A DNA stretch of 64,000 nucleotides, taken from an uncultured Clostridia bacterium. GTDB lineage: Bacteria > Bacillota > Clostridia > Oscillospirales > Acutalibacteraceae. Position numbers and translations under genes: made by a program. The notes beneath the pieces are model-generated. The model saw nothing but the letters and a program-made list of their open reading frames with translations. It made no database searches and was not told the origin of the DNA. The stretch is taken from contig CANRIZ010000004.1 in NCBI GenBank assembly GCA_947630835.1, positions 1-64,000 of the forward strand, given 5' to 3'. Positions 1-64,000 of this stretch are shown here, one piece after another (positions within the stretch are counted from its first letter, which is position 1; each line of letters begins with the position of its first letter).

Positions 1-37
1 GGCAAAGAATAACACCTATGCTCAAAATCAAAAAAAC

Positions 38-68
38 GGCGCAGGTAACCCCTGCGCTTGTTTTTTGC
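38..68. terminator. Intrinsic terminator-like hairpin
   Basis: ggcgcaggtaacccctgcgcttgtttttt: GCGCAGG/CCTGCGC stem followed by a T-run. Confidence 0.55.
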
Positions 69-244
69 TCTTTTTTACCTTACTGCTTTTTGCGCTTTCC
101 GCCTTACTTGCTTTTTGCGCTTTTCGCCTTACTTACTTTTGCCTTAAAACAAAATTACCCTAATTTTTACGCTCTGAATCGAAAAGTAAAAAATAAAAGC
201 CGCCTATACAGCAGACGACTCACTTCTTTATTATTAAACTGCTC

Positions 245-273
245 TTGACAAATAAAAACACATCATATATAAT
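245..273 (+). promoter_or_regulatory. Consensus sigma-A promoter for plus-strand small RNA, copy 1
   Basis: TTGACA (245-250), 17-bp spacer, TATAAT (268-273). Confidence 0.8.
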
Positions 274-280
274 AAAGGTG

Positions 281-380
281 TGGAAACCCGGACGGTTGCC
301 ACATACATTAAACTCAAGGTGAAGTTGTACTTCACAAAATTATGAGCCGTCTATGCAGCAGACGGCTCACTTCTCTTTAT
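281..380 (+). ncRNA. Predicted ~100-nt structured small RNA, copy 1 (candidate antitoxin RNA)
   Basis: Downstream of consensus promoter; stems GTGGAAACC/GGTTGCCAC, GTGAAGT-TGT-ACTTCAC, and terminator-like GAGCCGTCT-ATGCAGC-AGACGGCTC followed by a T-rich tail; no convincing ORF. Confidence 0.6.
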
Positions 381-453
381 TATCAAATTTATCTGTTATT
401 TGGATAAAGAGCCAAACAATAGATACAATAAGAAAAAAATCTTGAAGTGTAAT
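367..453 (-). CDS. Predicted small hydrophobic single-TM peptide MTLQDFFLIVSIVWLFIQITDKFDNKEK (candidate type I toxin), copy 1; ATT start assumed, alternative TTG start at 486
   Basis: Open frame ITLQDFFLIVSIVWLFIQITDKFDNKEK*; AAGGGAGG Shine-Dalgarno (462-469) 8 nt upstream of ATT; consensus promoter upstream; duplicated unchanged at 1095-1181. No ATG start available. Confidence 0.5.
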   Translation of the reverse strand: MTLQDFFLIVSIVWLFIQITDKFDNKEK

Positions 454-603
454 ATGTATCGCCTCCCTTGGGAAAATTTCCCGCAAGGGCTATACACACG
501 CCTCCATTCCGCCTCTTGCGGGATGACAGGCAACCGTCTTTTTAACCATGCGCCGCCGAGTCAGGCATAAGACTCAACATCGACGGTGGATTTCCACTCC
601 AAT

Positions 604-632
604 ATTATACAATAATTTAAATATCTTGTCAA
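604..632 (-). promoter_or_regulatory. Consensus sigma-A promoter for minus-strand small-peptide mRNA, copy 1
   Basis: Minus strand TTGACA (627-632), 17-bp spacer, TATAAT (604-609). Confidence 0.8.
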
Positions 633-966
633 TCCAAAGGGAAAAAACAAACCCCGCGGCGCAGTCCGCAAACCGCGTAATCCACGACCGCCTCGAAACA
701 AGCAACCGTTTACCGAAGCGAAAGGCTTTACAGCGTAAAAATTAAGGTAATTTTTAAATTAAAAAACGCCCGTCCGACGAGCGTTTTAATTTTTTGTTTA
801 TTCGGCGCTTATATCTTCCTCATCTTGCGCTTTCCGCCTTACTTGCTTTTGCCTTAAAACAAAATTACCCAAATTTTTACGCTCTGAATCGAAAAGTAAA
901 AAATAAAAGCCGTCATATTCTACAGACGACTCTATTCTTTTAATAATTTTTTCAATTTTTAAAAAC

Positions 967-995
967 TTGACAGATATGAAAATATCGGATATAAT
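967..995 (+). promoter_or_regulatory. Consensus sigma-A promoter for plus-strand small RNA, copy 2
   Basis: TTGACA (967-972), 17-bp spacer, TATAAT (990-995). Confidence 0.8.
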
Positions 996-1002
996 AAGGA
1001 TG

Positions 1003-1108
1003 TGGAAACCCGGACGGTTGCCATACATATAGACTACTTTAAGTTTATGGAATTATATCCATAAAACTGTGAGCCATCTGTGACGGCAGACGGCTCACTT
1101 CTCTTTAT
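1003..1108 (+). ncRNA. Predicted structured small RNA, copy 2
   Basis: GTGGAAACC/GGTTGCCAT stem, TTTATGGA-ATTATA-TCCATAAA stem, and GTGAGCCaTCTG/CAGAcGGCTCAC terminator-like stem; same three-stem layout as copy 1 with a different middle-stem sequence. Confidence 0.6.
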
Positions 1109-1181
1109 TATCAAATTTATCTGTTATTTGGATAAAGAGCCAAACAATAGATACAATAAGAAAAAAATCTTGAAGTGTAAT
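1095..1181 (-). CDS. Predicted small hydrophobic single-TM peptide, copy 2 (identical to copy 1)
   Basis: Identical sequence to 367-453 including the SD; start codon uncertain (ATT, or TTG at 1214). Confidence 0.5.
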   Translation of the reverse strand: MTLQDFFLIVSIVWLFIQITDKFDNKEK

Positions 1182-1343
1182 ATGTATCGCCTCCCTTGGG
1201 AAAATTTCCCGCAAGGGCTATACACACGCCTCCATTCCGCCTCTTGCGGGATGACAGGCAACCGTCTTTTTAATCGTACGCCGCCGAGTCATGAGCGCCG
1301 TAAGGCATAAGACTCAACATCGACGGTGGATTTCCACTCCAAT

Positions 1344-1372
1344 ATTATACAATAATTTGAATATCTTGTCAA
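1344..1372 (-). promoter_or_regulatory. Consensus sigma-A promoter for minus-strand small-peptide mRNA, copy 2
   Basis: Minus strand TTGACA (1367-1372), 17-bp spacer, TATAAT (1344-1349). Confidence 0.8.
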
Positions 1373-1501
1373 TCCAAAGGGAAAAAACAACCCCCGCGGC
1401 GCAGTCCGCAAACCGCGTAACCCACGATCGCCTCGAAACAAGCAACCGTTTACCGAAGCGAAAGGCTTTACAGCGTAAAAATTAAGGTAATTTTTAAATT
1501 A

Positions 1502-1534
1502 AAAAACGCCCGTCCGACGAGCGTTTTAATTTTT
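1502..1534 (-). terminator. Intrinsic terminator after the MFS gene (duplicated at ~762-794)
   Basis: Minus strand AAAACGCTCGTCGGACGGGCGTTTTTTAATTT. Confidence 0.7.
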
Positions 1535-1537
1535 TGT

Positions 1538-3136
1538 TTATTCGGCGCTTATATCTTCCTCATCTTGCGCTTTTCGCCTTTTATCTATTTCGCTTTTTAT
1601 CTCATCATACCTTTTGCCTACAAGCGTATATTTTTTCTTGTAATATATCAATGCGATTATGCACAGCGGTATCGGTATCAGGAACATAAATATTCTTAAT
1701 ACGGTCAGGCTCTGCGCCGATACAAGCTGTTCGGACACAAAACGCGCATTTTGCGCATATTCGGGTATAGCCGTTACCTTTTGCCATATTTCTTCGTTGT
1801 TTATCAAATACGTTCCGTCCGCCGCCGTATATACGTCTATGTTTTCAAGGAATTTTCCGCCCGCGTCCGTTATGGGTATCTGCGTAATTGTGGGAAGCTT
1901 TGCCGCCGATATGCCCAAGCCCAATATAAACATCGCGAGCGCTCCCGCAAATTTTTGCAAAAGCGTTTGCACGCTGAAAATTACGGAGTCCGCCCGCTTT
2001 CCCGTTTTGTATTCGCTGTAATCCACCACGTCGGCTATCATTACGGTTGAGCCTATATTGTTTATTCCGCACGCAAGCATCAGCGAAGCTCCCGCAAGGG
2101 CTATCAAAACGGCGTTCAACAAATACCGACCCGGTTTTAAAAAGAAGAATATAACAAACATCATCGCATATCCGGCTATGCACGCCCGGTAGGAAAAGGC
2201 AAACATCTTTTCCCGCGGGATTTTTTTGGTAAGCTGATTATAGAAAAACATCGCTATGCCCTGCCCGGTGCAGGCGATAATCCAAAACAGGGTATAACTG
2301 TATTTTGAGCTTAATAAATTCGCGCTGTCCTCATAGCAATAAATATACAGATAAAGCATTTGATTGAGCGCAATTGTAGTTCCCGTAGTAAAAAGCAAAA
2401 AGGTTACGGCGTAAGCCCGCAACTGGTCGTTTGTTTTAAACATTTCAAATATCGAACCGAGCCCTACGTTGGTATGCGGTATGGGATATTTTTCTTTGTT
2501 GAATATCACGGTTATGCTTACAAAGCTCAACATTATAACGCCCGATACCGCGCCGATTATCATATAAGCTCTGTCCATTCCCATGGAAGAAAAGGTCGGC
2601 AATATTACGGAAGTGCCTATGCTGCCTACCAAAAATCCGCCGAGCCCGCCTATCAATCTTGCCATGGAGCTTGCTCTGTTTCTGTCCTCGGTGGTATTCG
2701 CTATCGCCGGCAGCATACTCCAAAAAGGTACGTCAACAACCGTAAAGGTCATTCCCCATATTATATAGGCAGATATGTAATATGCGTATTTGCCCGCAAC
2801 GCTAACGCTCTCGGGAAGCGGCAGGAACATAATAACGAGCGTTGCGGCGTTGAGAACCGCTCCTATTAATATCCATTGTCTGTATCTGCCCAGCTTTGAG
2901 CCCTTTGTGTTATTTACAAGCGTTGCCAATATCGGGTCGTTTATCGCGTCCCAAAGCTTTGCAAGCATAAACGCCACGGTCATTATAATGGGATTAAGCC
3001 CCTGATAAATGCACAGGTAAACCAAAAAGAATGAGCTTATGCAGTTATTGCTGAATTCCTTGCCGAGACTGCCGAGAGAATACGTCGCTATTTCACCGAC
3101 GGTCAGCTTGTTTTTGAGCTTTTTCAAAATTAACAA
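1538..3136 (-). CDS. MFS / GPH-family sodium:sugar symporter
   Basis: 532 aa, 12-TM character; TYSLGSLGKEFSN..., LWDAINDPILATLVNNTKGSKLGRYRQWIL and DVVDYSEYKTGKRAD are GPH-family motifs. Confidence 0.85.
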   Translation of the reverse strand: MLILKKLKNKLTVGEIATYSLGSLGKEFSNNCISSFFLVYLCIYQGLNPIIMTVAFMLAKLWDAINDPILATLVNNTKGSKLGRYRQWILIGAVLNAATLVIMFLPLPESVSVAGKYAYYISAYIIWGMTFTVVDVPFWSMLPAIANTTEDRNRASSMARLIGGLGGFLVGSIGTSVILPTFSSMGMDRAYMIIGAVSGVIMLSFVSITVIFNKEKYPIPHTNVGLGSIFEMFKTNDQLRAYAVTFLLFTTGTTIALNQMLYLYIYCYEDSANLLSSKYSYTLFWIIACTGQGIAMFFYNQLTKKIPREKMFAFSYRACIAGYAMMFVIFFFLKPGRYLLNAVLIALAGASLMLACGINNIGSTVMIADVVDYSEYKTGKRADSVIFSVQTLLQKFAGALAMFILGLGISAAKLPTITQIPITDAGGKFLENIDVYTAADGTYLINNEEIWQKVTAIPEYAQNARFVSEQLVSAQSLTVLRIFMFLIPIPLCIIALIYYKKKYTLVGKRYDEIKSEIDKRRKAQDEEDISAE

Positions 3137-3287
3137 CTCTTTTCATAAATTTTTAAGGGCTGTTGCGATAACATTATTTTATCAGAAAAATTCCGTTTGT
3201 TCAATAATATATAAACAGTTGCTTGTTTTATTTTACAATTTATGATAATATTATTGTGATATAAATAATTTGTAAAAGAGGGGTTCT

Positions 3288-4280
3288 ATGAACAACAAGA
3301 AATCCGCAAAAAATACGGTAATTGCCATTTGCCTCTTTGTCGTCGTTTTCGGCGCGCTTTTGGCGGCGGCGACGTTCTTTGACCTTGAAGTGAGCAAAAT
3401 TTTGGCAAAGGTCAACGTAGGCGAATATTTTACGACAAGCGTTTTCGGCGCAATATTCGAGTCCATAGGCTCGTGGCCCGTATATGCTATGCTTTCCGCC
3501 GCGTTTGCGATAATTTATTCAAACACGAAAAGAAGCTCCGTTAAGCTTCTTAAAATACTCGGCTCAATCGCCGCAAACGTCGCAAGCGTTATTGCAATGG
3601 CGGTTTTGGTTTTTGATACGGTCGATTACATAACAAGGCATGTTTCCGTCCCGACGGGCGAGGCTATAACCTCGGTATTTGCCAAGGTAGTTTGCGTTTT
3701 CATTGCCGCCGCCTGCGGCGAGCTTATGTGCTACGCTTTTGCCCGCCTGAGCGACGAAAAAGCCAAGGCGCTGCTGAAGTTTTCCTTTATTATTCTGTTC
3801 GGCGTTATTCTTGCAAATATTTTTGTCAACATAATCAAAAACATTATGTGCCGCCCGAGGTTCAGGACTATGCAATGCCTCAACCAACCCGACGAGAACG
3901 GAAATATTTATTGGAATTACCACAGATGGTATCAGAAATTCAGAATGCCCGAGGAGGGCGATCCGCTCTACATAGCGGCTTCAAACGGTCATAAGGTAGG
4001 GCACGACGCTTACCGTTCGTTCCCCTCCGGTCACACCTGCGCCGCCGGCACGATTTACGCCATACTTGCGCTTCCGAAGCTTTTGAAAAAGTATGACACC
4101 CCCAAAATGAGGGCTTTGCTGTGCTTCATAGCGGTAGCGGTTACGGGCATTGTCGCCGTAAGCAGAATTGTATGCGGCGCTCACTATTTCTCCGACGTTT
4201 TAATCGGCGGAACTTCAACCTTTGTAAGTATGATGCTTGCAATTAAGATTTTTGTTAAGGACGATTTTAAAAAGGTATAA
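3288..4280 (+). CDS. Phosphatase PAP2 family membrane protein
   Basis: FPSGHTCAAGTIYA ... SRIVCGAHYFSDVLIGG phosphatase signature. Confidence 0.85.
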   Translation: MNNKKSAKNTVIAICLFVVVFGALLAAATFFDLEVSKILAKVNVGEYFTTSVFGAIFESIGSWPVYAMLSAAFAIIYSNTKRSSVKLLKILGSIAANVASVIAMAVLVFDTVDYITRHVSVPTGEAITSVFAKVVCVFIAAACGELMCYAFARLSDEKAKALLKFSFIILFGVILANIFVNIIKNIMCRPRFRTMQCLNQPDENGNIYWNYHRWYQKFRMPEEGDPLYIAASNGHKVGHDAYRSFPSGHTCAAGTIYAILALPKLLKKYDTPKMRALLCFIAVAVTGIVAVSRIVCGAHYFSDVLIGGTSTFVSMMLAIKIFVKDDFKKV

Positions 4281-4403
4281 TCGAGTTTCAAAGCGACAAT
4301 TAAAACTTTTATCAAGACGGCGCGGGAAAAGGCTTCCTGCGCCGATTTTGCGCTTTAAGATAAAACCGGGGCGTTTTTATTTTGTAATTTTATAAATTAA
4401 CGC

Positions 4404-4432
4404 TTGACGTCCCCAAAAAATCGGTATATAAT
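4404..4432 (+). promoter_or_regulatory. Sigma-A promoter of redox/OhrR-type operon
   Basis: TTGACG (4404-4409), 17-bp spacer, TATAAT (4427-4432). Confidence 0.7.
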
Positions 4433-4447
4433 AGCAATATCAATAGC

Positions 4448-4464
4448 GCAAGATTAAATCTTGC
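4448..4464 (+). promoter_or_regulatory. Perfect palindrome, candidate OhrR/MarR operator
   Basis: GCAAGATTAAATCTTGC just downstream of the -10. Confidence 0.55.
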
Positions 4465-4486
4465 AAAATCGAACGGAGGAAATGCA

Positions 4487-4720
4487 ATCCTACTCTACAA
4501 ATATCTTACGAAGAACACGACCTTTGCCGGCTTTTCCGGACCTATGGGGCTGATTCTCAAGCCGATAGTAAAGAAGATGGATAAGGATTACAAGAGCAAC
4601 GGCAATATAAAGTGGAATTTCACAAAGTTTTTGATTGACCGTAACGGTGAAATTGTTGCCCGCTTTGAGCCTACCGAATCACTCGACAAGGTTAAAGAAA
4701 AAGTCGAGGAGGCGCTGTAA
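4487..4720 (+). pseudogene. Glutathione peroxidase C-terminal remnant (5'-deleted)
   Basis: Frame reads LLYKYLTKNTTFAGFSGPMGLILKPIVKKMDKDYKSNGNIKWNFTKFLIDRNGEIVARFEPTESLDKVKEKVEEAL*; KWNFTKFLIDRNG..ARFEPT is the Gpx C-terminal motif; catalytic N-terminal part absent and upstream RBS-ATG (4482-4484) out of frame. Confidence 0.75.
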
Positions 4721-4989
4721 TGTTTCATTATGACTATAAAACGGAAAACACCTGTTCACAGCTTATCAGCCTTGATTTAGACGGAAATGTGGTACACAAC
4801 GTCAGCTTTGTCGGGGGCTGCAACGGAAATCTGAAAGCCATACCCCTGCTTATCGAGGGTTGGACGGTGGAGCAGATTGCGGAAAAGCTGTCGGGGGTTA
4901 TCTGCGGGCGCAGACCGACCTCTTGCGCGGATCAGCTTGCCCGTGCGGTCCGGGCGGCGTATAAAGCGGAAAAGGAGGACTTGACATGA
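4720..4989 (+). CDS. TSCPD-domain / TIGR03905-like small protein
   Basis: VSFVGGCNGNLKAIPLLIEG..VICGRRPTSCADQLARA. Confidence 0.75.
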   Translation: MFHYDYKTENTCSQLISLDLDGNVVHNVSFVGGCNGNLKAIPLLIEGWTVEQIAEKLSGVICGRRPTSCADQLARAVRAAYKAEKEDLT

Positions 4990-5393
4990 ATATAGAAGTG
5001 CGGTACTATTCAAGAGGCGGCAATACAAAAAAGATTGCCTTGGCGATTGCGAAGGCAGTCGGCGTGGAAGCAAAAACGGTATCGGAACCGCTGACCGAAG
5101 ATGTGGATATTCTGTTCCTCGGCAGCGCGCCCTACGCTTTTGATGTGGACGACGAGGTAAAAAAGTTTATAAGCGGTATCGGCGTATCTGTCGGCAAGGC
5201 AGTGAATTTCAGCACGTCCGCTGCCGTAAAATCTACACGCAAGTATATAGAAAAGCTTTTTGCGGAAAAGAAGATACCGGTTGCCGACGATGAGTTTTCC
5301 TGCCGAGGCGCTTTTGCCATGCTCCATAAGGACAGACCGAATGAAAACGACCAAAAAGCCGCCGCCGAATTTGCAAAGAAAATAATTTCATAA
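4986..5393 (+). CDS. Flavodoxin family protein
   Basis: MNIEVRYYSRGGNTKKIALAIAKAVG; flavodoxin fold pattern. Confidence 0.75.
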   Translation: MNIEVRYYSRGGNTKKIALAIAKAVGVEAKTVSEPLTEDVDILFLGSAPYAFDVDDEVKKFISGIGVSVGKAVNFSTSAAVKSTRKYIEKLFAEKKIPVADDEFSCRGAFAMLHKDRPNENDQKAAAEFAKKIIS

Positions 5394-5408
5394 GGAGAAA
5401 TACGAACC

Positions 5409-5864
5409 ATGGCGGAGCAATTTGACCCGTTAAAGCTTGAAAACCAAATATGCTTTCCTCTCTATGCCTGCGCAAAGGAGATTGTAAAAGCGTATAAACC
5501 CTACCTTGACGAGCTTGACCTTACCTATACGCAGTATATCACGATGATGGTAATGTGGGAATACAGGCAACTGCGCGTTAAGGAGGTCGGCGAATTTTTG
5601 TATCTCGATTCCAGCACATTGACGCCGCTGTTAAAGCGGTTAGAGGAAAAGGGCTATATAAGCAGACGCCGCTCGGCCGAGGACGAACGCGACCTTATCG
5701 TTTCCGTTACGGACGCGGGGACGGCTTTGCGGGAAAAGGCGCTCTCCGTGCCGCAAAGACTTGCCGCCTGCGTTAATATCGAACCCGAAAAGGCGCAGAT
5801 TTTATACGGGATTTTGTACGAGCTTCTCGGAAAGCTTGGCGAGGCAAAAAATAACGGCCGATAA
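5409..5864 (+). CDS. ohrR: MarR-family regulator, OhrR-like
   Basis: FDPLKLENQICFPLYACAKEIVKAYKPYLDELDLTYTQY..LYLDSSTLTPLLKRLEEKGYISRRRSAEDER; retains the N-terminal Cys in ENQICF. Confidence 0.75.
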   Translation: MAEQFDPLKLENQICFPLYACAKEIVKAYKPYLDELDLTYTQYITMMVMWEYRQLRVKEVGEFLYLDSSTLTPLLKRLEEKGYISRRRSAEDERDLIVSVTDAGTALREKALSVPQRLAACVNIEPEKAQILYGILYELLGKLGEAKNNGR

Positions 5865-5905
5865 GCGGATTAAATCAATTTTCCGCCATAGTAAATATTT
5901 AACTA

Positions 5906-5962
5906 AAAGCTAAAAATACGGCACAGCGCTTAAATGAAATGCACCGTGCCGTATTTATTTTT
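5906..5962. terminator. Bidirectional intrinsic terminator
   Basis: AAATACGGCAC ... GTGCCGTATTTATTTTT between convergent genes. Confidence 0.75.
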
Positions 5963-5991
5963 ATACTTTTTACTATAGCCTTCCGACTTGG

Positions 5992-6504
5992 TTAATTATG
6001 CGCCTTTTTGGCAATATTCAGCGCCTTTTCAAGCGGGATAATAAGCAACCCGCAGAAGAAATTGCCGACCGCGTGAATTGCGTCATACGGCAGCCCCGCT
6101 ATTATCCATGTTATTGTAGCCTTAAAGCTCAAATGATACATAATTGCCTGCGCCGGAGCATACAGCGTGCCGTAAAAAAGCCCGTGCAGAGCGCACAGCG
6201 CCATATATACAAGCGCCCTGTACTTATGCGGTATATTGCGGGGTAAAAGCATGGCCGCCGCCCACAGCACCGTCCATAAATACAGGTGCGGAATCCACCA
6301 TGCCGCGAAGCCGTTAAATACGCCCAAAAGCAAAACGAAAACATATATGGGGTACAGCGCCTTTTGCCTGTAAACCAACGTGAGCGCTATTGTAAAAACG
6401 CCCAGCAGGTGGATATTCGGCAGGGCGTCCATTACAAGCTTTGAAGCGAACATGAGCGCTCCGAGCATTCCGAAAACGGCAATTTCCCTTACCTTGAGCT
6501 TCAT
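5992..6504 (-). CDS. ECF transporter S component-like membrane protein
   Basis: 170 aa, ~6 TM; MLGALMFASKLVMDALPNIHLLGVFTIALTLVY pattern. Confidence 0.7.
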   Translation of the reverse strand: MKLKVREIAVFGMLGALMFASKLVMDALPNIHLLGVFTIALTLVYRQKALYPIYVFVLLLGVFNGFAAWWIPHLYLWTVLWAAAMLLPRNIPHKYRALVYMALCALHGLFYGTLYAPAQAIMYHLSFKATITWIIAGLPYDAIHAVGNFFCGLLIIPLEKALNIAKKAHN

Positions 6505-7025
6505 CCCTCGGTATATTCAAGCATATAGTTTTCGCCCTCGACAAGCTCCGTTTGGTCAACGCCCGTTTGCGCGTATTCGCCGCCTATGTAAAGCGCCCAA
6601 TACGCCTTGTCCTTGTCATAATCAGCCCTTATGCCCATAACGGTATCAACCATCAAGCCGTATTGCGACTCCTTGCCGGAGATAAGTCCCTGCTCCTCAA
6701 GCGCTTCGCCTACGGTTTTTTTGTCGGATTTTATCTCGAAAACCGTCTCTTTTCTGTCGGCGTCCTTTACGGTAAATGTAAAGGTCTTTTCGCCTTTTCC
6801 GAGCTTTGTAATTTCTTCGGAGCTGTTTTGGGCGGCGGTTTTATCCTCTTTTGTCGTTCCCTCGTCGGCGTTAGTCGTGCTTTCGGTTGTTTTTGCGGAG
6901 GTTTCAACGCTGTCCGCGGGAGCTGTCTTTTTTGCCTTGCAGCCGTTTGCGAAAATCGCTATTAACGCAACAAGCATAAAGCAAAGCGCAACGGATAAAA
7001 TTTTAGTGATTTTTGTTTTTTTCAT
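6501..7025 (-). CDS. DUF4430-domain lipoprotein
   Basis: Lipobox-type signal (ANGC), TTE-rich linker, C-terminal VGEALEEQGLI...YWALYIGGEYAQTGVDQTELVEGENYMLEY. Confidence 0.75.
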   Translation of the reverse strand: MKKTKITKILSVALCFMLVALIAIFANGCKAKKTAPADSVETSAKTTESTTNADEGTTKEDKTAAQNSSEEITKLGKGEKTFTFTVKDADRKETVFEIKSDKKTVGEALEEQGLISGKESQYGLMVDTVMGIRADYDKDKAYWALYIGGEYAQTGVDQTELVEGENYMLEYTEG

Positions 7026-7106
7026 TTTGATTCTCCCTGTTGTAACGGTTTGTCTTTCAAATGAATTTTAGCACAATGCCCCTGTATTTGTCAATAAATC
7101 GGGACG

Positions 7107-10100
7107 TTATGAAAGGTAAGAGAAAATTTCTTTGAGAGTGTCGAGGGGGTCTTGCGTTTCCGTCATTTTCACGGCAATATATTTTCTGCCGAAGTCGCTT
7201 ACCGACACCCTGCCCCTTAATGCGGATGATAAATTCAGCACAAGCGAGGTCGGTATTTCGTTTATATAGAGTATAACGGTTCTGCCCTTTTGACCTATTT
7301 CGTTTATGCCGAATTTCGACGCCGTGTTCCTCAAAAGAGAAATGTCGATTAAGCCCTGAACGGACGGCGGAATATCGCCGTAACGGTCTTGCAGTTCGTC
7401 CTTTACGTCCTCGGCGTCCTCCCGAGTGAGTATATCGGCAATCCGCCTGTAAACGGCAAGCCGCTGTGATATAACGTAAATATATTCCTCGGGAATATGG
7501 GCGTCTATCTGCATATCAATAAGACATTCCTTTTTCTTTATTACGTTTGTTTCGCCCTTTTCCTCGCTGACCGCCTCGCCCAAAAGCTCCAGATACATAT
7601 CGTATCCGACCGCTTCAAGATGCCCGTGCTGCTGCGCTCCGAGCAGACTGCCCGCTCCTCTGATTTCAAGATCCCTCATAGCTATTTTAAAGCCCGAGCC
7701 GAATTCCGTGTATTCCCGTATGGCTTCAAGCCTTCTGTAAGCGGTTTCCGAAAGCTCCTTGCCTCTTTTAAAGGTGAAGTACGCCGAAGCTCTCCTCGCG
7801 CTTCTGCCTACTCTGCCCCTTATCTGATGAAGCTGCGCTAGCCCGAGACGGTCTGCGTCCTCGATTATGAGCGTGTTGCAGTTGGGAACGTCTACGCCCG
7901 TTTCGATAATGGTTGTGCATACGAGTATATCTATTTCGCCTTCAAGCAGCCTGCGCCAACGCTCGCTCAGCTCGTCCTCGGCCATTTTTCCGTGGGCTAC
8001 CTCTACCCTTGCCTCGGGCAGATATTTTTGAATTTCCGCCGCCTTTGTTTCGATATTTTCAACCCTGTTATACAGGTAATAAACCTGCCCGCCCCTGCGA
8101 AGCTCTTTTTCCATAGCCTCCGAAAGTATGTTCATATCGTGTTCTATAACGTAGGTTTGAACAGGGTGTCTGTCCTGCGGAGCTTCCTCTATTACGGACA
8201 TATCCCTTATTCCGGTCATAGCCATATTTAGCGTTCTCGGTATAGGCGTGGCGGAAAGCGTAAGCACGTCGACATAGGGGAATTTCTCTTTAAGCCTTTC
8301 CTTTTGCACAACGCCGAACCGCTGTTCCTCGTCGACTATAAGCAATCCCAGGTCTTTAAATTCGACCTTTTTTGAAATAAGCGAATGAGTGCCTACAACT
8401 ATATCAATGCTTCCCCGCTTCAGGTTTTGCGTGATTTTATCGCGCTCCTTGGGCGTTCTGAACCTTGAAAGCATTTCGATTTCCACGGGAAAGCCCTCAA
8501 ACCTTGCGGTAATCGTTCTGTAATGCTGCAGAGCGAGTATGGTTGTGGGGACGAGTATGGCGCACTGTTTGCCGTCTGCTATACATTTAAACGCGGCTCT
8601 CAGCGCAACCTCGGTTTTCCCGAAGCCGACGTCGCCGCAAAGCAGTCTGTCCATAGGATAGGGCTTTTCCATATCGCCCTTAATTTCGTCCGACGATTTT
8701 AACTGGTCGGGCGTTTCGTCATAGGGAAAACGCCTTTCAAAATCGGACTGCATATCTATATCCGGCGAAAAAGCGTAGCCCTTGGATTGCAGCCTTTTTG
8801 AATACAGAGCTATAAGCTCATCCGCCATATCCTTTACGGCACTGCGAACCTTACTGCGGGTCTTTTCCCAGTCCGCCGTTCCGATGCGGTTGAGCTTAAC
8901 GGATTTTCCGCTGTCCTCGCTCGGACCTATATATTTTGAAACAAGGTCAAGCTGGGTTACGGGCACATAAAGCACGTCGCCCTTTGCGTATTTTAACTTG
9001 ATATAATCCTTTACGATTTTGCCGACTTCAAGCTTTTTTATGCCGTCGAAAATACCTATGCCGTGCATCCTGTGAACGACATAGTCGCCCGTTTTAAGCT
9101 CGTCAAGCGAATGTATGCTTGCGCCCTTTTTAAAGTTTGAACGCTTACGTTTGCCGACGGCAGCCGCTTTTGCATAGGTAAAGACGTAAAAGCGTTCGTT
9201 CGGGTAGGCGAAACCTCCCGAAAAAGCCGAGGGCAAAACGCTGACCCTGCCCTTGGGAAATTCGCCCGGTTCGGAGGGGAAATAAACCGACGGCACACCC
9301 TCGCTTTCAAGGTCCTCGGCAAGAGCCTTTGCGGATTTTTCCGTTCCTCCCATTACAACCGCAGTCGAATTTTTTTGCAAAACGGGCTTAATATCCTCGC
9401 AAATCGCGTCAAGACTGCCGTTCCAAACGGGAAGCTTGGTTGCGGTGAAGCTTATAAGCTCCTTTACCGGAGTGTCGAAGCTGCCCCTCGCGAAGCTGTC
9501 AAGGTATATTGCCGAATGTTTTTCATATTCCCTGAAAAGCTCTGCCTGCGTGAGCAGAAATTTGTCAAGCCCTTGGCAAAGAGAGCCGTCCTCAAATAAA
9601 AATTTAATCTCCTCGTTTAAAAGCTTTACGGACGTTTCCGCCCTTTCCTTTACGCTTGAGCTTTCGCAGACGGCTAATAGATAATTATCGCCTAAATAAT
9701 CGAAAACGGTGCTGAACCTTTCATATGCAAGGGGAAGATATTTATCCTCCGAGTTGAGCTTAACGCCGCTTTTTATCCTGTCAATATCGGCGTACAGCTT
9801 TTCCTTTGCCTTTTTTGAACCCTTGCCTTTAACTCCCTTGATAAATTCCTCTATGCTGTCGGCAAGCTTTTCGTCGCTTTCAAAAACGATTTCCGCAGAC
9901 GGCATAACGGCAAACTCGTCAACGTCGCCGGTGCGCCTTTGCGTTTCAATATCGAAATACGACATTCTCTCTATCGCTTCGCCCCAAAATTCAACCCTTA
10001 CGGGCTGTTCGCCGTCGGGGGAGAACAAATCGAGTATATCGCCCCTGATTGAAAACTGACCTACGCCCTCCACCATATCGCAGCGCACATAACCCGCCGC

Positions 10101-10568
10101 AAGCAAAACCGACTTGATTCTTTCGGAGGAATATTCGCCGTTCTTTTTTAAAACAAGCGAATGTTTTTTCAGCTCCTCGGGCGGGATAGTCCTCTGTATC
10201 ACCGCCTGCACGGGGCAAACCGCAACGTCGATATTGCCCTCCAGCATATTTGAAAGCAGCTTTATCCGCCTTTGCTCGTACTCGTGGGAGCGTATTTGAG
10301 CGCCGTTAAAGGAAAAATCCCTTTCCGGATACACCAGCGCTTTAAGTCCGAAAACCGCCAGATCTTCGCAAAATTTAACCGCCGAGCGCTCATCGGGCAT
10401 AATAACAAGTGCCTTGCGGTTCAGATTCCCGCAAAGCGCGTTTATCAAATGTGCCTTATGAATTTGCGTTACACCCAATACGCCGAGCGCAGACGAGCCT
10501 TTTTTCACCGCCTTTTCAAGCTCCGTATATTCGGGCGACGCTTTCAGAATTTCCCTGAAGCCTGCCAT
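7107..10568 (-). CDS. mfd: Transcription-repair coupling factor
   Basis: 1153 aa with UvrB-like N-term, CarD-like domain (YVVHRMHGIGIFDGI) and helicase motifs (LLCGDVGFGKTEVA, DEEQRFGV). Confidence 0.97.
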   Translation of the reverse strand: MAGFREILKASPEYTELEKAVKKGSSALGVLGVTQIHKAHLINALCGNLNRKALVIMPDERSAVKFCEDLAVFGLKALVYPERDFSFNGAQIRSHEYEQRRIKLLSNMLEGNIDVAVCPVQAVIQRTIPPEELKKHSLVLKKNGEYSSERIKSVLLAAGYVRCDMVEGVGQFSIRGDILDLFSPDGEQPVRVEFWGEAIERMSYFDIETQRRTGDVDEFAVMPSAEIVFESDEKLADSIEEFIKGVKGKGSKKAKEKLYADIDRIKSGVKLNSEDKYLPLAYERFSTVFDYLGDNYLLAVCESSSVKERAETSVKLLNEEIKFLFEDGSLCQGLDKFLLTQAELFREYEKHSAIYLDSFARGSFDTPVKELISFTATKLPVWNGSLDAICEDIKPVLQKNSTAVVMGGTEKSAKALAEDLESEGVPSVYFPSEPGEFPKGRVSVLPSAFSGGFAYPNERFYVFTYAKAAAVGKRKRSNFKKGASIHSLDELKTGDYVVHRMHGIGIFDGIKKLEVGKIVKDYIKLKYAKGDVLYVPVTQLDLVSKYIGPSEDSGKSVKLNRIGTADWEKTRSKVRSAVKDMADELIALYSKRLQSKGYAFSPDIDMQSDFERRFPYDETPDQLKSSDEIKGDMEKPYPMDRLLCGDVGFGKTEVALRAAFKCIADGKQCAILVPTTILALQHYRTITARFEGFPVEIEMLSRFRTPKERDKITQNLKRGSIDIVVGTHSLISKKVEFKDLGLLIVDEEQRFGVVQKERLKEKFPYVDVLTLSATPIPRTLNMAMTGIRDMSVIEEAPQDRHPVQTYVIEHDMNILSEAMEKELRRGGQVYYLYNRVENIETKAAEIQKYLPEARVEVAHGKMAEDELSERWRRLLEGEIDILVCTTIIETGVDVPNCNTLIIEDADRLGLAQLHQIRGRVGRSARRASAYFTFKRGKELSETAYRRLEAIREYTEFGSGFKIAMRDLEIRGAGSLLGAQQHGHLEAVGYDMYLELLGEAVSEEKGETNVIKKKECLIDMQIDAHIPEEYIYVISQRLAVYRRIADILTREDAEDVKDELQDRYGDIPPSVQGLIDISLLRNTASKFGINEIGQKGRTVILYINEIPTSLVLNLSSALRGRVSVSDFGRKYIAVKMTETQDPLDTLKEIFSYLS

Positions 10569-10593
10569 AGATAATTTTTAACTCCCTAAATTG

Positions 10594-11199
10594 TTATGAA
10601 TTAAAGCTGTTCATCGCTTCGTCGATTTTTCCGTCAAGCATAAGCTCAACCGCGCGGCAGGCATTGTCTATAGCCTCTTTAAGCGGCTTTGCCTCGTCCT
10701 TTTTAAATTCGGAAAGCACCCAATCGGCAAGGTCGTAATCGGGATGGGGCTTTTTACCTACGCCGAGCTTTATCCTCGGAAAATCCGTCCCGCCCAGCTG
10801 AGAAATTATGCTTTTAATGCCGTTGTGACCGCCGTCCGTTCCCTTGCGCTTGATGCGAAGCTTACCGACGTCGAGCGATACGTCGTCAAATATAATTATT
10901 ATCCTGTCGTTGGGGATTTTGTAGAATGCCGCCGCCTCTTTGACGGCTTCGCCCGAATTATTCATATATGTTTGCGGCTTCATAACAATTACCCTGTGCG
11001 AGTTTATTACCGCGTCCGCAATTACAGCCTTAAATTTCAGCTTGTTGATTTTAAAGCCGTGCTTTTCCGCAAGCTCGTCAACGCACAAAAATCCCGAATT
11101 ATGTCGCGTCAGGGTGTATTTCCTTTCGGGATTTCCAAGCCCCGCCACGATAAATTCAGGAGCGCCGACAGACTGCCTTAATTTGAATCTGTCAAACAT
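10594..11199 (-). CDS. pth: Peptidyl-tRNA hydrolase
   Basis: VAGLGNPERKYTLTRHNSGF, PQTYMNNSGEAV, GTDGGHNGIKSI. Confidence 0.95.
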   Translation of the reverse strand: MFDRFKLRQSVGAPEFIVAGLGNPERKYTLTRHNSGFLCVDELAEKHGFKINKLKFKAVIADAVINSHRVIVMKPQTYMNNSGEAVKEAAAFYKIPNDRIIIIFDDVSLDVGKLRIKRKGTDGGHNGIKSIISQLGGTDFPRIKLGVGKKPHPDYDLADWVLSEFKKDEAKPLKEAIDNACRAVELMLDGKIDEAMNSFNS

Positions 11200-11218
11200 A
11201 CTTTGCCTCTTTTTTATA

Positions 11219-11905
11219 TTATTTGCTTTTGCTTTTATTGCGCCAGCCGTCTTTGTTTACCTGCCTTGCCCTCGCTATAGCCAAAGCGTCGCCGGGTACG
11301 TTGTCGGTTATAGTGGAACCCGCCGCGGTGTAAGCGCCTTCGCCGACGGTTACGGGAGCGACAAGGTTTGTGTTGCAGCCTATGAAGGCGTCGTCCTTAA
11401 TTGTGGTTCGGTGCTTTTCCCTGCCGTTAAAGTTTACCGTGACCGTGCCGCAGCCGAAGTTTACGCGCTTGCCTACGTCGCTGTCGCCGACGTAGGTTAG
11501 GTGGGAAACCTTAGTGCCTGTGTCAATGCTTGAATTTTTAACCTCTACGAAATTGCCGAGGTGTACGTTTTCGCCTATATCCGAGTTTGGCCTTATATGG
11601 ACGAACGGCCCTATATTACAGCCGTTGCCGACCTTTGATTGGCGGCAGCGAACCTCGTCAAGCAGTACGTTGTCGCCTATTTCGCTGTCCTCTATAACGG
11701 TGTTGGGCCCTATGGTACAGCCTTTGCCGATTTTAACCTTGCCTCTTAATATAGTTCCGGGCAGAATAACGCTGCCCTCGCCGATTTGCGTTCCCGAGTC
11801 AATCATAACGCCGTCAAAGCAGGGAATATCCACCCCGTTTTCAAGCTGTCTTTCTATTTCGGTCATTCTTTTTTCAAGAATTTCCTGCGCGGATTTTTTT
11901 GTCAT
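11219..11905 (-). CDS. Stand-alone GlmU C-terminal-like hexapeptide acyltransferase
   Basis: Left-handed beta-helix repeats; PFVHIRPNSDIGENVHLGNFVEVKNSSI..HLTYVGDSDVG..NFGCGTVTVNFNG; no uridylyltransferase domain. Confidence 0.8.
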   Translation of the reverse strand: MTKKSAQEILEKRMTEIERQLENGVDIPCFDGVMIDSGTQIGEGSVILPGTILRGKVKIGKGCTIGPNTVIEDSEIGDNVLLDEVRCRQSKVGNGCNIGPFVHIRPNSDIGENVHLGNFVEVKNSSIDTGTKVSHLTYVGDSDVGKRVNFGCGTVTVNFNGREKHRTTIKDDAFIGCNTNLVAPVTVGEGAYTAAGSTITDNVPGDALAIARARQVNKDGWRNKSKSK

Positions 11906-12000
11906 AAAAAAGCCTCCTAAAAAACATATATTTATTTTATCACTTTTGAGGCAATTTTACAACATAAATAATCGGCATTATTTGCAAAGAAAAGGCAGAA

Positions 12001-12048
12001 AAAAGAAAAGCGCCGCCGACTTTTCGCCGACAGCGCCCAAATAAATTC
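12001..12048 (-). terminator. Intrinsic terminator
   Basis: Minus strand GCGCTGTCGGCGAAAAGTCGGCGGCGCTTTTCTTTTTT. Confidence 0.65.
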
Positions 12049-12051
12049 AAA

Positions 12052-13719
12052 TTAAGCCGCGATTGCTTTGAGAATTGCCTTTGCGTCCGCAACGGTTATC
12101 TTGCCGTCGTAGTTCATATCGGCAACCCATTTTTCACTGCCGTTGAATGTACGCAGCCCTGCTACCGCCTGAAGAACAAGCTTTGCGTCAACAACCGTAA
12201 CGGAGGTATCGGCGTTGACGTCGCCCATCTTGCCGGCAAGCGGAGAAAGCGTCTTGCTTTGGCTGTCATAAGTCATAAACTGAGGGAAATCGGGGTTGGT
12301 GTGAATATCGGCGTCGGAAGGCGCAACAAGAAGCCAGGAGAAGAACCTTGAATTGTCGTTAACGCCCTGATTGCTGAATTCAACGTGATTTTGGTACTTG
12401 ATGAACCAAGTGTTGTCGGGGAAGAAGCAGGTGCTTGCGTCAATCATTCTGTCCGGAGAAAGGTATTCGCTTCTCGGATAATTGTCCCCGAGCGTTTCGC
12501 CGTAAGGAGCGACCGTAGCGTAACCGCTTGTGTGTACCGTTTCGATAACCTGATCGCCCGTCAAATTACCCGCGGACGAAACGGGAGGCATTTGAGAGTC
12601 GTAGTTTGAAACGACGGAAACGCATACTCCGCTGAGCTGCGCGGCCTTGAGAATATCCTCGATTTGAAGGCTTACGTTGTTGTGGTAATTTTCAACCTTA
12701 GCCCAGAAAGCCGCTTCCTGAGCGGGCGTTCCCTCGTTCATTCTGAAGGACATAAACTCCTTAGCCTCTTCATATCTGTTTTCGGGAACAAAGGTCCATA
12801 TACCCGTAGTATAGCCGAAGCTCGGGATAAGACATTCGGAATAAATCCTGTCCTTTTCACATTCGATAAGCTCGTCAACATAGGGAAGAATACTTCCCAA
12901 TAAGCCGGTCTGTTTAAGTATATCGCTCAAGGTGGAATTTCCGGTAGATTCGTTTATCATATTGTAAAGTCCCTGCTCGTCGATTTCAACCTCGCCGCAG
13001 AAAAGAGCACCGACAAGCTCAAGCCCGGTGAAAGCCGAGGAGAGCATGGTGATGTTGGTTAAATCGTCGTAGCCGTATTTTGCAAGATACGCGGAAACAA
13101 TGCAGCCGCCCATGCTTATGCCGGCTATGGCAACCTTGTCGTGACCCGTTCTCTGCTTCATATTTTCAACATAGTCGTGTATTTCGTCCGCAACAACCAT
13201 GGGATCTACACGCCAATCAAGCCCGTAAACCCAAGTGTGATCCGCGCCGACGGTATCAACGGCTATATCGACTATCTCGTTTGTAAATACCGACCTTACT
13301 TCCTCATAATCATAATCGGAAACGGGACCCGTAAACTGGTTGGCAAGGGCTACGTCCTTGTTGTAGGGTTCGCCGTCGGGGTTGCACTTAATGTAAGAAA
13401 ACAACTCGTTCGCAGCCGGAATAACGGCGTCGCAGAAAGCGTCGTAATCCGCCTTGGTTTTGTCGGATGTAATAAGCGCTTGAACCGCAGGCAGAGCCTT
13501 TTCAACGGCGCTCATAATGAGATCCCTGTCGGGCGGCCAAACGTTTTTGCCGGTGGTTTTGTCAACAAGCGGATACTCCGAAAAGCCCGAAACAACAAGC
13601 AGCGGAACGTCGTCCCTGACGCATTTGCCGTTTGCCGCAAGGGCGGGGAGCATTAAGCTTGCGAGCAGTACCGCCGAAAGAATAACACATAAAAACTTTT
13701 TGCCTGATTTTGCTGACAT
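12052..13719 (-). CDS. Secreted alpha/beta hydrolase with C-terminal type I dockerin-like domain
   Basis: Signal peptide; AIAGISMGGCIVSAY nucleophile elbow; C-term GDVNADTSVTVVDAKLVLQAVAG...DMNYDGKITVADAKAILKAI. Confidence 0.8.
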   Translation of the reverse strand: MSAKSGKKFLCVILSAVLLASLMLPALAANGKCVRDDVPLLVVSGFSEYPLVDKTTGKNVWPPDRDLIMSAVEKALPAVQALITSDKTKADYDAFCDAVIPAANELFSYIKCNPDGEPYNKDVALANQFTGPVSDYDYEEVRSVFTNEIVDIAVDTVGADHTWVYGLDWRVDPMVVADEIHDYVENMKQRTGHDKVAIAGISMGGCIVSAYLAKYGYDDLTNITMLSSAFTGLELVGALFCGEVEIDEQGLYNMINESTGNSTLSDILKQTGLLGSILPYVDELIECEKDRIYSECLIPSFGYTTGIWTFVPENRYEEAKEFMSFRMNEGTPAQEAAFWAKVENYHNNVSLQIEDILKAAQLSGVCVSVVSNYDSQMPPVSSAGNLTGDQVIETVHTSGYATVAPYGETLGDNYPRSEYLSPDRMIDASTCFFPDNTWFIKYQNHVEFSNQGVNDNSRFFSWLLVAPSDADIHTNPDFPQFMTYDSQSKTLSPLAGKMGDVNADTSVTVVDAKLVLQAVAGLRTFNGSEKWVADMNYDGKITVADAKAILKAIAA

Positions 13720-13812
13720 AAATTTTCCTCCCGCTATTTTAAATTCTTTTTTACTGCTTTTTACATTATAACAAAATAATATAATTTTTTCAATAAGGAA
13801 AAGCGCTTAATA

Positions 13813-14514
13813 TTAATCGACGGTAAGCTCTATGGTGTTTACCGTGCCGGAGGAGAGATAAAAGCCCAGATGAACGGCGCCCGAAACGTATTCCATAAAG
13901 TCCTCCGATTCGCTTGAGGGCGAGCCGTAATATTCCTTAACCCTTTCCGCCGAATCGCCCGTTTTAACGCCCTTTGCGGTGGAAAAAGAAGACGAGGTTA
14001 TCTCAACGTCGTAAATTATTTCGTCCGAACCCGAAAAATAAGTATAAACGGTGAAGCCCGAAAAAGTATAGATGTTATCCGTTCCGTTGTAATGGCAGGA
14101 CGGCGCTTGAGTTACGGACGAGGGGCTTCCGAACGCGGAGGATACCGAGGCGTATTTTGCGCCCGGGGCAACGCTTTTGCCGTTTATTACGGCCGCGGCG
14201 TCCGCCGATACGAAGCTGCCCTTTGCAACGCCGCTTTCGGGGGCGGCGGTAGTTGCCGGCGGGTTCTGCGCCGCCTTGGTAACAACGGGAGCTTTCGCCG
14301 CTTGTGTTGCCGGAGCGGCGGCTTTTGGTTGTGCTTGCGTATTTGCCTGAGTTTGCGGTTGAGTCTGCGGATTGTCGACTACCTCGTAATTCGCGGCGGT
14401 TGTCTGCGCGGTGGCGGTCGTGGTTTCGTCGGCGTCGCTCTTTTTTAACGAGCAGGAAGAAAACGCCGCCGCAACAAAGGCGAGCGATATAATAATGCAG
14501 GTGATTTTTCTCAT
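13813..14514 (-). CDS. Putative lipoprotein with Q/A/T-rich linker
   Basis: Lipobox FSSC; low-complexity linker; two SmpA-like repeats (SSAFGSPSSVTQ.., KEYYGSPSSESED). Confidence 0.6.
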   Translation of the reverse strand: MRKITCIIISLAFVAAAFSSCSLKKSDADETTTATAQTTAANYEVVDNPQTQPQTQANTQAQPKAAAPATQAAKAPVVTKAAQNPPATTAAPESGVAKGSFVSADAAAVINGKSVAPGAKYASVSSAFGSPSSVTQAPSCHYNGTDNIYTFSGFTVYTYFSGSDEIIYDVEITSSSFSTAKGVKTGDSAERVKEYYGSPSSESEDFMEYVSGAVHLGFYLSSGTVNTIELTVD

Positions 14515-14517
14515 TTT

Positions 14518-15864
14518 TTATCCTCCGGTTACAATTTGAATTTTATAGTTTTGCGGCAGTTCGGACGCGCTTATGTATGCCGAAAAACAGTTTTCCGAAT
14601 AGTTTTCCTTTTCACTGCCTCCGAAAGCGCCTATTGTATTATAGTAAACCGAATTTCCGTTTCCGTCAAGCACACGGACAAAGATTTTTTGCTCGGCTTT
14701 AAGCTCGTCTTCGACCTCGCCGTATATATGCAAAAGCTCTCCCTGCTCGCGGGCTTCAAACTTTGCTTTGCAATCAAGCGTTTTTGAGGGTAAGATGCGC
14801 TCCGCCCCGAGAACGGGGGCATACAGGAGTATGTTTTTAAGATTCCTTTCAACCGTTTCAAAAATCAGGGTATCGCAATTCGTGCTTTTTATAAGCGTCA
14901 GGTCAACGGGCGCTTGTCGGGTATAGTAAGTGCTTTTAAAGTTTTCCGCCATAAAGGGGAATAGGGCGATTCCGAATGAATCGCGGAACATCAAAAGCGA
15001 GCCGTTTCCCTTTTCGTTGCCCGTGCGGATTATAATATCGTCCGCCGATTTGAACGAGCCGAAGGTTTTGTAATTGAAATCATACGCCGCCGTATATTCT
15101 GTTTCCGTAAAATCAAAGCCCGGGTACAGCATCTCGCCGAGATCCCCTCTGTGTTCGCTTTTTTCGGTGAGCGCAACGTCTTTAAAGCTCAAATAACCGC
15201 CTTCGCCGAAAAGGTCTCCCATAATCGCCTCGTAAGCGGCTATTGCGCCCTTTTGGTTCCAATGCGTGTCCGTTTTGTAGTAACAGTTTTCGTCAAGCTT
15301 TGAAAAAACTTCGCAAAGGTCAATGTAGTTTACCTCGCTGTTTTTTAGCATAGGCGTTAATTTTTCAAGATTTGATACGCCCGATTTAATATACCTTTTC
15401 GGCATATCGTCCGGGTAAAGCGTGTTTTTGTTGGGAGCGACGGTAAATGCGAATTTAACGCAGCTTCTGTCGCAGTAACGCTTGATTTGCGAAAGAGCGT
15501 CGCAGATGTTAAAAAGCTCCCTGTCGCTCAATCCGTTTACCGACAGATAATCGTTTACCGTTTCCTTAAAATAAAGCGTATCGTTTTTGCCTATAATGAC
15601 CTGCGGTTCGGTCGAGGTTTTAAAAAGCTTGTTTGCGATGTAGGCGTTAACGCTTACCGCCTTATCGTGAAAAGCCACGTTTTCGGCAACGTAATCGGAA
15701 AGCTCCTTTGTAAAGGAGACGTTGAGCTTACCGTCCGAGACAATTTCGGGGAAGAGGGTAAGACTTTGCTTTTTTGAACCCGGCTCGTCCCCTTTAAAAA
15801 ATACCGAAAGACCTACGGCAAGGGAAATTATAAAAAACGTAAATATAAAAATCTTGCTTTTCAT
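14518..15864 (-). CDS. DHHW/AlgX-like SGNH-type protein
   Basis: CYYKTDTHWNQKGAIAAYEAIM and downstream MFRDSFGIALFPF; adjacent to MBOAT gene. Confidence 0.8.
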   Translation of the reverse strand: MKSKIFIFTFFIISLAVGLSVFFKGDEPGSKKQSLTLFPEIVSDGKLNVSFTKELSDYVAENVAFHDKAVSVNAYIANKLFKTSTEPQVIIGKNDTLYFKETVNDYLSVNGLSDRELFNICDALSQIKRYCDRSCVKFAFTVAPNKNTLYPDDMPKRYIKSGVSNLEKLTPMLKNSEVNYIDLCEVFSKLDENCYYKTDTHWNQKGAIAAYEAIMGDLFGEGGYLSFKDVALTEKSEHRGDLGEMLYPGFDFTETEYTAAYDFNYKTFGSFKSADDIIIRTGNEKGNGSLLMFRDSFGIALFPFMAENFKSTYYTRQAPVDLTLIKSTNCDTLIFETVERNLKNILLYAPVLGAERILPSKTLDCKAKFEAREQGELLHIYGEVEDELKAEQKIFVRVLDGNGNSVYYNTIGAFGGSEKENYSENCFSAYISASELPQNYKIQIVTGG

Positions 15865-15873
15865 CTTTCGCTC

Positions 15874-17262
15874 CTAAAACTGAAAATAAATAAAAGGCGA
15901 ATACGAGCTTGAAACGACGGTCAAAAGACTCGCCGCAAACAAAAGTATCGCGCACGGATATTTCAATGCCGTAATTTTTTCGCTGTTAATGCGGATTTTT
16001 TCCTTTATATCCCTGCCGAAGAAGGAATAGAAAAGAGCAAACAGCAATACGCACGCAAACAGCGGCGAAAATTCCGCCGAAAGCAGGGAAATTCCCGCGC
16101 GGTTTATCTTAAAGCCGCAGACGGCCGCCTTTACAAAGGTGAAAGCCTGCGACAGATTTTCCGCCCTGAAAATCAAAAAGCCTATTGCCGCCATACAGAA
16201 GGTGTAAAGCCTGTTTAAGGGCTTAATGCGAATTTTGTTTACCGGTATTACGTTAAGCTCCTCAAGCATACAAATAACGCCGTGGTAGATTCCCCAAACG
16301 ATAAAGGTGAAATTTGCGCCGTGCCATATGCCGGTCAGCAGAAAAACAAACAGGCGGTTAAAAACCGTTCTGAGCTTTCCTTTTCTGCTTCCGCCCATAG
16401 GTATATACACATATTCTTTAAACCAAGAGGTCAGGGAAATGTGCCATCTGCGCCAAAATTCCCTTATATCCATAGACGAAAAGGGATGCTCGAAGTTTTC
16501 AAGGAAGGTAAAGCCGAATATTTTTCCGAGCCCTATCGCCATATCGGAATAGCCCGAAAAATCAAAATATATCTGCATACTGTAAGCCGCGGCCGCAACC
16601 CAAGCCGTCGGGAAGGAAATCATTTCGCCGTCAAAGCCGAAAATGCCGTCAACCGCAATGCTCAGGGTGTCGGCAATTATAACCTTTTTGGAAAGCCCCG
16701 TTATAAACCTTACCGCGCCGTCGGCTATTGAGGAACAGTCCTTTTTCCTCGAATTTAATTGGCTTTCAATGTCGTGAAATTTGACAATAGGCCCCGCTAT
16801 AAGCTGTGGGAAAAACGATATGTACAAAAGAAGATTTACAAAGCTTGTCTGCGTTTTTCCGCCGTTTCTGTAGCAGTCGACGGTGTATGAAATAATCTGA
16901 AACGTAAAAAACGAAATGCCTATCGGCAAAACAATAGGCATTTCAACGGTCTGCGCGTTAAAAAGAGCGCAGATTGAGTTTACGGCAAAATTGAGGTACT
17001 TAAAAACGAAAAGCACCCCTATATCGAGCGTAGTAAGCATGGCAAGCTTCAGTTTGGTAACCCTGCCTTTTTTGGTGGCAAGGAAATGCACGAATACCGA
17101 AAAAATCAGATAAAAAACAAACAGAGGCTCGCCGTAAGCATAAAAAATTATGCTGAAAAGGCAAAGTATCAAGTTTTGGAGCTTGACCGATTTAACGCTG
17201 TTATACAGTATAAAGACAATCGGAAGAAAAAAACAAATAAAAACTACGCTTGAAAAGACCAA
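15874..17262 (-). CDS. MBOAT family O-acyltransferase (AlgI-like)
   Basis: FDFSGYSDMAIGLGKIFGF, REFWRRWHISLTSWFKEYVYIPMGGSR, GIWHGANFTFIVWG. Confidence 0.92.
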   Translation of the reverse strand: MVFSSVVFICFFLPIVFILYNSVKSVKLQNLILCLFSIIFYAYGEPLFVFYLIFSVFVHFLATKKGRVTKLKLAMLTTLDIGVLFVFKYLNFAVNSICALFNAQTVEMPIVLPIGISFFTFQIISYTVDCYRNGGKTQTSFVNLLLYISFFPQLIAGPIVKFHDIESQLNSRKKDCSSIADGAVRFITGLSKKVIIADTLSIAVDGIFGFDGEMISFPTAWVAAAAYSMQIYFDFSGYSDMAIGLGKIFGFTFLENFEHPFSSMDIREFWRRWHISLTSWFKEYVYIPMGGSRKGKLRTVFNRLFVFLLTGIWHGANFTFIVWGIYHGVICMLEELNVIPVNKIRIKPLNRLYTFCMAAIGFLIFRAENLSQAFTFVKAAVCGFKINRAGISLLSAEFSPLFACVLLFALFYSFFGRDIKEKIRINSEKITALKYPCAILLFAASLLTVVSSSYSPFIYFQF

Positions 17263-17287
17263 GTATTTTCAATCCTTTAAAATTTTG

Positions 17288-18643
17288 TTACCAACGGTAG
17301 GATAGCGCCAAAATTTCGGCGGCGGTTTTCTTGTATATTCCGCCGTATTTCCAAGGGTATTCGGTATCTACATAGTACCAGCCGTCGGGGAATTTAACCT
17401 TGTTCCAATAGTGGGTTGAGCGAGTACCCGAAACGGTGGACATAACCGTGCCTATAACGACCTCGCATTCAAAGCCCGCTTCCCTGTAAAGCGCCTGGGT
17501 AAAGTAGGCGAACTGATAACAAGAGCCCTTGTGGTATTTAAGCATATAAATAACCATTTCCTCGGCGCTTGCGCCCTTGTTCATTACCTTGTATGAGAAA
17601 ACGCTGTGATTTGTGATATAGTCAAAAATGCTTCTTGCGTCGCTCCCGTGCTGTTTAAGTATCTTTCTTAAATGGTATTTTAAGGTGTTGTGATTAATTA
17701 CCGAAGCGGAGGGGTTGCCGTTTGCGTCGAATTTAAAATCGCCTATGGTTGTGTTTACGGCAAGCTTTCCGTTTTTGTCGTAGTAAAACATATCAAGGCC
17801 GGGATATTTCCAACCGTTAAAGGGCCTGCCGTTTTCGTAAAGATATGTGCCGTCCGCCCTTTTTACCTTGCCGTTTAAAAGAACGCCGTTTGAATCGGTG
17901 TAATACAAAACGCCGCCGTCCTTTGCCGAGGAGTTTACGACAAGGGCGCAGTCGGAGCCGAAAAGATAGGTCTTTCCGTCATATGTTTTACGTCCCTTTG
18001 CCAATTCTCCGTTTGCGTCGGCAAGATATTTTTTGCCGTTATAGCTGTAAAAACCGTTTAGGGCAACCGTTTTGTCGCGCAAAACAAGATAATTTACACC
18101 GAACACGTTATGCAAGCCTTCGTTTAGCATTATTCCGCTTTGCGAGAAAAGGTATTGCCTGCCTTCGATTTCGGTTATGCCCTTTGCCATAAAGCCGTCG
18201 TCGAAATAATACGCGTTTGAGTCGGCGTCGGTATAGCTGCCGTCAAGCATTACGCCGTCCTCCGAAGCGTAGATTTCCAAAATATCCGCAACGGTTTGAA
18301 GTATCATCTTTGCGTCGACCGTGGAAATTTTGCCGTTTCGGTCTATATCCGCAGTTTGTATCTGTTCGTCCGTCAATACGCTTATTTCGGCTATGTGCTT
18401 GAGCACGGACTTTGCGTCCGTAACGGAAACCTTGCCGTCGCCGTTTACGTCGTATGCGGGAATGACTTTATATGCCGTTACGCTCTCCGACTTACTGTCG
18501 GTAAGCTCCAGATATACGTTGTAATTCATATCGGGGAAGGGTTCGTCGGGCGTGGAGTCCGCCGTAACGTCTGCGGCAAACGCCGTAACGGATAAGACGA
18601 AAAATGTAAAAATCACAGCTGATAATGTAAATAATTTTTTCAT
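17288..18643 (-). CDS. Secreted protein: dockerin-like domain, cell-wall-binding-type repeats, transglutaminase-like C-terminus
   Basis: Start taken as MKKLFTLSAV; DVNGDGKVSVTDAKSVLKHIAE..DIDRNGKISTVDAKMILQTV; YYFDDGFMAKGITEIEGRQYLF repeats; C-term GSCYQFAYFTQALYREAGF...THYWNKVKFPDGWYYVDTEYPW. Confidence 0.8.
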   Translation of the reverse strand: MKKLFTLSAVIFTFFVLSVTAFAADVTADSTPDEPFPDMNYNVYLELTDSKSESVTAYKVIPAYDVNGDGKVSVTDAKSVLKHIAEISVLTDEQIQTADIDRNGKISTVDAKMILQTVADILEIYASEDGVMLDGSYTDADSNAYYFDDGFMAKGITEIEGRQYLFSQSGIMLNEGLHNVFGVNYLVLRDKTVALNGFYSYNGKKYLADANGELAKGRKTYDGKTYLFGSDCALVVNSSAKDGGVLYYTDSNGVLLNGKVKRADGTYLYENGRPFNGWKYPGLDMFYYDKNGKLAVNTTIGDFKFDANGNPSASVINHNTLKYHLRKILKQHGSDARSIFDYITNHSVFSYKVMNKGASAEEMVIYMLKYHKGSCYQFAYFTQALYREAGFECEVVIGTVMSTVSGTRSTHYWNKVKFPDGWYYVDTEYPWKYGGIYKKTAAEILALSYRW

Positions 18644-18671
18644 AACCGGGCCTCGCAAAGAAAAGAAAAAT

Positions 18672-18707
18672 ACTATAGCGGCTTCTGTCAAAGGACGCTA
18701 TAGTATA
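18672..18707 (-). terminator. Hairpin terminator after the S1-domain gene
   Basis: ACTATAGCG...CGCTATAGT inverted repeat followed on the minus strand by ATTTTTCTTTTC. Confidence 0.6.
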
Positions 18708-18783
18708 TAAGTATATTCTTTTCGACTTCTTTTTTCAATATGTTTTCAAATAATTTTACAAATTTTTTAGAATTAACAAAAGT

Positions 18784-19734
18784 TCAAATTATCGGCGCGG
18801 AAAAATCGGTAAATATTTTCTTTTGCGAACATTCGGGCGAATATTGCCAAAAGTCGATATGCCCGTCCGTTATAAAATATTTTTCCTCGGTTTTGCCGCA
18901 AACGCAGCCGCCGTCCGCGTCTACAATTATAAGCTTGATTTTCATTTTTTCGGGATTTATGCTCTTTATAAAAACGCTTGCGCTGCGCCCTGCCGAAACG
19001 TTGCCGACATATTCCGCGAGGCCCGCAAGGTTTGCCGCAAGCTCAATAAAAATACCGTAGGGCTCAACCGAGCGAATAATGCCCGTAACCGTTTCTCCCG
19101 CCTTGAAATTCTTTACGTTTTCCTCCCAGGTGCCGAGCAATTCCTTGTGAGTAAGGGTTATTCTGCCGTCGCCGTCTATGTTTTTTATAACGGTTTTTAT
19201 ATCGTCGCCCACGCCGAACCTTGCCGAGGGGTCGGGTATCCTTGAAACGGAAATGCCGTCTATCGGCAAAAGCGCCGTAATGCCCGCGGCGACGTCGCAA
19301 AACGCGCCGAACGGCTCGATATGGCTTACCCTGACTTCTGTAATATCGCCCGGGGTAAGCGAGCTTATGTATTCCTCTCTGCATTGCTTTTGAACCGCCG
19401 AACGGCTGAGAACCGCAGTCTTTTCGCCGGAGGAATCCGTCCTTATTTCCTCAATGTAAAAGCCAACGGGTTTATTGACTCTCGAAATTATGGCTATATC
19501 CCTTACCTTGCCCTCTTTAACGCCCTCGGCACATTCCTCCCTGGGCATAAAGCCCTTTATATTTCCGAGTCTGAAATGCAGATTATGCCCCGAGTCGCAC
19601 ATGACTGCTCGGGCTTCTATATATTCTCTGTTTAAATAAGCCTCGTACAAAGACTTTTGAGAGGAAATTTTTGCTTTCATTTCCCCGCTGTTTATCAAGC
19701 GGCCCTCAGGCAGATATTTTTTCATGCTTTTCAC
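18784..19734 (-). CDS. S1 RNA-binding-domain protein (ribosomal protein S1-like)
   Basis: LTPGDITEVRVSHIEPFGAFCDVAAGITALLPI and FKAGETVTGIIRSVEPYGIFIELAANLAGLAEY repeats. Confidence 0.8.
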   Translation of the reverse strand: MKSMKKYLPEGRLINSGEMKAKISSQKSLYEAYLNREYIEARAVMCDSGHNLHFRLGNIKGFMPREECAEGVKEGKVRDIAIISRVNKPVGFYIEEIRTDSSGEKTAVLSRSAVQKQCREEYISSLTPGDITEVRVSHIEPFGAFCDVAAGITALLPIDGISVSRIPDPSARFGVGDDIKTVIKNIDGDGRITLTHKELLGTWEENVKNFKAGETVTGIIRSVEPYGIFIELAANLAGLAEYVGNVSAGRSASVFIKSINPEKMKIKLIIVDADGGCVCGKTEEKYFITDGHIDFWQYSPECSQKKIFTDFSAPII

Positions 19735-19875
19735 CCATTTCTTTTTTCGTAAAATTCAGTATTAAAAATATATGCTTAAAAGTTTTAATTAGAATTTAAA
19801 CTATTTGTTTTATTTTACTTTCTTTTGTGTTACAATATATAATTACAGATTCCCGAAATGTACTGGAGTGATTTT

Positions 19876-20073
19876 ATGGACGTCCGAATAGGCGACATAC
19901 TCGTAATGAAAAAAGCCCATCCCTGCGGCTGTAATGAATTCGACGTATTGCGCTCGGGTATGGATTTTAAAATAAAATGCAGAAAATGCTCGCATGAGGT
20001 AATGGTTCCCAGAATAAAGGCCGAAAAGAACATAAAAAAAATCATTCGTGAGGGAAACGAAAATGACGGATAA
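19876..20073 (+). CDS. DUF951 domain-containing protein
   Basis: [46 protein letters not shown]. Confidence 0.85.
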
Positions 20074-21133
20074 GCTTAACGGAATAGAGGAACGCTACGA
20101 AAAAATAAACGAGCTGCTCTGCTCGCCCGAGATTGTTAGCAATCAGGAGGAGTACAGGCGGCTTATGAAAGAGCAAAAAAGCCTTACGCCCGTGGTTGAA
20201 AAATTCAGGGAGTATAAAAAGTACGAAAAAACGCTCGCAGAGTCCAAGCAGCTTCTTGACGAGGGCGGGCTTGACAGGGATTTTAAGGAGCTTGTTTTGG
20301 AGGAACAGGAACAGGCTAAGGAGGATTTGCGCAGATGCTCCGAGGAGCTTAAAATTCTGCTTCTTCCCAAAGACCCCAACGACGACAAAAACGTAATAGT
20401 TGAAATAAGAGGCGGCGCGGGCGGCGAGGAGGCCGCTCTGTTTGCGGGCGAGCTTTTCAGAATGTACTGTATGTATTCCGAGGCAAAGGGCTTTAAGGTG
20501 GAGATACTTTCGGAAAATCCCACCGAGCTCGGCGGATATAAGGAAATCGTGTTCAACGTAGAGGGCGAGGGAGCTTATTCGCGCTTTAAATTTGAAAGCG
20601 GAGTCCACCGCGTTCAGAGAGTACCCGAAACCGAGAGCCAGGGCAGGATACAAACCTCTACCGCAACGGTTGCGGTTCTTCCCGAAGCCGAGGAGGTTGA
20701 CCTTGAGCTGAATCCCGCCGATTTGCAGATAGACGTGTTCCGTTCCTCGGGAGCGGGCGGGCAAAAGGTAAACAAGACCTCGTCCGCTATAAGGGTTACG
20801 CACCTTCCCACGGGTATGGTGGTGGAGTGCCAGGACGAGAGAAGCCAATACAAAAACAAGGATAAGGCGTTAAAGGTTCTGCGCTCAAGGCTGTTGGAAA
20901 TCGAGCAGGCAAAGCACGACGCCGAGATTGCCGGCACAAGAAAATCGCAGGTGGGTTCGGGCGACAGAAGCGAGAGAATAAGAACCTACAACTTCCCGCA
21001 GGGCAGGGTTTCCGACCACAGAATAGGGCTTACGCTTTATAAAATCGAGCAGATAATGAACGGAGATTTGGACGAAATTATAGACGCGCTTATTACGGCG
21101 GATACGGCGGAAAAATTAAAGGCAGAGGAATAA
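20063..21133 (+). CDS. prfA: Peptide chain release factor 1
   Basis: GGQ region [36 protein letters not shown]. Confidence 0.96.
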
Positions 21134-22146
21134 TGAAAACTAAGGTAATTGACATTACAAAGCAATATGACGAGGCGCTCGGCGAATCGGCGAGGCTTTT
21201 GCAAAGCGGCGAGCTTGTCGCAATACCTACCGAAACGGTTTACGGGCTTGCGGCAAACGCTTTTGACGAGGCGGCGGTTAAAAAGATTTATTCGGCAAAG
21301 GGCAGACCCTCGGACAATCCGCTTATTGTTCATATAAGCGATATTGATTCCCTTGCGCCGCTTGTTGCCGAAGTGCCCGAAAAGGTTAAAATTACGGCGC
21401 AAAAATTTTGGCCCGGACCTTTGACCATGATAATGAAAAAGAGCGATAAAATCCCGAACGCCGTTTCGGGCGGGCTTGACACCGTTGCCGTAAGAATGCC
21501 CGAAAACCGCTTTGCCCGCGCAATAATAGAAAATGCGGGCGTTCCGCTGGCGGCTCCGAGCGCGAACCTGTCGGGAAGTCCGAGCCCCACAAACGCAAAA
21601 TACGTGCTTTCCGATATGGACGGGAGAATACCGCTTATTATTGATGGCGGCGGCTGTAAAATCGGCGTGGAATCAACGGTAATTTCGTTTGCCGGCGAGA
21701 AGCCCGTGCTGCTGCGTCCGGGCGGCGTTACCTTGGAGGAAATCACCGGTCTTATAGGCGAGGTCGAGCTTGCCGACGCCGTGTTAAACGAGCTTAAAGA
21801 GGGCGAAAAGGCGGCGTCCCCGGGAATGAAATATAAGCATTATGCGCCGAAAGCCGACATAACAGTTATTAAGGGCGGTCTTGACGGCTTTTTGAAATAC
21901 GTAAAGGGCAGGGATTGCTTTGTCCTCTGCTTTGAGGGCGAGGAGGGGCTTTTTGAAAAATGCGTAACCTACGGCAGGGAAAACTCCGCTTTTTCGCAGG
22001 CAAACAGGCTTTTCGACGCTTTGCGTGAGCTTGACGAAAAGGGCGCAAAAAAGGTTTACGCCCGCTGTCCCGAAATATCGGGTATGGGCTTGGCGGTTTA
22101 CAACAGGCTTATCCGTTCGGCAGGGTTTAATATTATTGAATTGTGA
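21133..22146 (+). CDS. Threonylcarbamoyl-AMP synthase (Sua5/YwlC/YrdC family)
   Basis: AIPTETVYGLAANAFDEAAVKKIYSAKGRPSDNPLIVHI; 337 aa with C-terminal Sua5 extension. Confidence 0.93.
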   Translation: MKTKVIDITKQYDEALGESARLLQSGELVAIPTETVYGLAANAFDEAAVKKIYSAKGRPSDNPLIVHISDIDSLAPLVAEVPEKVKITAQKFWPGPLTMIMKKSDKIPNAVSGGLDTVAVRMPENRFARAIIENAGVPLAAPSANLSGSPSPTNAKYVLSDMDGRIPLIIDGGGCKIGVESTVISFAGEKPVLLRPGGVTLEEITGLIGEVELADAVLNELKEGEKAASPGMKYKHYAPKADITVIKGGLDGFLKYVKGRDCFVLCFEGEEGLFEKCVTYGRENSAFSQANRLFDALRELDEKGAKKVYARCPEISGMGLAVYNRLIRSAGFNIIEL

Positions 22147-22155
22147 GCGAAAACT

Positions 22156-22746
22156 ATGAAAATTATAGGTTTAACCGGGCAGACGGGCGCAGGGAAATCA
22201 ACCGTTTGCAAGGCTCTTGAAAAAGAGGGATATTTTCACATAGACGCTGACCGCGTGTATAAATCGCTTCTTACCCCGGGTTCGGAGCTTATCGGGAAAC
22301 TGGAAAGCGCGTTCGGCGGGGATATAGTCTTGCCCGACGGAACGCTCGACCGCAAGGCTCTGTCAAAAAAGGCGTTCAAAACGCCGCGGACGGCAAGCCT
22401 TTTGAGCGAGGTAACGCACCCCGCCGTTATTGAAAAAATAAACGAAATAATAAGGGAAAAGGAAGCGGAAAACGTAAAGGGCGTTTTAATCGACGCAATA
22501 GGGCTTTTTGAAAGCGGTGCAAGCGAGCTTTGCGATTTTACCGTGAGCGTGACGGCTCCCGAAGAAATACGCTTGCAAAGAATTACACAGCGTGATAATA
22601 TATCGGTTGAGGAGGCTCTGCTCAGGATTAACGCGCAAAAGGACGAGGAGTTTTTTGTTAAAAACGCCGATATTGTTATAAGGAATTTTCCGCCGCACGA
22701 TTTGGAGTCGGAGATAAAAAGGATAACAGAGTATGGGCAAAAGTAA
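22156..22746 (+). CDS. coaE: Dephospho-CoA kinase
   Basis: IGLTGQTGAGKSTVCKALEKEGYFHIDADRVYKSLL. Confidence 0.93.
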   Translation: MKIIGLTGQTGAGKSTVCKALEKEGYFHIDADRVYKSLLTPGSELIGKLESAFGGDIVLPDGTLDRKALSKKAFKTPRTASLLSEVTHPAVIEKINEIIREKEAENVKGVLIDAIGLFESGASELCDFTVSVTAPEEIRLQRITQRDNISVEEALLRINAQKDEEFFVKNADIVIRNFPPHDLESEIKRITEYGQK

Positions 22747-23332
22747 AAAGAAAAAGCGCCGCAGAAGAAAAAAGAACGAGCACAGGAAATTATTTGCCGC
22801 TTTAACAGTAATAATAATATCGGCTCTGCTTTTGGCTCCGCTTGTAACAAAGCTTATAGAGCAAAGCGCCCATCCGTTGAAAAATTCAAACGTCGTTGAA
22901 AAATATTGCAGTCAATACGACGTCCCGCAGGAGCTTATCTACGCGACGATAAAGGTTGAAAGTAATTTTGACCCGAACGCCGTATCGGAAGCGGGAGCTA
23001 TAGGGCTTACGCAGATTACGCCCGATACTTTGAGCTGGCTTAACTCCAAAACGGGGGAAAGCTGTTCGCCGCAGGATCTGAAAAATCCCGAAGTATCAAT
23101 TAAATACTGCGTGCTGTTTTATTCGATTTTGCTTGATGAATTCGGCGACATAAACACGGCTGCCGCCGCATATCACGCAGGCAGAGGGCAGGTAAACGAA
23201 TGGCTTAAAAATCCGGAATATTCATCGGACGGAAAAACTCTTTCAAAAATCCCGTCGAAGGTTACCTCGCATTATGTTGACAAGGTCAATAACGCATTAA
23301 AAATATATCAAGAGCTTAACAGGGAGGAATAA
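22733..23332 (+). CDS. Lytic transglycosylase, SLT domain
   Basis: YATIKVESNFDPNAVSEAGAIGLTQITPDT...AAAAYHAGRGQVNEWL. Confidence 0.9.
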   Translation: MGKSKKKKRRRRKKNEHRKLFAALTVIIISALLLAPLVTKLIEQSAHPLKNSNVVEKYCSQYDVPQELIYATIKVESNFDPNAVSEAGAIGLTQITPDTLSWLNSKTGESCSPQDLKNPEVSIKYCVLFYSILLDEFGDINTAAAAYHAGRGQVNEWLKNPEYSSDGKTLSKIPSKVTSHYVDKVNNALKIYQELNREE

Positions 23333-23335
23333 AAA

Positions 23336-24742
23336 ATGAGCAAAGAAAAGTCAGAAGGCCAAAAGCTTAGGGAAAAGCTTTTTTACGAGCCCAAGCACGC
23401 CTCGGACGTAATAAACGCCGAGGAGGTAAAAAAGGCGGACGGCTTTTGCGAGGAGTATAAAAATTTTCTCAACAAAGCCAAAACCGAGAGGGAAGCCGTA
23501 AAATATGTTGAACAAAAGGCGATAAAAAACGGCTTTGCACCCTTTGACAGGGATAAAAAGTACAACCCGGGCGACAAAATTTATCTTAACAACAGGGGCA
23601 AGGCCATTATACTTGCAGTTATCGGCAAAAAGAGCTTAAAACAGGGGGTTCGTCTTTCCGCGGCACATATCGATTCGCCGCGCCTCGATTTAAAGCCCAA
23701 TCCGCTTTATGAGGACAGCGAGCTGGCTCTGTTCAAAACCCATTATTACGGCGGGCTTAAAAAATATCAATGGGCGACAATTCCGCTTTCGCTTCACGGC
23801 GTTATCGTTAAAAAGGACGGCTCAAGCGTCGAAATAAATATCGGCGAGGATGAAAACGACCCGCAGTTTGTAATTACCGATTTGCTTCCCCACCTCGGAA
23901 ACGAACAGGCAAAGCGTTCGCTCGGCGACGGAATAAGGGGAGAGGAGCTCAATGTTTTAATAGGTTCCCGTCCGTTTAAGGATGACGAGGTAAGCGAAAA
24001 GGTAAAGCTGAACGTTTTAAATATCCTTAACGAAAAATACGGCGTTACCGAAGCGGATTTCCTTTCGGCGGAGCTTGAGGCCGTGCCTGCGTTTAAGGCT
24101 ACGGATATAGGCTTCGACCGCAGTCTTATCGGCGCGTACGGACACGACGACAGGGTTTGCGCATACCCTGCGGCGGAGGCGATTTTTGATATAGAAGCCC
24201 CCGAATACACGGCGGTAACGGTTCTTACGGATAAAGAGGAAATAGGTTCGGAGGGCAATACCGGCCTTAATTCCTCTTACCTTAAATATTTTATTTCGGA
24301 CCTTGCGTGGACGCAGAATATAAACTATCACACGGTGCTTTCAAATACTCACTGCCTTTCGGCGGACGTTAACGCCGCGTTCGACCCCACCTTCCCCGAC
24401 GTTTCGGAAAGGAAAAACGCCTCCTATGTAAACAAGGGCGTTGTAATCACAAAATACACGGGCGCAAGGGGCAAGAGCGGCACCAGCGACGCTTCGGCGG
24501 AATATATGGGCAAAATACGCAAAATGCTTGATGAAAACAACGTCGTTTGGCAAACGGGAGAGCTTGGCAAGGTTGACGCGGGCGGCGGCGGAACGGTCGC
24601 TATGTTCCTTGCGGCGCTCGATATTGACGTGGTCGATCTCGGCGTACCCGTGCTTTCCATGCACGCTCCGTTCGAGGTTATCTCAAAGCTTGATCTCTAT
24701 ATGGCTTACAGGGCGTTTAAGATTTTCTTTGAAGAAAAGTGA
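23336..24742 (+). CDS. M18 family aminopeptidase
   Basis: AAHIDSPRLDLKPNPLYED, GAYGHDDRVCAY, DKEEIGSEGNTG. Confidence 0.92.
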   Translation: MSKEKSEGQKLREKLFYEPKHASDVINAEEVKKADGFCEEYKNFLNKAKTEREAVKYVEQKAIKNGFAPFDRDKKYNPGDKIYLNNRGKAIILAVIGKKSLKQGVRLSAAHIDSPRLDLKPNPLYEDSELALFKTHYYGGLKKYQWATIPLSLHGVIVKKDGSSVEINIGEDENDPQFVITDLLPHLGNEQAKRSLGDGIRGEELNVLIGSRPFKDDEVSEKVKLNVLNILNEKYGVTEADFLSAELEAVPAFKATDIGFDRSLIGAYGHDDRVCAYPAAEAIFDIEAPEYTAVTVLTDKEEIGSEGNTGLNSSYLKYFISDLAWTQNINYHTVLSNTHCLSADVNAAFDPTFPDVSERKNASYVNKGVVITKYTGARGKSGTSDASAEYMGKIRKMLDENNVVWQTGELGKVDAGGGGTVAMFLAALDIDVVDLGVPVLSMHAPFEVISKLDLYMAYRAFKIFFEEK

Positions 24743-24837
24743 TATTGTGATTTTGCTGTAAAAATTAAAAATAATTTGGTTAATTCGTATATTGTTATGA
24801 ATTGCCCGCAATAGTATAATATTATGTAACAATCTAA

Positions 24838-24872
24838 AAGAGTGTCTTAAACGGACGCTCTTTTAACTTTAT
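24838..24872 (+). terminator. Intrinsic terminator-like hairpin
   Basis: AAAGAGTGTCTTAAACGGACGCTCTTTTAACTTT. Confidence 0.5.
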
Positions 24873-24908
24873 ATAACGAGCGCCTCTCAATACGGGCGCG
24901 GGAAGGAT

Positions 24909-26381
24909 ATGTCTATGAAAAAATACATGAAAAAGTCCGAAATTTGGACTTTCGGCATAGGACTTTTCGGCGTAGCCTTGATGACGGGCTGGATGCCCGA
25001 CTACACCGCAACCTTCTTTGCCGATTTTGCCTTTAAGGGCAAAGGCTTTGATCCGACGGTTATGGGAAATATGATTTCAATGGTATTTCTCGTTGCGGGT
25101 ATAGTCGGCGCCGTGTGCGAGCTGGTTATCGGCCTGCTCGTTGACAACACCCGTACAAAATTCGGCAAGGTTAAGCCGTGGGTAGGCTTCGGCGTAGTTC
25201 CGCTTGCCCTTGTTGCGATGCTCGTTTTCATCGCTCCCAACACAAACAATCAGACTCTTGCGATAGTATGGATGTTTGTTATCTATTCGCTTTACACGGC
25301 GTTCAGCTGTGCGGTTGAAAGCCCGGCAAACTGCTTCGGCTCTCTTTGCTCGCCAAACCCCTCCGAGCGTTCAAGCGCAATTTCTATCGCCTCTTTCCTG
25401 CGTTCGGTAGGTCAGTCGGGCGGTATGGTAGTTATTTTGGTAGTGGGCATTATAATGAAGGCGGTAATGGGCGAACAGCAGTTCAAAAACGCCGAGGGCA
25501 GAGGTATCGACCTTATAATTTCGACCGCAGTATGCGCCTTGGGAATTATACTGTTTACCATGATTTTCTTCGTGAATAACAAGGAAAACGTACCGTTTAC
25601 TCAGGAAAAGGTAAATTTAAAGGACGCAATAAGAGTAGTTTTTACCTACAAAAACCTTTTAATGGTTTCGCTTACCAAGCTTTGCGGCTTCGGCAGGGGC
25701 GTTTACGGTACGGTTTCGCTTTACATAGCTATTTACCTTTTGGGTTCAAAGGATTTGAAGCTCGGGCTTTTGCTTCCCATGGGCATAGGTACCGCCGTTG
25801 GTACTCTTTTGGTAAACTTTGTTCTTAAAAAGTTCTCAACAAAGCAGACCTTTATACTGTTCTGCGCTTACGGCGCTTCGTCGCTGGCGATTTTGTTCCT
25901 CGTTTCAAAGGGCATAGGCTTTAACGACGGGCTTATAATCCCCTTCCTTATCCTCAATTTCTTCTGCGGACTTCAGCACGGCAACACAAACGTTACGCCT
26001 AACATTATGATAGCCGACTGCGTTGACGAAATCGAGTACAAAACGGGCAAACGCCAGGACGGCCTTGCATATGCGGGCTACGGACTTTTCTCAAAAATAG
26101 CTTCGGCGTTTACAAAGGGCTTGGGACCGTGGCTTCTCTACACATGGTCGGGCTATATGGTTTCGACGGACGCAAACGTGGCTTATGCCGCGCAGACCGA
26201 CGCAACTCTTAACAAAATGCTTATGATTTACACCATCATTCCGGCTATATTCGTAGTCCTCCAGGCAATACCGATTTTATTCTACGATATGGTCGGCGAG
26301 AAAAAGGAAATGATTACAAAGGCGCTTGCCGAGCGCCGTGAAGCCGAAAAGACCGCAAATGCGCAGGCGGCTGCCGAATAA
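24909..26381 (+). CDS. MFS / GPH-family transporter
   Basis: 490 aa, 12-TM character; LLVDNTRTKFGKVKPWVGFG and DCVDEIEYKTGKRQDG motifs. Confidence 0.85.
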   Translation: MSMKKYMKKSEIWTFGIGLFGVALMTGWMPDYTATFFADFAFKGKGFDPTVMGNMISMVFLVAGIVGAVCELVIGLLVDNTRTKFGKVKPWVGFGVVPLALVAMLVFIAPNTNNQTLAIVWMFVIYSLYTAFSCAVESPANCFGSLCSPNPSERSSAISIASFLRSVGQSGGMVVILVVGIIMKAVMGEQQFKNAEGRGIDLIISTAVCALGIILFTMIFFVNNKENVPFTQEKVNLKDAIRVVFTYKNLLMVSLTKLCGFGRGVYGTVSLYIAIYLLGSKDLKLGLLLPMGIGTAVGTLLVNFVLKKFSTKQTFILFCAYGASSLAILFLVSKGIGFNDGLIIPFLILNFFCGLQHGNTNVTPNIMIADCVDEIEYKTGKRQDGLAYAGYGLFSKIASAFTKGLGPWLLYTWSGYMVSTDANVAYAAQTDATLNKMLMIYTIIPAIFVVLQAIPILFYDMVGEKKEMITKALAERREAEKTANAQAAAE

Positions 26382-26394
26382 GGAGGAATTGATA

Positions 26395-27312
26395 ATGGCT
26401 AAAAAAGAAAAAGGTTTTAACTTAAAGCTTTATGCGGTCGTTGTGTTCTTCGCAGTCGCCGCCGCTCTTGTGCTGATTGTCTTTTTTACGTTCAGGAGCA
26501 AATATATAGCTTTTCACCCCGAGCAGGTAGCCTCAAGCTATGTCGATACCATAGTTCAGACGGGCGACGGTTACAACGCATATAAAATTTCCCTTGTGAG
26601 CAAAAGTCAAAAATACGGCGATTATATCCGTGAATATTATATATATCCCGTTATTTACCGCGAAGCGGGTTACAAGCCCGGCAGCAGCATAAAAGAGCTT
26701 AAAGGCTTTAACGACGATTCGTATATGTCGGAAAAAAGCAAAAACGACAACGGCTCCCTGCAGGGTAAGGTAATTGACGAAATGTACGATTACTACGTTG
26801 AGCTTGTTAAGAACGGCTGGGACGATTACGATACTGTTTTCACAAAGTATTTTGATAAGCTCTGTCAGGTTAGGGAGCGAATTTTCGGCGACAAATATAT
26901 GACCGATGAAATTATGTTTACCGCGCTTGAGAGCAACGTCGCAACCTACGGTAAATCGCTTACCGGCACGGAGGACGAGTTCGACAAGAACACCAAAAAG
27001 CAGATAAGCTTCAAGAGCATAGGCGAATACGAAAAGGCATACGGCGAGGATTATAAGCTGGTATGCGAGGCGGTCGGCGAAAAGGATATTGCGCTTGACG
27101 CTTACAAAGCGGGCGCAAACAAGGAACTGCTTGATACATACGGCGTAAATATCGACGATATCAAAGCGGCGAAGAGCTATACCGTAGAGGTAAAGGAACA
27201 GGGCGGCGAAACGGTTGCAAAAAGCGATATAACCGTGGTTGAAATAGGCAGCTCGTGGTACGTTGACAACAACGCTGCGGACACCTCGCCGCTGTACGGA
27301 TTTTATAAATAA
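26395..27312 (+). CDS. Membrane-anchored hypothetical protein
   Basis: MAKKEKGFNLKLYAVVVFFAVAAALVLIVFFTF TM anchor; RBS aaggagg upstream. Confidence 0.6.
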   Translation: MAKKEKGFNLKLYAVVVFFAVAAALVLIVFFTFRSKYIAFHPEQVASSYVDTIVQTGDGYNAYKISLVSKSQKYGDYIREYYIYPVIYREAGYKPGSSIKELKGFNDDSYMSEKSKNDNGSLQGKVIDEMYDYYVELVKNGWDDYDTVFTKYFDKLCQVRERIFGDKYMTDEIMFTALESNVATYGKSLTGTEDEFDKNTKKQISFKSIGEYEKAYGEDYKLVCEAVGEKDIALDAYKAGANKELLDTYGVNIDDIKAAKSYTVEVKEQGGETVAKSDITVVEIGSSWYVDNNAADTSPLYGFYK

Positions 27313-27334
27313 TTAAGCCGAAAGCAAATAAAGT

Positions 27335-27375
27335 AAAAAAGAAGCTCCCTTTAATAAGGGGGCTTCTTTTTGTCG
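27335..27375. terminator. Intrinsic terminator
   Basis: GAAGCTCCCTTTAATAAGGGGGCTTCTTTTT. Confidence 0.7.
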
Positions 27376-27388
27376 ATAAATCAATTTA

Positions 27389-29296
27389 TTACGAAAGCTC
27401 AAACTGACCGGTATAAAGCTGATAATATCTGCCCTTTTGCGCTATAAGGTCGTCGTGGTCGCCGCGTTCGATTATCTTTCCGTGTTCAAGAACCATAATT
27501 GCGTTTGCGTTCCTGACCGTAGAAAGTCTGTGAGCGATTACGAATACCGTTCTGCCCGCCATCAGCTTATCCATACCCTGCTCTATAAGCTTTTCGGTCC
27601 TTGTGTCTATAGAGCTTGTAGCCTCGTCAAGTATCAGCACGGGCGGGTCGGCAACGGCGGCTCTGGCTATAGAGAGCAGCTGCCTTTGTCCCTGCGAAAG
27701 ATTTGAACCGTCGCCCGAAAGAACCGTGTTGTAGCCGTCGGGAAGGGCGTTGATAAATTCGTCCGCATTTGCAAGCTTCGCCGCTTCAACCACCTGTTCG
27801 TGAGTGGCTTCAAGGTTTCCGTAGCGGATATTGTCCTCTATAGTGCCGGTAAACAGGTGCGTATCCTGCAAAACCATACCCAAAGAACGGCGGAGGTCGT
27901 CCTTTTTGATTTTCTGAATGTTTATGGAGTCGTAGCGTATTTTGCCTTTGTTTATCTCGTAAAAACGGTTAATAAGGTTTGTTATCGTAGTTTTGCCCGC
28001 GCCGGTTGAGCCGACAAAAGCGATTTTCTGACCGGGCTTTGCATAAAGCGAAATGTCGTCAAGAACCGTCTTTTTACCGTCGTAAGAGAAGCTGACGTTT
28101 TCAAACTCAACCTTGCCCTCAAGCCTTTGGTAAGTAACGCTGCCGTCCGCCGAATGGGTATGCTTCCACGCCCAAACGCCCGTATGCTCTTTGCACTCGG
28201 TAAGCTCGCCGTCCTTCTCCTTTGCGTTTACGAGCATAACGTAGCCGTCGTCCGTTTCGGGCTTTTCGTCGATATATTCAAAAATTCTCTCTGCGCCCGC
28301 AAGAGCCATAATGGCGTTGTTGAACTGCTGAGATACCTGCGTTATCGGCATGGAGAAGTTCCTCGAATACTGTAAGAACGTAACGAGGCTTCCCGCCGTC
28401 ATATGCATACCGAAAAAGCCCTTAATAGCCACAACCGCTCCGAAAAACGCCGTAACCGCATAGTTAATATGAGTAAGGTTGTTCATAATCGGCATAAGTA
28501 TGCTTGCGAAGGTGTTGGCGCCCGTGGAGGCCCTGCGTAATTCTTCGTTTACCTCGTTAAAATGCTCCTTGACCTCCTGCTCGTGGTTAAATACCTTTAC
28601 AACCTTTTGCCCCTCGATTATTTCCTCGATATAGCCGTTGACGGTTCCCAGCTCCTTTTGCTGGCGCTTAAAGAAATAGGCGGATTTTTCGCCGAGCTTC
28701 TTGGTTAAGAATATCATAACCGCAACCATAGCAACAACTATAACCGTAAGCCATTTGCCGTAGTAAATCATAAGGATAAAAGAACCCGTGATTGTTATAG
28801 CGGAGGAAATCAACTGCGCAAGCCCCTGACTCAAAAACGCCCTGAGCGATTCTACGTCGTTTGTGAATCTTGACATTATTTCGCCGTTAGGTCTTGAATC
28901 GTAGAAGCTTATGGGCAGGTCGGCAACGGACTCAAAAAGGTCCTTCCTCAGCGTTTTAAGCGTTCTTGCCGTCAGGTAAACGGCGCATTTTGCCTTGCCG
29001 TAGGAGGAAATTACGCCGAATACAAATACGGTAAGCATAAACCACAGGTATTTTACAACGGGTTTAAAAAGCGAAAGACTGAACTGCTCGCCCGCAATAT
29101 TGGAAAACATATCGTCGATAAGCGGTTGTAGGAAAACGGACGTGCCGACGCTTGCAACCGCGCTTATTACAACAAATATTATTACGCCCGCAAGCAGCCA
29201 TTTTTCCCTGCCTATATATTTTATCAGCCTTTTTACGGTTTTTTGGGTGTTCTTGGGCTTGCGTACAGGCCCTGAGTTTCTGTTTGGCTTTGGCAT
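27389..29296 (-). CDS. ABC exporter, fused permease/ATPase
   Basis: Walker A GSTGAGKTT, signature LSQGQRQLLSIARA, Walker B ILDEATSS. Confidence 0.93.
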   Translation of the reverse strand: MPKPNRNSGPVRKPKNTQKTVKRLIKYIGREKWLLAGVIIFVVISAVASVGTSVFLQPLIDDMFSNIAGEQFSLSLFKPVVKYLWFMLTVFVFGVISSYGKAKCAVYLTARTLKTLRKDLFESVADLPISFYDSRPNGEIMSRFTNDVESLRAFLSQGLAQLISSAITITGSFILMIYYGKWLTVIVVAMVAVMIFLTKKLGEKSAYFFKRQQKELGTVNGYIEEIIEGQKVVKVFNHEQEVKEHFNEVNEELRRASTGANTFASILMPIMNNLTHINYAVTAFFGAVVAIKGFFGMHMTAGSLVTFLQYSRNFSMPITQVSQQFNNAIMALAGAERIFEYIDEKPETDDGYVMLVNAKEKDGELTECKEHTGVWAWKHTHSADGSVTYQRLEGKVEFENVSFSYDGKKTVLDDISLYAKPGQKIAFVGSTGAGKTTITNLINRFYEINKGKIRYDSINIQKIKKDDLRRSLGMVLQDTHLFTGTIEDNIRYGNLEATHEQVVEAAKLANADEFINALPDGYNTVLSGDGSNLSQGQRQLLSIARAAVADPPVLILDEATSSIDTRTEKLIEQGMDKLMAGRTVFVIAHRLSTVRNANAIMVLEHGKIIERGDHDDLIAQKGRYYQLYTGQFELS

Positions 29297-31050
29297 TACC
29301 GTTCACCTCCCATATTGTTAAAATCATCGCTGCCCTTTTGCTGGGCGTTATAAATATCACGGTATATTTCGTTTCTTTCAAGCAGTTGCTCATGAGTGCC
29401 TATATCGTTTATTTTGCCGCCGTCCATAATTATTATTTTGTCGCAGTCGGATATGGATGAAATCCTTTGCGCAATAATTATTTTTGTCGTGTTCGGAATG
29501 GCGCTTCTGAGTCCCGCTCTGATTTTTGCGTCCGTTGCGGTGTCCACGGCGCTGGTTGAGTCGTCAAGTATGAGTATCTTGGGCTTTTTGAGTATCGCCC
29601 TGGCTATGCACAGCCTTTGCTTTTGACCGCCCGAAACATTAACGCCGCCTTGACCGAGGTCTGTGTTGTAGCCGTCGGGGAAGGAGGAAACAAAGCTGTG
29701 AGCGTCGGCGATTTCGCACGCCTCAACAAGCTCCTCGTCCGTTGCGTTCTTGTTGCCCCAACGCAGGTTATCCGCAATAGTTCCGGAAAAAAGTACGTTT
29801 TTTTGAAGTACCATACTTACCGAGTCGCGAAGCGGCAGAAGACCGTAGTCCTTAACGTTTAGGCCTCCCACAAGCACTTCGCCGCGGGTTGCGTCGTAAA
29901 GTCTGGGAATAAGCTGAACGAGCGAGGATTTGGAGGAACCCGTAGTACCCATTATTCCGACCATTTCGCCGCTGTTTATTTTAAACGAAACGTCCTTTAA
30001 TATGTCCTTCCCTTTTCCGTAAGCAAAGGATACGTTCTTAAACTCAACGCTGCCGTCCTTAACCTCCTCAACGGGATTTTCGGGATCCGATATATCGGAG
30101 CTTTCGTCCAAAACCTCCTGAATACGCTTTGCGCTCGCCTCGGAAAGGAAAAGCTGGGCGATAAGCGCTATAGTGAAAAGGAAGCCCATAAGTATTTGCA
30201 TAACGTAGGAGAATACTGCGGTGAAATCGCCTATGCTGATTTCAAAAAGGGTTATCGCTTTTGCCGATACCACAACTATAGCCATAATGGTGGCGTACAT
30301 CGCAAGCATTAAAAGCGGTTCGCCCAAAATCATAATCTTTTCCGCATGTATTGAGGCGTTTGTGAGGTCTTCGTTTGAAAAATTGAATTTTTCCTTTTCG
30401 TAATCCGTTCTTACAAAGGATTTTACAACCCTGATATTTGTAAGATTCTCCTGTATGGAGGCGTTGAATTTATCAAACTTTTTAAGCATTCTCCTGAAGC
30501 GCTTTATGGCTATCGGGCCGCCTATTGCCAAAACTATGATAATAAGCGGAAGCACTATTGCAAAAACGCTCGAAACCCTTTTGCTCATGGAAATGCAGAT
30601 TATAAGGGCGGATACAAGCTGAATAGGCGCTCTGAAAATGCTCCTTATAAGCATAAGGAAGGTATTTTGAACCGTGGTTACGTCGGTAGTCATTCTCGTA
30701 ATAAGCGAAGCCGTTGAAAAACGGTCGATATTTGAAAACGAGAAGCTCTGTACCCGTTCGATAAGCGCCGAACGCACCTCCGCGCCGAAGCCCATACCGG
30801 CTACTGCGGCGAGCCTTGCCGCGGACGAACCGCATAAAAGGGAGCAGAAGGCGTAAATTAACATTCTGAGTCCCAGCCGGAAAATTTCGTCAAGACCTGC
30901 CTGCCCGATATTGGACGGGTCGATAATATTTACTATTTGCGCCATAACCTGCGGAAGCAGTAATTCAAATATTACCTCGCCTATCATAAGTAAGGGACAT
31001 ATAAAAGCATATATTTTGTACTTTTTGGCGTATCTGAGCAGCTTAATCAT
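29296..31050 (-). CDS. ABC exporter, fused permease/ATPase (heterodimer partner)
   Basis: GTTGSSKSSL, VSGGQKQRLCIARA, ILDDSTSAVD (degenerate Walker B: D in place of catalytic E). Confidence 0.93.
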   Translation of the reverse strand: MIKLLRYAKKYKIYAFICPLLMIGEVIFELLLPQVMAQIVNIIDPSNIGQAGLDEIFRLGLRMLIYAFCSLLCGSSAARLAAVAGMGFGAEVRSALIERVQSFSFSNIDRFSTASLITRMTTDVTTVQNTFLMLIRSIFRAPIQLVSALIICISMSKRVSSVFAIVLPLIIIVLAIGGPIAIKRFRRMLKKFDKFNASIQENLTNIRVVKSFVRTDYEKEKFNFSNEDLTNASIHAEKIMILGEPLLMLAMYATIMAIVVVSAKAITLFEISIGDFTAVFSYVMQILMGFLFTIALIAQLFLSEASAKRIQEVLDESSDISDPENPVEEVKDGSVEFKNVSFAYGKGKDILKDVSFKINSGEMVGIMGTTGSSKSSLVQLIPRLYDATRGEVLVGGLNVKDYGLLPLRDSVSMVLQKNVLFSGTIADNLRWGNKNATDEELVEACEIADAHSFVSSFPDGYNTDLGQGGVNVSGGQKQRLCIARAILKKPKILILDDSTSAVDTATDAKIRAGLRSAIPNTTKIIIAQRISSISDCDKIIIMDGGKINDIGTHEQLLERNEIYRDIYNAQQKGSDDFNNMGGER

Positions 31051-31543
31051 CTTTTTCGCCTCCGTTTTCCGTTATGGAATTTTTTATAATTTTTAAAATA
31101 CATTTTTTATCGGGAATATCGCCGAAAAGGTTTTTGTTTATCCTGTCCATATAACCTTTTAAAGCGACAAGCTCCTCCTGCGTAAAGCCCGAAAAGGTTT
31201 TTGCGTCAAGCTCGTCAAGAATCGAATGTATTTTTTCTATTTGCTTTTTGCCGAAATCCGTCAGTGTAATTATGTTGCGGCGCATATCGTTTTCGTCGCT
31301 TATCTTGCAAATGAGCCCGCTTTTCTGCATTCTCTTTATCGACACCGCCATGGAAGCGGGCGAAACGTTCATAGCCGCCGCAAGCTCGTTTTGAGTACAG
31401 CCGCCGTGTTCCGAAAGGTAGTCGAGTATGGGCGGCTGACCGAAGTAAACCTTACTGTCTTTTAAGCAATTATGAACTATAAAACGCTTGTAACATTCAA
31501 AGTCCGCAAAAGAACGGGTCAAAGCCTTTATATCAAAGGACAC
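31043..31543 (-). CDS. MarR family transcriptional regulator
   Basis: wHTH region GGCTQNELAAAMNVSPASMAVSIKRMQKSGLICKISDENDMRRNIITLTDFGK. Confidence 0.88.
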   Translation of the reverse strand: MSFDIKALTRSFADFECYKRFIVHNCLKDSKVYFGQPPILDYLSEHGGCTQNELAAAMNVSPASMAVSIKRMQKSGLICKISDENDMRRNIITLTDFGKKQIEKIHSILDELDAKTFSGFTQEELVALKGYMDRINKNLFGDIPDKKCILKIIKNSITENGGEKDD

Positions 31544-31564
31544 AAAGTCACCTCTTTATTTAAT

Positions 31565-31589
31565 AAATCGGCTAATTATTAACCGATTT
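31565..31589 (-). promoter_or_regulatory. MarR-type operator palindrome
   Basis: AAATCGGcTAATTATTAaCCGATTT, downstream of TTGACA (31631-31636)-17-TAAAAT (31608-31613). Confidence 0.7.
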
Positions 31590-31642
31590 ACGATTAATTG
31601 ATTACATATTTTAATACACATATATATGTTTGTCAATACAAA

Positions 31643-31672
31643 AAATGAAAGCGGCGCAAAAATGCCGCTTCC
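31643..31672 (-). terminator. Intrinsic terminator after the PRPP synthetase gene
   Basis: Minus strand AAGCGGCATTTTTGCGCCGCTTTCATTTTTTG. Confidence 0.65.
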
Positions 31673-31700
31673 GTTAAAAAAATTTACTTTTTACCGTTGA

Positions 31701-32891
31701 TTATTTAATGCCCTTTTTCCTTAAAAATGCGTCGATCCTGTCCGCCGGATTAAGCAGGTTGCTTATTGACATATCGTGATTTAAAGTATCGATTATATAC
31801 GAAACGTACTTTGACATATCAACCTCGCAGTACCACTCGCGCTCCAAAAGCTCCGGAGTCCTGTAAACAAGGTTGGTTGTGAAAACCTTGGTGATAAGAC
31901 CGTTTTCATATGCCTTGTCAAAGCTGCCGAGCCCCTCGCAGAAAAGCCCGAACGACGAGAAAACGAAAATTCTTTTTGCTCCGAGCTCTTTAAGCTTTGT
32001 CGCAACCTCAAGCATAGATTCGCCCGAGGAAATCATATCGTCAACTATCATAACGTCCTTGCCCGCGACGTTGTCGCCGAGAAATTCGTGCGCAACAATC
32101 GGGTTTCTGCCGTTTACTACTTTGGAATAATCCCTGCGCTTGTAGAACATTCCCAGCTCAAGGCCGAGAACGGTGGAATAGTAAATACATCTTCCCATAC
32201 CGCCCTCATCGGGTGAAATAACCATCATATGGTCGTTGTCAAGCATAAGGTCGGGCACATGGTTTACAAGCGCCTTTATCATCTGGTAAACGGGCTGAAC
32301 GTTCTCAAAGCCGTGAAGCGGGATTGCGTTTTGAACCCTCGGGTCGTGCGCGTCAAAGGTGATGATATTGTCGACGCCCATCATATTGCAAAGCTCCTGC
32401 AATGCAAGCGCGCAGTCAAGCGACTCTCTGTTCGACCTCTTGTGCTGCCTGCCCTCGTAAAGCATAGGCATAATAACCGTAATTCTGTGAGCCTTGCCCG
32501 CAACTGCCGAGATTGCCCTTTTCAGGTTAGCGTAATGCTCGTCCGGCGTCATGGGGACCTCCATACCGTAGATGCTGTGCTTAACTCCGTAGTTGAAAAC
32601 GTCGGCAACAATAAACAAATCATAGCCGCGTACAGATTCCGCTATTGTTCCCTTGCCTTCGCCCGTACCGAAGCGGGGAAAACCCGCCTTAATAATATAA
32701 GTATCCCTCTCGTAACCCGAAAAGGCAATGCTGTGCTTGTGTTCGGATTGCTTCTGAGCGCGCCATTTAACGATATAGCGGTCGATTTTTGAAGCCAACT
32801 CCTCGCAGCCGGGCAAAGCAATGATGCCGAGCGGCCCGTAAGGGATAGTGGTAAATTCTTGTGTGTAATCCGGCATATAAACATCCTCCAA
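31701..32891 (-). CDS. Ribose-phosphate pyrophosphokinase-like protein (long form); start could be at 32876
   Basis: PRPP-binding motif VMIVDDMISSGESMLEVATKLKELGAKRIFVF; TFDAHDPRVQNAIP. Confidence 0.82.
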   Translation of the reverse strand: MEDVYMPDYTQEFTTIPYGPLGIIALPGCEELASKIDRYIVKWRAQKQSEHKHSIAFSGYERDTYIIKAGFPRFGTGEGKGTIAESVRGYDLFIVADVFNYGVKHSIYGMEVPMTPDEHYANLKRAISAVAGKAHRITVIMPMLYEGRQHKRSNRESLDCALALQELCNMMGVDNIITFDAHDPRVQNAIPLHGFENVQPVYQMIKALVNHVPDLMLDNDHMMVISPDEGGMGRCIYYSTVLGLELGMFYKRRDYSKVVNGRNPIVAHEFLGDNVAGKDVMIVDDMISSGESMLEVATKLKELGAKRIFVFSSFGLFCEGLGSFDKAYENGLITKVFTTNLVYRTPELLEREWYCEVDMSKYVSYIIDTLNHDMSISNLLNPADRIDAFLRKKGIK

Positions 32892-32960
32892 CTCAAAAGA
32901 TAAATATATTGTACTATATTTCGACGAAATATTAAAGGGCTTTTATAATTTTTTTAAACT

Positions 32961-34127
32961 TTAGTCAAAAGCATAATCTACCGTGATTACGCACAGGTAT
33001 CTTTCGTCTATTTTGCTTATTTTTTCGCAAACGGCTTTCTCTATTTCACGGCTTGAAAGCTTACAGTCATGCGTTACCTCGATATCGAAAATAAGATTGG
33101 TATGCGTAACGCCCTCTACCACTCTGAAATCGTGTATTTTGAAAGAGCCGTCAACCGATTTTACCGCCTTTTCCGTCATTTCCTTAAAGCCGTTTATTCT
33201 TTCGTCGTCGATAATTACGGGGTCGGCGTGTATCGAGATGAGCATACCGTACTTTTGCATAATATCGTGTTCTATAAGGTCTATGGTATCGTGGATTATC
33301 AAAAAGTCCGAATCGGCGGGCACTTCCGCGTGCGCCGAGGCAAAAAGGCGGGAAGGGCCGTAATCGTGTATTATCAAATCGTGAACGCCTATAACGGAGT
33401 CGTAGGATAATATAAGCTCCTTAACCTCCTCGTAAAACTCCTTTTCGGGCGGCATACCCACAAGCGGGGCGACGGTTTCGCCAACCAGCCTGAAGCCCGA
33501 GATAATTATAAACAGCGCAACCGCCAGACCGAAATATCCGTCTGCGTTAACGTCGGAAAAGCGGGAAATTATAACGGAAACGAGCGCCGCTCCCGTGGAA
33601 ACGCAATCGGAAATGCTGTCCGTAATAACGGCCTTTGTCGCGGTGGAATGTATTTTTTTGTCGAGCTTTGAATTAAACAGCGCAAGCATGAGCTTTAAAA
33701 GTATCGAAGCGGAAAGAATTATTACCGCAGTTACGCTGAACTTTGTCGGCTCGGAGCCCCTGATTTTCTGCACGGAGCTGCCGACAAGCTCAAATCCCAT
33801 AACCAGAACCAAAACCGATACTATAATCCCGACTATGTATTCTATTCTGCCGTGACCGTAGGGGTGCTTTGAATCGGCGGGCTTTTCCGAAAGCTTGAAG
33901 CCGAACAGCGTTACCGACGACAAACCGGCGTCCGATAAATTGTTCACGGCGTCCGCCGTTACCGCAACGCTTCCGGTTATCATTCCCGTGAAGAATTTAA
34001 GCGCGCACAGTATCAGGTTCACGGCAATGCCCACGGCTCCGCTTAATTTGCCGTAAGCGCTGCGTACCGCCGGGTCCTTTGTATTTTCGGAGTCTTTGAT
34101 AAAAAGCTTAATGAGTAAATCGGTCAT
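32961..34127 (-). CDS. Cation diffusion facilitator family transporter
   Basis: ADAVNNLSDAGLSSVTLFGFKLSEKPADSKHPYGHGRIEYI. Confidence 0.93.
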   Translation of the reverse strand: MTDLLIKLFIKDSENTKDPAVRSAYGKLSGAVGIAVNLILCALKFFTGMITGSVAVTADAVNNLSDAGLSSVTLFGFKLSEKPADSKHPYGHGRIEYIVGIIVSVLVLVMGFELVGSSVQKIRGSEPTKFSVTAVIILSASILLKLMLALFNSKLDKKIHSTATKAVITDSISDCVSTGAALVSVIISRFSDVNADGYFGLAVALFIIISGFRLVGETVAPLVGMPPEKEFYEEVKELILSYDSVIGVHDLIIHDYGPSRLFASAHAEVPADSDFLIIHDTIDLIEHDIMQKYGMLISIHADPVIIDDERINGFKEMTEKAVKSVDGSFKIHDFRVVEGVTHTNLIFDIEVTHDCKLSSREIEKAVCEKISKIDERYLCVITVDYAFD

Positions 34128-34336
34128 ACCGTTAAATCCCCCAAGAACCGTTCAGGAAGTTTAAGTGTATTTAAGTATTATAGTGTATATATAATCAATA
34201 ATCAAGAGCGACAAAATTTTTATTAAAAGGAATTTAAAATTTGTTAAAAAATTAACGATAAACTGTTTCCTTATTTTCAAAAATGTGATATACTATAAAT
34301 TCGGAAAAGATAAATTTAAATCAAGAGGTGAAAACC

Positions 34337-34660
34337 GTGGCTGCAAAAATGCTTGACGAAGTGCTTGCAAAGGAAAAGCAGACGCTCGAGAACGAGCGAA
34401 AGAAATCCGAGCAGGCGCAGGGAATATTGGACGCCGCAGCGGCAAAGGCGGAGGAAATAGTCAAAAATGCCGAGCAAGAGGCGGAGCAATATGAAATCGC
34501 CGCAGACGCCGAGGCTCAAAAAAAGGCTCGCGCCATAGGCAAAAACGCCGCTCAAAAGGCGGAGGCGGCGGCCGAGCTTTTAAAAAGCAGGGCAGAATCC
34601 AAGTTCTCGGAGGCTGTAGGCGCAGTAAGAGATATAATTTCGGGCAGGCAGTCCGATTGA
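34337..34660 (+). CDS. V-type ATPase stalk subunit (G/H-like)
   Basis: Coiled-coil Ala/Glu/Lys-rich protein at the head of the V-ATPase operon; GTG start. Confidence 0.75.
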   Translation: MAAKMLDEVLAKEKQTLENERKKSEQAQGILDAAAAKAEEIVKNAEQEAEQYEIAADAEAQKKARAIGKNAAQKAEAAAELLKSRAESKFSEAVGAVRDIISGRQSD

Positions 34661-34682
34661 TTTATTTCAGTATTCATCGGGG

Positions 34683-37158
<2,476 letters not shown>

Positions 37159-37171
37159 GGGGAAAGCTTTT

Positions 37172-37756
37172 ATGACAGGTCTTGAAAAGATACTTTCACA
37201 AATTCAGCAAGAATCCGATGACCGCTGTCGTGAAATCGAAGAAAACGCCAAAGAACAGGCAGAAAAGATAATCGAGAAGGCAAAGGAACGCGCAAACGAA
37301 TTGCTTTCGGAAAGAAAAGCGGCGAGCGACAAAAAGGCGGAGCTTACGGTTGAGTCCGCGCAATCCTCCGCACAGCTTACCCAAAACCGCGCGCTGCTTA
37401 GTGAAAAGCTTGAAATTATCGACGATATGCTCGCGCGTTCTCTCGAAGTAATTAAGGCTCTGCCGAAAAAGGAGTATTACGAAATACTCAAAGAGCTTAT
37501 CTATAAAAACGCAAGGCAGGGCGAGGGCGAACTGCGCCTTTCCAAGGAGGATACGGCAAAGCTTCCCTCCAACTTCATTGACAGCGTAAACAATTCGCTG
37601 AAGAATTCCGAAATCAAGCTCGGCAAAAGCACAAATATAGACAGCGGATTTATACTCGTTTACGGCGATATAGACGTTAACTGCTCATTTGACGCAATAG
37701 CTTCCGAAAAAAAAGATGAGCTTAGGGATACCTTAAACAATTTGTTATTCAACTGA
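37172..37756 (+). CDS. V-type ATP synthase subunit E
   Basis: Position in operon; coiled-coil N-term and GFILVYGDIDVNCSFDAI. Confidence 0.88.
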   Translation: MTGLEKILSQIQQESDDRCREIEENAKEQAEKIIEKAKERANELLSERKAASDKKAELTVESAQSSAQLTQNRALLSEKLEIIDDMLARSLEVIKALPKKEYYEILKELIYKNARQGEGELRLSKEDTAKLPSNFIDSVNNSLKNSEIKLGKSTNIDSGFILVYGDIDVNCSFDAIASEKKDELRDTLNNLLFN

Positions 37757-37773
37757 TAAAGGAGGGAAGCGTT

Positions 37774-38742
37774 TTGAAAAACAGGGACTATCTTTTTGCG
37801 GTGTCGGCAATAAGGGCAAACGAGCTGACGCTGTTGAAGGAGTCGGATTTGGAACAGTTAATCAACGCTCCCGATTATAAAAAAGCGGTCGGCATACTTG
37901 CCGAAAAAGGCTTTGATACTCCGGACGGAAACAATTATTCCAAAATGCTCGATGATGAAATCGAAAAAACCTGGAAGCTGATAAACGAAAGCGCTCCCGA
38001 GGCGGACGCCCTGAAAACCTTTATAGTCAAAAATGATTTTCAGAATCTAAAAGCCGCTTTAAAGGCGGAAATGACGGGAAACGACGCCGAAAAATATTTT
38101 GTCGCCCCCTGCGTTTTTGACAGCGGGGAAATGTACAGGCTTGTAAGCGAAAGAAAGTTTAACGAACTGCCCGATTTTATCTCCGAAACGGCGAAAAGGG
38201 CGTACGACGCTATAGTGAAAACCGGCAGCGGTCAGCTTTGCGACATTATTACAGACGCGGCGGCTATGGAGGCTGTCGTTTCGTTCGCGGGTACGAGCGG
38301 CGACGAGCTTTTGATAAAATATGCGGATGAATTCTGTCTGCTTACCGATATAAAAACGGCTTTGCGGGCGATAAACACAAACAAAAACAGAACTTTTTTT
38401 GAAAACGCCATAGCGGAAAATTCGATTATAAGCAAACAGCAGATTATCGAAGAATCGCTCAAGGGCAAGGACGAGCTTTTGGAGCTTCTTTCGCAAAAGG
38501 GGCTTTCAAATGTCGTGCAGGCGATAGGAAGCGGCAGCTCCGCTTTTGAAAAATACTGCGACGACGAGCTTATGGCAATTATGAAAAAGGCGAAAATGAC
38601 CGTTTTCGGCATAAGCCCTCTTGCGGGGTATTTCGTTGCAAGGGAAACGGAAATAAAATGCCTTAGAATAATACTTTCCGCCAAGCTCAGCGGCGTTTCA
38701 AACGATATTATAAGGGAAAGGATGCGTGAGCTGTATGTATAA
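37774..38742 (+). CDS. V-type ATP synthase subunit C
   Basis: Position; C-terminal SPLAGYFVARETEIKCLRIILSAKLSG. Confidence 0.9.
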   Translation: MKNRDYLFAVSAIRANELTLLKESDLEQLINAPDYKKAVGILAEKGFDTPDGNNYSKMLDDEIEKTWKLINESAPEADALKTFIVKNDFQNLKAALKAEMTGNDAEKYFVAPCVFDSGEMYRLVSERKFNELPDFISETAKRAYDAIVKTGSGQLCDIITDAAAMEAVVSFAGTSGDELLIKYADEFCLLTDIKTALRAINTNKNRTFFENAIAENSIISKQQIIEESLKGKDELLELLSQKGLSNVVQAIGSGSSAFEKYCDDELMAIMKKAKMTVFGISPLAGYFVARETEIKCLRIILSAKLSGVSNDIIRERMRELYV

Positions 38743-39046
38743 AATTGCGGCTATGGGCGACCGTGACAGCATTTACGGCTTTGCTTCGCTCGGAATAAGC
38801 ATTTTTCCCGTTGACGACTCTGCCCAAGCCGTTAAGACTTTGAGGCAGATTTCCGAAAACGGTTACGCCGTAATATATATTACGGAAAATCTCGCTTCGC
38901 AAATTTCCGCAGAGCTTGACAGAATTAAGGACGATCCGCTTCCCGCGGTTATACCGATACCCGGAATTTCGGGCAATAACGGTATGGGAATGAGCCGGGT
39001 AAGCCGATTTGTCGAAAGGGCGGTCGGCTCTGATATTGTTAAATAA
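38726..39046 (+). CDS. V-type ATP synthase subunit F
   Basis: IAAMGDRDSIYGFASLGI...YAVIYITENLA..IPIPGISG. Confidence 0.92.
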   Translation: MSCMYKIAAMGDRDSIYGFASLGISIFPVDDSAQAVKTLRQISENGYAVIYITENLASQISAELDRIKDDPLPAVIPIPGISGNNGMGMSRVSRFVERAVGSDIVK

Positions 39047-39093
39047 TAAGGCGCAAGCCTTACAACCAAACCTTGAAGGGTGGTAAATTATAA

Positions 39094-40866
39094 ATGAGTA
39101 AAGGTACAATATTAAAGGTATCGGGTCCTCTCGTTGTGGCGCAGAATATGAGGGACGCCAATATGTTTGACGTTGTGCGTGTAAGCGAACACAGGCTTAT
39201 AGGCGAAATAATAGAAATGCACGGCGACAGGGCGTCGATTCAGGTATATGAGGACACTGCGGGACTCGGAACCGGAGAGCCTGTCGAGTCAACCAACGAG
39301 CCTTTGAGCGTTGAACTCGGACCGGGACTTATTAAAGGTATATTTGACGGAATACAAAGACCGCTTGAAAAGATAATGGAGCAGATAGGCAACAATCTTT
39401 CAAGGGGCGTTGAAGTACCGTCGCTTCCCAGAGATATAAAATGGCACTTTTATCCTACCGCCAAGGCAGGCGACGAGGTTAGCGCAGGCGACGAGCTCGG
39501 ATACGTTCAGGAAACCGAGCTTGTTAGGCATAAGATAATGGTTCCCTTCGGAGTAAAGGGTAAGGTAAAGGAAATAACCGAGGGCGATTATACCGTTGAG
39601 GAAAAAATCGGAAGCATTGAAACGGAAAACGGCTCGAAGGTTTCGGTAACCCTTATGCAGAAATGGCCCGTAAGAAAGGGCAGACCATATAAGAAAAAGC
39701 TTCCGCCCGATATGCCTCTTATAACGGGTCAGCGTGTTGTCGACGCTCTTTTCCCGATAGCAAAGGGAGGCGTAGCGGCTATCCCCGGTCCTTTCGGAAG
39801 CGGCAAAACCGTTACTCAGCATCAGCTTGCAAAGTGGGCGGAAACGGATATAGTCGTATATATAGGCTGCGGCGAACGCGGCAACGAAATGACGGACGTT
39901 CTTAACGAATTTCCCGAGCTTATAGACCCGCACACAGGCAAATCCCTTATGGAACGCACGGTGCTTATAGCGAATACCTCCGATATGCCGGTTGCCGCCC
40001 GTGAAGCTTCAATTTACACAGGCATTACGATAGCGGAATATTTCAGGGATATGGGCTATTCCGTTGCGCTTATGGCGGATTCGACGTCGCGTTGGGCGGA
40101 GGCGCTGCGTGAAATGTCCGGCAGACTTGAAGAAATGCCCGGCGAGGAGGGCTATCCGGCGTATTTAAGCTCAAGGCTCGCGCAGTTTTACGAAAGAGCC
40201 GGACGTGTCGAGGTGCTCGGCTCGGGCAGCCGGGAGGGTTCGCTTTCGGTTATAGGGGCGGTTTCGCCTCCCGGCGGCGATATCTCGGAGCCCGTTTCGC
40301 AGGCGACGCTCAGAATAGTAAAGGTGTTCTGGGGGCTTGATTCTTCGCTTGCCTACAAGCGCCATTTCCCGGCGATAAACTGGCTTACCTCCTATTCGCT
40401 TTATGCGGACAATCTCGGCGAATGGTTCAATAAAAACGTCAGTCCCAAGTGGACCGAAATGAGAACGAGAATTATGGGGCTGCTTTCCGACGAGGCTTCG
40501 CTTGACGAGATAGTTAAGCTTGTCGGTATGGACGCTCTTTCGGCTTCGGACAGACTTAAAATGGAAGCCGCAAGAAGTATCAGGGAGGACTTTTTACATC
40601 AGCTTGCTTTCCACGAAGTCGATACTTACAGCTCCCTTAAAAAGCAGAATTATATGATGAGCCTTGTGCTTGCCTACTTCGACGAGTCAAACGAGGCTCT
40701 CGAAAAGGGCGCGGACATTGAAAAGCTTGCCGCCCTGCCCGTAAGGGAAGCGATAGGCAGATTTAAGTACGTTAAAGAGGAAAATACGGATTCCGAATAC
40801 GAAAAAACTCTTTTACAGTTAAGAAAAGAAATTGACGAAGCTGTAAACACAAAGGAGGAATACTGA
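39094..40866 (+). CDS. V-type ATP synthase subunit A
   Basis: [46 protein letters not shown]. Confidence 0.98.
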
Positions 40867-42236
40867 TGCCAAAGGAATACAGAACGGTAGAAGAAGTAGC
40901 AGGTCCTCTTATGCTTGTAAGAGAGGTTGAAAACGTCAAATTTGACGAGCTTGGCGAAATTGAGCTTGCAAACGGCGAAACACGCCGCTGCAGGGTGCTT
41001 GAAATAAACGGTTCCAACGCCCTTGTTCAGCTTTTTGAGCCGTCAACGGGAATTAACCTTTCAAACAGCAAAGTCAGGTTTTTGGGCAGAATGATGGAGT
41101 TGGGCGTATCGGAGGATATGCTCGGCAGGGTTTTCGACGGCTTGGGCAGACCTATTGACGGCGGCCCCGAAATCATACCCGAAAAGAGAATGAATATAAA
41201 CGGCTTGCCTATGAATCCGGCGGCAAGGGCTTATCCGCAGGAGTTTATACAGACGGGCGTTTCCGCAATAGATGGGCTTAACACCCTTGTAAGAGGGCAA
41301 AAGCTTCCCATCTTTTCGGCTTCGGGTCTTCCCCACGCTCAGCTTGCGGCGCAGATAGCGCGTCAGGCAAAGGTCAGGGGCAAGGACGAGAAATTTGCGG
41401 TTGTTTTCGCCGCAATGGGTATTACGTTTGAGGAATCGGATTTCTTCATAAGCTCTTTTAAACAGACGGGCGCTATTGACAGAACGGTAATGTTCTCAAA
41501 CCTTGCAAACGACCCCGCCATAGAGAGAATTGCAACGCCTAAAATGGCGCTTACCGCGGCAGAATACCTTGCTTTTGACAAGGGTATGCACGTTTTGGTT
41601 ATTATGACCGATATTACGAACTACGCGGACGCTTTGCGTGAGGTTTCCGCCGCAAGAAAAGAAGTGCCCGGCAGACGAGGCTATCCCGGTTATATGTACA
41701 CGGACTTAGCTTCAATTTACGAGCGCGCCGGCAGGCAGAAGGGCAAGGACGGAAGCATCACGATGATACCGATACTCTCTATGCCCGAGGACGATAAAAC
41801 CCACCCCATTCCCGACCTTACGGGATATATCACCGAAGGGCAGATAATCCTTTCAAGGGATTTGTACCGCAGGGGCATACTCCCTCCCATAGACGTATTG
41901 CCGTCGCTTTCCCGTCTTAAAGACAAGGGTATAGGCGAGGGAAAAACGAGAAAAGACCACTCCAACACTATGAATCAGCTTTTCTCGGCGTATGCAAGGG
42001 GCAAGGACGCAAAAGAGCTTATGGTAGTTCTCGGCGAGGCGGCTTTGACCGATATGGATAAGCTTTACGCCAAGTTTGCCGATGAATTTGAAAAGGAATA
42101 TGTAAACCAGAGCTTCGATACGGACAGGTCTATTGAGGAAACTCTCGACATAGGCTGGAAGCTTCTCAAAATTTTCCCGAGGAGCGAATTGAAGCGTATC
42201 AGCGACGAGCTGCTTGACGAATACTACGGCAAATAA
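40866..42236 (+). CDS. V-type ATP synthase subunit B
   Basis: [40 protein letters not shown]. Confidence 0.98.
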
Positions 42237-42267
42237 ATTAAACTCAACCCCATAAGGACTTGATATT

Positions 42268-42951
42268 ATGGCAGTAATGAATGTAAACCCCACCCGTATG
42301 GAGCTTACAAATTTAAAAAGAAAGCTCACAACCGCGAGGAGAGGGCACAAGCTTTTAAAGGATAAGCGTGACGAGCTTATGCGCCGTTTCCTTGACCTTG
42401 TGCGTGAGAACAAGGAACTCAGGCGGCGCGTTGAGGAAGGGATAAGCGAAGCCAACAGGCATATGGCTGTCGCGCGTTCCGTTATGAGCGATTCTGCGCT
42501 TGACGTTGCGCTTATGATGCCCACTCAGGAAATGAGCCTTGAAATTGAAGAAAAAAACGTAATGAGCGTAATGCTTCCCGTTTTCAATACAAAGCTTAAA
42601 ACTGCCGACGAGAACGATATTTACTCCTACGGTTTTGCGTTTACCTCTGCCGACCTTGACGACGCGGTTAAGTCGCTTTCGGATATTATGCCGCTTATGT
42701 TGAGGCTTGCGGAGGTGGAAAAAAGCTGTCAGCTTATGTCCGCCGAAATAGAAAAAACCCGCAGGCGCGTCAATGCGCTTGAACACGTTATGATTCCGAG
42801 ATACGAGGAAACCATCAAGTTTATCACTATGAAGCTTGACGAAAACGAGAGAAGCTCCACAACCCGCCTTATGAAGGTCAAGTCTATGATGCTTGAAGAC
42901 GCAAGGCAGAAGGCTTTGGCGAGGGATAACGAAGCGGCGGCGCAATTTTAG
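42268..42951 (+). CDS. V-type ATP synthase subunit D
   Basis: NVNPTRMELTNLKRKLTTARRGHKLLKDKRDELMRRF. Confidence 0.97.
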   Translation: MAVMNVNPTRMELTNLKRKLTTARRGHKLLKDKRDELMRRFLDLVRENKELRRRVEEGISEANRHMAVARSVMSDSALDVALMMPTQEMSLEIEEKNVMSVMLPVFNTKLKTADENDIYSYGFAFTSADLDDAVKSLSDIMPLMLRLAEVEKSCQLMSAEIEKTRRRVNALEHVMIPRYEETIKFITMKLDENERSSTTRLMKVKSMMLEDARQKALARDNEAAAQF

Positions 42952-42987
42952 CGAAAAATTTTCGCAAATAAATTCAACAAAATAAAA

Positions 42988-43025
42988 ATAACGCCTGTCC
43001 TGTTTTCGGATAGGCGTTGTTTTTT
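42988..43025 (+). terminator. Intrinsic terminator of the V-ATPase operon
   Basis: AACGCCTGTCCTGTTTTCGGATAGGCGTTGTTTTTT. Confidence 0.8.
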
Positions 43026-43106
43026 GCGGACTGCGCCACGGGGCTTTGCCCGTGACTTTGCAAACCTTTTGAAAAGGCTTGAGCGAAACTTTTATTATTT
43101 TAATAT

Positions 43107-43874
43107 TTAGATATTAAACAGTTCTTTGGCGTTTTTACAGCTTATATCAAGTATATTTTGCGCGTCGGTTGAGCGCACTTGCGCAATCTTTTGCGCCGTG
43201 TACGGAATGTGAAGCGAGGTACAGCGCTTACCCCTGAAAGGCACGGGAGTCATATACGGGGCGTCCGTTTCCAAAAGCAGTCTGTCCTCGGGGACGAACT
43301 TTGCAACCTCCACGGGCTTTACGGCGTTTTTAAACGTTACTGCGCCGCCAAGCCCTATATACATACCGAGCTTTACAATCTCCTTTGCCATTTCGACGCT
43401 GCCCGTAAAGCAATGCACAACGCCTCTCGGTTTAAGCTCCTTTAAAATTTCAAGCGCGTCTTTGTGCGCTTCCCTGTCGTGTACTATAACGGGCAGGTTA
43501 TGAGCGTTTGCAAGCTCAATCTGCCTTCTGAAGATTTCAAGCTGAATATCCCTTGTTTCCTTCTCGTAGTGGTAGTCAAGCCCGATTTCGCCTATGGCGA
43601 CCACCTTTTTATTTTTGATAAGCCTTGCCAAAATATCAAGGTAATCCTTCGTTAAATCCTCCGTATTCAGCCCGTGATAGCCCGCCGCCGCATAGATAAA
43701 CGGATATTTCTCCGAAAGCGCGATATTTTTTTCGGAGCTTTCTGCGTTAACTCCGCAGGATATTACCCCCACAACGCCGTTTTCGGGAAAAGACGACAAA
43801 AGCTCCTCCGAATCCTCGGAGAAGCGCTCGTCGTCATAATGTGCGTGAGTATCGAAAATGTTTTTATACATCAT
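43107..43874 (-). CDS. TatD family hydrolase
   Basis: FDTHAHYDDERF, AIGEIGLDYHYE, LLLETDAPYMTPVPFRGKRC. Confidence 0.95.
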   Translation of the reverse strand: MMYKNIFDTHAHYDDERFSEDSEELLSSFPENGVVGVISCGVNAESSEKNIALSEKYPFIYAAAGYHGLNTEDLTKDYLDILARLIKNKKVVAIGEIGLDYHYEKETRDIQLEIFRRQIELANAHNLPVIVHDREAHKDALEILKELKPRGVVHCFTGSVEMAKEIVKLGMYIGLGGAVTFKNAVKPVEVAKFVPEDRLLLETDAPYMTPVPFRGKRCTSLHIPYTAQKIAQVRSTDAQNILDISCKNAKELFNI

Positions 43875-45817
43875 CTTATCTTTGAACCGTTGGGGATTGA
43901 GGGGTCAATAAATATTACCTTAACGTCGTCCTGCGAACAGTCCGCCGCCAAAATCATTCCGTTGCTCTCAACGCCGCAGAGCATTGCGGGTTTAAGGTTT
44001 GCGACAACCACAACCTTTTTGCCCGTAAGCTGTTCGGGCGAATACCATTGAGCTATGCCGCTTGCAACCGTTCTGTCCGTACCCGTTCCGTCGTCAAGAG
44101 TGAGCTTCAACAGCTTTTTTGCCCTCTTTACATGCTCGCACGCCTTGACTTCGGCAACCCTTAGTTCTACCTTTGCAAAATCGTCTATTCCGATTTGAGC
44201 AACGCCTTGAATTTGATTTATAGTCTTTGCTTCGGATTTTTGCTGTTCCTCCTGCTTTGCAATAAGCTCGGAAATAAGCTTATCCGCGTCAATCCTTGAG
44301 AAAAGCACTTTAGGCTCGCCAACGCTTTCGCCGGCTTTAAGACCGCCGAAGCTCAAAAGCGAATCGTAACCGTCCGAGTCGGTATTTAACTGGGCAAGAA
44401 TTTCCTTTGAAGTGTCGGGCATATAGGGCTTTAATAAGATTGCAACGTAGCGTATGCCTTCAAGCAGGTTATAAAGAACCGTGCCGAGCCTTTCTCTTTT
44501 TGCCTCGTCCTTGGCAAGAACCCACGGCATAGTTTCGTCAATATATTTGTTGAGCCTCCTTGCAAGCGTGAGTATGCACTCAACGGAGTCCGCAATTTTG
44601 TATTCGTTAAAGCACTTGTCGATATCGTCAAGCGTTTTCAGCGCAAGCGCCTTAATCTCCCCGTCAATATCCTCCTCGGCGGTATTCGGTTGAATTACGC
44701 CGTCAAAGTATTTTTTCTGCATCGTTACGGTGCGGTTTACAAGATTGCCTATCGTGTTTGCAAGGTCGGAATTGTACCTCTCGATAAGCGTTTCGTAGGT
44801 TATGGAACCGTCCGAGGCGTGGGGCATTTCGGAAAGAAGATAATATCGCACGGGATCAGCGCCGAAAACCTTAACAAGGTCGTCTGCGTATATGACGTTA
44901 CCCTTGGATTTCGACATCTTATCTTCGCCGAACAGAAGCCACGGATGGCCGTAAACCTGCTTCGGCAAGGGCTCGCCCAGAGCCATAAGTATAATGGGCC
45001 AATAAATTGTGTGGAACCTTACGACGTCCTTGCCGATAATATGGACGTCGGCAGGCCAGTATTTTTTATACAAATCGCCTTTTTCGTCGGGAGTGTAGCC
45101 CAAAGCCGTGATATAGTTTAAAAGAGCGTCTATCCATACATAGATAACATGTTTATCGTCAAATGTTACGGGGATACCCCATTTAAACGAGGTCCTCGAA
45201 ACGCACAAATCCTGAAGACCGGGACGGATAAAGTTATTGAGCATTTCGTTTTTTCTCGCTTCCGGGTAAATAAAGCTTTCGTTTGACTCTATATACTCCT
45301 CAAGCTGTTTTTGGTATTTTGAAAGCTTAAGAAAGTAAGCCTCCTCCTTGGCAGGCTTTACATCTCTGCCGCAGTCGGGGCATTTTCCGTCTACAAGCTG
45401 GCTTTCCGTCCAAAAGCTTTCGCAGGGGGTGCAGTACATACCCTTGTATTCGCCTTTATAAATATCGCCGTTGTCATAGAGCTTTTTAAAAACCTTCTGA
45501 ACGGCCTTTTCATGGTAATCGTCCGTAGTTCTTATGAATTTATCGTAAGTTGTGTTAAGGCTGTCGCAAATCCGGCGGATTTCCCCGGCAACACGGTCAA
45601 CATATTCCTTGGGCGCAACGCCTGCGGATTTTGCGTATTCCTCGATTTTTTGACCGTGCTCGTCCGTACCCGTCAGAAAAAATACGTCGTAGCCGAGCAT
45701 TCGTTTATACCTTGCAATAGCGTCAGTAAGCACTATTTCATATGAATTGCCGATATGCGGCTTTCTTGAAGTGTAAGCAATGGCGGTGGTGATATAAAAC
45801 TTTCCCTTATCGCTCAT
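43871..45817 (-). CDS. metG: Methionyl-tRNA synthetase
   Basis: AYTSRKPHIGNSYEIV, KMSKSKGNV; C-terminal tRNA-binding (Trbp111-like) domain. Confidence 0.97.
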   Translation of the reverse strand: MSDKGKFYITTAIAYTSRKPHIGNSYEIVLTDAIARYKRMLGYDVFFLTGTDEHGQKIEEYAKSAGVAPKEYVDRVAGEIRRICDSLNTTYDKFIRTTDDYHEKAVQKVFKKLYDNGDIYKGEYKGMYCTPCESFWTESQLVDGKCPDCGRDVKPAKEEAYFLKLSKYQKQLEEYIESNESFIYPEARKNEMLNNFIRPGLQDLCVSRTSFKWGIPVTFDDKHVIYVWIDALLNYITALGYTPDEKGDLYKKYWPADVHIIGKDVVRFHTIYWPIILMALGEPLPKQVYGHPWLLFGEDKMSKSKGNVIYADDLVKVFGADPVRYYLLSEMPHASDGSITYETLIERYNSDLANTIGNLVNRTVTMQKKYFDGVIQPNTAEEDIDGEIKALALKTLDDIDKCFNEYKIADSVECILTLARRLNKYIDETMPWVLAKDEAKRERLGTVLYNLLEGIRYVAILLKPYMPDTSKEILAQLNTDSDGYDSLLSFGGLKAGESVGEPKVLFSRIDADKLISELIAKQEEQQKSEAKTINQIQGVAQIGIDDFAKVELRVAEVKACEHVKRAKKLLKLTLDDGTGTDRTVASGIAQWYSPEQLTGKKVVVVANLKPAMLCGVESNGMILAADCSQDDVKVIFIDPSIPNGSKIR

Positions 45818-45903
45818 TATAAACCTTCCTTTCGCTCGGTACGTTACCGATTTTTTGTCAATTAACTTAAATATTTTACCACATTAACGCGCTTATATCA
45901 ACA

Positions 45904-46623
45904 TTAATTTTCATTGATTTCAATTTCGCCCAGCACCTTGCCGACGCTTTCGTGCAGCACTAAATCCGCCCTGCCGTCAAACGGAGTTTCGTTGCGGTTT
46001 ATGAGCACGGTGTATTTGCCGGTGAAATAGTTTATAAGCCCTGCCGCAGGGTAGACGTTGAGAGAAGTGCCGGCAATTATCAGCGCGTCGGCTCGGGCTA
46101 TGGCGTTTACCGCAGCATTGACGGTGCTTTGCTCCAACCCCTCCTCGTACAGCACAACGTCCGGTTTAATAATCCCGCCGCATTCGCAAAGCGGTATATC
46201 GCCGCTTTCTTTAATGTATTGCAAGCCGTAAAATTTTCCGCATTTTACGCAGTGGTTCCTGTGTACGCTGCCGTGAAGCTCATACACGGTTTTGCTGCCC
46301 GCCTTTTGGTGCAGACCGTCGATATTCTGCGTCACTATTGCCGAGAGCTTACGTTTGCTTTCCGCCTCGGCAAGCTTTAAATGCGCGGCGTTCGGCTCTG
46401 CGTTTTCTACAAGCATTTTGTCGCGGTAGAACCTGTAAAATTCCTTTGTGTTGTTAATAAAAAAGCTGTGACTCAATATAATTTCGGGCGGATAGTCGTA
46501 TTTTTGATTATAAAGTCCGTCCTTGCTCCTGAAATCGGGTATTCCGCTTTCCGTTGAAACTCCCGCGCCGCCGAAAAAGACTATATTTTTGCTCTCGTCG
46601 AATATTTCCTGCAAAGCTTTCAT
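45904..46623 (-). CDS. NAD-dependent protein deacylase, SIR2 family
   Basis: FFGGAGVSTESGIPDFRSKDGLY, TQNIDGLHQKAGS, CVKCGKFY. Confidence 0.95.
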   Translation of the reverse strand: MKALQEIFDESKNIVFFGGAGVSTESGIPDFRSKDGLYNQKYDYPPEIILSHSFFINNTKEFYRFYRDKMLVENAEPNAAHLKLAEAESKRKLSAIVTQNIDGLHQKAGSKTVYELHGSVHRNHCVKCGKFYGLQYIKESGDIPLCECGGIIKPDVVLYEEGLEQSTVNAAVNAIARADALIIAGTSLNVYPAAGLINYFTGKYTVLINRNETPFDGRADLVLHESVGKVLGEIEINEN

Positions 46624-46719
46624 TTTATCACTTCCCGTTAATTAAAAAAGAAAAACCGTAAGACCTTGCGGAACGTCCGATTTTTCTTTTTGTATGTCTT
46701 TAAAGCCTTTAGATGAATT

Positions 46720-47523
46720 TTATCTAAGATGAATTATCTCGCCTGATTTTAAAACGGTAGTTTCCACAGGACCCTTAACTATAAGTCCGCCGTCCTCGGC
46801 TATGTCGACGGCTTTTGCGTCGTATTCGCCGTCGGGAGTTATCACCCTGACCATTTTATCCACGGTGTCCGAATTTGCCCTGAGCCTGTCGATTATTTCC
46901 GCGTTGTCGTCGTTTACAAGCAAACCGCTTCTTAAAACGTATCTGTCAAGATTATTAATAATGTCAACCGTTATTTCGTTTCGGTCAAGCTCAATTTCGC
47001 CCGAATATTCGTTGCCTATTGAGGTTGCCGTAAATTCAAGCTCATTTTCAAAAACGGTCTTTTCAACGTTAACGCCTATTCCCACAACAACATATTTCGG
47101 TCTGTTGTGTTCGATTACCGTTTCGCATAAAATGCCGCACAGCTTTTTGCCGTTAACGAGAACGTCGTTGGGCCACTTTATTTTTGCTTCCAAGCCGAAA
47201 ATGTTATAAACGCTGTCGCGCACCGCAAGCCCCGCCGCAGAGGAGATAAGCCCGATGTTCTTACTGCCGGCGTTAAGCTCGTAAATCACCGAAAAATATA
47301 CGCCCGCCCCTTCCGGCGAAAAAAAGCTTCTCCCGAGCCTGCCCTTGCCCGCGGTTTGGGAAGCGGCGATAACCACCGTGTTTTTGCCCTTGCCGTCGGC
47401 GCAAAGTCTTTTTGCCTCCTCGTTTGTAGAGTCGATTTCGGGGAAAAACTTTATGTACCTTTTCATTCTGTACTGCTTAAGCTGATATAAAATTCCCTTT
47501 TCGTTCAAGTTTAAATTTTCCAT
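46720..47523 (-). CDS. birA: Biotin--[acetyl-CoA-carboxylase] ligase, catalytic-only form
   Basis: GKGRLGRSFFSPEGAGVYFSVI, KWPNDVLVNGKKLCGIL; no N-terminal HTH. Confidence 0.92.
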   Translation of the reverse strand: MENLNLNEKGILYQLKQYRMKRYIKFFPEIDSTNEEAKRLCADGKGKNTVVIAASQTAGKGRLGRSFFSPEGAGVYFSVIYELNAGSKNIGLISSAAGLAVRDSVYNIFGLEAKIKWPNDVLVNGKKLCGILCETVIEHNRPKYVVVGIGVNVEKTVFENELEFTATSIGNEYSGEIELDRNEITVDIINNLDRYVLRSGLLVNDDNAEIIDRLRANSDTVDKMVRVITPDGEYDAKAVDIAEDGGLIVKGPVETTVLKSGEIIHLR

Positions 47524-47744
47524 TATACGTCCTTTCGCAAAAGCATTAATATAAACCGAATTATCAATAATATTTTTACATATATTTTATTTCAGGTCAA
47601 GTAATAATTTAACATTTTTTCCTTCTGAAAACGAAAACTTTGCTTTTGCCCTTTTAAATCGGAGCGGGATATGATAAAATAAAGCGGAGCAAAAAGCTTG
47701 CAAAGATTTTATAAGGATTTTGTTATATTTCGGGAGGCGCGCAG

Positions 47745-48656
47745 ATGATATTGCAAACGGCGAATCTGGTAAAAAGCTTCGGCGACAAGTCCGTGCTGAA
47801 GGGTGTTTCCCTACAGGCGCAGGGCGGAAAAGCCTTGGGGCTTCTCGGCAGGAACGGGGCGGGTAAAACCACCACAATCAGAATAATTATGAATGTTTTT
47901 TCACCCGATTCGGGCGAGGTTTTGCTTGACTGCGAGCCCTTTGAGGCGCAAAAGCATAAAATAGGCTATCTCCCCGAGGAAAGGGGTCTATACCCGAAAA
48001 AGGAAATAATGGCACAGCTCGTATATTTTGCGCGGCTTGCGGGGCTTTCGGGGTCGCAGGCAAAGGAAAACGCCCGTAAGCTTTTGGAAAAATTGCAAAT
48101 GACCGAGTACGCGGGCAAACGCCTCGACACGCTTTCAAAGGGAAATCAGCAGAAAATCCAGCTTGCCGCAACGCTTATAGCCGACCCGGAGATAGTCATA
48201 CTCGACGAACCGTTTTCGGGCCTTGACCCTGTAAACGCAATGATTTTAAAGGACCTGATAAGAGAGCTTATTTCAAACGGCAGAATAGTTATCTTTTCGT
48301 CGCATCAAATGAATTACATAGAGGAATTTTGCGATGAGATAGCCATAATAAACGGCGGAAAAATCGTTGTTTCGGGCAGTATAAGGGATATAAAACGGCG
48401 TTCGCCGAGGAATGTGGTTGAAATAATTTCAAATAATACCGAGAAAATATCGGATTACCTTAAAATAATAAACGCGGATATTATCGGGGATATGTACGCC
48501 GACGGGGACAAGCTTCGGGTTACCCTTGAGCATGACGGCGACAAGGACAGGCTTTTTTCCTCCCTCTCGGAATATTCCGAATACATAGACGCCTTTTACG
48601 TTAAAGAACCCACTCTTAACGAGATTTTTGTCAAATATACGGAGGCAAGCGTATGA
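47745..48656 (+). CDS. ABC transporter ATP-binding protein (NatA-like)
   Basis: GLLGRNGAGKTTTIRIIMN, LSKGNQQKIQLAATLIADPEIVILDEP. Confidence 0.93.
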   Translation: MILQTANLVKSFGDKSVLKGVSLQAQGGKALGLLGRNGAGKTTTIRIIMNVFSPDSGEVLLDCEPFEAQKHKIGYLPEERGLYPKKEIMAQLVYFARLAGLSGSQAKENARKLLEKLQMTEYAGKRLDTLSKGNQQKIQLAATLIADPEIVILDEPFSGLDPVNAMILKDLIRELISNGRIVIFSSHQMNYIEEFCDEIAIINGGKIVVSGSIRDIKRRSPRNVVEIISNNTEKISDYLKIINADIIGDMYADGDKLRVTLEHDGDKDRLFSSLSEYSEYIDAFYVKEPTLNEIFVKYTEASV

Positions 48657-49900
48657 AACAGTTTTTTACGATTTTCAAATTTGAGCTTTCGGGATATTTG
48701 AAAAACAAAATATTTACCGGACTTACCGTTATATTAATACTTGTTATGGCGGCGGTGCTGTTCTTCCCTCGGTTTTCTCAGTCAAAGACCCCCGACGCAG
48801 ACTCCATAGGCACAAGCTATGCTTCAAAAATGCTGTTGCAGGAGTCAACCGAAACGGACGCATCACTGTTGGCTCAATGTATAAAGCAACAGCTCGGAGA
48901 CATCGAAATAACGGTTGCCGACAAGAGCGAGGAACAGATGAAAAAGGAAATTATGGACGAGAAATACGACATCGCCGTTATAATGACCTCGCCGCTCTCT
49001 TACAGATACATAGTTAAGACCGCAGGTATAACCGATATGACGGGCTATGCCGTGGACGACGCAATTATAAGCTGTTACAGAATGAAAAAGCTGGCCGATC
49101 TCGGCGTGCCGCAGGAGGAGGCCGCAGATATACTTGAAAGCGGCGTCACAAGCGAAGCGGTGATAATAGGCAACGATCAGTCGCAGAGCTTTTTCTATAC
49201 TTATATACTTATGTTCCTGCTCTATTTTGCGGTTATGGTTTACGGTCAGTTTGTAGCGCAGGGCGTTGCGCTTGAAAAAAGCTCGAGGGCTATGGAACTG
49301 CTGATAACATCTGCAAAGCCCGTTAATCTGATGTTCGGCAAGATACTCGGCGCAGGCGCGGCGGGGCTTATTCAGCTTGTTTTGCTTTTGGGGAGCGCTT
49401 TCGGCTTTTATGCGGTAAACAGGCAATATTGGCAGGGCAATATGATTATTGCTTCGATTTTCGGTATGCCCGCTAAAATGCTTGCGTTTACGGTTCTGTT
49501 CTTTGTACTCGGATTTTTGATATATTCGTTTATGTTCGGGGCGGCCGCCTCGCTTGCAAATAAGCTGGAGGATATTAACACGCTGACAATGCCCGTTATG
49601 TTCTGTATGATAATTACATTTTTTATAACTATATTCTCAATGGTAGGCGGCAATGTGGACAGTCCGCTTATGAAAATTGCCTCGTTTGTTCCCGTCACTT
49701 CGCCCATGGCAATGTTTACAAGGATAACCATGGGCAGCGTAAGTGCGGCGGAAATAGCCGTTTCAATAGCTATACTTATAGCTTCAACCGTGCTCACGGG
49801 CTATATTGCGGCGGCAATTTACAAGGTCGGCGTAATTATGTACGGCAAACCGCCGAAGCTCAACGAGCTTGTAAGGGCGGTAAAGAACAGCAAAAAATGA
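48653..49900 (+). CDS. ABC transporter permease (NatB-like)
   Basis: ABC-2 permease topology; overlaps ATPase gene by 4 nt; EKSSRAMELLITSAKPVNLMFGKILGAG. Confidence 0.9.
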   Translation: MKQFFTIFKFELSGYLKNKIFTGLTVILILVMAAVLFFPRFSQSKTPDADSIGTSYASKMLLQESTETDASLLAQCIKQQLGDIEITVADKSEEQMKKEIMDEKYDIAVIMTSPLSYRYIVKTAGITDMTGYAVDDAIISCYRMKKLADLGVPQEEAADILESGVTSEAVIIGNDQSQSFFYTYILMFLLYFAVMVYGQFVAQGVALEKSSRAMELLITSAKPVNLMFGKILGAGAAGLIQLVLLLGSAFGFYAVNRQYWQGNMIIASIFGMPAKMLAFTVLFFVLGFLIYSFMFGAAASLANKLEDINTLTMPVMFCMIITFFITIFSMVGGNVDSPLMKIASFVPVTSPMAMFTRITMGSVSAAEIAVSIAILIASTVLTGYIAAAIYKVGVIMYGKPPKLNELVRAVKNSKK

Positions 49901-49934
49901 TATAGGGATTCTGCCCTTAAACGGATAAAAACAA

Positions 49935-49975
49935 AAACCCGCCTTAAAGACGGGTTTTTGTTTTGTGTTTTTAGG
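49935..49975. terminator. Intrinsic terminator
   Basis: AAAACCCGCCTTAAAGACGGGTTTTTGTTTT. Confidence 0.75.
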
Positions 49976-50131
49976 GGAAGAAAAGGGATAAATGAAAAAG
50001 TTATCGCATCAAGAGGTGAGTTCTCTTGAATTGATGATTAAAGTATAATATCAAAATGTTTCGATTGTGTATATATAAATTTAAATAAATGTAAATAAAA
50101 TATTAAAGAAATTTTAACAAGCCGAAAAAAT

Positions 50132-51202
50132 TTATAAAATGAGGTCGAGAACCGTGATTGCCGTAACGGCTTCCACCGCGGGAACGGCACGGGGTACTAT
50201 ACAGGGGTCGTGCCTTCCGTGAATTGTAAGCTCTTCGGTTTTAAGGGTTTTTAAATTAACGCTTGTTTGGGGGATTGATATTGAAGCGGTCGGCTTTACG
50301 GCAACCCTGAAAACTATGGGCATACCGGAGGTGACGCCGCCGAGTATTCCGCCGTGATTGTTTGTAAGCGTAACTATTTTACCGTCCTTTACCGAAAAAG
50401 CGTCGTTATTTTCGCTTCCGTATTTTTGCGAACCCTCAAAGCCCGAGCCGAATTCTATACCCTTTATTGCGGGTATTGCAAAAATATTTTTCGCTATGAC
50501 GTTTTCTATACCGTCAAACATAGGTTCGCCTATTCCCGCAGGTAACCCCGAAACCGCACATTCTATAACGCCGCCGACCGAGTCGCCCGAACTGCGGGCA
50601 ATGTCTATAACCGTTTTCATCTGTTCGCCCTTAAACCTGCTTATTACCGGGAAAAACGGGTCAAGCCGCAATTCGCCGTCAAGCGGATTTTCGCTCTCGA
50701 AGCCGTCGTCCGTAACGTCCTTAACCGAATAAATATGCGCTTTAACGTTTATTCCTTTTGCTTGGAGTATTTGCAGGCATATCGCGCCGGCAAAGCACAG
50801 AGGGGCGGTAAGTCTGCCCGAAAACTGACCGCCGCCAGCAATATCGTTATTACCCGCGTATTTAACATATGCGGCGTAATCGGAATGCGAGGGACGCGGG
50901 AGCAGTTTAAGCTCGTCGTAGTCGCGGCTTTTTGTGTTTGTGTTGTCGATTTTAACGCAAACGGGAGCGCCGCAGGTTTTACCGTCGACAAGTCCGGAAA
51001 TAATTTGAGGCGTATCCGCTTCCTTTCTCGGAGTCGCAAAACGGCTGTGCCCCGGAGCGCGCCTTGCCATAAACGCTTCGATTTTTGCAAAATCAAGCTC
51101 GATTCCGGCGGGCAGTCCGTCGATTACCGCGCCTATGGATTGCGAATGCGACTGACCGAATACGCTTACGTTAATTTTGTTGCCTTTAAGTATTGATGAC
51201 AT
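50132..51202 (-). CDS. aroC: Chorismate synthase
   Basis: Start taken as MSSILKGNKINVSVFGQSHSQSIGAVIDGLPAG; RRAPGHSRFATPRKEAD; overlaps aroA end. Confidence 0.96.
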   Translation of the reverse strand: MSSILKGNKINVSVFGQSHSQSIGAVIDGLPAGIELDFAKIEAFMARRAPGHSRFATPRKEADTPQIISGLVDGKTCGAPVCVKIDNTNTKSRDYDELKLLPRPSHSDYAAYVKYAGNNDIAGGGQFSGRLTAPLCFAGAICLQILQAKGINVKAHIYSVKDVTDDGFESENPLDGELRLDPFFPVISRFKGEQMKTVIDIARSSGDSVGGVIECAVSGLPAGIGEPMFDGIENVIAKNIFAIPAIKGIEFGSGFEGSQKYGSENNDAFSVKDGKIVTLTNNHGGILGGVTSGMPIVFRVAVKPTASISIPQTSVNLKTLKTEELTIHGRHDPCIVPRAVPAVEAVTAITVLDLIL

Positions 51203-52454
51203 CGAATACACCTCCGAGTTTTCTGTAATTTTCAAGAAAAAGGGGACTGTTGCCGTTGACGCAGTCCGCGTCGGTAACAATAATTTCGCTTTCGCATTTG
51301 AGCGCCGCCGCAGCCATTGCCATAACTATTCTGTAATCGTTAAACGACGGAATATAGCCGCCGACGGTTTTTTCGTTGCTCCAAACAATTATGCCGTCGT
51401 CCGTCTGCGCGCTTGCGCCGCCTATGGCGCATATGCAGTCGCTGAAAACGGCGGGAGCTTCTCTCATACCTATTCTTTGATGAAGGGTGCTTGAGATAAT
51501 GCTCAGTCCGCTTTTGCAGTTGTGAGCCAAAACGCAGAGCGCGGGCACAAGGTCGAAAATCTCGTTGGAGTCAAGCGGCAATCCCTTTAAATTTCCGCCC
51601 GAAACGCTTACAATACCGTCTTTTTCCCGCACGTCGGCGCCGATGCTTTTAAGAAGGGAGAGTATTTTTTCCTCGTTTTGGAAGCTTCCCGTTTTCAGCC
51701 CTTTAATCGAAGCCTTGCCCGATATTGCGCCCGCGGCGAGCAGATATGCGCTGCTGAGCCAGTCGCCTTCTGCGTCAAGCTCCTTTGGCGAAACATATTC
51801 TTGACCGCCCTTTATGTACAGGGAATTATCTTTTTCCTCTATAATCACTCCGAATTTTTTTATTATATCGACAGTCATATTTATATAGTTTTTGTAGGGG
51901 CAGGGGGAGGGAAGCCGAATAACCGAATCCCCTCGGATTATGGGCAGGGCAAATAAAAGTCCCGTAGCGTATTGCGAACTCATAGCCCCGAATTGCTTAA
52001 ATTCGCCGCTTTGAAGCTTACCCGAAATTTCAAGCGGATATTTCCACGCGGCGGTAAAGCTTATGCCGTGGCTTTCCATAGAATTTCTTAAGGGAAGCAA
52101 CGGCCTTGAAACGGGCGCGCCGGAGCTTGTGAATTCAACGTTTATTCCCAAAGCCGAGGCAACGGGGATAAGGAACCTTACCAAAAGCGAACTGTCGCCG
52201 CAGTCAAGCCGAGCCTTCCCGCATACGGGGTTTATGGGCTTTACGGTTATTTTATTGCCGTCAAGCTTAATATCCGCGCCCAGACCGTTGAGGCAGGCGG
52301 CGGTAAGCTTTATTTCGCCGCAAATTCCGTTGCAATTTATGACGGTTTCCTCACGGCAAAGGGAGCTTGCTATAAGCAGTCTTTGCAAATAAGCCTTTGA
52401 GGACGCCGCCGTAACGCAGCCGCCGAGCGCGGAGGGTTTAAACGCTATATCCAT
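51186..52454 (-). CDS. aroA: 3-phosphoshikimate 1-carboxyvinyltransferase
   Basis: EPSP synthase fold; CGDSSLLVRFLIPVAS, INMTVDIIKKFGV. Confidence 0.93.
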   Translation of the reverse strand: MDIAFKPSALGGCVTAASSKAYLQRLLIASSLCREETVINCNGICGEIKLTAACLNGLGADIKLDGNKITVKPINPVCGKARLDCGDSSLLVRFLIPVASALGINVEFTSSGAPVSRPLLPLRNSMESHGISFTAAWKYPLEISGKLQSGEFKQFGAMSSQYATGLLFALPIIRGDSVIRLPSPCPYKNYINMTVDIIKKFGVIIEEKDNSLYIKGGQEYVSPKELDAEGDWLSSAYLLAAGAISGKASIKGLKTGSFQNEEKILSLLKSIGADVREKDGIVSVSGGNLKGLPLDSNEIFDLVPALCVLAHNCKSGLSIISSTLHQRIGMREAPAVFSDCICAIGGASAQTDDGIIVWSNEKTVGGYIPSFNDYRIVMAMAAAALKCESEIIVTDADCVNGNSPLFLENYRKLGGVFDVINT

Positions 52455-52458
52455 AAAA

Positions 52459-53304
52459 TCAATCCCTGTAATCTCCGTCGATTCTTTCCTTGCACTCTCT
52501 GCCGTCCTTCAAAAGCGCCTTTAAAGTAACGGCGTCGTTGTTCTTTAAAGCGTCGGAATATTTTTTCAAGTTCTCCGTAATACAGTCTATTTCTTCAATA
52601 AGGTTGTCCCTGTTTTCCAAAAACAGCTCCGTCCACATATTTTCGTTGAGCTTTGCAACCCTTGTCAAATCCTTGTAGCTTCCCGCCGAAAAGCCCTTGT
52701 GAAGCTCGGCGTTGGGACTTTTTACATAGGCGTTTGAAACAACATGCGCAAGCTGGGAGGTGAACGCTATTATTTTATCATGTTCTTGACAGGTTGTCAT
52801 TTGAATATTTGTAAAACCGATGGATAAAAACAGCTTTTTTACGGTTTCGAGCTCTCTTATGTCAAAATCCTTTTCGGGGACTAAAATCATGGAGGCGTTG
52901 TTGAACATTGTAACCTCCGAATTTTCAAAGCCCGAAAGATGCAGTCCCGCCATAGGGTGTGCGCCGACAAAGGTAAAGCCGTGCTTTTTTGCGGTTTCCC
53001 ACATATCGTCGCAGACATATTCCTTAACGCCGCAGGTATCGAGAACTATTGCGCCTTTTTTAAACTTGTCGGCGTTTTCGATTATATATTTTTTTGTCGT
53101 TTCGGGATAAAGCCCCGTAATAATCATATCGCATTGAGATATGTTTTCGTCCGTAAGCTCGCCGTCGACAGCGCCCAGGAGCTTCGCCTTGAGCAGTACG
53201 TTATAATCGATATCGTAACCCAAAACACGGTTGTCGGTATTGTATTTTATCGCCTTTGCCAACGAGCCGCCTATAAGACCCAGACCAACTACAGCTATAA
53301 GCAT
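52459..53304 (-). CDS. tyrA: Prephenate dehydrogenase
   Basis: AVVGLGLIGGSLAKAIK, GAHPMAGLHLSGFENS, AFTSQLAHVVSNAYV. Confidence 0.93.
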   Translation of the reverse strand: MLIAVVGLGLIGGSLAKAIKYNTDNRVLGYDIDYNVLLKAKLLGAVDGELTDENISQCDMIITGLYPETTKKYIIENADKFKKGAIVLDTCGVKEYVCDDMWETAKKHGFTFVGAHPMAGLHLSGFENSEVTMFNNASMILVPEKDFDIRELETVKKLFLSIGFTNIQMTTCQEHDKIIAFTSQLAHVVSNAYVKSPNAELHKGFSAGSYKDLTRVAKLNENMWTELFLENRDNLIEEIDCITENLKKYSDALKNNDAVTLKALLKDGRECKERIDGDYRD

Positions 53305-53318
53305 ATGTTTTCCCTTCC

Positions 53319-54323
53319 TTATTTTAATGCGTTGAGAATTTTTTGCACGCCCTTTGCAACCTCGGCAAATTTATCGGGCGTAAGCGCCTGAGGGCCATCG
53401 CAAAGCGCCTGCTGCGGATTGTTGTGAACCTCTATCATTAAGCCGTCCGCGCCGCACGCCGCCGCCGCATAGGAAAGCGGCTTAACGAGCCTTGCAATTC
53501 CCGAAGCGTGACTGGGATCGACCACAACCGGAAGATGCGTTTTTTCTTTAAGTATGGGTACGGCGGAAAGGTCAAGCGTGTTTCTTGCGGCGGGCTCAAA
53601 GGTTCTTATTCCTCTTTCGCAGAGTATTACCTTCTCGTTTCCGCCCGCCATAATGTATTCTGCGCTCATAAGAAGCTCGTCTATCGTTGCGCAAAGCCCT
53701 CTCTTTAGGAAAATCGGCTTATCGAGCTTGCCAAGCTGTTTTAAAAGCTCAAAATTCTGCATGTTCCTTGCGCCGACCTGGATTATATCGACGTCCTCAA
53801 ACAAATCTATGTGCGAAGCGTCCATAATTTCGCTTACAATGGGCATACCCGTGATTTCCTTGGCTTCAATCAAAAGCTTTAAACCGTCCGAACGCATACC
53901 CTGAAAGGCGTAGGGCGAGGTTCTCGGCTTAAACGCTCCGCCCCTTAAAACATTTGCGCCGGCTTCTTTTACGGATTTTGCGATTTCGATAATCTGCTCT
54001 TCGCTTTCAACCGAGCAAGGACCCGCGAAGAACTGAAAGTTTCCTGCGCCCAGTTTTACCGAACCGCCAAGGTCGATTACCGTGTCGTTCGGGTGAAATT
54101 TCCTGTTTGCCTGCTTGTACGGCTCGGAAATTCTCCTTACACCCTCAACAATCTCAAGCCCCTCGATTAAGTCGGCGTCAATTCTGCTCGTATCGCCTAC
54201 CAAGCCCCAAACGGTGGTATATTCGCCTACGGACTTGTGTATTTCAACGTTTTGGTTTTCGAGCCATTGCCTTAAAATTTCAACCTTTTGGCTGTCGGCT
54301 TCGTTTTTTAAAATTACTATCAT
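53319..54323 (-). CDS. aroF: 3-deoxy-7-phosphoheptulonate synthase (AroF/AroA-beta type with N-terminal extension)
   Basis: Start taken as MIVILKNEADSQK; FFAGPCSVESEEQI, GGAFKPRTSPYAFQG, VDPSHASG. Confidence 0.95.
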   Translation of the reverse strand: MIVILKNEADSQKVEILRQWLENQNVEIHKSVGEYTTVWGLVGDTSRIDADLIEGLEIVEGVRRISEPYKQANRKFHPNDTVIDLGGSVKLGAGNFQFFAGPCSVESEEQIIEIAKSVKEAGANVLRGGAFKPRTSPYAFQGMRSDGLKLLIEAKEITGMPIVSEIMDASHIDLFEDVDIIQVGARNMQNFELLKQLGKLDKPIFLKRGLCATIDELLMSAEYIMAGGNEKVILCERGIRTFEPAARNTLDLSAVPILKEKTHLPVVVDPSHASGIARLVKPLSYAAAACGADGLMIEVHNNPQQALCDGPQALTPDKFAEVAKGVQKILNALK

Positions 54324-54338
54324 TTTATCATATCCTTT

Positions 54339-54372
54339 AAAAAAATAACCCGCAGTGAATTTCAACTGCGGG
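54339..54372 (-). terminator. Attenuator terminator ahead of aroF
   Basis: Minus strand CCCGCAGT-TGAAATTC-ACTGCGGG followed by TTATTTTTTT. Confidence 0.85.
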
Positions 54373-54422
54373 AATAAACTTACTTTGTTTTTAAAGCGAG
54401 CTTCAAACAGCGAAATTCATTA

Positions 54423-54488
54423 TTACCTTACCGAGCATACGATAAAGCGGTAATAGTAATATCCGGCTGTGATAATGCGCTTTGACAT
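54423..54488 (-). CDS. Leader peptide MSKRIITAGYYYYRFIVCSVR (Tyr-rich), candidate ribosome-mediated attenuator
   Basis: GGTGAGGAG SD upstream of ATG; codons TAT TAC TAT TAC CGC TTT; followed by alternative pairings and intrinsic terminator; directly precedes DAHP synthase. Confidence 0.8.
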   Translation of the reverse strand: MSKRIITAGYYYYRFIVCSVR

Positions 54489-54516
54489 AATATTCTCCTC
54501 ACCTTATATTGTTGAT

Positions 54517-54545
54517 ATATTAGCACCATTAAAAACAAATGTCAA
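54517..54545 (-). promoter_or_regulatory. Sigma-A promoter of the leader/aroF operon
   Basis: Minus strand TTGACA (54540-54545), 17-bp spacer, TAATAT (54517-54522). Confidence 0.8.
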
Positions 54546-54550
54546 CCTTT

Positions 54551-55405
54551 TTATAGCGAAAAAAGCGATATTATACCCGCAGAAAATATCGAAATAAGGT
54601 ACAGCAGGGCGACTATTTTCAGGTTTTCTTTTATATTGCGGTTTTCCTTGAAAAGTACTATCAGTCCCGCCCCCGCCGCCGTGCAAAGCCCCGCCGTGAC
54701 CGAGGCAAAGCTCAACGCGCCTTTAAGGTAAAGCTCCGTAAGCAGTATGGAAGCCGCGCAGTTCGGTATTAAGCCTATAAGCCCGGCTATTAAGGGCTGG
54801 AATGCGGAATTTTGCAGCAAAATTTTTGACAGGGAGTCGATTCCCACAAGCTCTGCAAAGAAATTGAGCGCAAATACTATGGCGATTAGGAACAGCATAA
54901 TTTTAACCGTATGCTTAATTGCGGGCTTTAAAATACCGCCGTGTTCGTGACAGCCGCAGCTTCGGCAATGGTCCTCTATATGCTTCTCGGGCGAGGGATG
55001 CTTTTTTGCAAAAAAATCAACGGCATAGCCGAAAACAAGGGCTATTATTACTTTTACCGCAAGCAGTTTGAATATCTCCGCCGCCTGCCCGGGGTGACCC
55101 AGAATAATAATCAGGGCTTCGTCGCTTGTAGAGAGAAAAACCGCCATAAGCGTACCGAGCGTAATAACTCCGCTTGAAAAGAGGTTAGCGCAGAAAACGG
55201 AAAAACCGCATTGCGGAATACAACCGAGTATTGCGCCCGCGGCAGGTCCCGCCTTGCCGGAGGAAGCAATTTTTTTATTGATTTTTTCGTTGGTATGGTG
55301 TTCGACCGCCTCCAAAAGCAAAAAAGCCAAAAACAAAAAGGGGAGTATATTAAGGCAGTCCGTCAACGTGTCCTTAATTATTTCAAGCAATAAATCAACC
55401 GTCAT
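54551..55405 (-). CDS. Putative multi-TM heavy-metal exporter / permease (ArsP_2-like)
   Basis: GCIPQCGFSVFCANLFSSGVITLGTLMAVFLSTSDEA, GLIPNCAAS; His/Cys-rich loop KHPSPEKHIEDHCRSCGCHEHGG. Confidence 0.75.
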   Translation of the reverse strand: MTVDLLLEIIKDTLTDCLNILPFLFLAFLLLEAVEHHTNEKINKKIASSGKAGPAAGAILGCIPQCGFSVFCANLFSSGVITLGTLMAVFLSTSDEALIIILGHPGQAAEIFKLLAVKVIIALVFGYAVDFFAKKHPSPEKHIEDHCRSCGCHEHGGILKPAIKHTVKIMLFLIAIVFALNFFAELVGIDSLSKILLQNSAFQPLIAGLIGLIPNCAASILLTELYLKGALSFASVTAGLCTAAGAGLIVLFKENRNIKENLKIVALLYLISIFSAGIISLFSL

Positions 55406-55811
55406 GGCGTTCCTTTCCCATACAGCTTTCGCATATACCGTAAAGCATAGTCTTTTCGCCGTCTACAATAAAATTGTGCTCTTTAAAAATATGCTCGGAA
55501 AGCTCGTCTAAGAAGCCGCATTCCGCATGAGCGAGCTTGCCGCATACCGTGCATTTCAGATGGTAATGGTTACGGCATTTTTCGTCGCTTTGCGCAAGCT
55601 GGTAGCAGGCGCTTGTACTTTCGTCAAACTTGAATTTCCGCACCGTCGTTTCCTCATAAAGCTTTTCGAGCCGGCGGTAAACCGTAGTCCTGCCCACGGA
55701 AATACCCTTGGAAATCAAAATGTTGTATACCTCGTCCGCCGTCAAATGCCTGTTTTTGTTTTCTTCAAGGCAATTCAAAATTTCCCTGCTCTGTTTGGTG
55801 GAGTATCCCAT
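55395..55811 (-). CDS. Fur family transcriptional regulator
   Basis: TADEVYNILISKGISVGRTTVYRRLEKL; HYHLKCTVCGKLAHAEC, GICESCMG. Confidence 0.92.
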   Translation of the reverse strand: MGYSTKQSREILNCLEENKNRHLTADEVYNILISKGISVGRTTVYRRLEKLYEETTVRKFKFDESTSACYQLAQSDEKCRNHYHLKCTVCGKLAHAECGFLDELSEHIFKEHNFIVDGEKTMLYGICESCMGKERHDG

Positions 55812-55832
55812 ATCGCACCGCCCCTATGAATA

Positions 55833-55847
55833 TGAAAATGGTTTTCA
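55833..55847 (-). promoter_or_regulatory. 7-1-7 Fur-type operator
   Basis: TGAAAAT-G-GTTTTCA immediately downstream of TTGACA (55878-55883)-17-TATAAT (55855-55860). Confidence 0.7.
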
Positions 55848-55923
55848 ATTTCAGATTATAACCGAATTCTGCCCGAATGTCAATAAAAGCGGCGGAAATT
55901 TGCGTGTAAAAGACAAAATCGAC

Positions 55924-55957
55924 GGCAAAAAAAGACCGACGCAACAGCGTCGGCTTT
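55924..55957 (-). terminator. Intrinsic terminator after ferredoxin gene
   Basis: Minus strand GCCGACGCTGTTGCGTCGGTCTTTTTTTG. Confidence 0.8.
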
Positions 55958-55970
55958 TATGTAGCTTTTA

Positions 55971-56141
55971 TTAATCCTGGTTAGGAGCGCCTACGGGGCA
56001 AGTATCCGCACAAGCGCCGCACTCGATGCAGGTATCGGCGTCAATTTCAAATTTGCCGTCGCCCTCCGAGATTGCCTCAACGGGACATTCCGGAGCGCAT
56101 GCGCCGCAGCTGATGCAATCATCGCTGATTTTAAATGCCAT
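55971..56141 (-). CDS. 2[4Fe-4S] ferredoxin
   Basis: MAFKISDDCISCGACAPECPVEAISEGDGKFEIDADTCIECGACADTCPVGAPNQD. Confidence 0.97.
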   Translation of the reverse strand: MAFKISDDCISCGACAPECPVEAISEGDGKFEIDADTCIECGACADTCPVGAPNQD

Positions 56142-56251
56142 ATCCAACAAACCTCCTTGTTTATCATTGATTTCATTGTAACACATATTTATAAAATATC
56201 AAGTGTTTTTTAACGGTTTTTAAAAAGAAAATTTAAACAGGCTCCCTCGGA

Positions 56252-57115
56252 TTACTCAATTCCTTTAAGAGCTTCTATTTCAGCCTTTTCAAGCTTTATC
56301 TGCGCGTCTTTGATAAGCTTTACCTGATGCCTTTCGATTATAAGCGGGGCGGCGTCGGGTCTTTTGTCAAGCCGCACCTTGAGCATACCGGTAATAAGGT
56401 TATTCTCTATAACGGTACCCCTGCCCTCGTCGGTTTCGACTATTGCGCCGACCTTGGGAGTATGCCTTAACAGATGCTCATAGGTATCCTGCTCGTATTT
56501 AAGACAGCACATAAGTCTGCCGCAGGTGCCGCTTATTTTAACGGGATTGAGCGAAAGCCCCTGTTCCTTTGCCATCTTTATGGATACGGGCTGAAATTCG
56601 CCCAAAAACGAGTGACAGCAGAAGGGTCTGCCGCATACGCCGAAGCCGCCGAGCATTTTCGATTCGTCGCGAACGCCGATTTGGCGAAGCTCTATTCTCG
56701 TTCTGAAAACGGAAGCGAGGTCCTTGACAAGCTCCCTGAAATCAACTCTGCCGTCGGCGGTAAAATAGAAAAGTATTTTACTGTTGTCAAATGTGTATTC
56801 AACGTCAACGAGCTTCATTTCGAGCCCGTGGTTCGCAATTTTTTCCTCGCAAATTGCATACGCCTTTTTTTCCTTTATTTTGTTTTCCTCAACGATTCTT
56901 AAATCCTGCTCGGTCGCCGCTCTTATAACGGGCTTTAAGGGGCTGACTATTTCCTCCTCCTCAACTTCCCTGTTCTCTATGGTAACCTCGCCGCACTCTA
57001 TGCCTCTTGCGGTTTCGACTATGACTCTGTCACCCTTGTTAAACGTAAGTCCGTTGGGGCTGAAGTAATAAACCTTGCCCACCTCTTTAAATCTGACGCC
57101 GACTATCTCCGACAT
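56252..57115 (-). CDS. ricT: PSP1-domain protein, RicT/YaaT-like
   Basis: VGVRFKEVGKVYYFSP, GRPFCCHSFLGEFQPVSIKMAKEQGLSLNPVKISGTCGRLMCCLKYE. Confidence 0.93.
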   Translation of the reverse strand: MSEIVGVRFKEVGKVYYFSPNGLTFNKGDRVIVETARGIECGEVTIENREVEEEEIVSPLKPVIRAATEQDLRIVEENKIKEKKAYAICEEKIANHGLEMKLVDVEYTFDNSKILFYFTADGRVDFRELVKDLASVFRTRIELRQIGVRDESKMLGGFGVCGRPFCCHSFLGEFQPVSIKMAKEQGLSLNPVKISGTCGRLMCCLKYEQDTYEHLLRHTPKVGAIVETDEGRGTVIENNLITGMLKVRLDKRPDAAPLIIERHQVKLIKDAQIKLEKAEIEALKGIE

Positions 57116-57131
57116 ATAAGTACCTCCTTTG

Positions 57132-58019
57132 TTATTTACCCGTTGCGCCGCAAAGCTCGGCGCACATGGAAGTTATAAGTAAATTGTAATTGGCGTTTTG
57201 CTTAAAACGCCGCTGAAGCTCCGAAATTATTTTTATAAGCTCATATATTTTGTTTACGGAAAATCTGCCGCAAAGAGCCTCCGCGGTATCGCCGTAAACC
57301 GATGAATTTATTTGGGTTTGCTTAAATTTAACGCAGTCGGTAAGGACTGTCTTTATACATTCCGCGGTATCCTCAAACCTGTCCTTTTTATTGTGAAGCT
57401 CGGCAAGGGCTTCAAGCGTTTTTAATTCGCTTGTACCTGTAAGCGAAAGCAAAATCTTTTTGGCAGTTTCAACGGTATCGGGCGAAAAATCCCTGTCCGT
57501 TTCGCCGAGGCTTATAACGGACGAACGGGAAAGCACGGTGTCGAGCATGGCGCTTTTTGACTCGCAGGTTAAAATAAAACAGTCAAAGCCCGGCGGTTCT
57601 TCAAGTATTTTCAAAAGGGCGTTTTCGCTTGAATCGTTCATATTCTGAACGCCGTTGAGTATATACACCTTTTTATCGAAATCATTGGGAAGAACAAAAG
57701 CGTCCTGCCTTATCTCGCGGCTTAATTCAACCTTAAACGAAGCTCCGGTTTTATCCTCGCCGTAAATCTTAATATCGGGATTGCTGTTTGCGGCGCACTT
57801 AACGCACGCCTTGCAAGCTCCGCAGGGCTTTTTACCGTCCGAAAGGCACAAAATCATATTTGCAAGAAAGCCGGCAAAATCCGCCCGCTTCTCGGCAGTC
57901 GAACCCTCAATTAATATTGTGTGCGGAAAAGCGCCGTTCTTACCTAAATTATTAATTATTTCACGGTTTGCTTTGCTTAGATTAAAATCATCTAAAGTCA
58001 TATTATAAGCCCTTCTCAC
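57132..58019 (-). CDS. holB: DNA polymerase III subunit delta'
   Basis: CGACKACVKCAANSNPDI zinc module; NGVQNMNDSSENALLKILEEPP. Confidence 0.9.
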   Translation of the reverse strand: MRRAYNMTLDDFNLSKANREIINNLGKNGAFPHTILIEGSTAEKRADFAGFLANMILCLSDGKKPCGACKACVKCAANSNPDIKIYGEDKTGASFKVELSREIRQDAFVLPNDFDKKVYILNGVQNMNDSSENALLKILEEPPGFDCFILTCESKSAMLDTVLSRSSVISLGETDRDFSPDTVETAKKILLSLTGTSELKTLEALAELHNKKDRFEDTAECIKTVLTDCVKFKQTQINSSVYGDTAEALCGRFSVNKIYELIKIISELQRRFKQNANYNLLITSMCAELCGATGK

Positions 58020-58954
58020 ATAAGCTGCGACAAAGCAATCATAACAGGCATCGTTATAATCGAAATAAAGCTGACTATCGCTACGGTCTGCGACGCCGCC
58101 TCGTTATCCCTCAAATATTTTGTGGAAAACATAACGGTGTTGTTTGCTGTCGGCGCAGAAGCCGAAACGGTAAGCGCCGTAAGCAGAGAGCCGGTCATAC
58201 CGACCGCCCTGTAAATAAGCATACATACAAGCGGAACGGCTATAAGCTTTATAGCCGCAACAAGATACGCCTGCTTTCTTAAAAACATCTTTTTTAAATC
58301 GGTTTTGGAAAGATATGTACCGAACATCAGCATGGCAAGCGGCGTGTTAAGGTTCGCTATATGCGATATGGGCTGCATTAAAATTTCCGGAAGCGTTACT
58401 TTTAAAATAAAAAGCGGAAGCCCTATAGCCACGGAGATAACTCCGGGGTTGATGAAAAGGGCTTTTAAATCGAAGCCGCGCTTTTTGCCCTCGCTCTTTT
58501 TCATAAGCCCCACGCCGTGCGTAAAGGCGAAAATGTTAAACGGTATAAGCACGCCGGAGCAGAAGAAAACACCCTCGTCGCCGAGTACCGCAGAGGCAAG
58601 CGGCAAAACCATATAGCCCACGTTGCCGTAAACGCTGCCGAATTTGTAAATAACCGAAGTATCCTCGTTGCCGCGCCTGAAAAAAGGCTTTGAAATAATT
58701 ATTGCCGCCAAGTGAATGACCGTTCCGCCGAAAAAGGATAAAAGCAGGTTTTTAAGGTTTTCGGCGTTAAACCGCATAGCCGTAAACGATTGAATTATAA
58801 CAGCCGGCGTGACTATCTGAAAGAGCAAATCGTTTGTAAGACGAGCCGCCTTTTCGGTGTAAAGACCAAACTTATCGCAGACGAAGCCCACCGCGACGAT
58901 TATATAAAGTATCGCAACCTGCTGCGCCGCAACAGCCACATTGTGTAAAAACAT
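58016..58954 (-). CDS. AEC family transporter
   Basis: 10-TM pattern; SAPTANNTVMFSTKY. Confidence 0.85.
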   Translation of the reverse strand: MFLHNVAVAAQQVAILYIIVAVGFVCDKFGLYTEKAARLTNDLLFQIVTPAVIIQSFTAMRFNAENLKNLLLSFFGGTVIHLAAIIISKPFFRRGNEDTSVIYKFGSVYGNVGYMVLPLASAVLGDEGVFFCSGVLIPFNIFAFTHGVGLMKKSEGKKRGFDLKALFINPGVISVAIGLPLFILKVTLPEILMQPISHIANLNTPLAMLMFGTYLSKTDLKKMFLRKQAYLVAAIKLIAVPLVCMLIYRAVGMTGSLLTALTVSASAPTANNTVMFSTKYLRDNEAASQTVAIVSFISIITMPVMIALSQLM

Positions 58955-58968
58955 AACAGGTCACCGCG

Positions 58969-59913
58969 TCATTTGCCGAGGAAATCGTCGTCTACCTCGT
59001 TCTTGGGTTCTTCATATGAATCGGGGAGCAAATCGTCCTCCGAAGCGTCCCTGCCCGTCTTTGAACAGGCGTTGACGTAGATTGCGGTGAAAATCGCATA
59101 AAAGAGATCCGCAGGGATAAAGGCGAAGTCCCGGGGAAGCAGGTCGGATTTTCCGCAAAGCGTAACGGCAAGCCTCGTAACGCCCAAAATCATTGCAATA
59201 AACGCCGAAACGAGGCCGTATTTCATAGCTTTTCTCATTTCGTTTTTTTGGCATATCTGAGATGAAATCCTTGCAAACGACATAAAGAAAAGCATCATAA
59301 ACGCAAGCATTGCAAGCTCCAACAGTAAATCCGGCACTACAAGGAAGCTGATTTTTGTCATAAACCTGCGAACCATTCTGAACATCGCCCAGAAAAGCGG
59401 CATTATAGCCAAAAGCTTGTAATCGTAATAGGTTGTTTTTCCGTCCGCATACGACAGCGTGAACAATATAAAGTATATGCAGGCGAGAAGACCGCAAACG
59501 GCCTCAAATATTACGGCGAGCATACCGTTTGAAAAAATATACGACATAATGCTTGTTCCCGAAGAATAGGAGAGCAGAGATCTGATAAAGAGACTTGCGC
59601 AGTATGCTACGTCGTATGCAAGTCCCAAAGCCATAAGCCCGGAGCCTACCGAGAGCGCCTTCGATTTTCCCCTAACCGATTTTGAAGCCGTCACCTTGTT
59701 TGTAACGGAAACCAGAACGAGCAGGGCGGCGCAGAAAGCGACGAGCAGAGCGAAAAATACATAAACGCTTGCGTTTACATGCGTTAAAAACCCGCTTTTA
59801 TCCTCCTCGGTGATAAAGAACAGCTGATAAAGCCTGAGCGGAATAAGCGCTGCAAGCCCAACCCCGCCGACTATAAAAATCTTTTTAAAGTCTATTGCTT
59901 TTTTGTTTGCCAT
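58969..59913 (-). CDS. Multi-TM membrane protein of unknown function
   Basis: 314 aa; several hydrophobic segments; no recognised motif. Confidence 0.65.
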   Translation of the reverse strand: MANKKAIDFKKIFIVGGVGLAALIPLRLYQLFFITEEDKSGFLTHVNASVYVFFALLVAFCAALLVLVSVTNKVTASKSVRGKSKALSVGSGLMALGLAYDVAYCASLFIRSLLSYSSGTSIMSYIFSNGMLAVIFEAVCGLLACIYFILFTLSYADGKTTYYDYKLLAIMPLFWAMFRMVRRFMTKISFLVVPDLLLELAMLAFMMLFFMSFARISSQICQKNEMRKAMKYGLVSAFIAMILGVTRLAVTLCGKSDLLPRDFAFIPADLFYAIFTAIYVNACSKTGRDASEDDLLPDSYEEPKNEVDDDFLGK

Positions 59914-59921
59914 GTTACACT

Positions 59922-61334
59922 CTACCTTTCTTCGTTTGGAATATACTCGCTTGCGGCGAACGGATTTTCTTTTCTTTCGTTGAGAGGGACAAATTTCCTC
60001 GGCAGCGAAACGTTTTTATACGCAGGCCGCATTATCTTACTGCCCGTATAGATTTCTTCGATTCTGTGAGCCGACCAGCCGGCTATCCTCGCCGACATAA
60101 ACAGCGGAGTGAAAAGCTCCTCGGGAATATTGAGCATTGAATAAACAAGCCCCGAATACATATCGACGTTTGCGCAAATCTTTTTCTTTATACCCTTGTA
60201 TTTGCAGAAAAGCTCGGGTGTTATGCGCTCGATGCTTTCAAGGATTTTAAAATCCTCCTCATAGGCGGTTCCCTTTGAATACCTGCGGGCGTCGTTTTTT
60301 AATATTACGGCTCTCGGGTCCGATAAGGTGTAAACGGCATGCCCCATTCCGTAAATGAGCCCCGAACCGTCGCCGGCTTCTTTTTTGATTATCTTTGTAA
60401 GGTAATCGGCAAGCTGACCTTCGTCGGCAGGGTTTTTTACGTTTTTCTTGATGTCCATAACCATTTCGTGGACCTTTATATTCGCTCCGCCGTGGCGAGG
60501 CCCTTTGAGAGCGCCTATGCTTGCGGCTATTGCGGAATATGTATCCGAACCCGTCGAGGTAACGCACCTTGTTGTAAAGGTGGAGTTGTTTCCGCCGCCG
60601 TGTTCGGCGTGAATCATCATACAGGTGTCGAGGATTTTTGCCTCCTCGTCGGTATATTTTTTATCGGATCTTATCGAACGAAGTATAGACTCCGCCATGG
60701 TAATATCCGTTTTGTTCTGGTGTATATACATACTCTTATGGTCGAAATTACGCCTTTTTACCTGATAGGCGTAAGCCATAATGGTAGGTATCTGCGCTAT
60801 GAGCTGTATTGACTGGCGCAGGACGTTTTCCACAGAGGTGTCGTCGGGATTTTCGTCGTAGGAATAAAGGCTCAAAACCGTACCCGCAACCTTGTTCATA
60901 ATATTCCTTGACGGAGATTTTATTATATGATCTTCTATAAATTCGTCGGGAAGCTCCCTTGCACGGGCAAGGGTGTTTGTAAAAGCTTCAAGCTGCGATT
61001 TGGTAGGCAAATCGCCGAAAAGCAAAAGCCAGGCGACCTCCTCGAAGCCGAAGCGGTTTTCCGCCTTACAGCCGTTGACTATATCGCTCATATCTATGCC
61101 GCGGTAAACGAGCCTTCCGTCCTTGGGCACCTTTTCGCCGTCATCTATATAATAACCTTCAACGGAGCACACTCTTGTCAAGCCCGCCATTACTCCTGTT
61201 CCGTCGGGATTTCTAAGTCCTCTTTTTACTTCATATCTTCTGTAATACTCGGAATTTATCCGGTTATTTTTTATAAGCTCTTCGCATAAACTGTCAATAG
61301 TACCTTTGGAAATCGAAGAAATAAATTCAGACAT
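59922..61334 (-). CDS. Citrate synthase
   Basis: HAEHGGGNNSTFTTRCVTSTGSDTYSAIAASIGALKGPRHGGAN, YGMGHAVYTLSDPRA, RIAGWSAHRIEE. Confidence 0.95.
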   Translation of the reverse strand: MSEFISSISKGTIDSLCEELIKNNRINSEYYRRYEVKRGLRNPDGTGVMAGLTRVCSVEGYYIDDGEKVPKDGRLVYRGIDMSDIVNGCKAENRFGFEEVAWLLLFGDLPTKSQLEAFTNTLARARELPDEFIEDHIIKSPSRNIMNKVAGTVLSLYSYDENPDDTSVENVLRQSIQLIAQIPTIMAYAYQVKRRNFDHKSMYIHQNKTDITMAESILRSIRSDKKYTDEEAKILDTCMMIHAEHGGGNNSTFTTRCVTSTGSDTYSAIAASIGALKGPRHGGANIKVHEMVMDIKKNVKNPADEGQLADYLTKIIKKEAGDGSGLIYGMGHAVYTLSDPRAVILKNDARRYSKGTAYEEDFKILESIERITPELFCKYKGIKKKICANVDMYSGLVYSMLNIPEELFTPLFMSARIAGWSAHRIEEIYTGSKIMRPAYKNVSLPRKFVPLNERKENPFAASEYIPNEER

Positions 61335-61392
61335 TTAAACCCTCCTTTATATTATTTTCGGAAAACCGATATAATACTGCATTAATTATAAT

Positions 61393-61421
61393 ATTTTATA
61401 TCAAAATCGGTTTAAAGTCAA
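61393..61421 (-). promoter_or_regulatory. Sigma-A promoter of citrate synthase
   Basis: Minus strand TTGACT (61416-61421), 17-bp spacer, TAAAAT (61393-61398). Confidence 0.6.
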
Positions 61422-61461
61422 TTAATTCAAAGGATTTAACAAAAGTTTTTGAGGTGAAAAA

Positions 61462-62505
61462 ATGAAAAGCAAGATTTTTATGCTCGTATCCGTTTTCCTT
61501 TCGCTTATAATAGTACCTGTGGCGGCGCTTGATTTTTCGCGATTTTCCTTTGACAGGGCGAAAAGCGTGTTTACAAGCTCGGCGAATTTTTTGCCTGCGG
61601 CGGAAAGCACTGCCGAGAATTCCGCCGAAGCTTCGGACAACTCGGAAAACGCGGGCGAAAACGAAGTAAAGGTTTTGGCGGCGGCAAGCGGAAACATAAT
61701 TTCGACGACCGAACTCGAATACGTTATAGGCTGCGTTGCAAGCGAAGTACCCGCAACCTACCACGAGGAAGCCCTTAAAGCGCAGGCGGTTGCGGCATAT
61801 ACCAATTTAATCAGACTAAAGCAAAACCCCGATTCCTCCCTGAACGGCGCGGATATTTCCGACAGCCCTCAAAAGCATCAGGGATATTTTACCGAACAGC
61901 AGCGCAGGGAAAAGTGGGGCGATAATTACGAAAAATACAGCCAAAAGGTGGAAAAGGCGGTTAAAGAGGTGGCGGGAACGGTTATGACCTATAATTCCGA
62001 ACCGATAGTCGCCTCGTACTGCGCCATATCGCCGGGCAGAACGGAGAGCGCCGAGGTCATATGGGGAACGGACATACCCTATTTGCAGTCGATTTCTTCT
62101 CCGGGAGATAAGCTTTCGCCGGATTTTTCCTCAACGCTTATACTTACCAAGGAGCAGTTTAAGGAGATTGCCGAAAAGGACGGCGATATAAAGCTCGGGA
62201 GCGAAGCGGAAAAATGGGTAAGCGACGTTAAGTATTCCGAAAACGGCACGGGCGTTGTCACAAGCATAAAAATAGGCTCGAAACAGCTTAAAGGCAGTCA
62301 AGCGAGGACTATGTTTTCCCTGAGAAGTCCGTCTTTTACGGTAAAATACGAAAATTCAAGCTTCACTTTCAAGGTAAACGGTTACGGCCATTGCGTCGGA
62401 ATGAGCCAGTACGGCGCAGATTATATGGCGAGAAACGGCAGCAATTACAAGGAAATTTTAAAGCATTATTACCGGGGAATCGAATTTACAAAGGCGGTTG
62501 GCTGA
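61462..62505 (+). CDS. spoIID: SpoIID/LytB-domain protein (stage II sporulation protein D-like)
   Basis: LEYVIGCVASEVPATYHEEALKAQAVAAYT, GHCVGMSQYGADYMARNGSNYKEILKHYYRG. Confidence 0.9.
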   Translation: MKSKIFMLVSVFLSLIIVPVAALDFSRFSFDRAKSVFTSSANFLPAAESTAENSAEASDNSENAGENEVKVLAAASGNIISTTELEYVIGCVASEVPATYHEEALKAQAVAAYTNLIRLKQNPDSSLNGADISDSPQKHQGYFTEQQRREKWGDNYEKYSQKVEKAVKEVAGTVMTYNSEPIVASYCAISPGRTESAEVIWGTDIPYLQSISSPGDKLSPDFSSTLILTKEQFKEIAEKDGDIKLGSEAEKWVSDVKYSENGTGVVTSIKIGSKQLKGSQARTMFSLRSPSFTVKYENSSFTFKVNGYGHCVGMSQYGADYMARNGSNYKEILKHYYRGIEFTKAVG

Positions 62506-62548
62506 AGTGAAAACGCGGCGTAAATTCGGGCTCGAGCTTTTCTGTAAG

Positions 62549-62590
62549 GTCCGACGTCGGGGCGGAGCGCCGGATTTTGTCGGACTTTTT
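62549..62590 (+). terminator. Intrinsic terminator after spoIID-like gene
   Basis: GTCCGAC ... GTCGGAC TTTTT. Confidence 0.65.
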
Positions 62591-62631
62591 CGCAGACGTC
62601 AAATATGCGGGCAAAAAACAGCGACGGGGTG

Positions 62632-62660
62632 TTGATAAAGCAAAAGTATAATGCTATAAT
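62632..62660 (+). promoter_or_regulatory. Sigma-A promoter of structured leader
   Basis: TTGATA (62632-62637), 17-bp spacer, TATAAT (62655-62660). Confidence 0.7.
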
Positions 62661-62677
62661 TTTTTAATAGGGCAAAA

Positions 62678-62707
62678 TTAAACTTGAACGTTTTAAACTT
62701 GAACGTT
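62678..62707 (+). repeat. Perfect 15-bp tandem repeat (x2), operator-like
   Basis: TTAAACTTGAACGTT TTAAACTTGAACGTT; second copy extends into palindrome TTGAACGTTCAA (62699-62710). Confidence 0.85.
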
Positions 62708-62718
62708 CAAAATTAAAG

Positions 62719-62830
62719 CGGCTTTGCTTCGGAAGGACGGCGGGAAAATCACAGCCGCCGTACAAGCCGTCCGATTGCCGCAAAAAGCAAAAGCAAAAGA
62801 TAGATAAATTTTAACTATCGCAATTTTTTT
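62719..62830 (+). ncRNA. Candidate structured cis-regulatory RNA with terminal hairpin/T-run
   Basis: GCGGC(62719)..GCCGC(62777), GGACGGC(62735)..GCCGTCC(62766), alternative ACGGCGG..CCGCCGT; then GATAG-N11-CTATC (62799-62819) and T7 (62824-62830). Confidence 0.45.
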
Positions 62831-62888
62831 AAAAAGATAGACAAAAGTTTAAAAATCAGACGTTGAATTTCGCTCGGGAGGTGTTGAT

Positions 62889-63302
62889 ATGTGGTTCGTT
62901 TTTGCGCTGATGTCGGCTGTTTTTGCGGCGCTAACGTCCGTACTTGCAAAAATCGGAATAGAGCAGGTGGATTCAAATCTCGCCACGGCCGTCAGAACGG
63001 CGGTAGTTGTCATAATGGCGTGGCTTATGGTGTTTTTGACAAATGCCCAGCGGGGTCTTCCCGAAATAAGCCGAAAAAGCTGGGTGTTTTTGATTCTTTC
63101 GGGGCTTGCTACGGGCGCTTCCTGGCTTTGCTATTACAGGGCGCTGCAATTGGGCGAGGTTTCAAAGGTAGTGCCGGTGGACAAGCTTAGCGTGGTTTTC
63201 ACCCTTATTTTGGCGTTTATCTTTTTGCACGAGGAATTTACGGCGAAGTCGTTGATAGGCTGTATTTTGATAGGCGCAGGCACTTTATTAATGGTTTTGT
63301 AG
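62889..63302 (+). CDS. EamA/DMT-family transporter, single-domain (~5 TM)
   Basis: MWFVFALMSAVFAALTSVLAKIGIEQVDSNLATAVRT...LIGCILIGAGTLLMVL; 137 aa. Confidence 0.88.
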   Translation: MWFVFALMSAVFAALTSVLAKIGIEQVDSNLATAVRTAVVVIMAWLMVFLTNAQRGLPEISRKSWVFLILSGLATGASWLCYYRALQLGEVSKVVPVDKLSVVFTLILAFIFLHEEFTAKSLIGCILIGAGTLLMVL

Positions 63303-63356
63303 CAAAAAATTACGGCTTGCGGCCGTTGTTAAATTTACCGAAAGCGAGGAAAGAAT

Positions 63357-64000
63357 ATGCGTATTTTATTTGCCGAGGACGAACCCGATTTAAACGAAAT
63401 AGTCGCGCAAAAGCTCAAATCGGACGGCTACAGCGTGGACTGCTGCTTTAACGGCGAGGAGGCTTTGGACGTGCTGTCCTATACCGAGTACGACGCAATT
63501 ATACTCGATATAATGATGCCGAAGCTCGACGGCCTGAGCGTACTCAAAAAGCTCAGAGCGTCCGGCAAGAGTACGCCTGTTTTGCTGCTTACGGCAAAGG
63601 ACGGCGTGGAGGACCGTGTAAACGGACTTGACAGAGGAGCGAACGACTATCTTGTTAAGCCCTTTTCCCTTGAAGAGCTTTCCGCGCGAATAAGGGCTAT
63701 GACGAGAACCTCTTTCGGCAGGGTAAGCAACGTCCTTACCGTTGCCGACCTATCCCTTGACTGCGCCTCGCACCTTGTAAAAAGGGGAGAGAGAGTAATC
63801 AATTTATCGTCAAAGGAATTTGCCCTGCTCGAATACCTTATGAATAACAAGGGAACGGTGCTTTCAAGGGAAAAAATTGAGAATCACATATGGAATTTCG
63901 ATTATGAGGGCGGCACAAACGTCGTCGACGTTTATATAAGCTATCTGCGTAAAAAGATAGACGGCGAAAGCCCCGTAAAGCTCATACATACCGTCAGGGG
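63357..64000 (+). CDS. OmpR-family response regulator (3'-truncated by window end)
   Basis: MRILFAEDEPDLNEIVAQKLKSDGYSVDCC...YDAIILDIMMPKLDGLSVLKKLR...LTAKD; C-terminal wHTH ...SSKEFALLEYLMNNKGTVLSREKIENHIWNF...VVDVYISYLRKKID. Confidence 0.95.
   Translation, partial: MRILFAEDEPDLNEIVAQKLKSDGYSVDCCFNGEEALDVLSYTEYDAIILDIMMPKLDGLSVLKKLRASGKSTPVLLLTAKDGVEDRVNGLDRGANDYLVKPFSLEELSARIRAMTRTSFGRVSNVLTVADLSLDCASHLVKRGERVINLSSKEFALLEYLMNNKGTVLSREKIENHIWNFDYEGGTNVVDVYISYLRKKIDGESPVKLIHTVR

Follow-up and report, generated by a model that had tools for sequence, protein, structure and literature searches.

A tyrosine-codon leader peptide and terminator as a putative attenuator of an aroF-tyrA-aroA-aroC operon, and related leaders ahead of DAHP synthase genes in Clostridia

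In most of the Clostridia loci sampled in this study, a short open reading frame rich in Tyr and Phe codons and a subsequent terminator are located ahead of the gene for DAHP synthase, and chance is excluded as the source of this arrangement. The copy in the window, by which we mean the whole stretch of 64,000 nucleotides of an uncultured Clostridia bacterium that was analysed, precedes an aroF-tyrA-aroA-aroC operon and, as judged from its sequence, is very probably a transcription attenuator through which the ribosome senses charged tRNA-Tyr.

Results

The leader resides on the minus strand between the gene of an ArsP_2-type permease, which ends at 54551, and the ATG of DAHP synthase at 54323. 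The features of the locus are as follows.

54517-54545, minus strand: sigma-70-type promoter TTGACA-17-TAATAT (-35 TTGACA at 54545-54540, spacer of 17 nt, -10 TAATAT at 54522-54517), 10 of 12 consensus positions, TG preceding the -10
54495-54503, minus strand: Shine-Dalgarno sequence GGTGAGGAG of the leader ORF, 6 nt 5' of the ATG
54423-54488, minus strand: leader peptide ORF MSKRIITAGYYYYRFIVCSVR, 21 codons plus TAA; homologues of the leader in 26 further genomes of the genus
54450-54461, minus strand: Tyr codons TAT TAC TAT TAC, predicted sensing (stalling) site; Tyr/Phe run conserved
54449-54470, minus strand: segment 1, ACAGC (54470-54466) and TATTACC (54455-54449), pairs with segment 2 (from folding and from the comparison of native with swapped pairing)
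54407-54427, minus strand: segment 2, GGTAATA, which overlaps the stop codon, followed by TGAATTTCGCTGT; partner of either segment 1 or segment 3
54356-54368, minus strand: segment 3, CAGTTGAAATTCA, part of the 5' arm of the terminator plus its loop; antiterminator partner of segment 2
54339-54372, minus strand: intrinsic terminator (3:4), stem-loop CCCGCAGT-TGAAATTC-ACTGCGGG at 54372-54349 with the 3' arm as segment 4, and T tract at 54348-54339
53319-54323, minus strand: DAHP synthase type Ibeta (aroF), first gene controlled (PRK08673, 473 bits)
52459-53304, minus strand: prephenate dehydrogenase (tyrA)
51186-52454, minus strand: EPSP synthase (aroA)
50132-51202, minus strand: chorismate synthase (aroC), likely start MSSILKG

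The initial annotation of this DNA had proposed the promoter, the Shine-Dalgarno sequence, the ORF, the Tyr codons and the terminator in this place and on this strand, and all of them, like every other statement that it made about the sequence, were found to be correct base for base; its name for the operon likewise agrees with the four enzymes encoded. The locus thereby combines a promoter, a short ORF with a Shine-Dalgarno sequence and a run of codons for the amino acid that the pathway yields, and an intrinsic terminator between the leader ORF and the first gene. The four Tyr codons are directly followed by CGC TTT, and the terminator stem, which comprises 8 pairs and is followed by TTATTTTTTT up to position 54339, folds with -14.2 kcal/mol. 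Taken on the window sequence alone, the terminator is weak evidence, as one was found where 0.6 are expected in shuffled sequences, and the case rests on the relatives. Upstream on the same strand, positions 54551-55811 hold the genes of a Fur-family regulator and of the ArsP_2-type permease (NCBIfam arsenic efflux protein), which overlap by about 10 bases and apparently form a separate, metal-related unit.

Within the leader, the competing pairings that had been described are present. Taken in isolation, the RNA spanning segments 2 and 3 folds as an antiterminator of TGAATTTCGCTG (54419-54408) with CAGTTGAAATTCA (54368-54356) at -18.0 kcal/mol, compared to -14.2 kcal/mol for the terminator, and TATTACC (54455-54449) is complementary to GGTAATA (54427-54421). 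In addition, ACAGC (54470-54466), located just 5' of the Tyr run, pairs with GCTGT of segment 2; this part, which is absent from the initial annotation, is the better conserved half of the 1:2 pairing. The corresponding segment 1 motif of the relatives, (A/G)CAGCTGAA, pairs with TTTCGCTGT and encodes the recurrent residues AAEY or TAEY that directly precede the run. As the Tyr codons are located within segment 1 and the stop codon (54425-54423) within segment 2 (54427-54407), the leader has the geometry that attenuation requires. Equilibrium folding of the RNA that a stalled ribosome would leave free still yields the terminator, so that switching must depend on co-transcriptional timing, a general requirement of attenuators of this kind. 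Equilibrium folding being uninformative on the switch, the native pairing was compared with swapped pairing instead (see below).

Conservation was surveyed in 40 genomes of the same genus, 28 of which possess a DAHP synthase Ibeta of the window type. In 27 of the 28 operons, this gene follows a terminator and a leader that carries a Tyr/Phe run, the sole exception being genome G021, where the leader has been lost. In G021 (C1:269300-270400), a trpS-like gene is located directly before the DAHP synthase gene, with only a terminator between them. In the alignment of the 27 sequences, 87.5% of the cells of the 1:2 and 3:4 helices are paired, compared to 82.2% in shuffles, and 33 cells are changed on both sides, compared to 10.2 in shuffles, the terminator helix being among those so changed. 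The 2:3 pairing, with 99.1% of the cells paired, is nearly invariant in the genus, and its support thus comes mainly from the wider sets of loci.

Beyond the genus, a locus was scored as positive if it contained an ORF led by a Shine-Dalgarno sequence with at least four Tyr or Phe among seven residues and a terminator 3' of this ORF. Among the regions upstream of 106 related DAHP synthase genes, 76 contain both; the corresponding number is 3 for their reverse complements, and three rounds of dinucleotide shuffling gave 0, 1 and 0. Among the other long ORFs of the same loci, 3 of 275 passed, one of which lies ahead of an apparent pheA gene and is likely to be a true leader. Named species with both leader and terminator include Angelakisella massiliensis and Yanshouia hominis, and in Emergencia sp. 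and Sporobacter termitidis the run is present while one element was missed by the script. Since loci chosen by similarity are biased, genomes were also drawn evenly across the class Clostridia, and the best match from each of the first 100 distinct genomes was analysed. Leader and terminator occur in 61 of these 100 loci and in 28 of 43 families, and in 0 of 100 reverse complements. Metagenomic assemblies make up a large part of those used in this work. The positive loci number 37 in the upper and 24 in the lower half of the ranking by match, and as the 100 loci represent the closer DAHP synthases of the sample, the true class-wide rate is probably below 61%. Relatives devoid of the Tyr run or of the terminator, which the initial annotation had named as evidence against its proposal, were thus sought in both the genus and the class, and their frequency does not refute it.

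If the pairings matter, the segments of a locus should fit each other better than they fit those of other loci. We therefore compared the pairing of each locus's own segments with that of segments swapped among loci, by 10,000 permutations per test in two data sets. Own segments paired through 2:3 with a mean of -13.4 kcal/mol, versus -10.9 kcal/mol for permuted ones (z -9.2), in the first set, and with -13.3 versus -9.3 kcal/mol (z -13.0) in the class set; the values for 1:2 were -16.7 versus -13.1 kcal/mol (z -11.2) and -14.7 versus -11.4 kcal/mol (z -9.7), respectively. The z-scores are not probabilities and overstate the number of independent events, as the genomes are related and the samples not independent. 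In each of the four tests the native value was reached by 0 of 10,000 permutations. Some antiterminators, among them those of loci L054, L058 and L078, have no obvious sequence in common with that of the window, and yet they pair. As native pairing is far stronger than swapped pairing, the 1:2 / 2:3 / 3:4 switch is taken to be conserved under a changing sequence; the attenuation logic that had been proposed from the single locus is thus backed by compensating changes in relatives. The elements, their conservation and the mutually exclusive pairings retained through sequence change are, accordingly, matters of observation.

Discussion

Based on these features, the following sequence of events can be proposed. 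RNA polymerase would initiate at the promoter (54545-54517), with a ribosome translating the leader ORF behind it. Where charged tRNA-Tyr is ample, the ribosome would reach the stop codon and mask segment 2, the 3:4 terminator would form, and transcription would stop before aroF. If charged tRNA-Tyr is short, the ribosome would stall on the Tyr codons and mask segment 1, which would allow 2:3 to form in place of the terminator, and aroF-tyrA-aroA-aroC would be transcribed. Without translation, 1:2 would pair, leading to termination by default. Stalling, the response to tyrosine and the relative timing of polymerase and ribosome are here inferred from the established mechanism. The assignment to tyrosine is consistent with the genes controlled, which lead to Tyr, while pheA of the window genome (G000) is located elsewhere under a Phe/Tyr leader of its own.

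A chance juxtaposition of an ORF rich in aromatic residues with a terminator that belongs elsewhere, such as to the upstream permease gene, might be suspected from the near-random terminator count in the window, but the conservation and the reverse-complement, shuffle, other-ORF and swapped-pairing controls refute it, and we regard it as scarcely conceivable. Hardly more credible is control by a T-box, a TRAP site or a metabolite riboswitch, with the short ORF being incidental. It draws on the T-boxes which, in the window genome, precede each of tyrS, pheS and trpE. Against it, neither a T-box nor any other Rfam family reaches its threshold in the whole window, in agreement with the initial annotation, which had seen no T-box at the locus; the T-box model (RF00230) is unmatched ahead of the window aroF while it matches 13 times elsewhere in the genome, and a T-box motif occurs in none of the 61 leader-bearing loci of the class sample. 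None of the known Rfam amino-acid leaders reaches its gathering score in the window or in the relatives. At a permissive E-value, the best Rfam match on the leader was manA-II; its score of 25.8 bits, compared to a gathering cut-off of 100, is not credible and is attributed to chance. Very improbable, too, is a different trigger, such as a general slowdown of translation, stalling by antibiotics, or a peptide acting in trans, as reported for peTrpL of Sinorhizobium. Such roles are on record for short conserved leader ORFs elsewhere (PMC7298713). The conserved part of the present leaders is, however, a Tyr/Phe run beside Tyr/Phe genes and no fixed peptide sequence, and where flanking residues such as AAEY are conserved, they fall on RNA segment 1, which pairs with segment 2.

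A sensor of charged tRNA-Tyr thus being the preferred reading, it has to be considered whether Phe may contribute to the signal. Most relatives have mixed YFYFYF runs, the window leader itself has one Phe codon two codons past the Tyr run, and for the aroR leader of Corynebacterium glutamicum, with its codons Phe-Tyr-Phe, a review describes a response to Phe but none to Tyr (PMC11802643). A dual response of the window leader to Tyr and Phe, or one that is chiefly to Phe as in the reported case of aroR, is nevertheless rather unlikely. Its core is YYYY, as in the closest relatives, G036 and G030, and in G000 and G036 pheA is located elsewhere, in G000 under a leader with Phe codons. By comparison, 24 members of the genus have pheA on the same strand, 4.6-5.3 kb further downstream, and 22 of their leaders combine Tyr with several Phe codons, typically as YFYFYF. 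The YYYY run of G000 and G036, followed by a single later Phe codon, together with their unlinked pheA thus favours Tyr as the signal in the window operon; the later Phe codon may contribute, but Tyr should be dominant. That a Tyr-only leader indicates an operon without pheA is only a suggestion, as it holds for G000 and G036 and fails for G015, which has a nearly Tyr-only leader despite a linked pheA, so that leader composition tracks operon content imperfectly. The Tyr-only leader with unlinked pheA probably represents one evolutionary event.

Ribosome-mediated attenuation is a classical mechanism, and the E. coli attenuators pheL and trpL have the same 1:2 / 2:3 / 3:4 pairing logic and codon-specific stalling. 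They serve other amino acids and other genes, and the Rfam families that exist for such leaders do not match the window. The idea of a leader ahead of aroF is known as well. The aroR leader upstream of aroF in C. glutamicum (Neshat et al. 2014, as cited in PMC11802643) is similarly a Tyr/Phe leader before a DAHP synthase operon in which ribosome stalling relieves termination, but it belongs to an Actinobacterium and is reportedly Phe- rather than Tyr-responsive; the Clostridia family has longer runs, and the window copy is Tyr-only in its core. Attenuation has also been proposed for the uORFC-13-1 motif upstream of aroF in Acholeplasma (PMC8632094), which likewise comprises a uORF with promoter, ribosome-binding site and terminator. 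The motif is restricted to 24 sequences from Acholeplasma and environmental samples and has by definition at least one Phe codon, and a Tyr run is not mentioned for it. Two uORF candidates with Phe and Tyr codons near shikimate genes, drawn from five genomes including Clostridium novyi (PMC6429828, Fig. 6b), could overlap with the Clostridia leaders.

The initial annotation had contrasted leader peptides, as a proteobacterial trait, with the T-boxes or TRAP usual for aromatic operons of Firmicutes. Clostridia are indeed usually credited with other switches, but the contrast is too sharp, and leader peptides cannot be considered foreign to Firmicutes: leader-peptide attenuation replaces the T-box in the His leader of hisS*/hisZ in bacilli (PMC2965389) and in the Leu-rich leader of the Staphylococcus aureus ilv operon (PMC5794164), and Acholeplasma provides the candidates mentioned above (PMC8632094). 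These His and Leu leaders differ from the present ones in amino acid and in bacterial class. In the literature searched, which comprised few subscription papers, no description was found of a Clostridia-wide family of Tyr/Phe leaders or of its division of labour with T-boxes.

Such a division is indicated within the window genome, where both Tyr/Phe biosynthesis operons have leader peptides. The second leader, MFKKRYYFIFSNVME, has its own promoter and terminator (G000:C16, positions 101-283, ORF from 159) and precedes pheA-aroB-aroE/K-aroQ-aroA-DAHP synthase Ialpha, the names of the middle genes having been assigned by eye. Among the 39 loci of the class sample devoid of leader plus terminator, 6 have a T-box-like motif, compared to 0 of the 61 with both (p 0.003; counted by a short pattern, not by a covariance model), which suggests that T-box and leader peptide replace one another at DAHP synthase loci. 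No T-box was found at the Rfam threshold in 20 leaderless loci of relatives, the class sample alone showing the T-box-like motif. It might thus be hypothesized, with about equal weight for and against, that in Clostridia the first committed aromatic step is most often under the RNA control of leader-peptide attenuation rather than of the T-box, that in one and the same cell tyrS and pheS sense uncharged tRNA by T-boxes while the corresponding biosynthetic operons use the ribosome to sense charged tRNA, and that the Tyr/Phe make-up of the leader follows the terminal-branch genes in the operon.

The observation at a single locus has thus been extended to a class-wide regulatory family that is absent from Rfam (61/100 loci and 28/43 families sampled), and the window genome would clearly illustrate how two RNA mechanisms that sense tRNA can coexist for one set of amino acids. 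The Tyr/Phe content of short ORFs may aid annotation by hinting at the product of an operon, and the natural series YYYY, YYYF and YFYFYF lends itself to testing how leader codons tune specificity. Members of the genus with a pheA-first or Ialpha-first aromatic operon have Tyr/Phe leaders of their own, e.g. MFFNCYFYYYFISAID and MKNNIFSFYFYYFKKGC. Five pheA-first operons of the genus (L172, L173, L174, L176 and L177) have differing leaders, MFFNCYFYYYFISAID, MFFYRYYYFFISAID and MFNKSYYYFYYFAKGCPSSERN, and other terminators, while in two genomes, G009 and G016, the Ialpha DAHP synthase gene is first in the operon behind Phe/Tyr leaders that begin with MKNNIFSFYFYYFKKGC and MKNNIFFYYFYYSKKGC. At a further locus (L070, about 1780-1970), the leader MNGRLNLNGTKAYYFYFSQSFYFSAGYF precedes a gene resembling chorismate mutase/pheA, which itself is located upstream of the DAHP synthase gene and has the same orientation.
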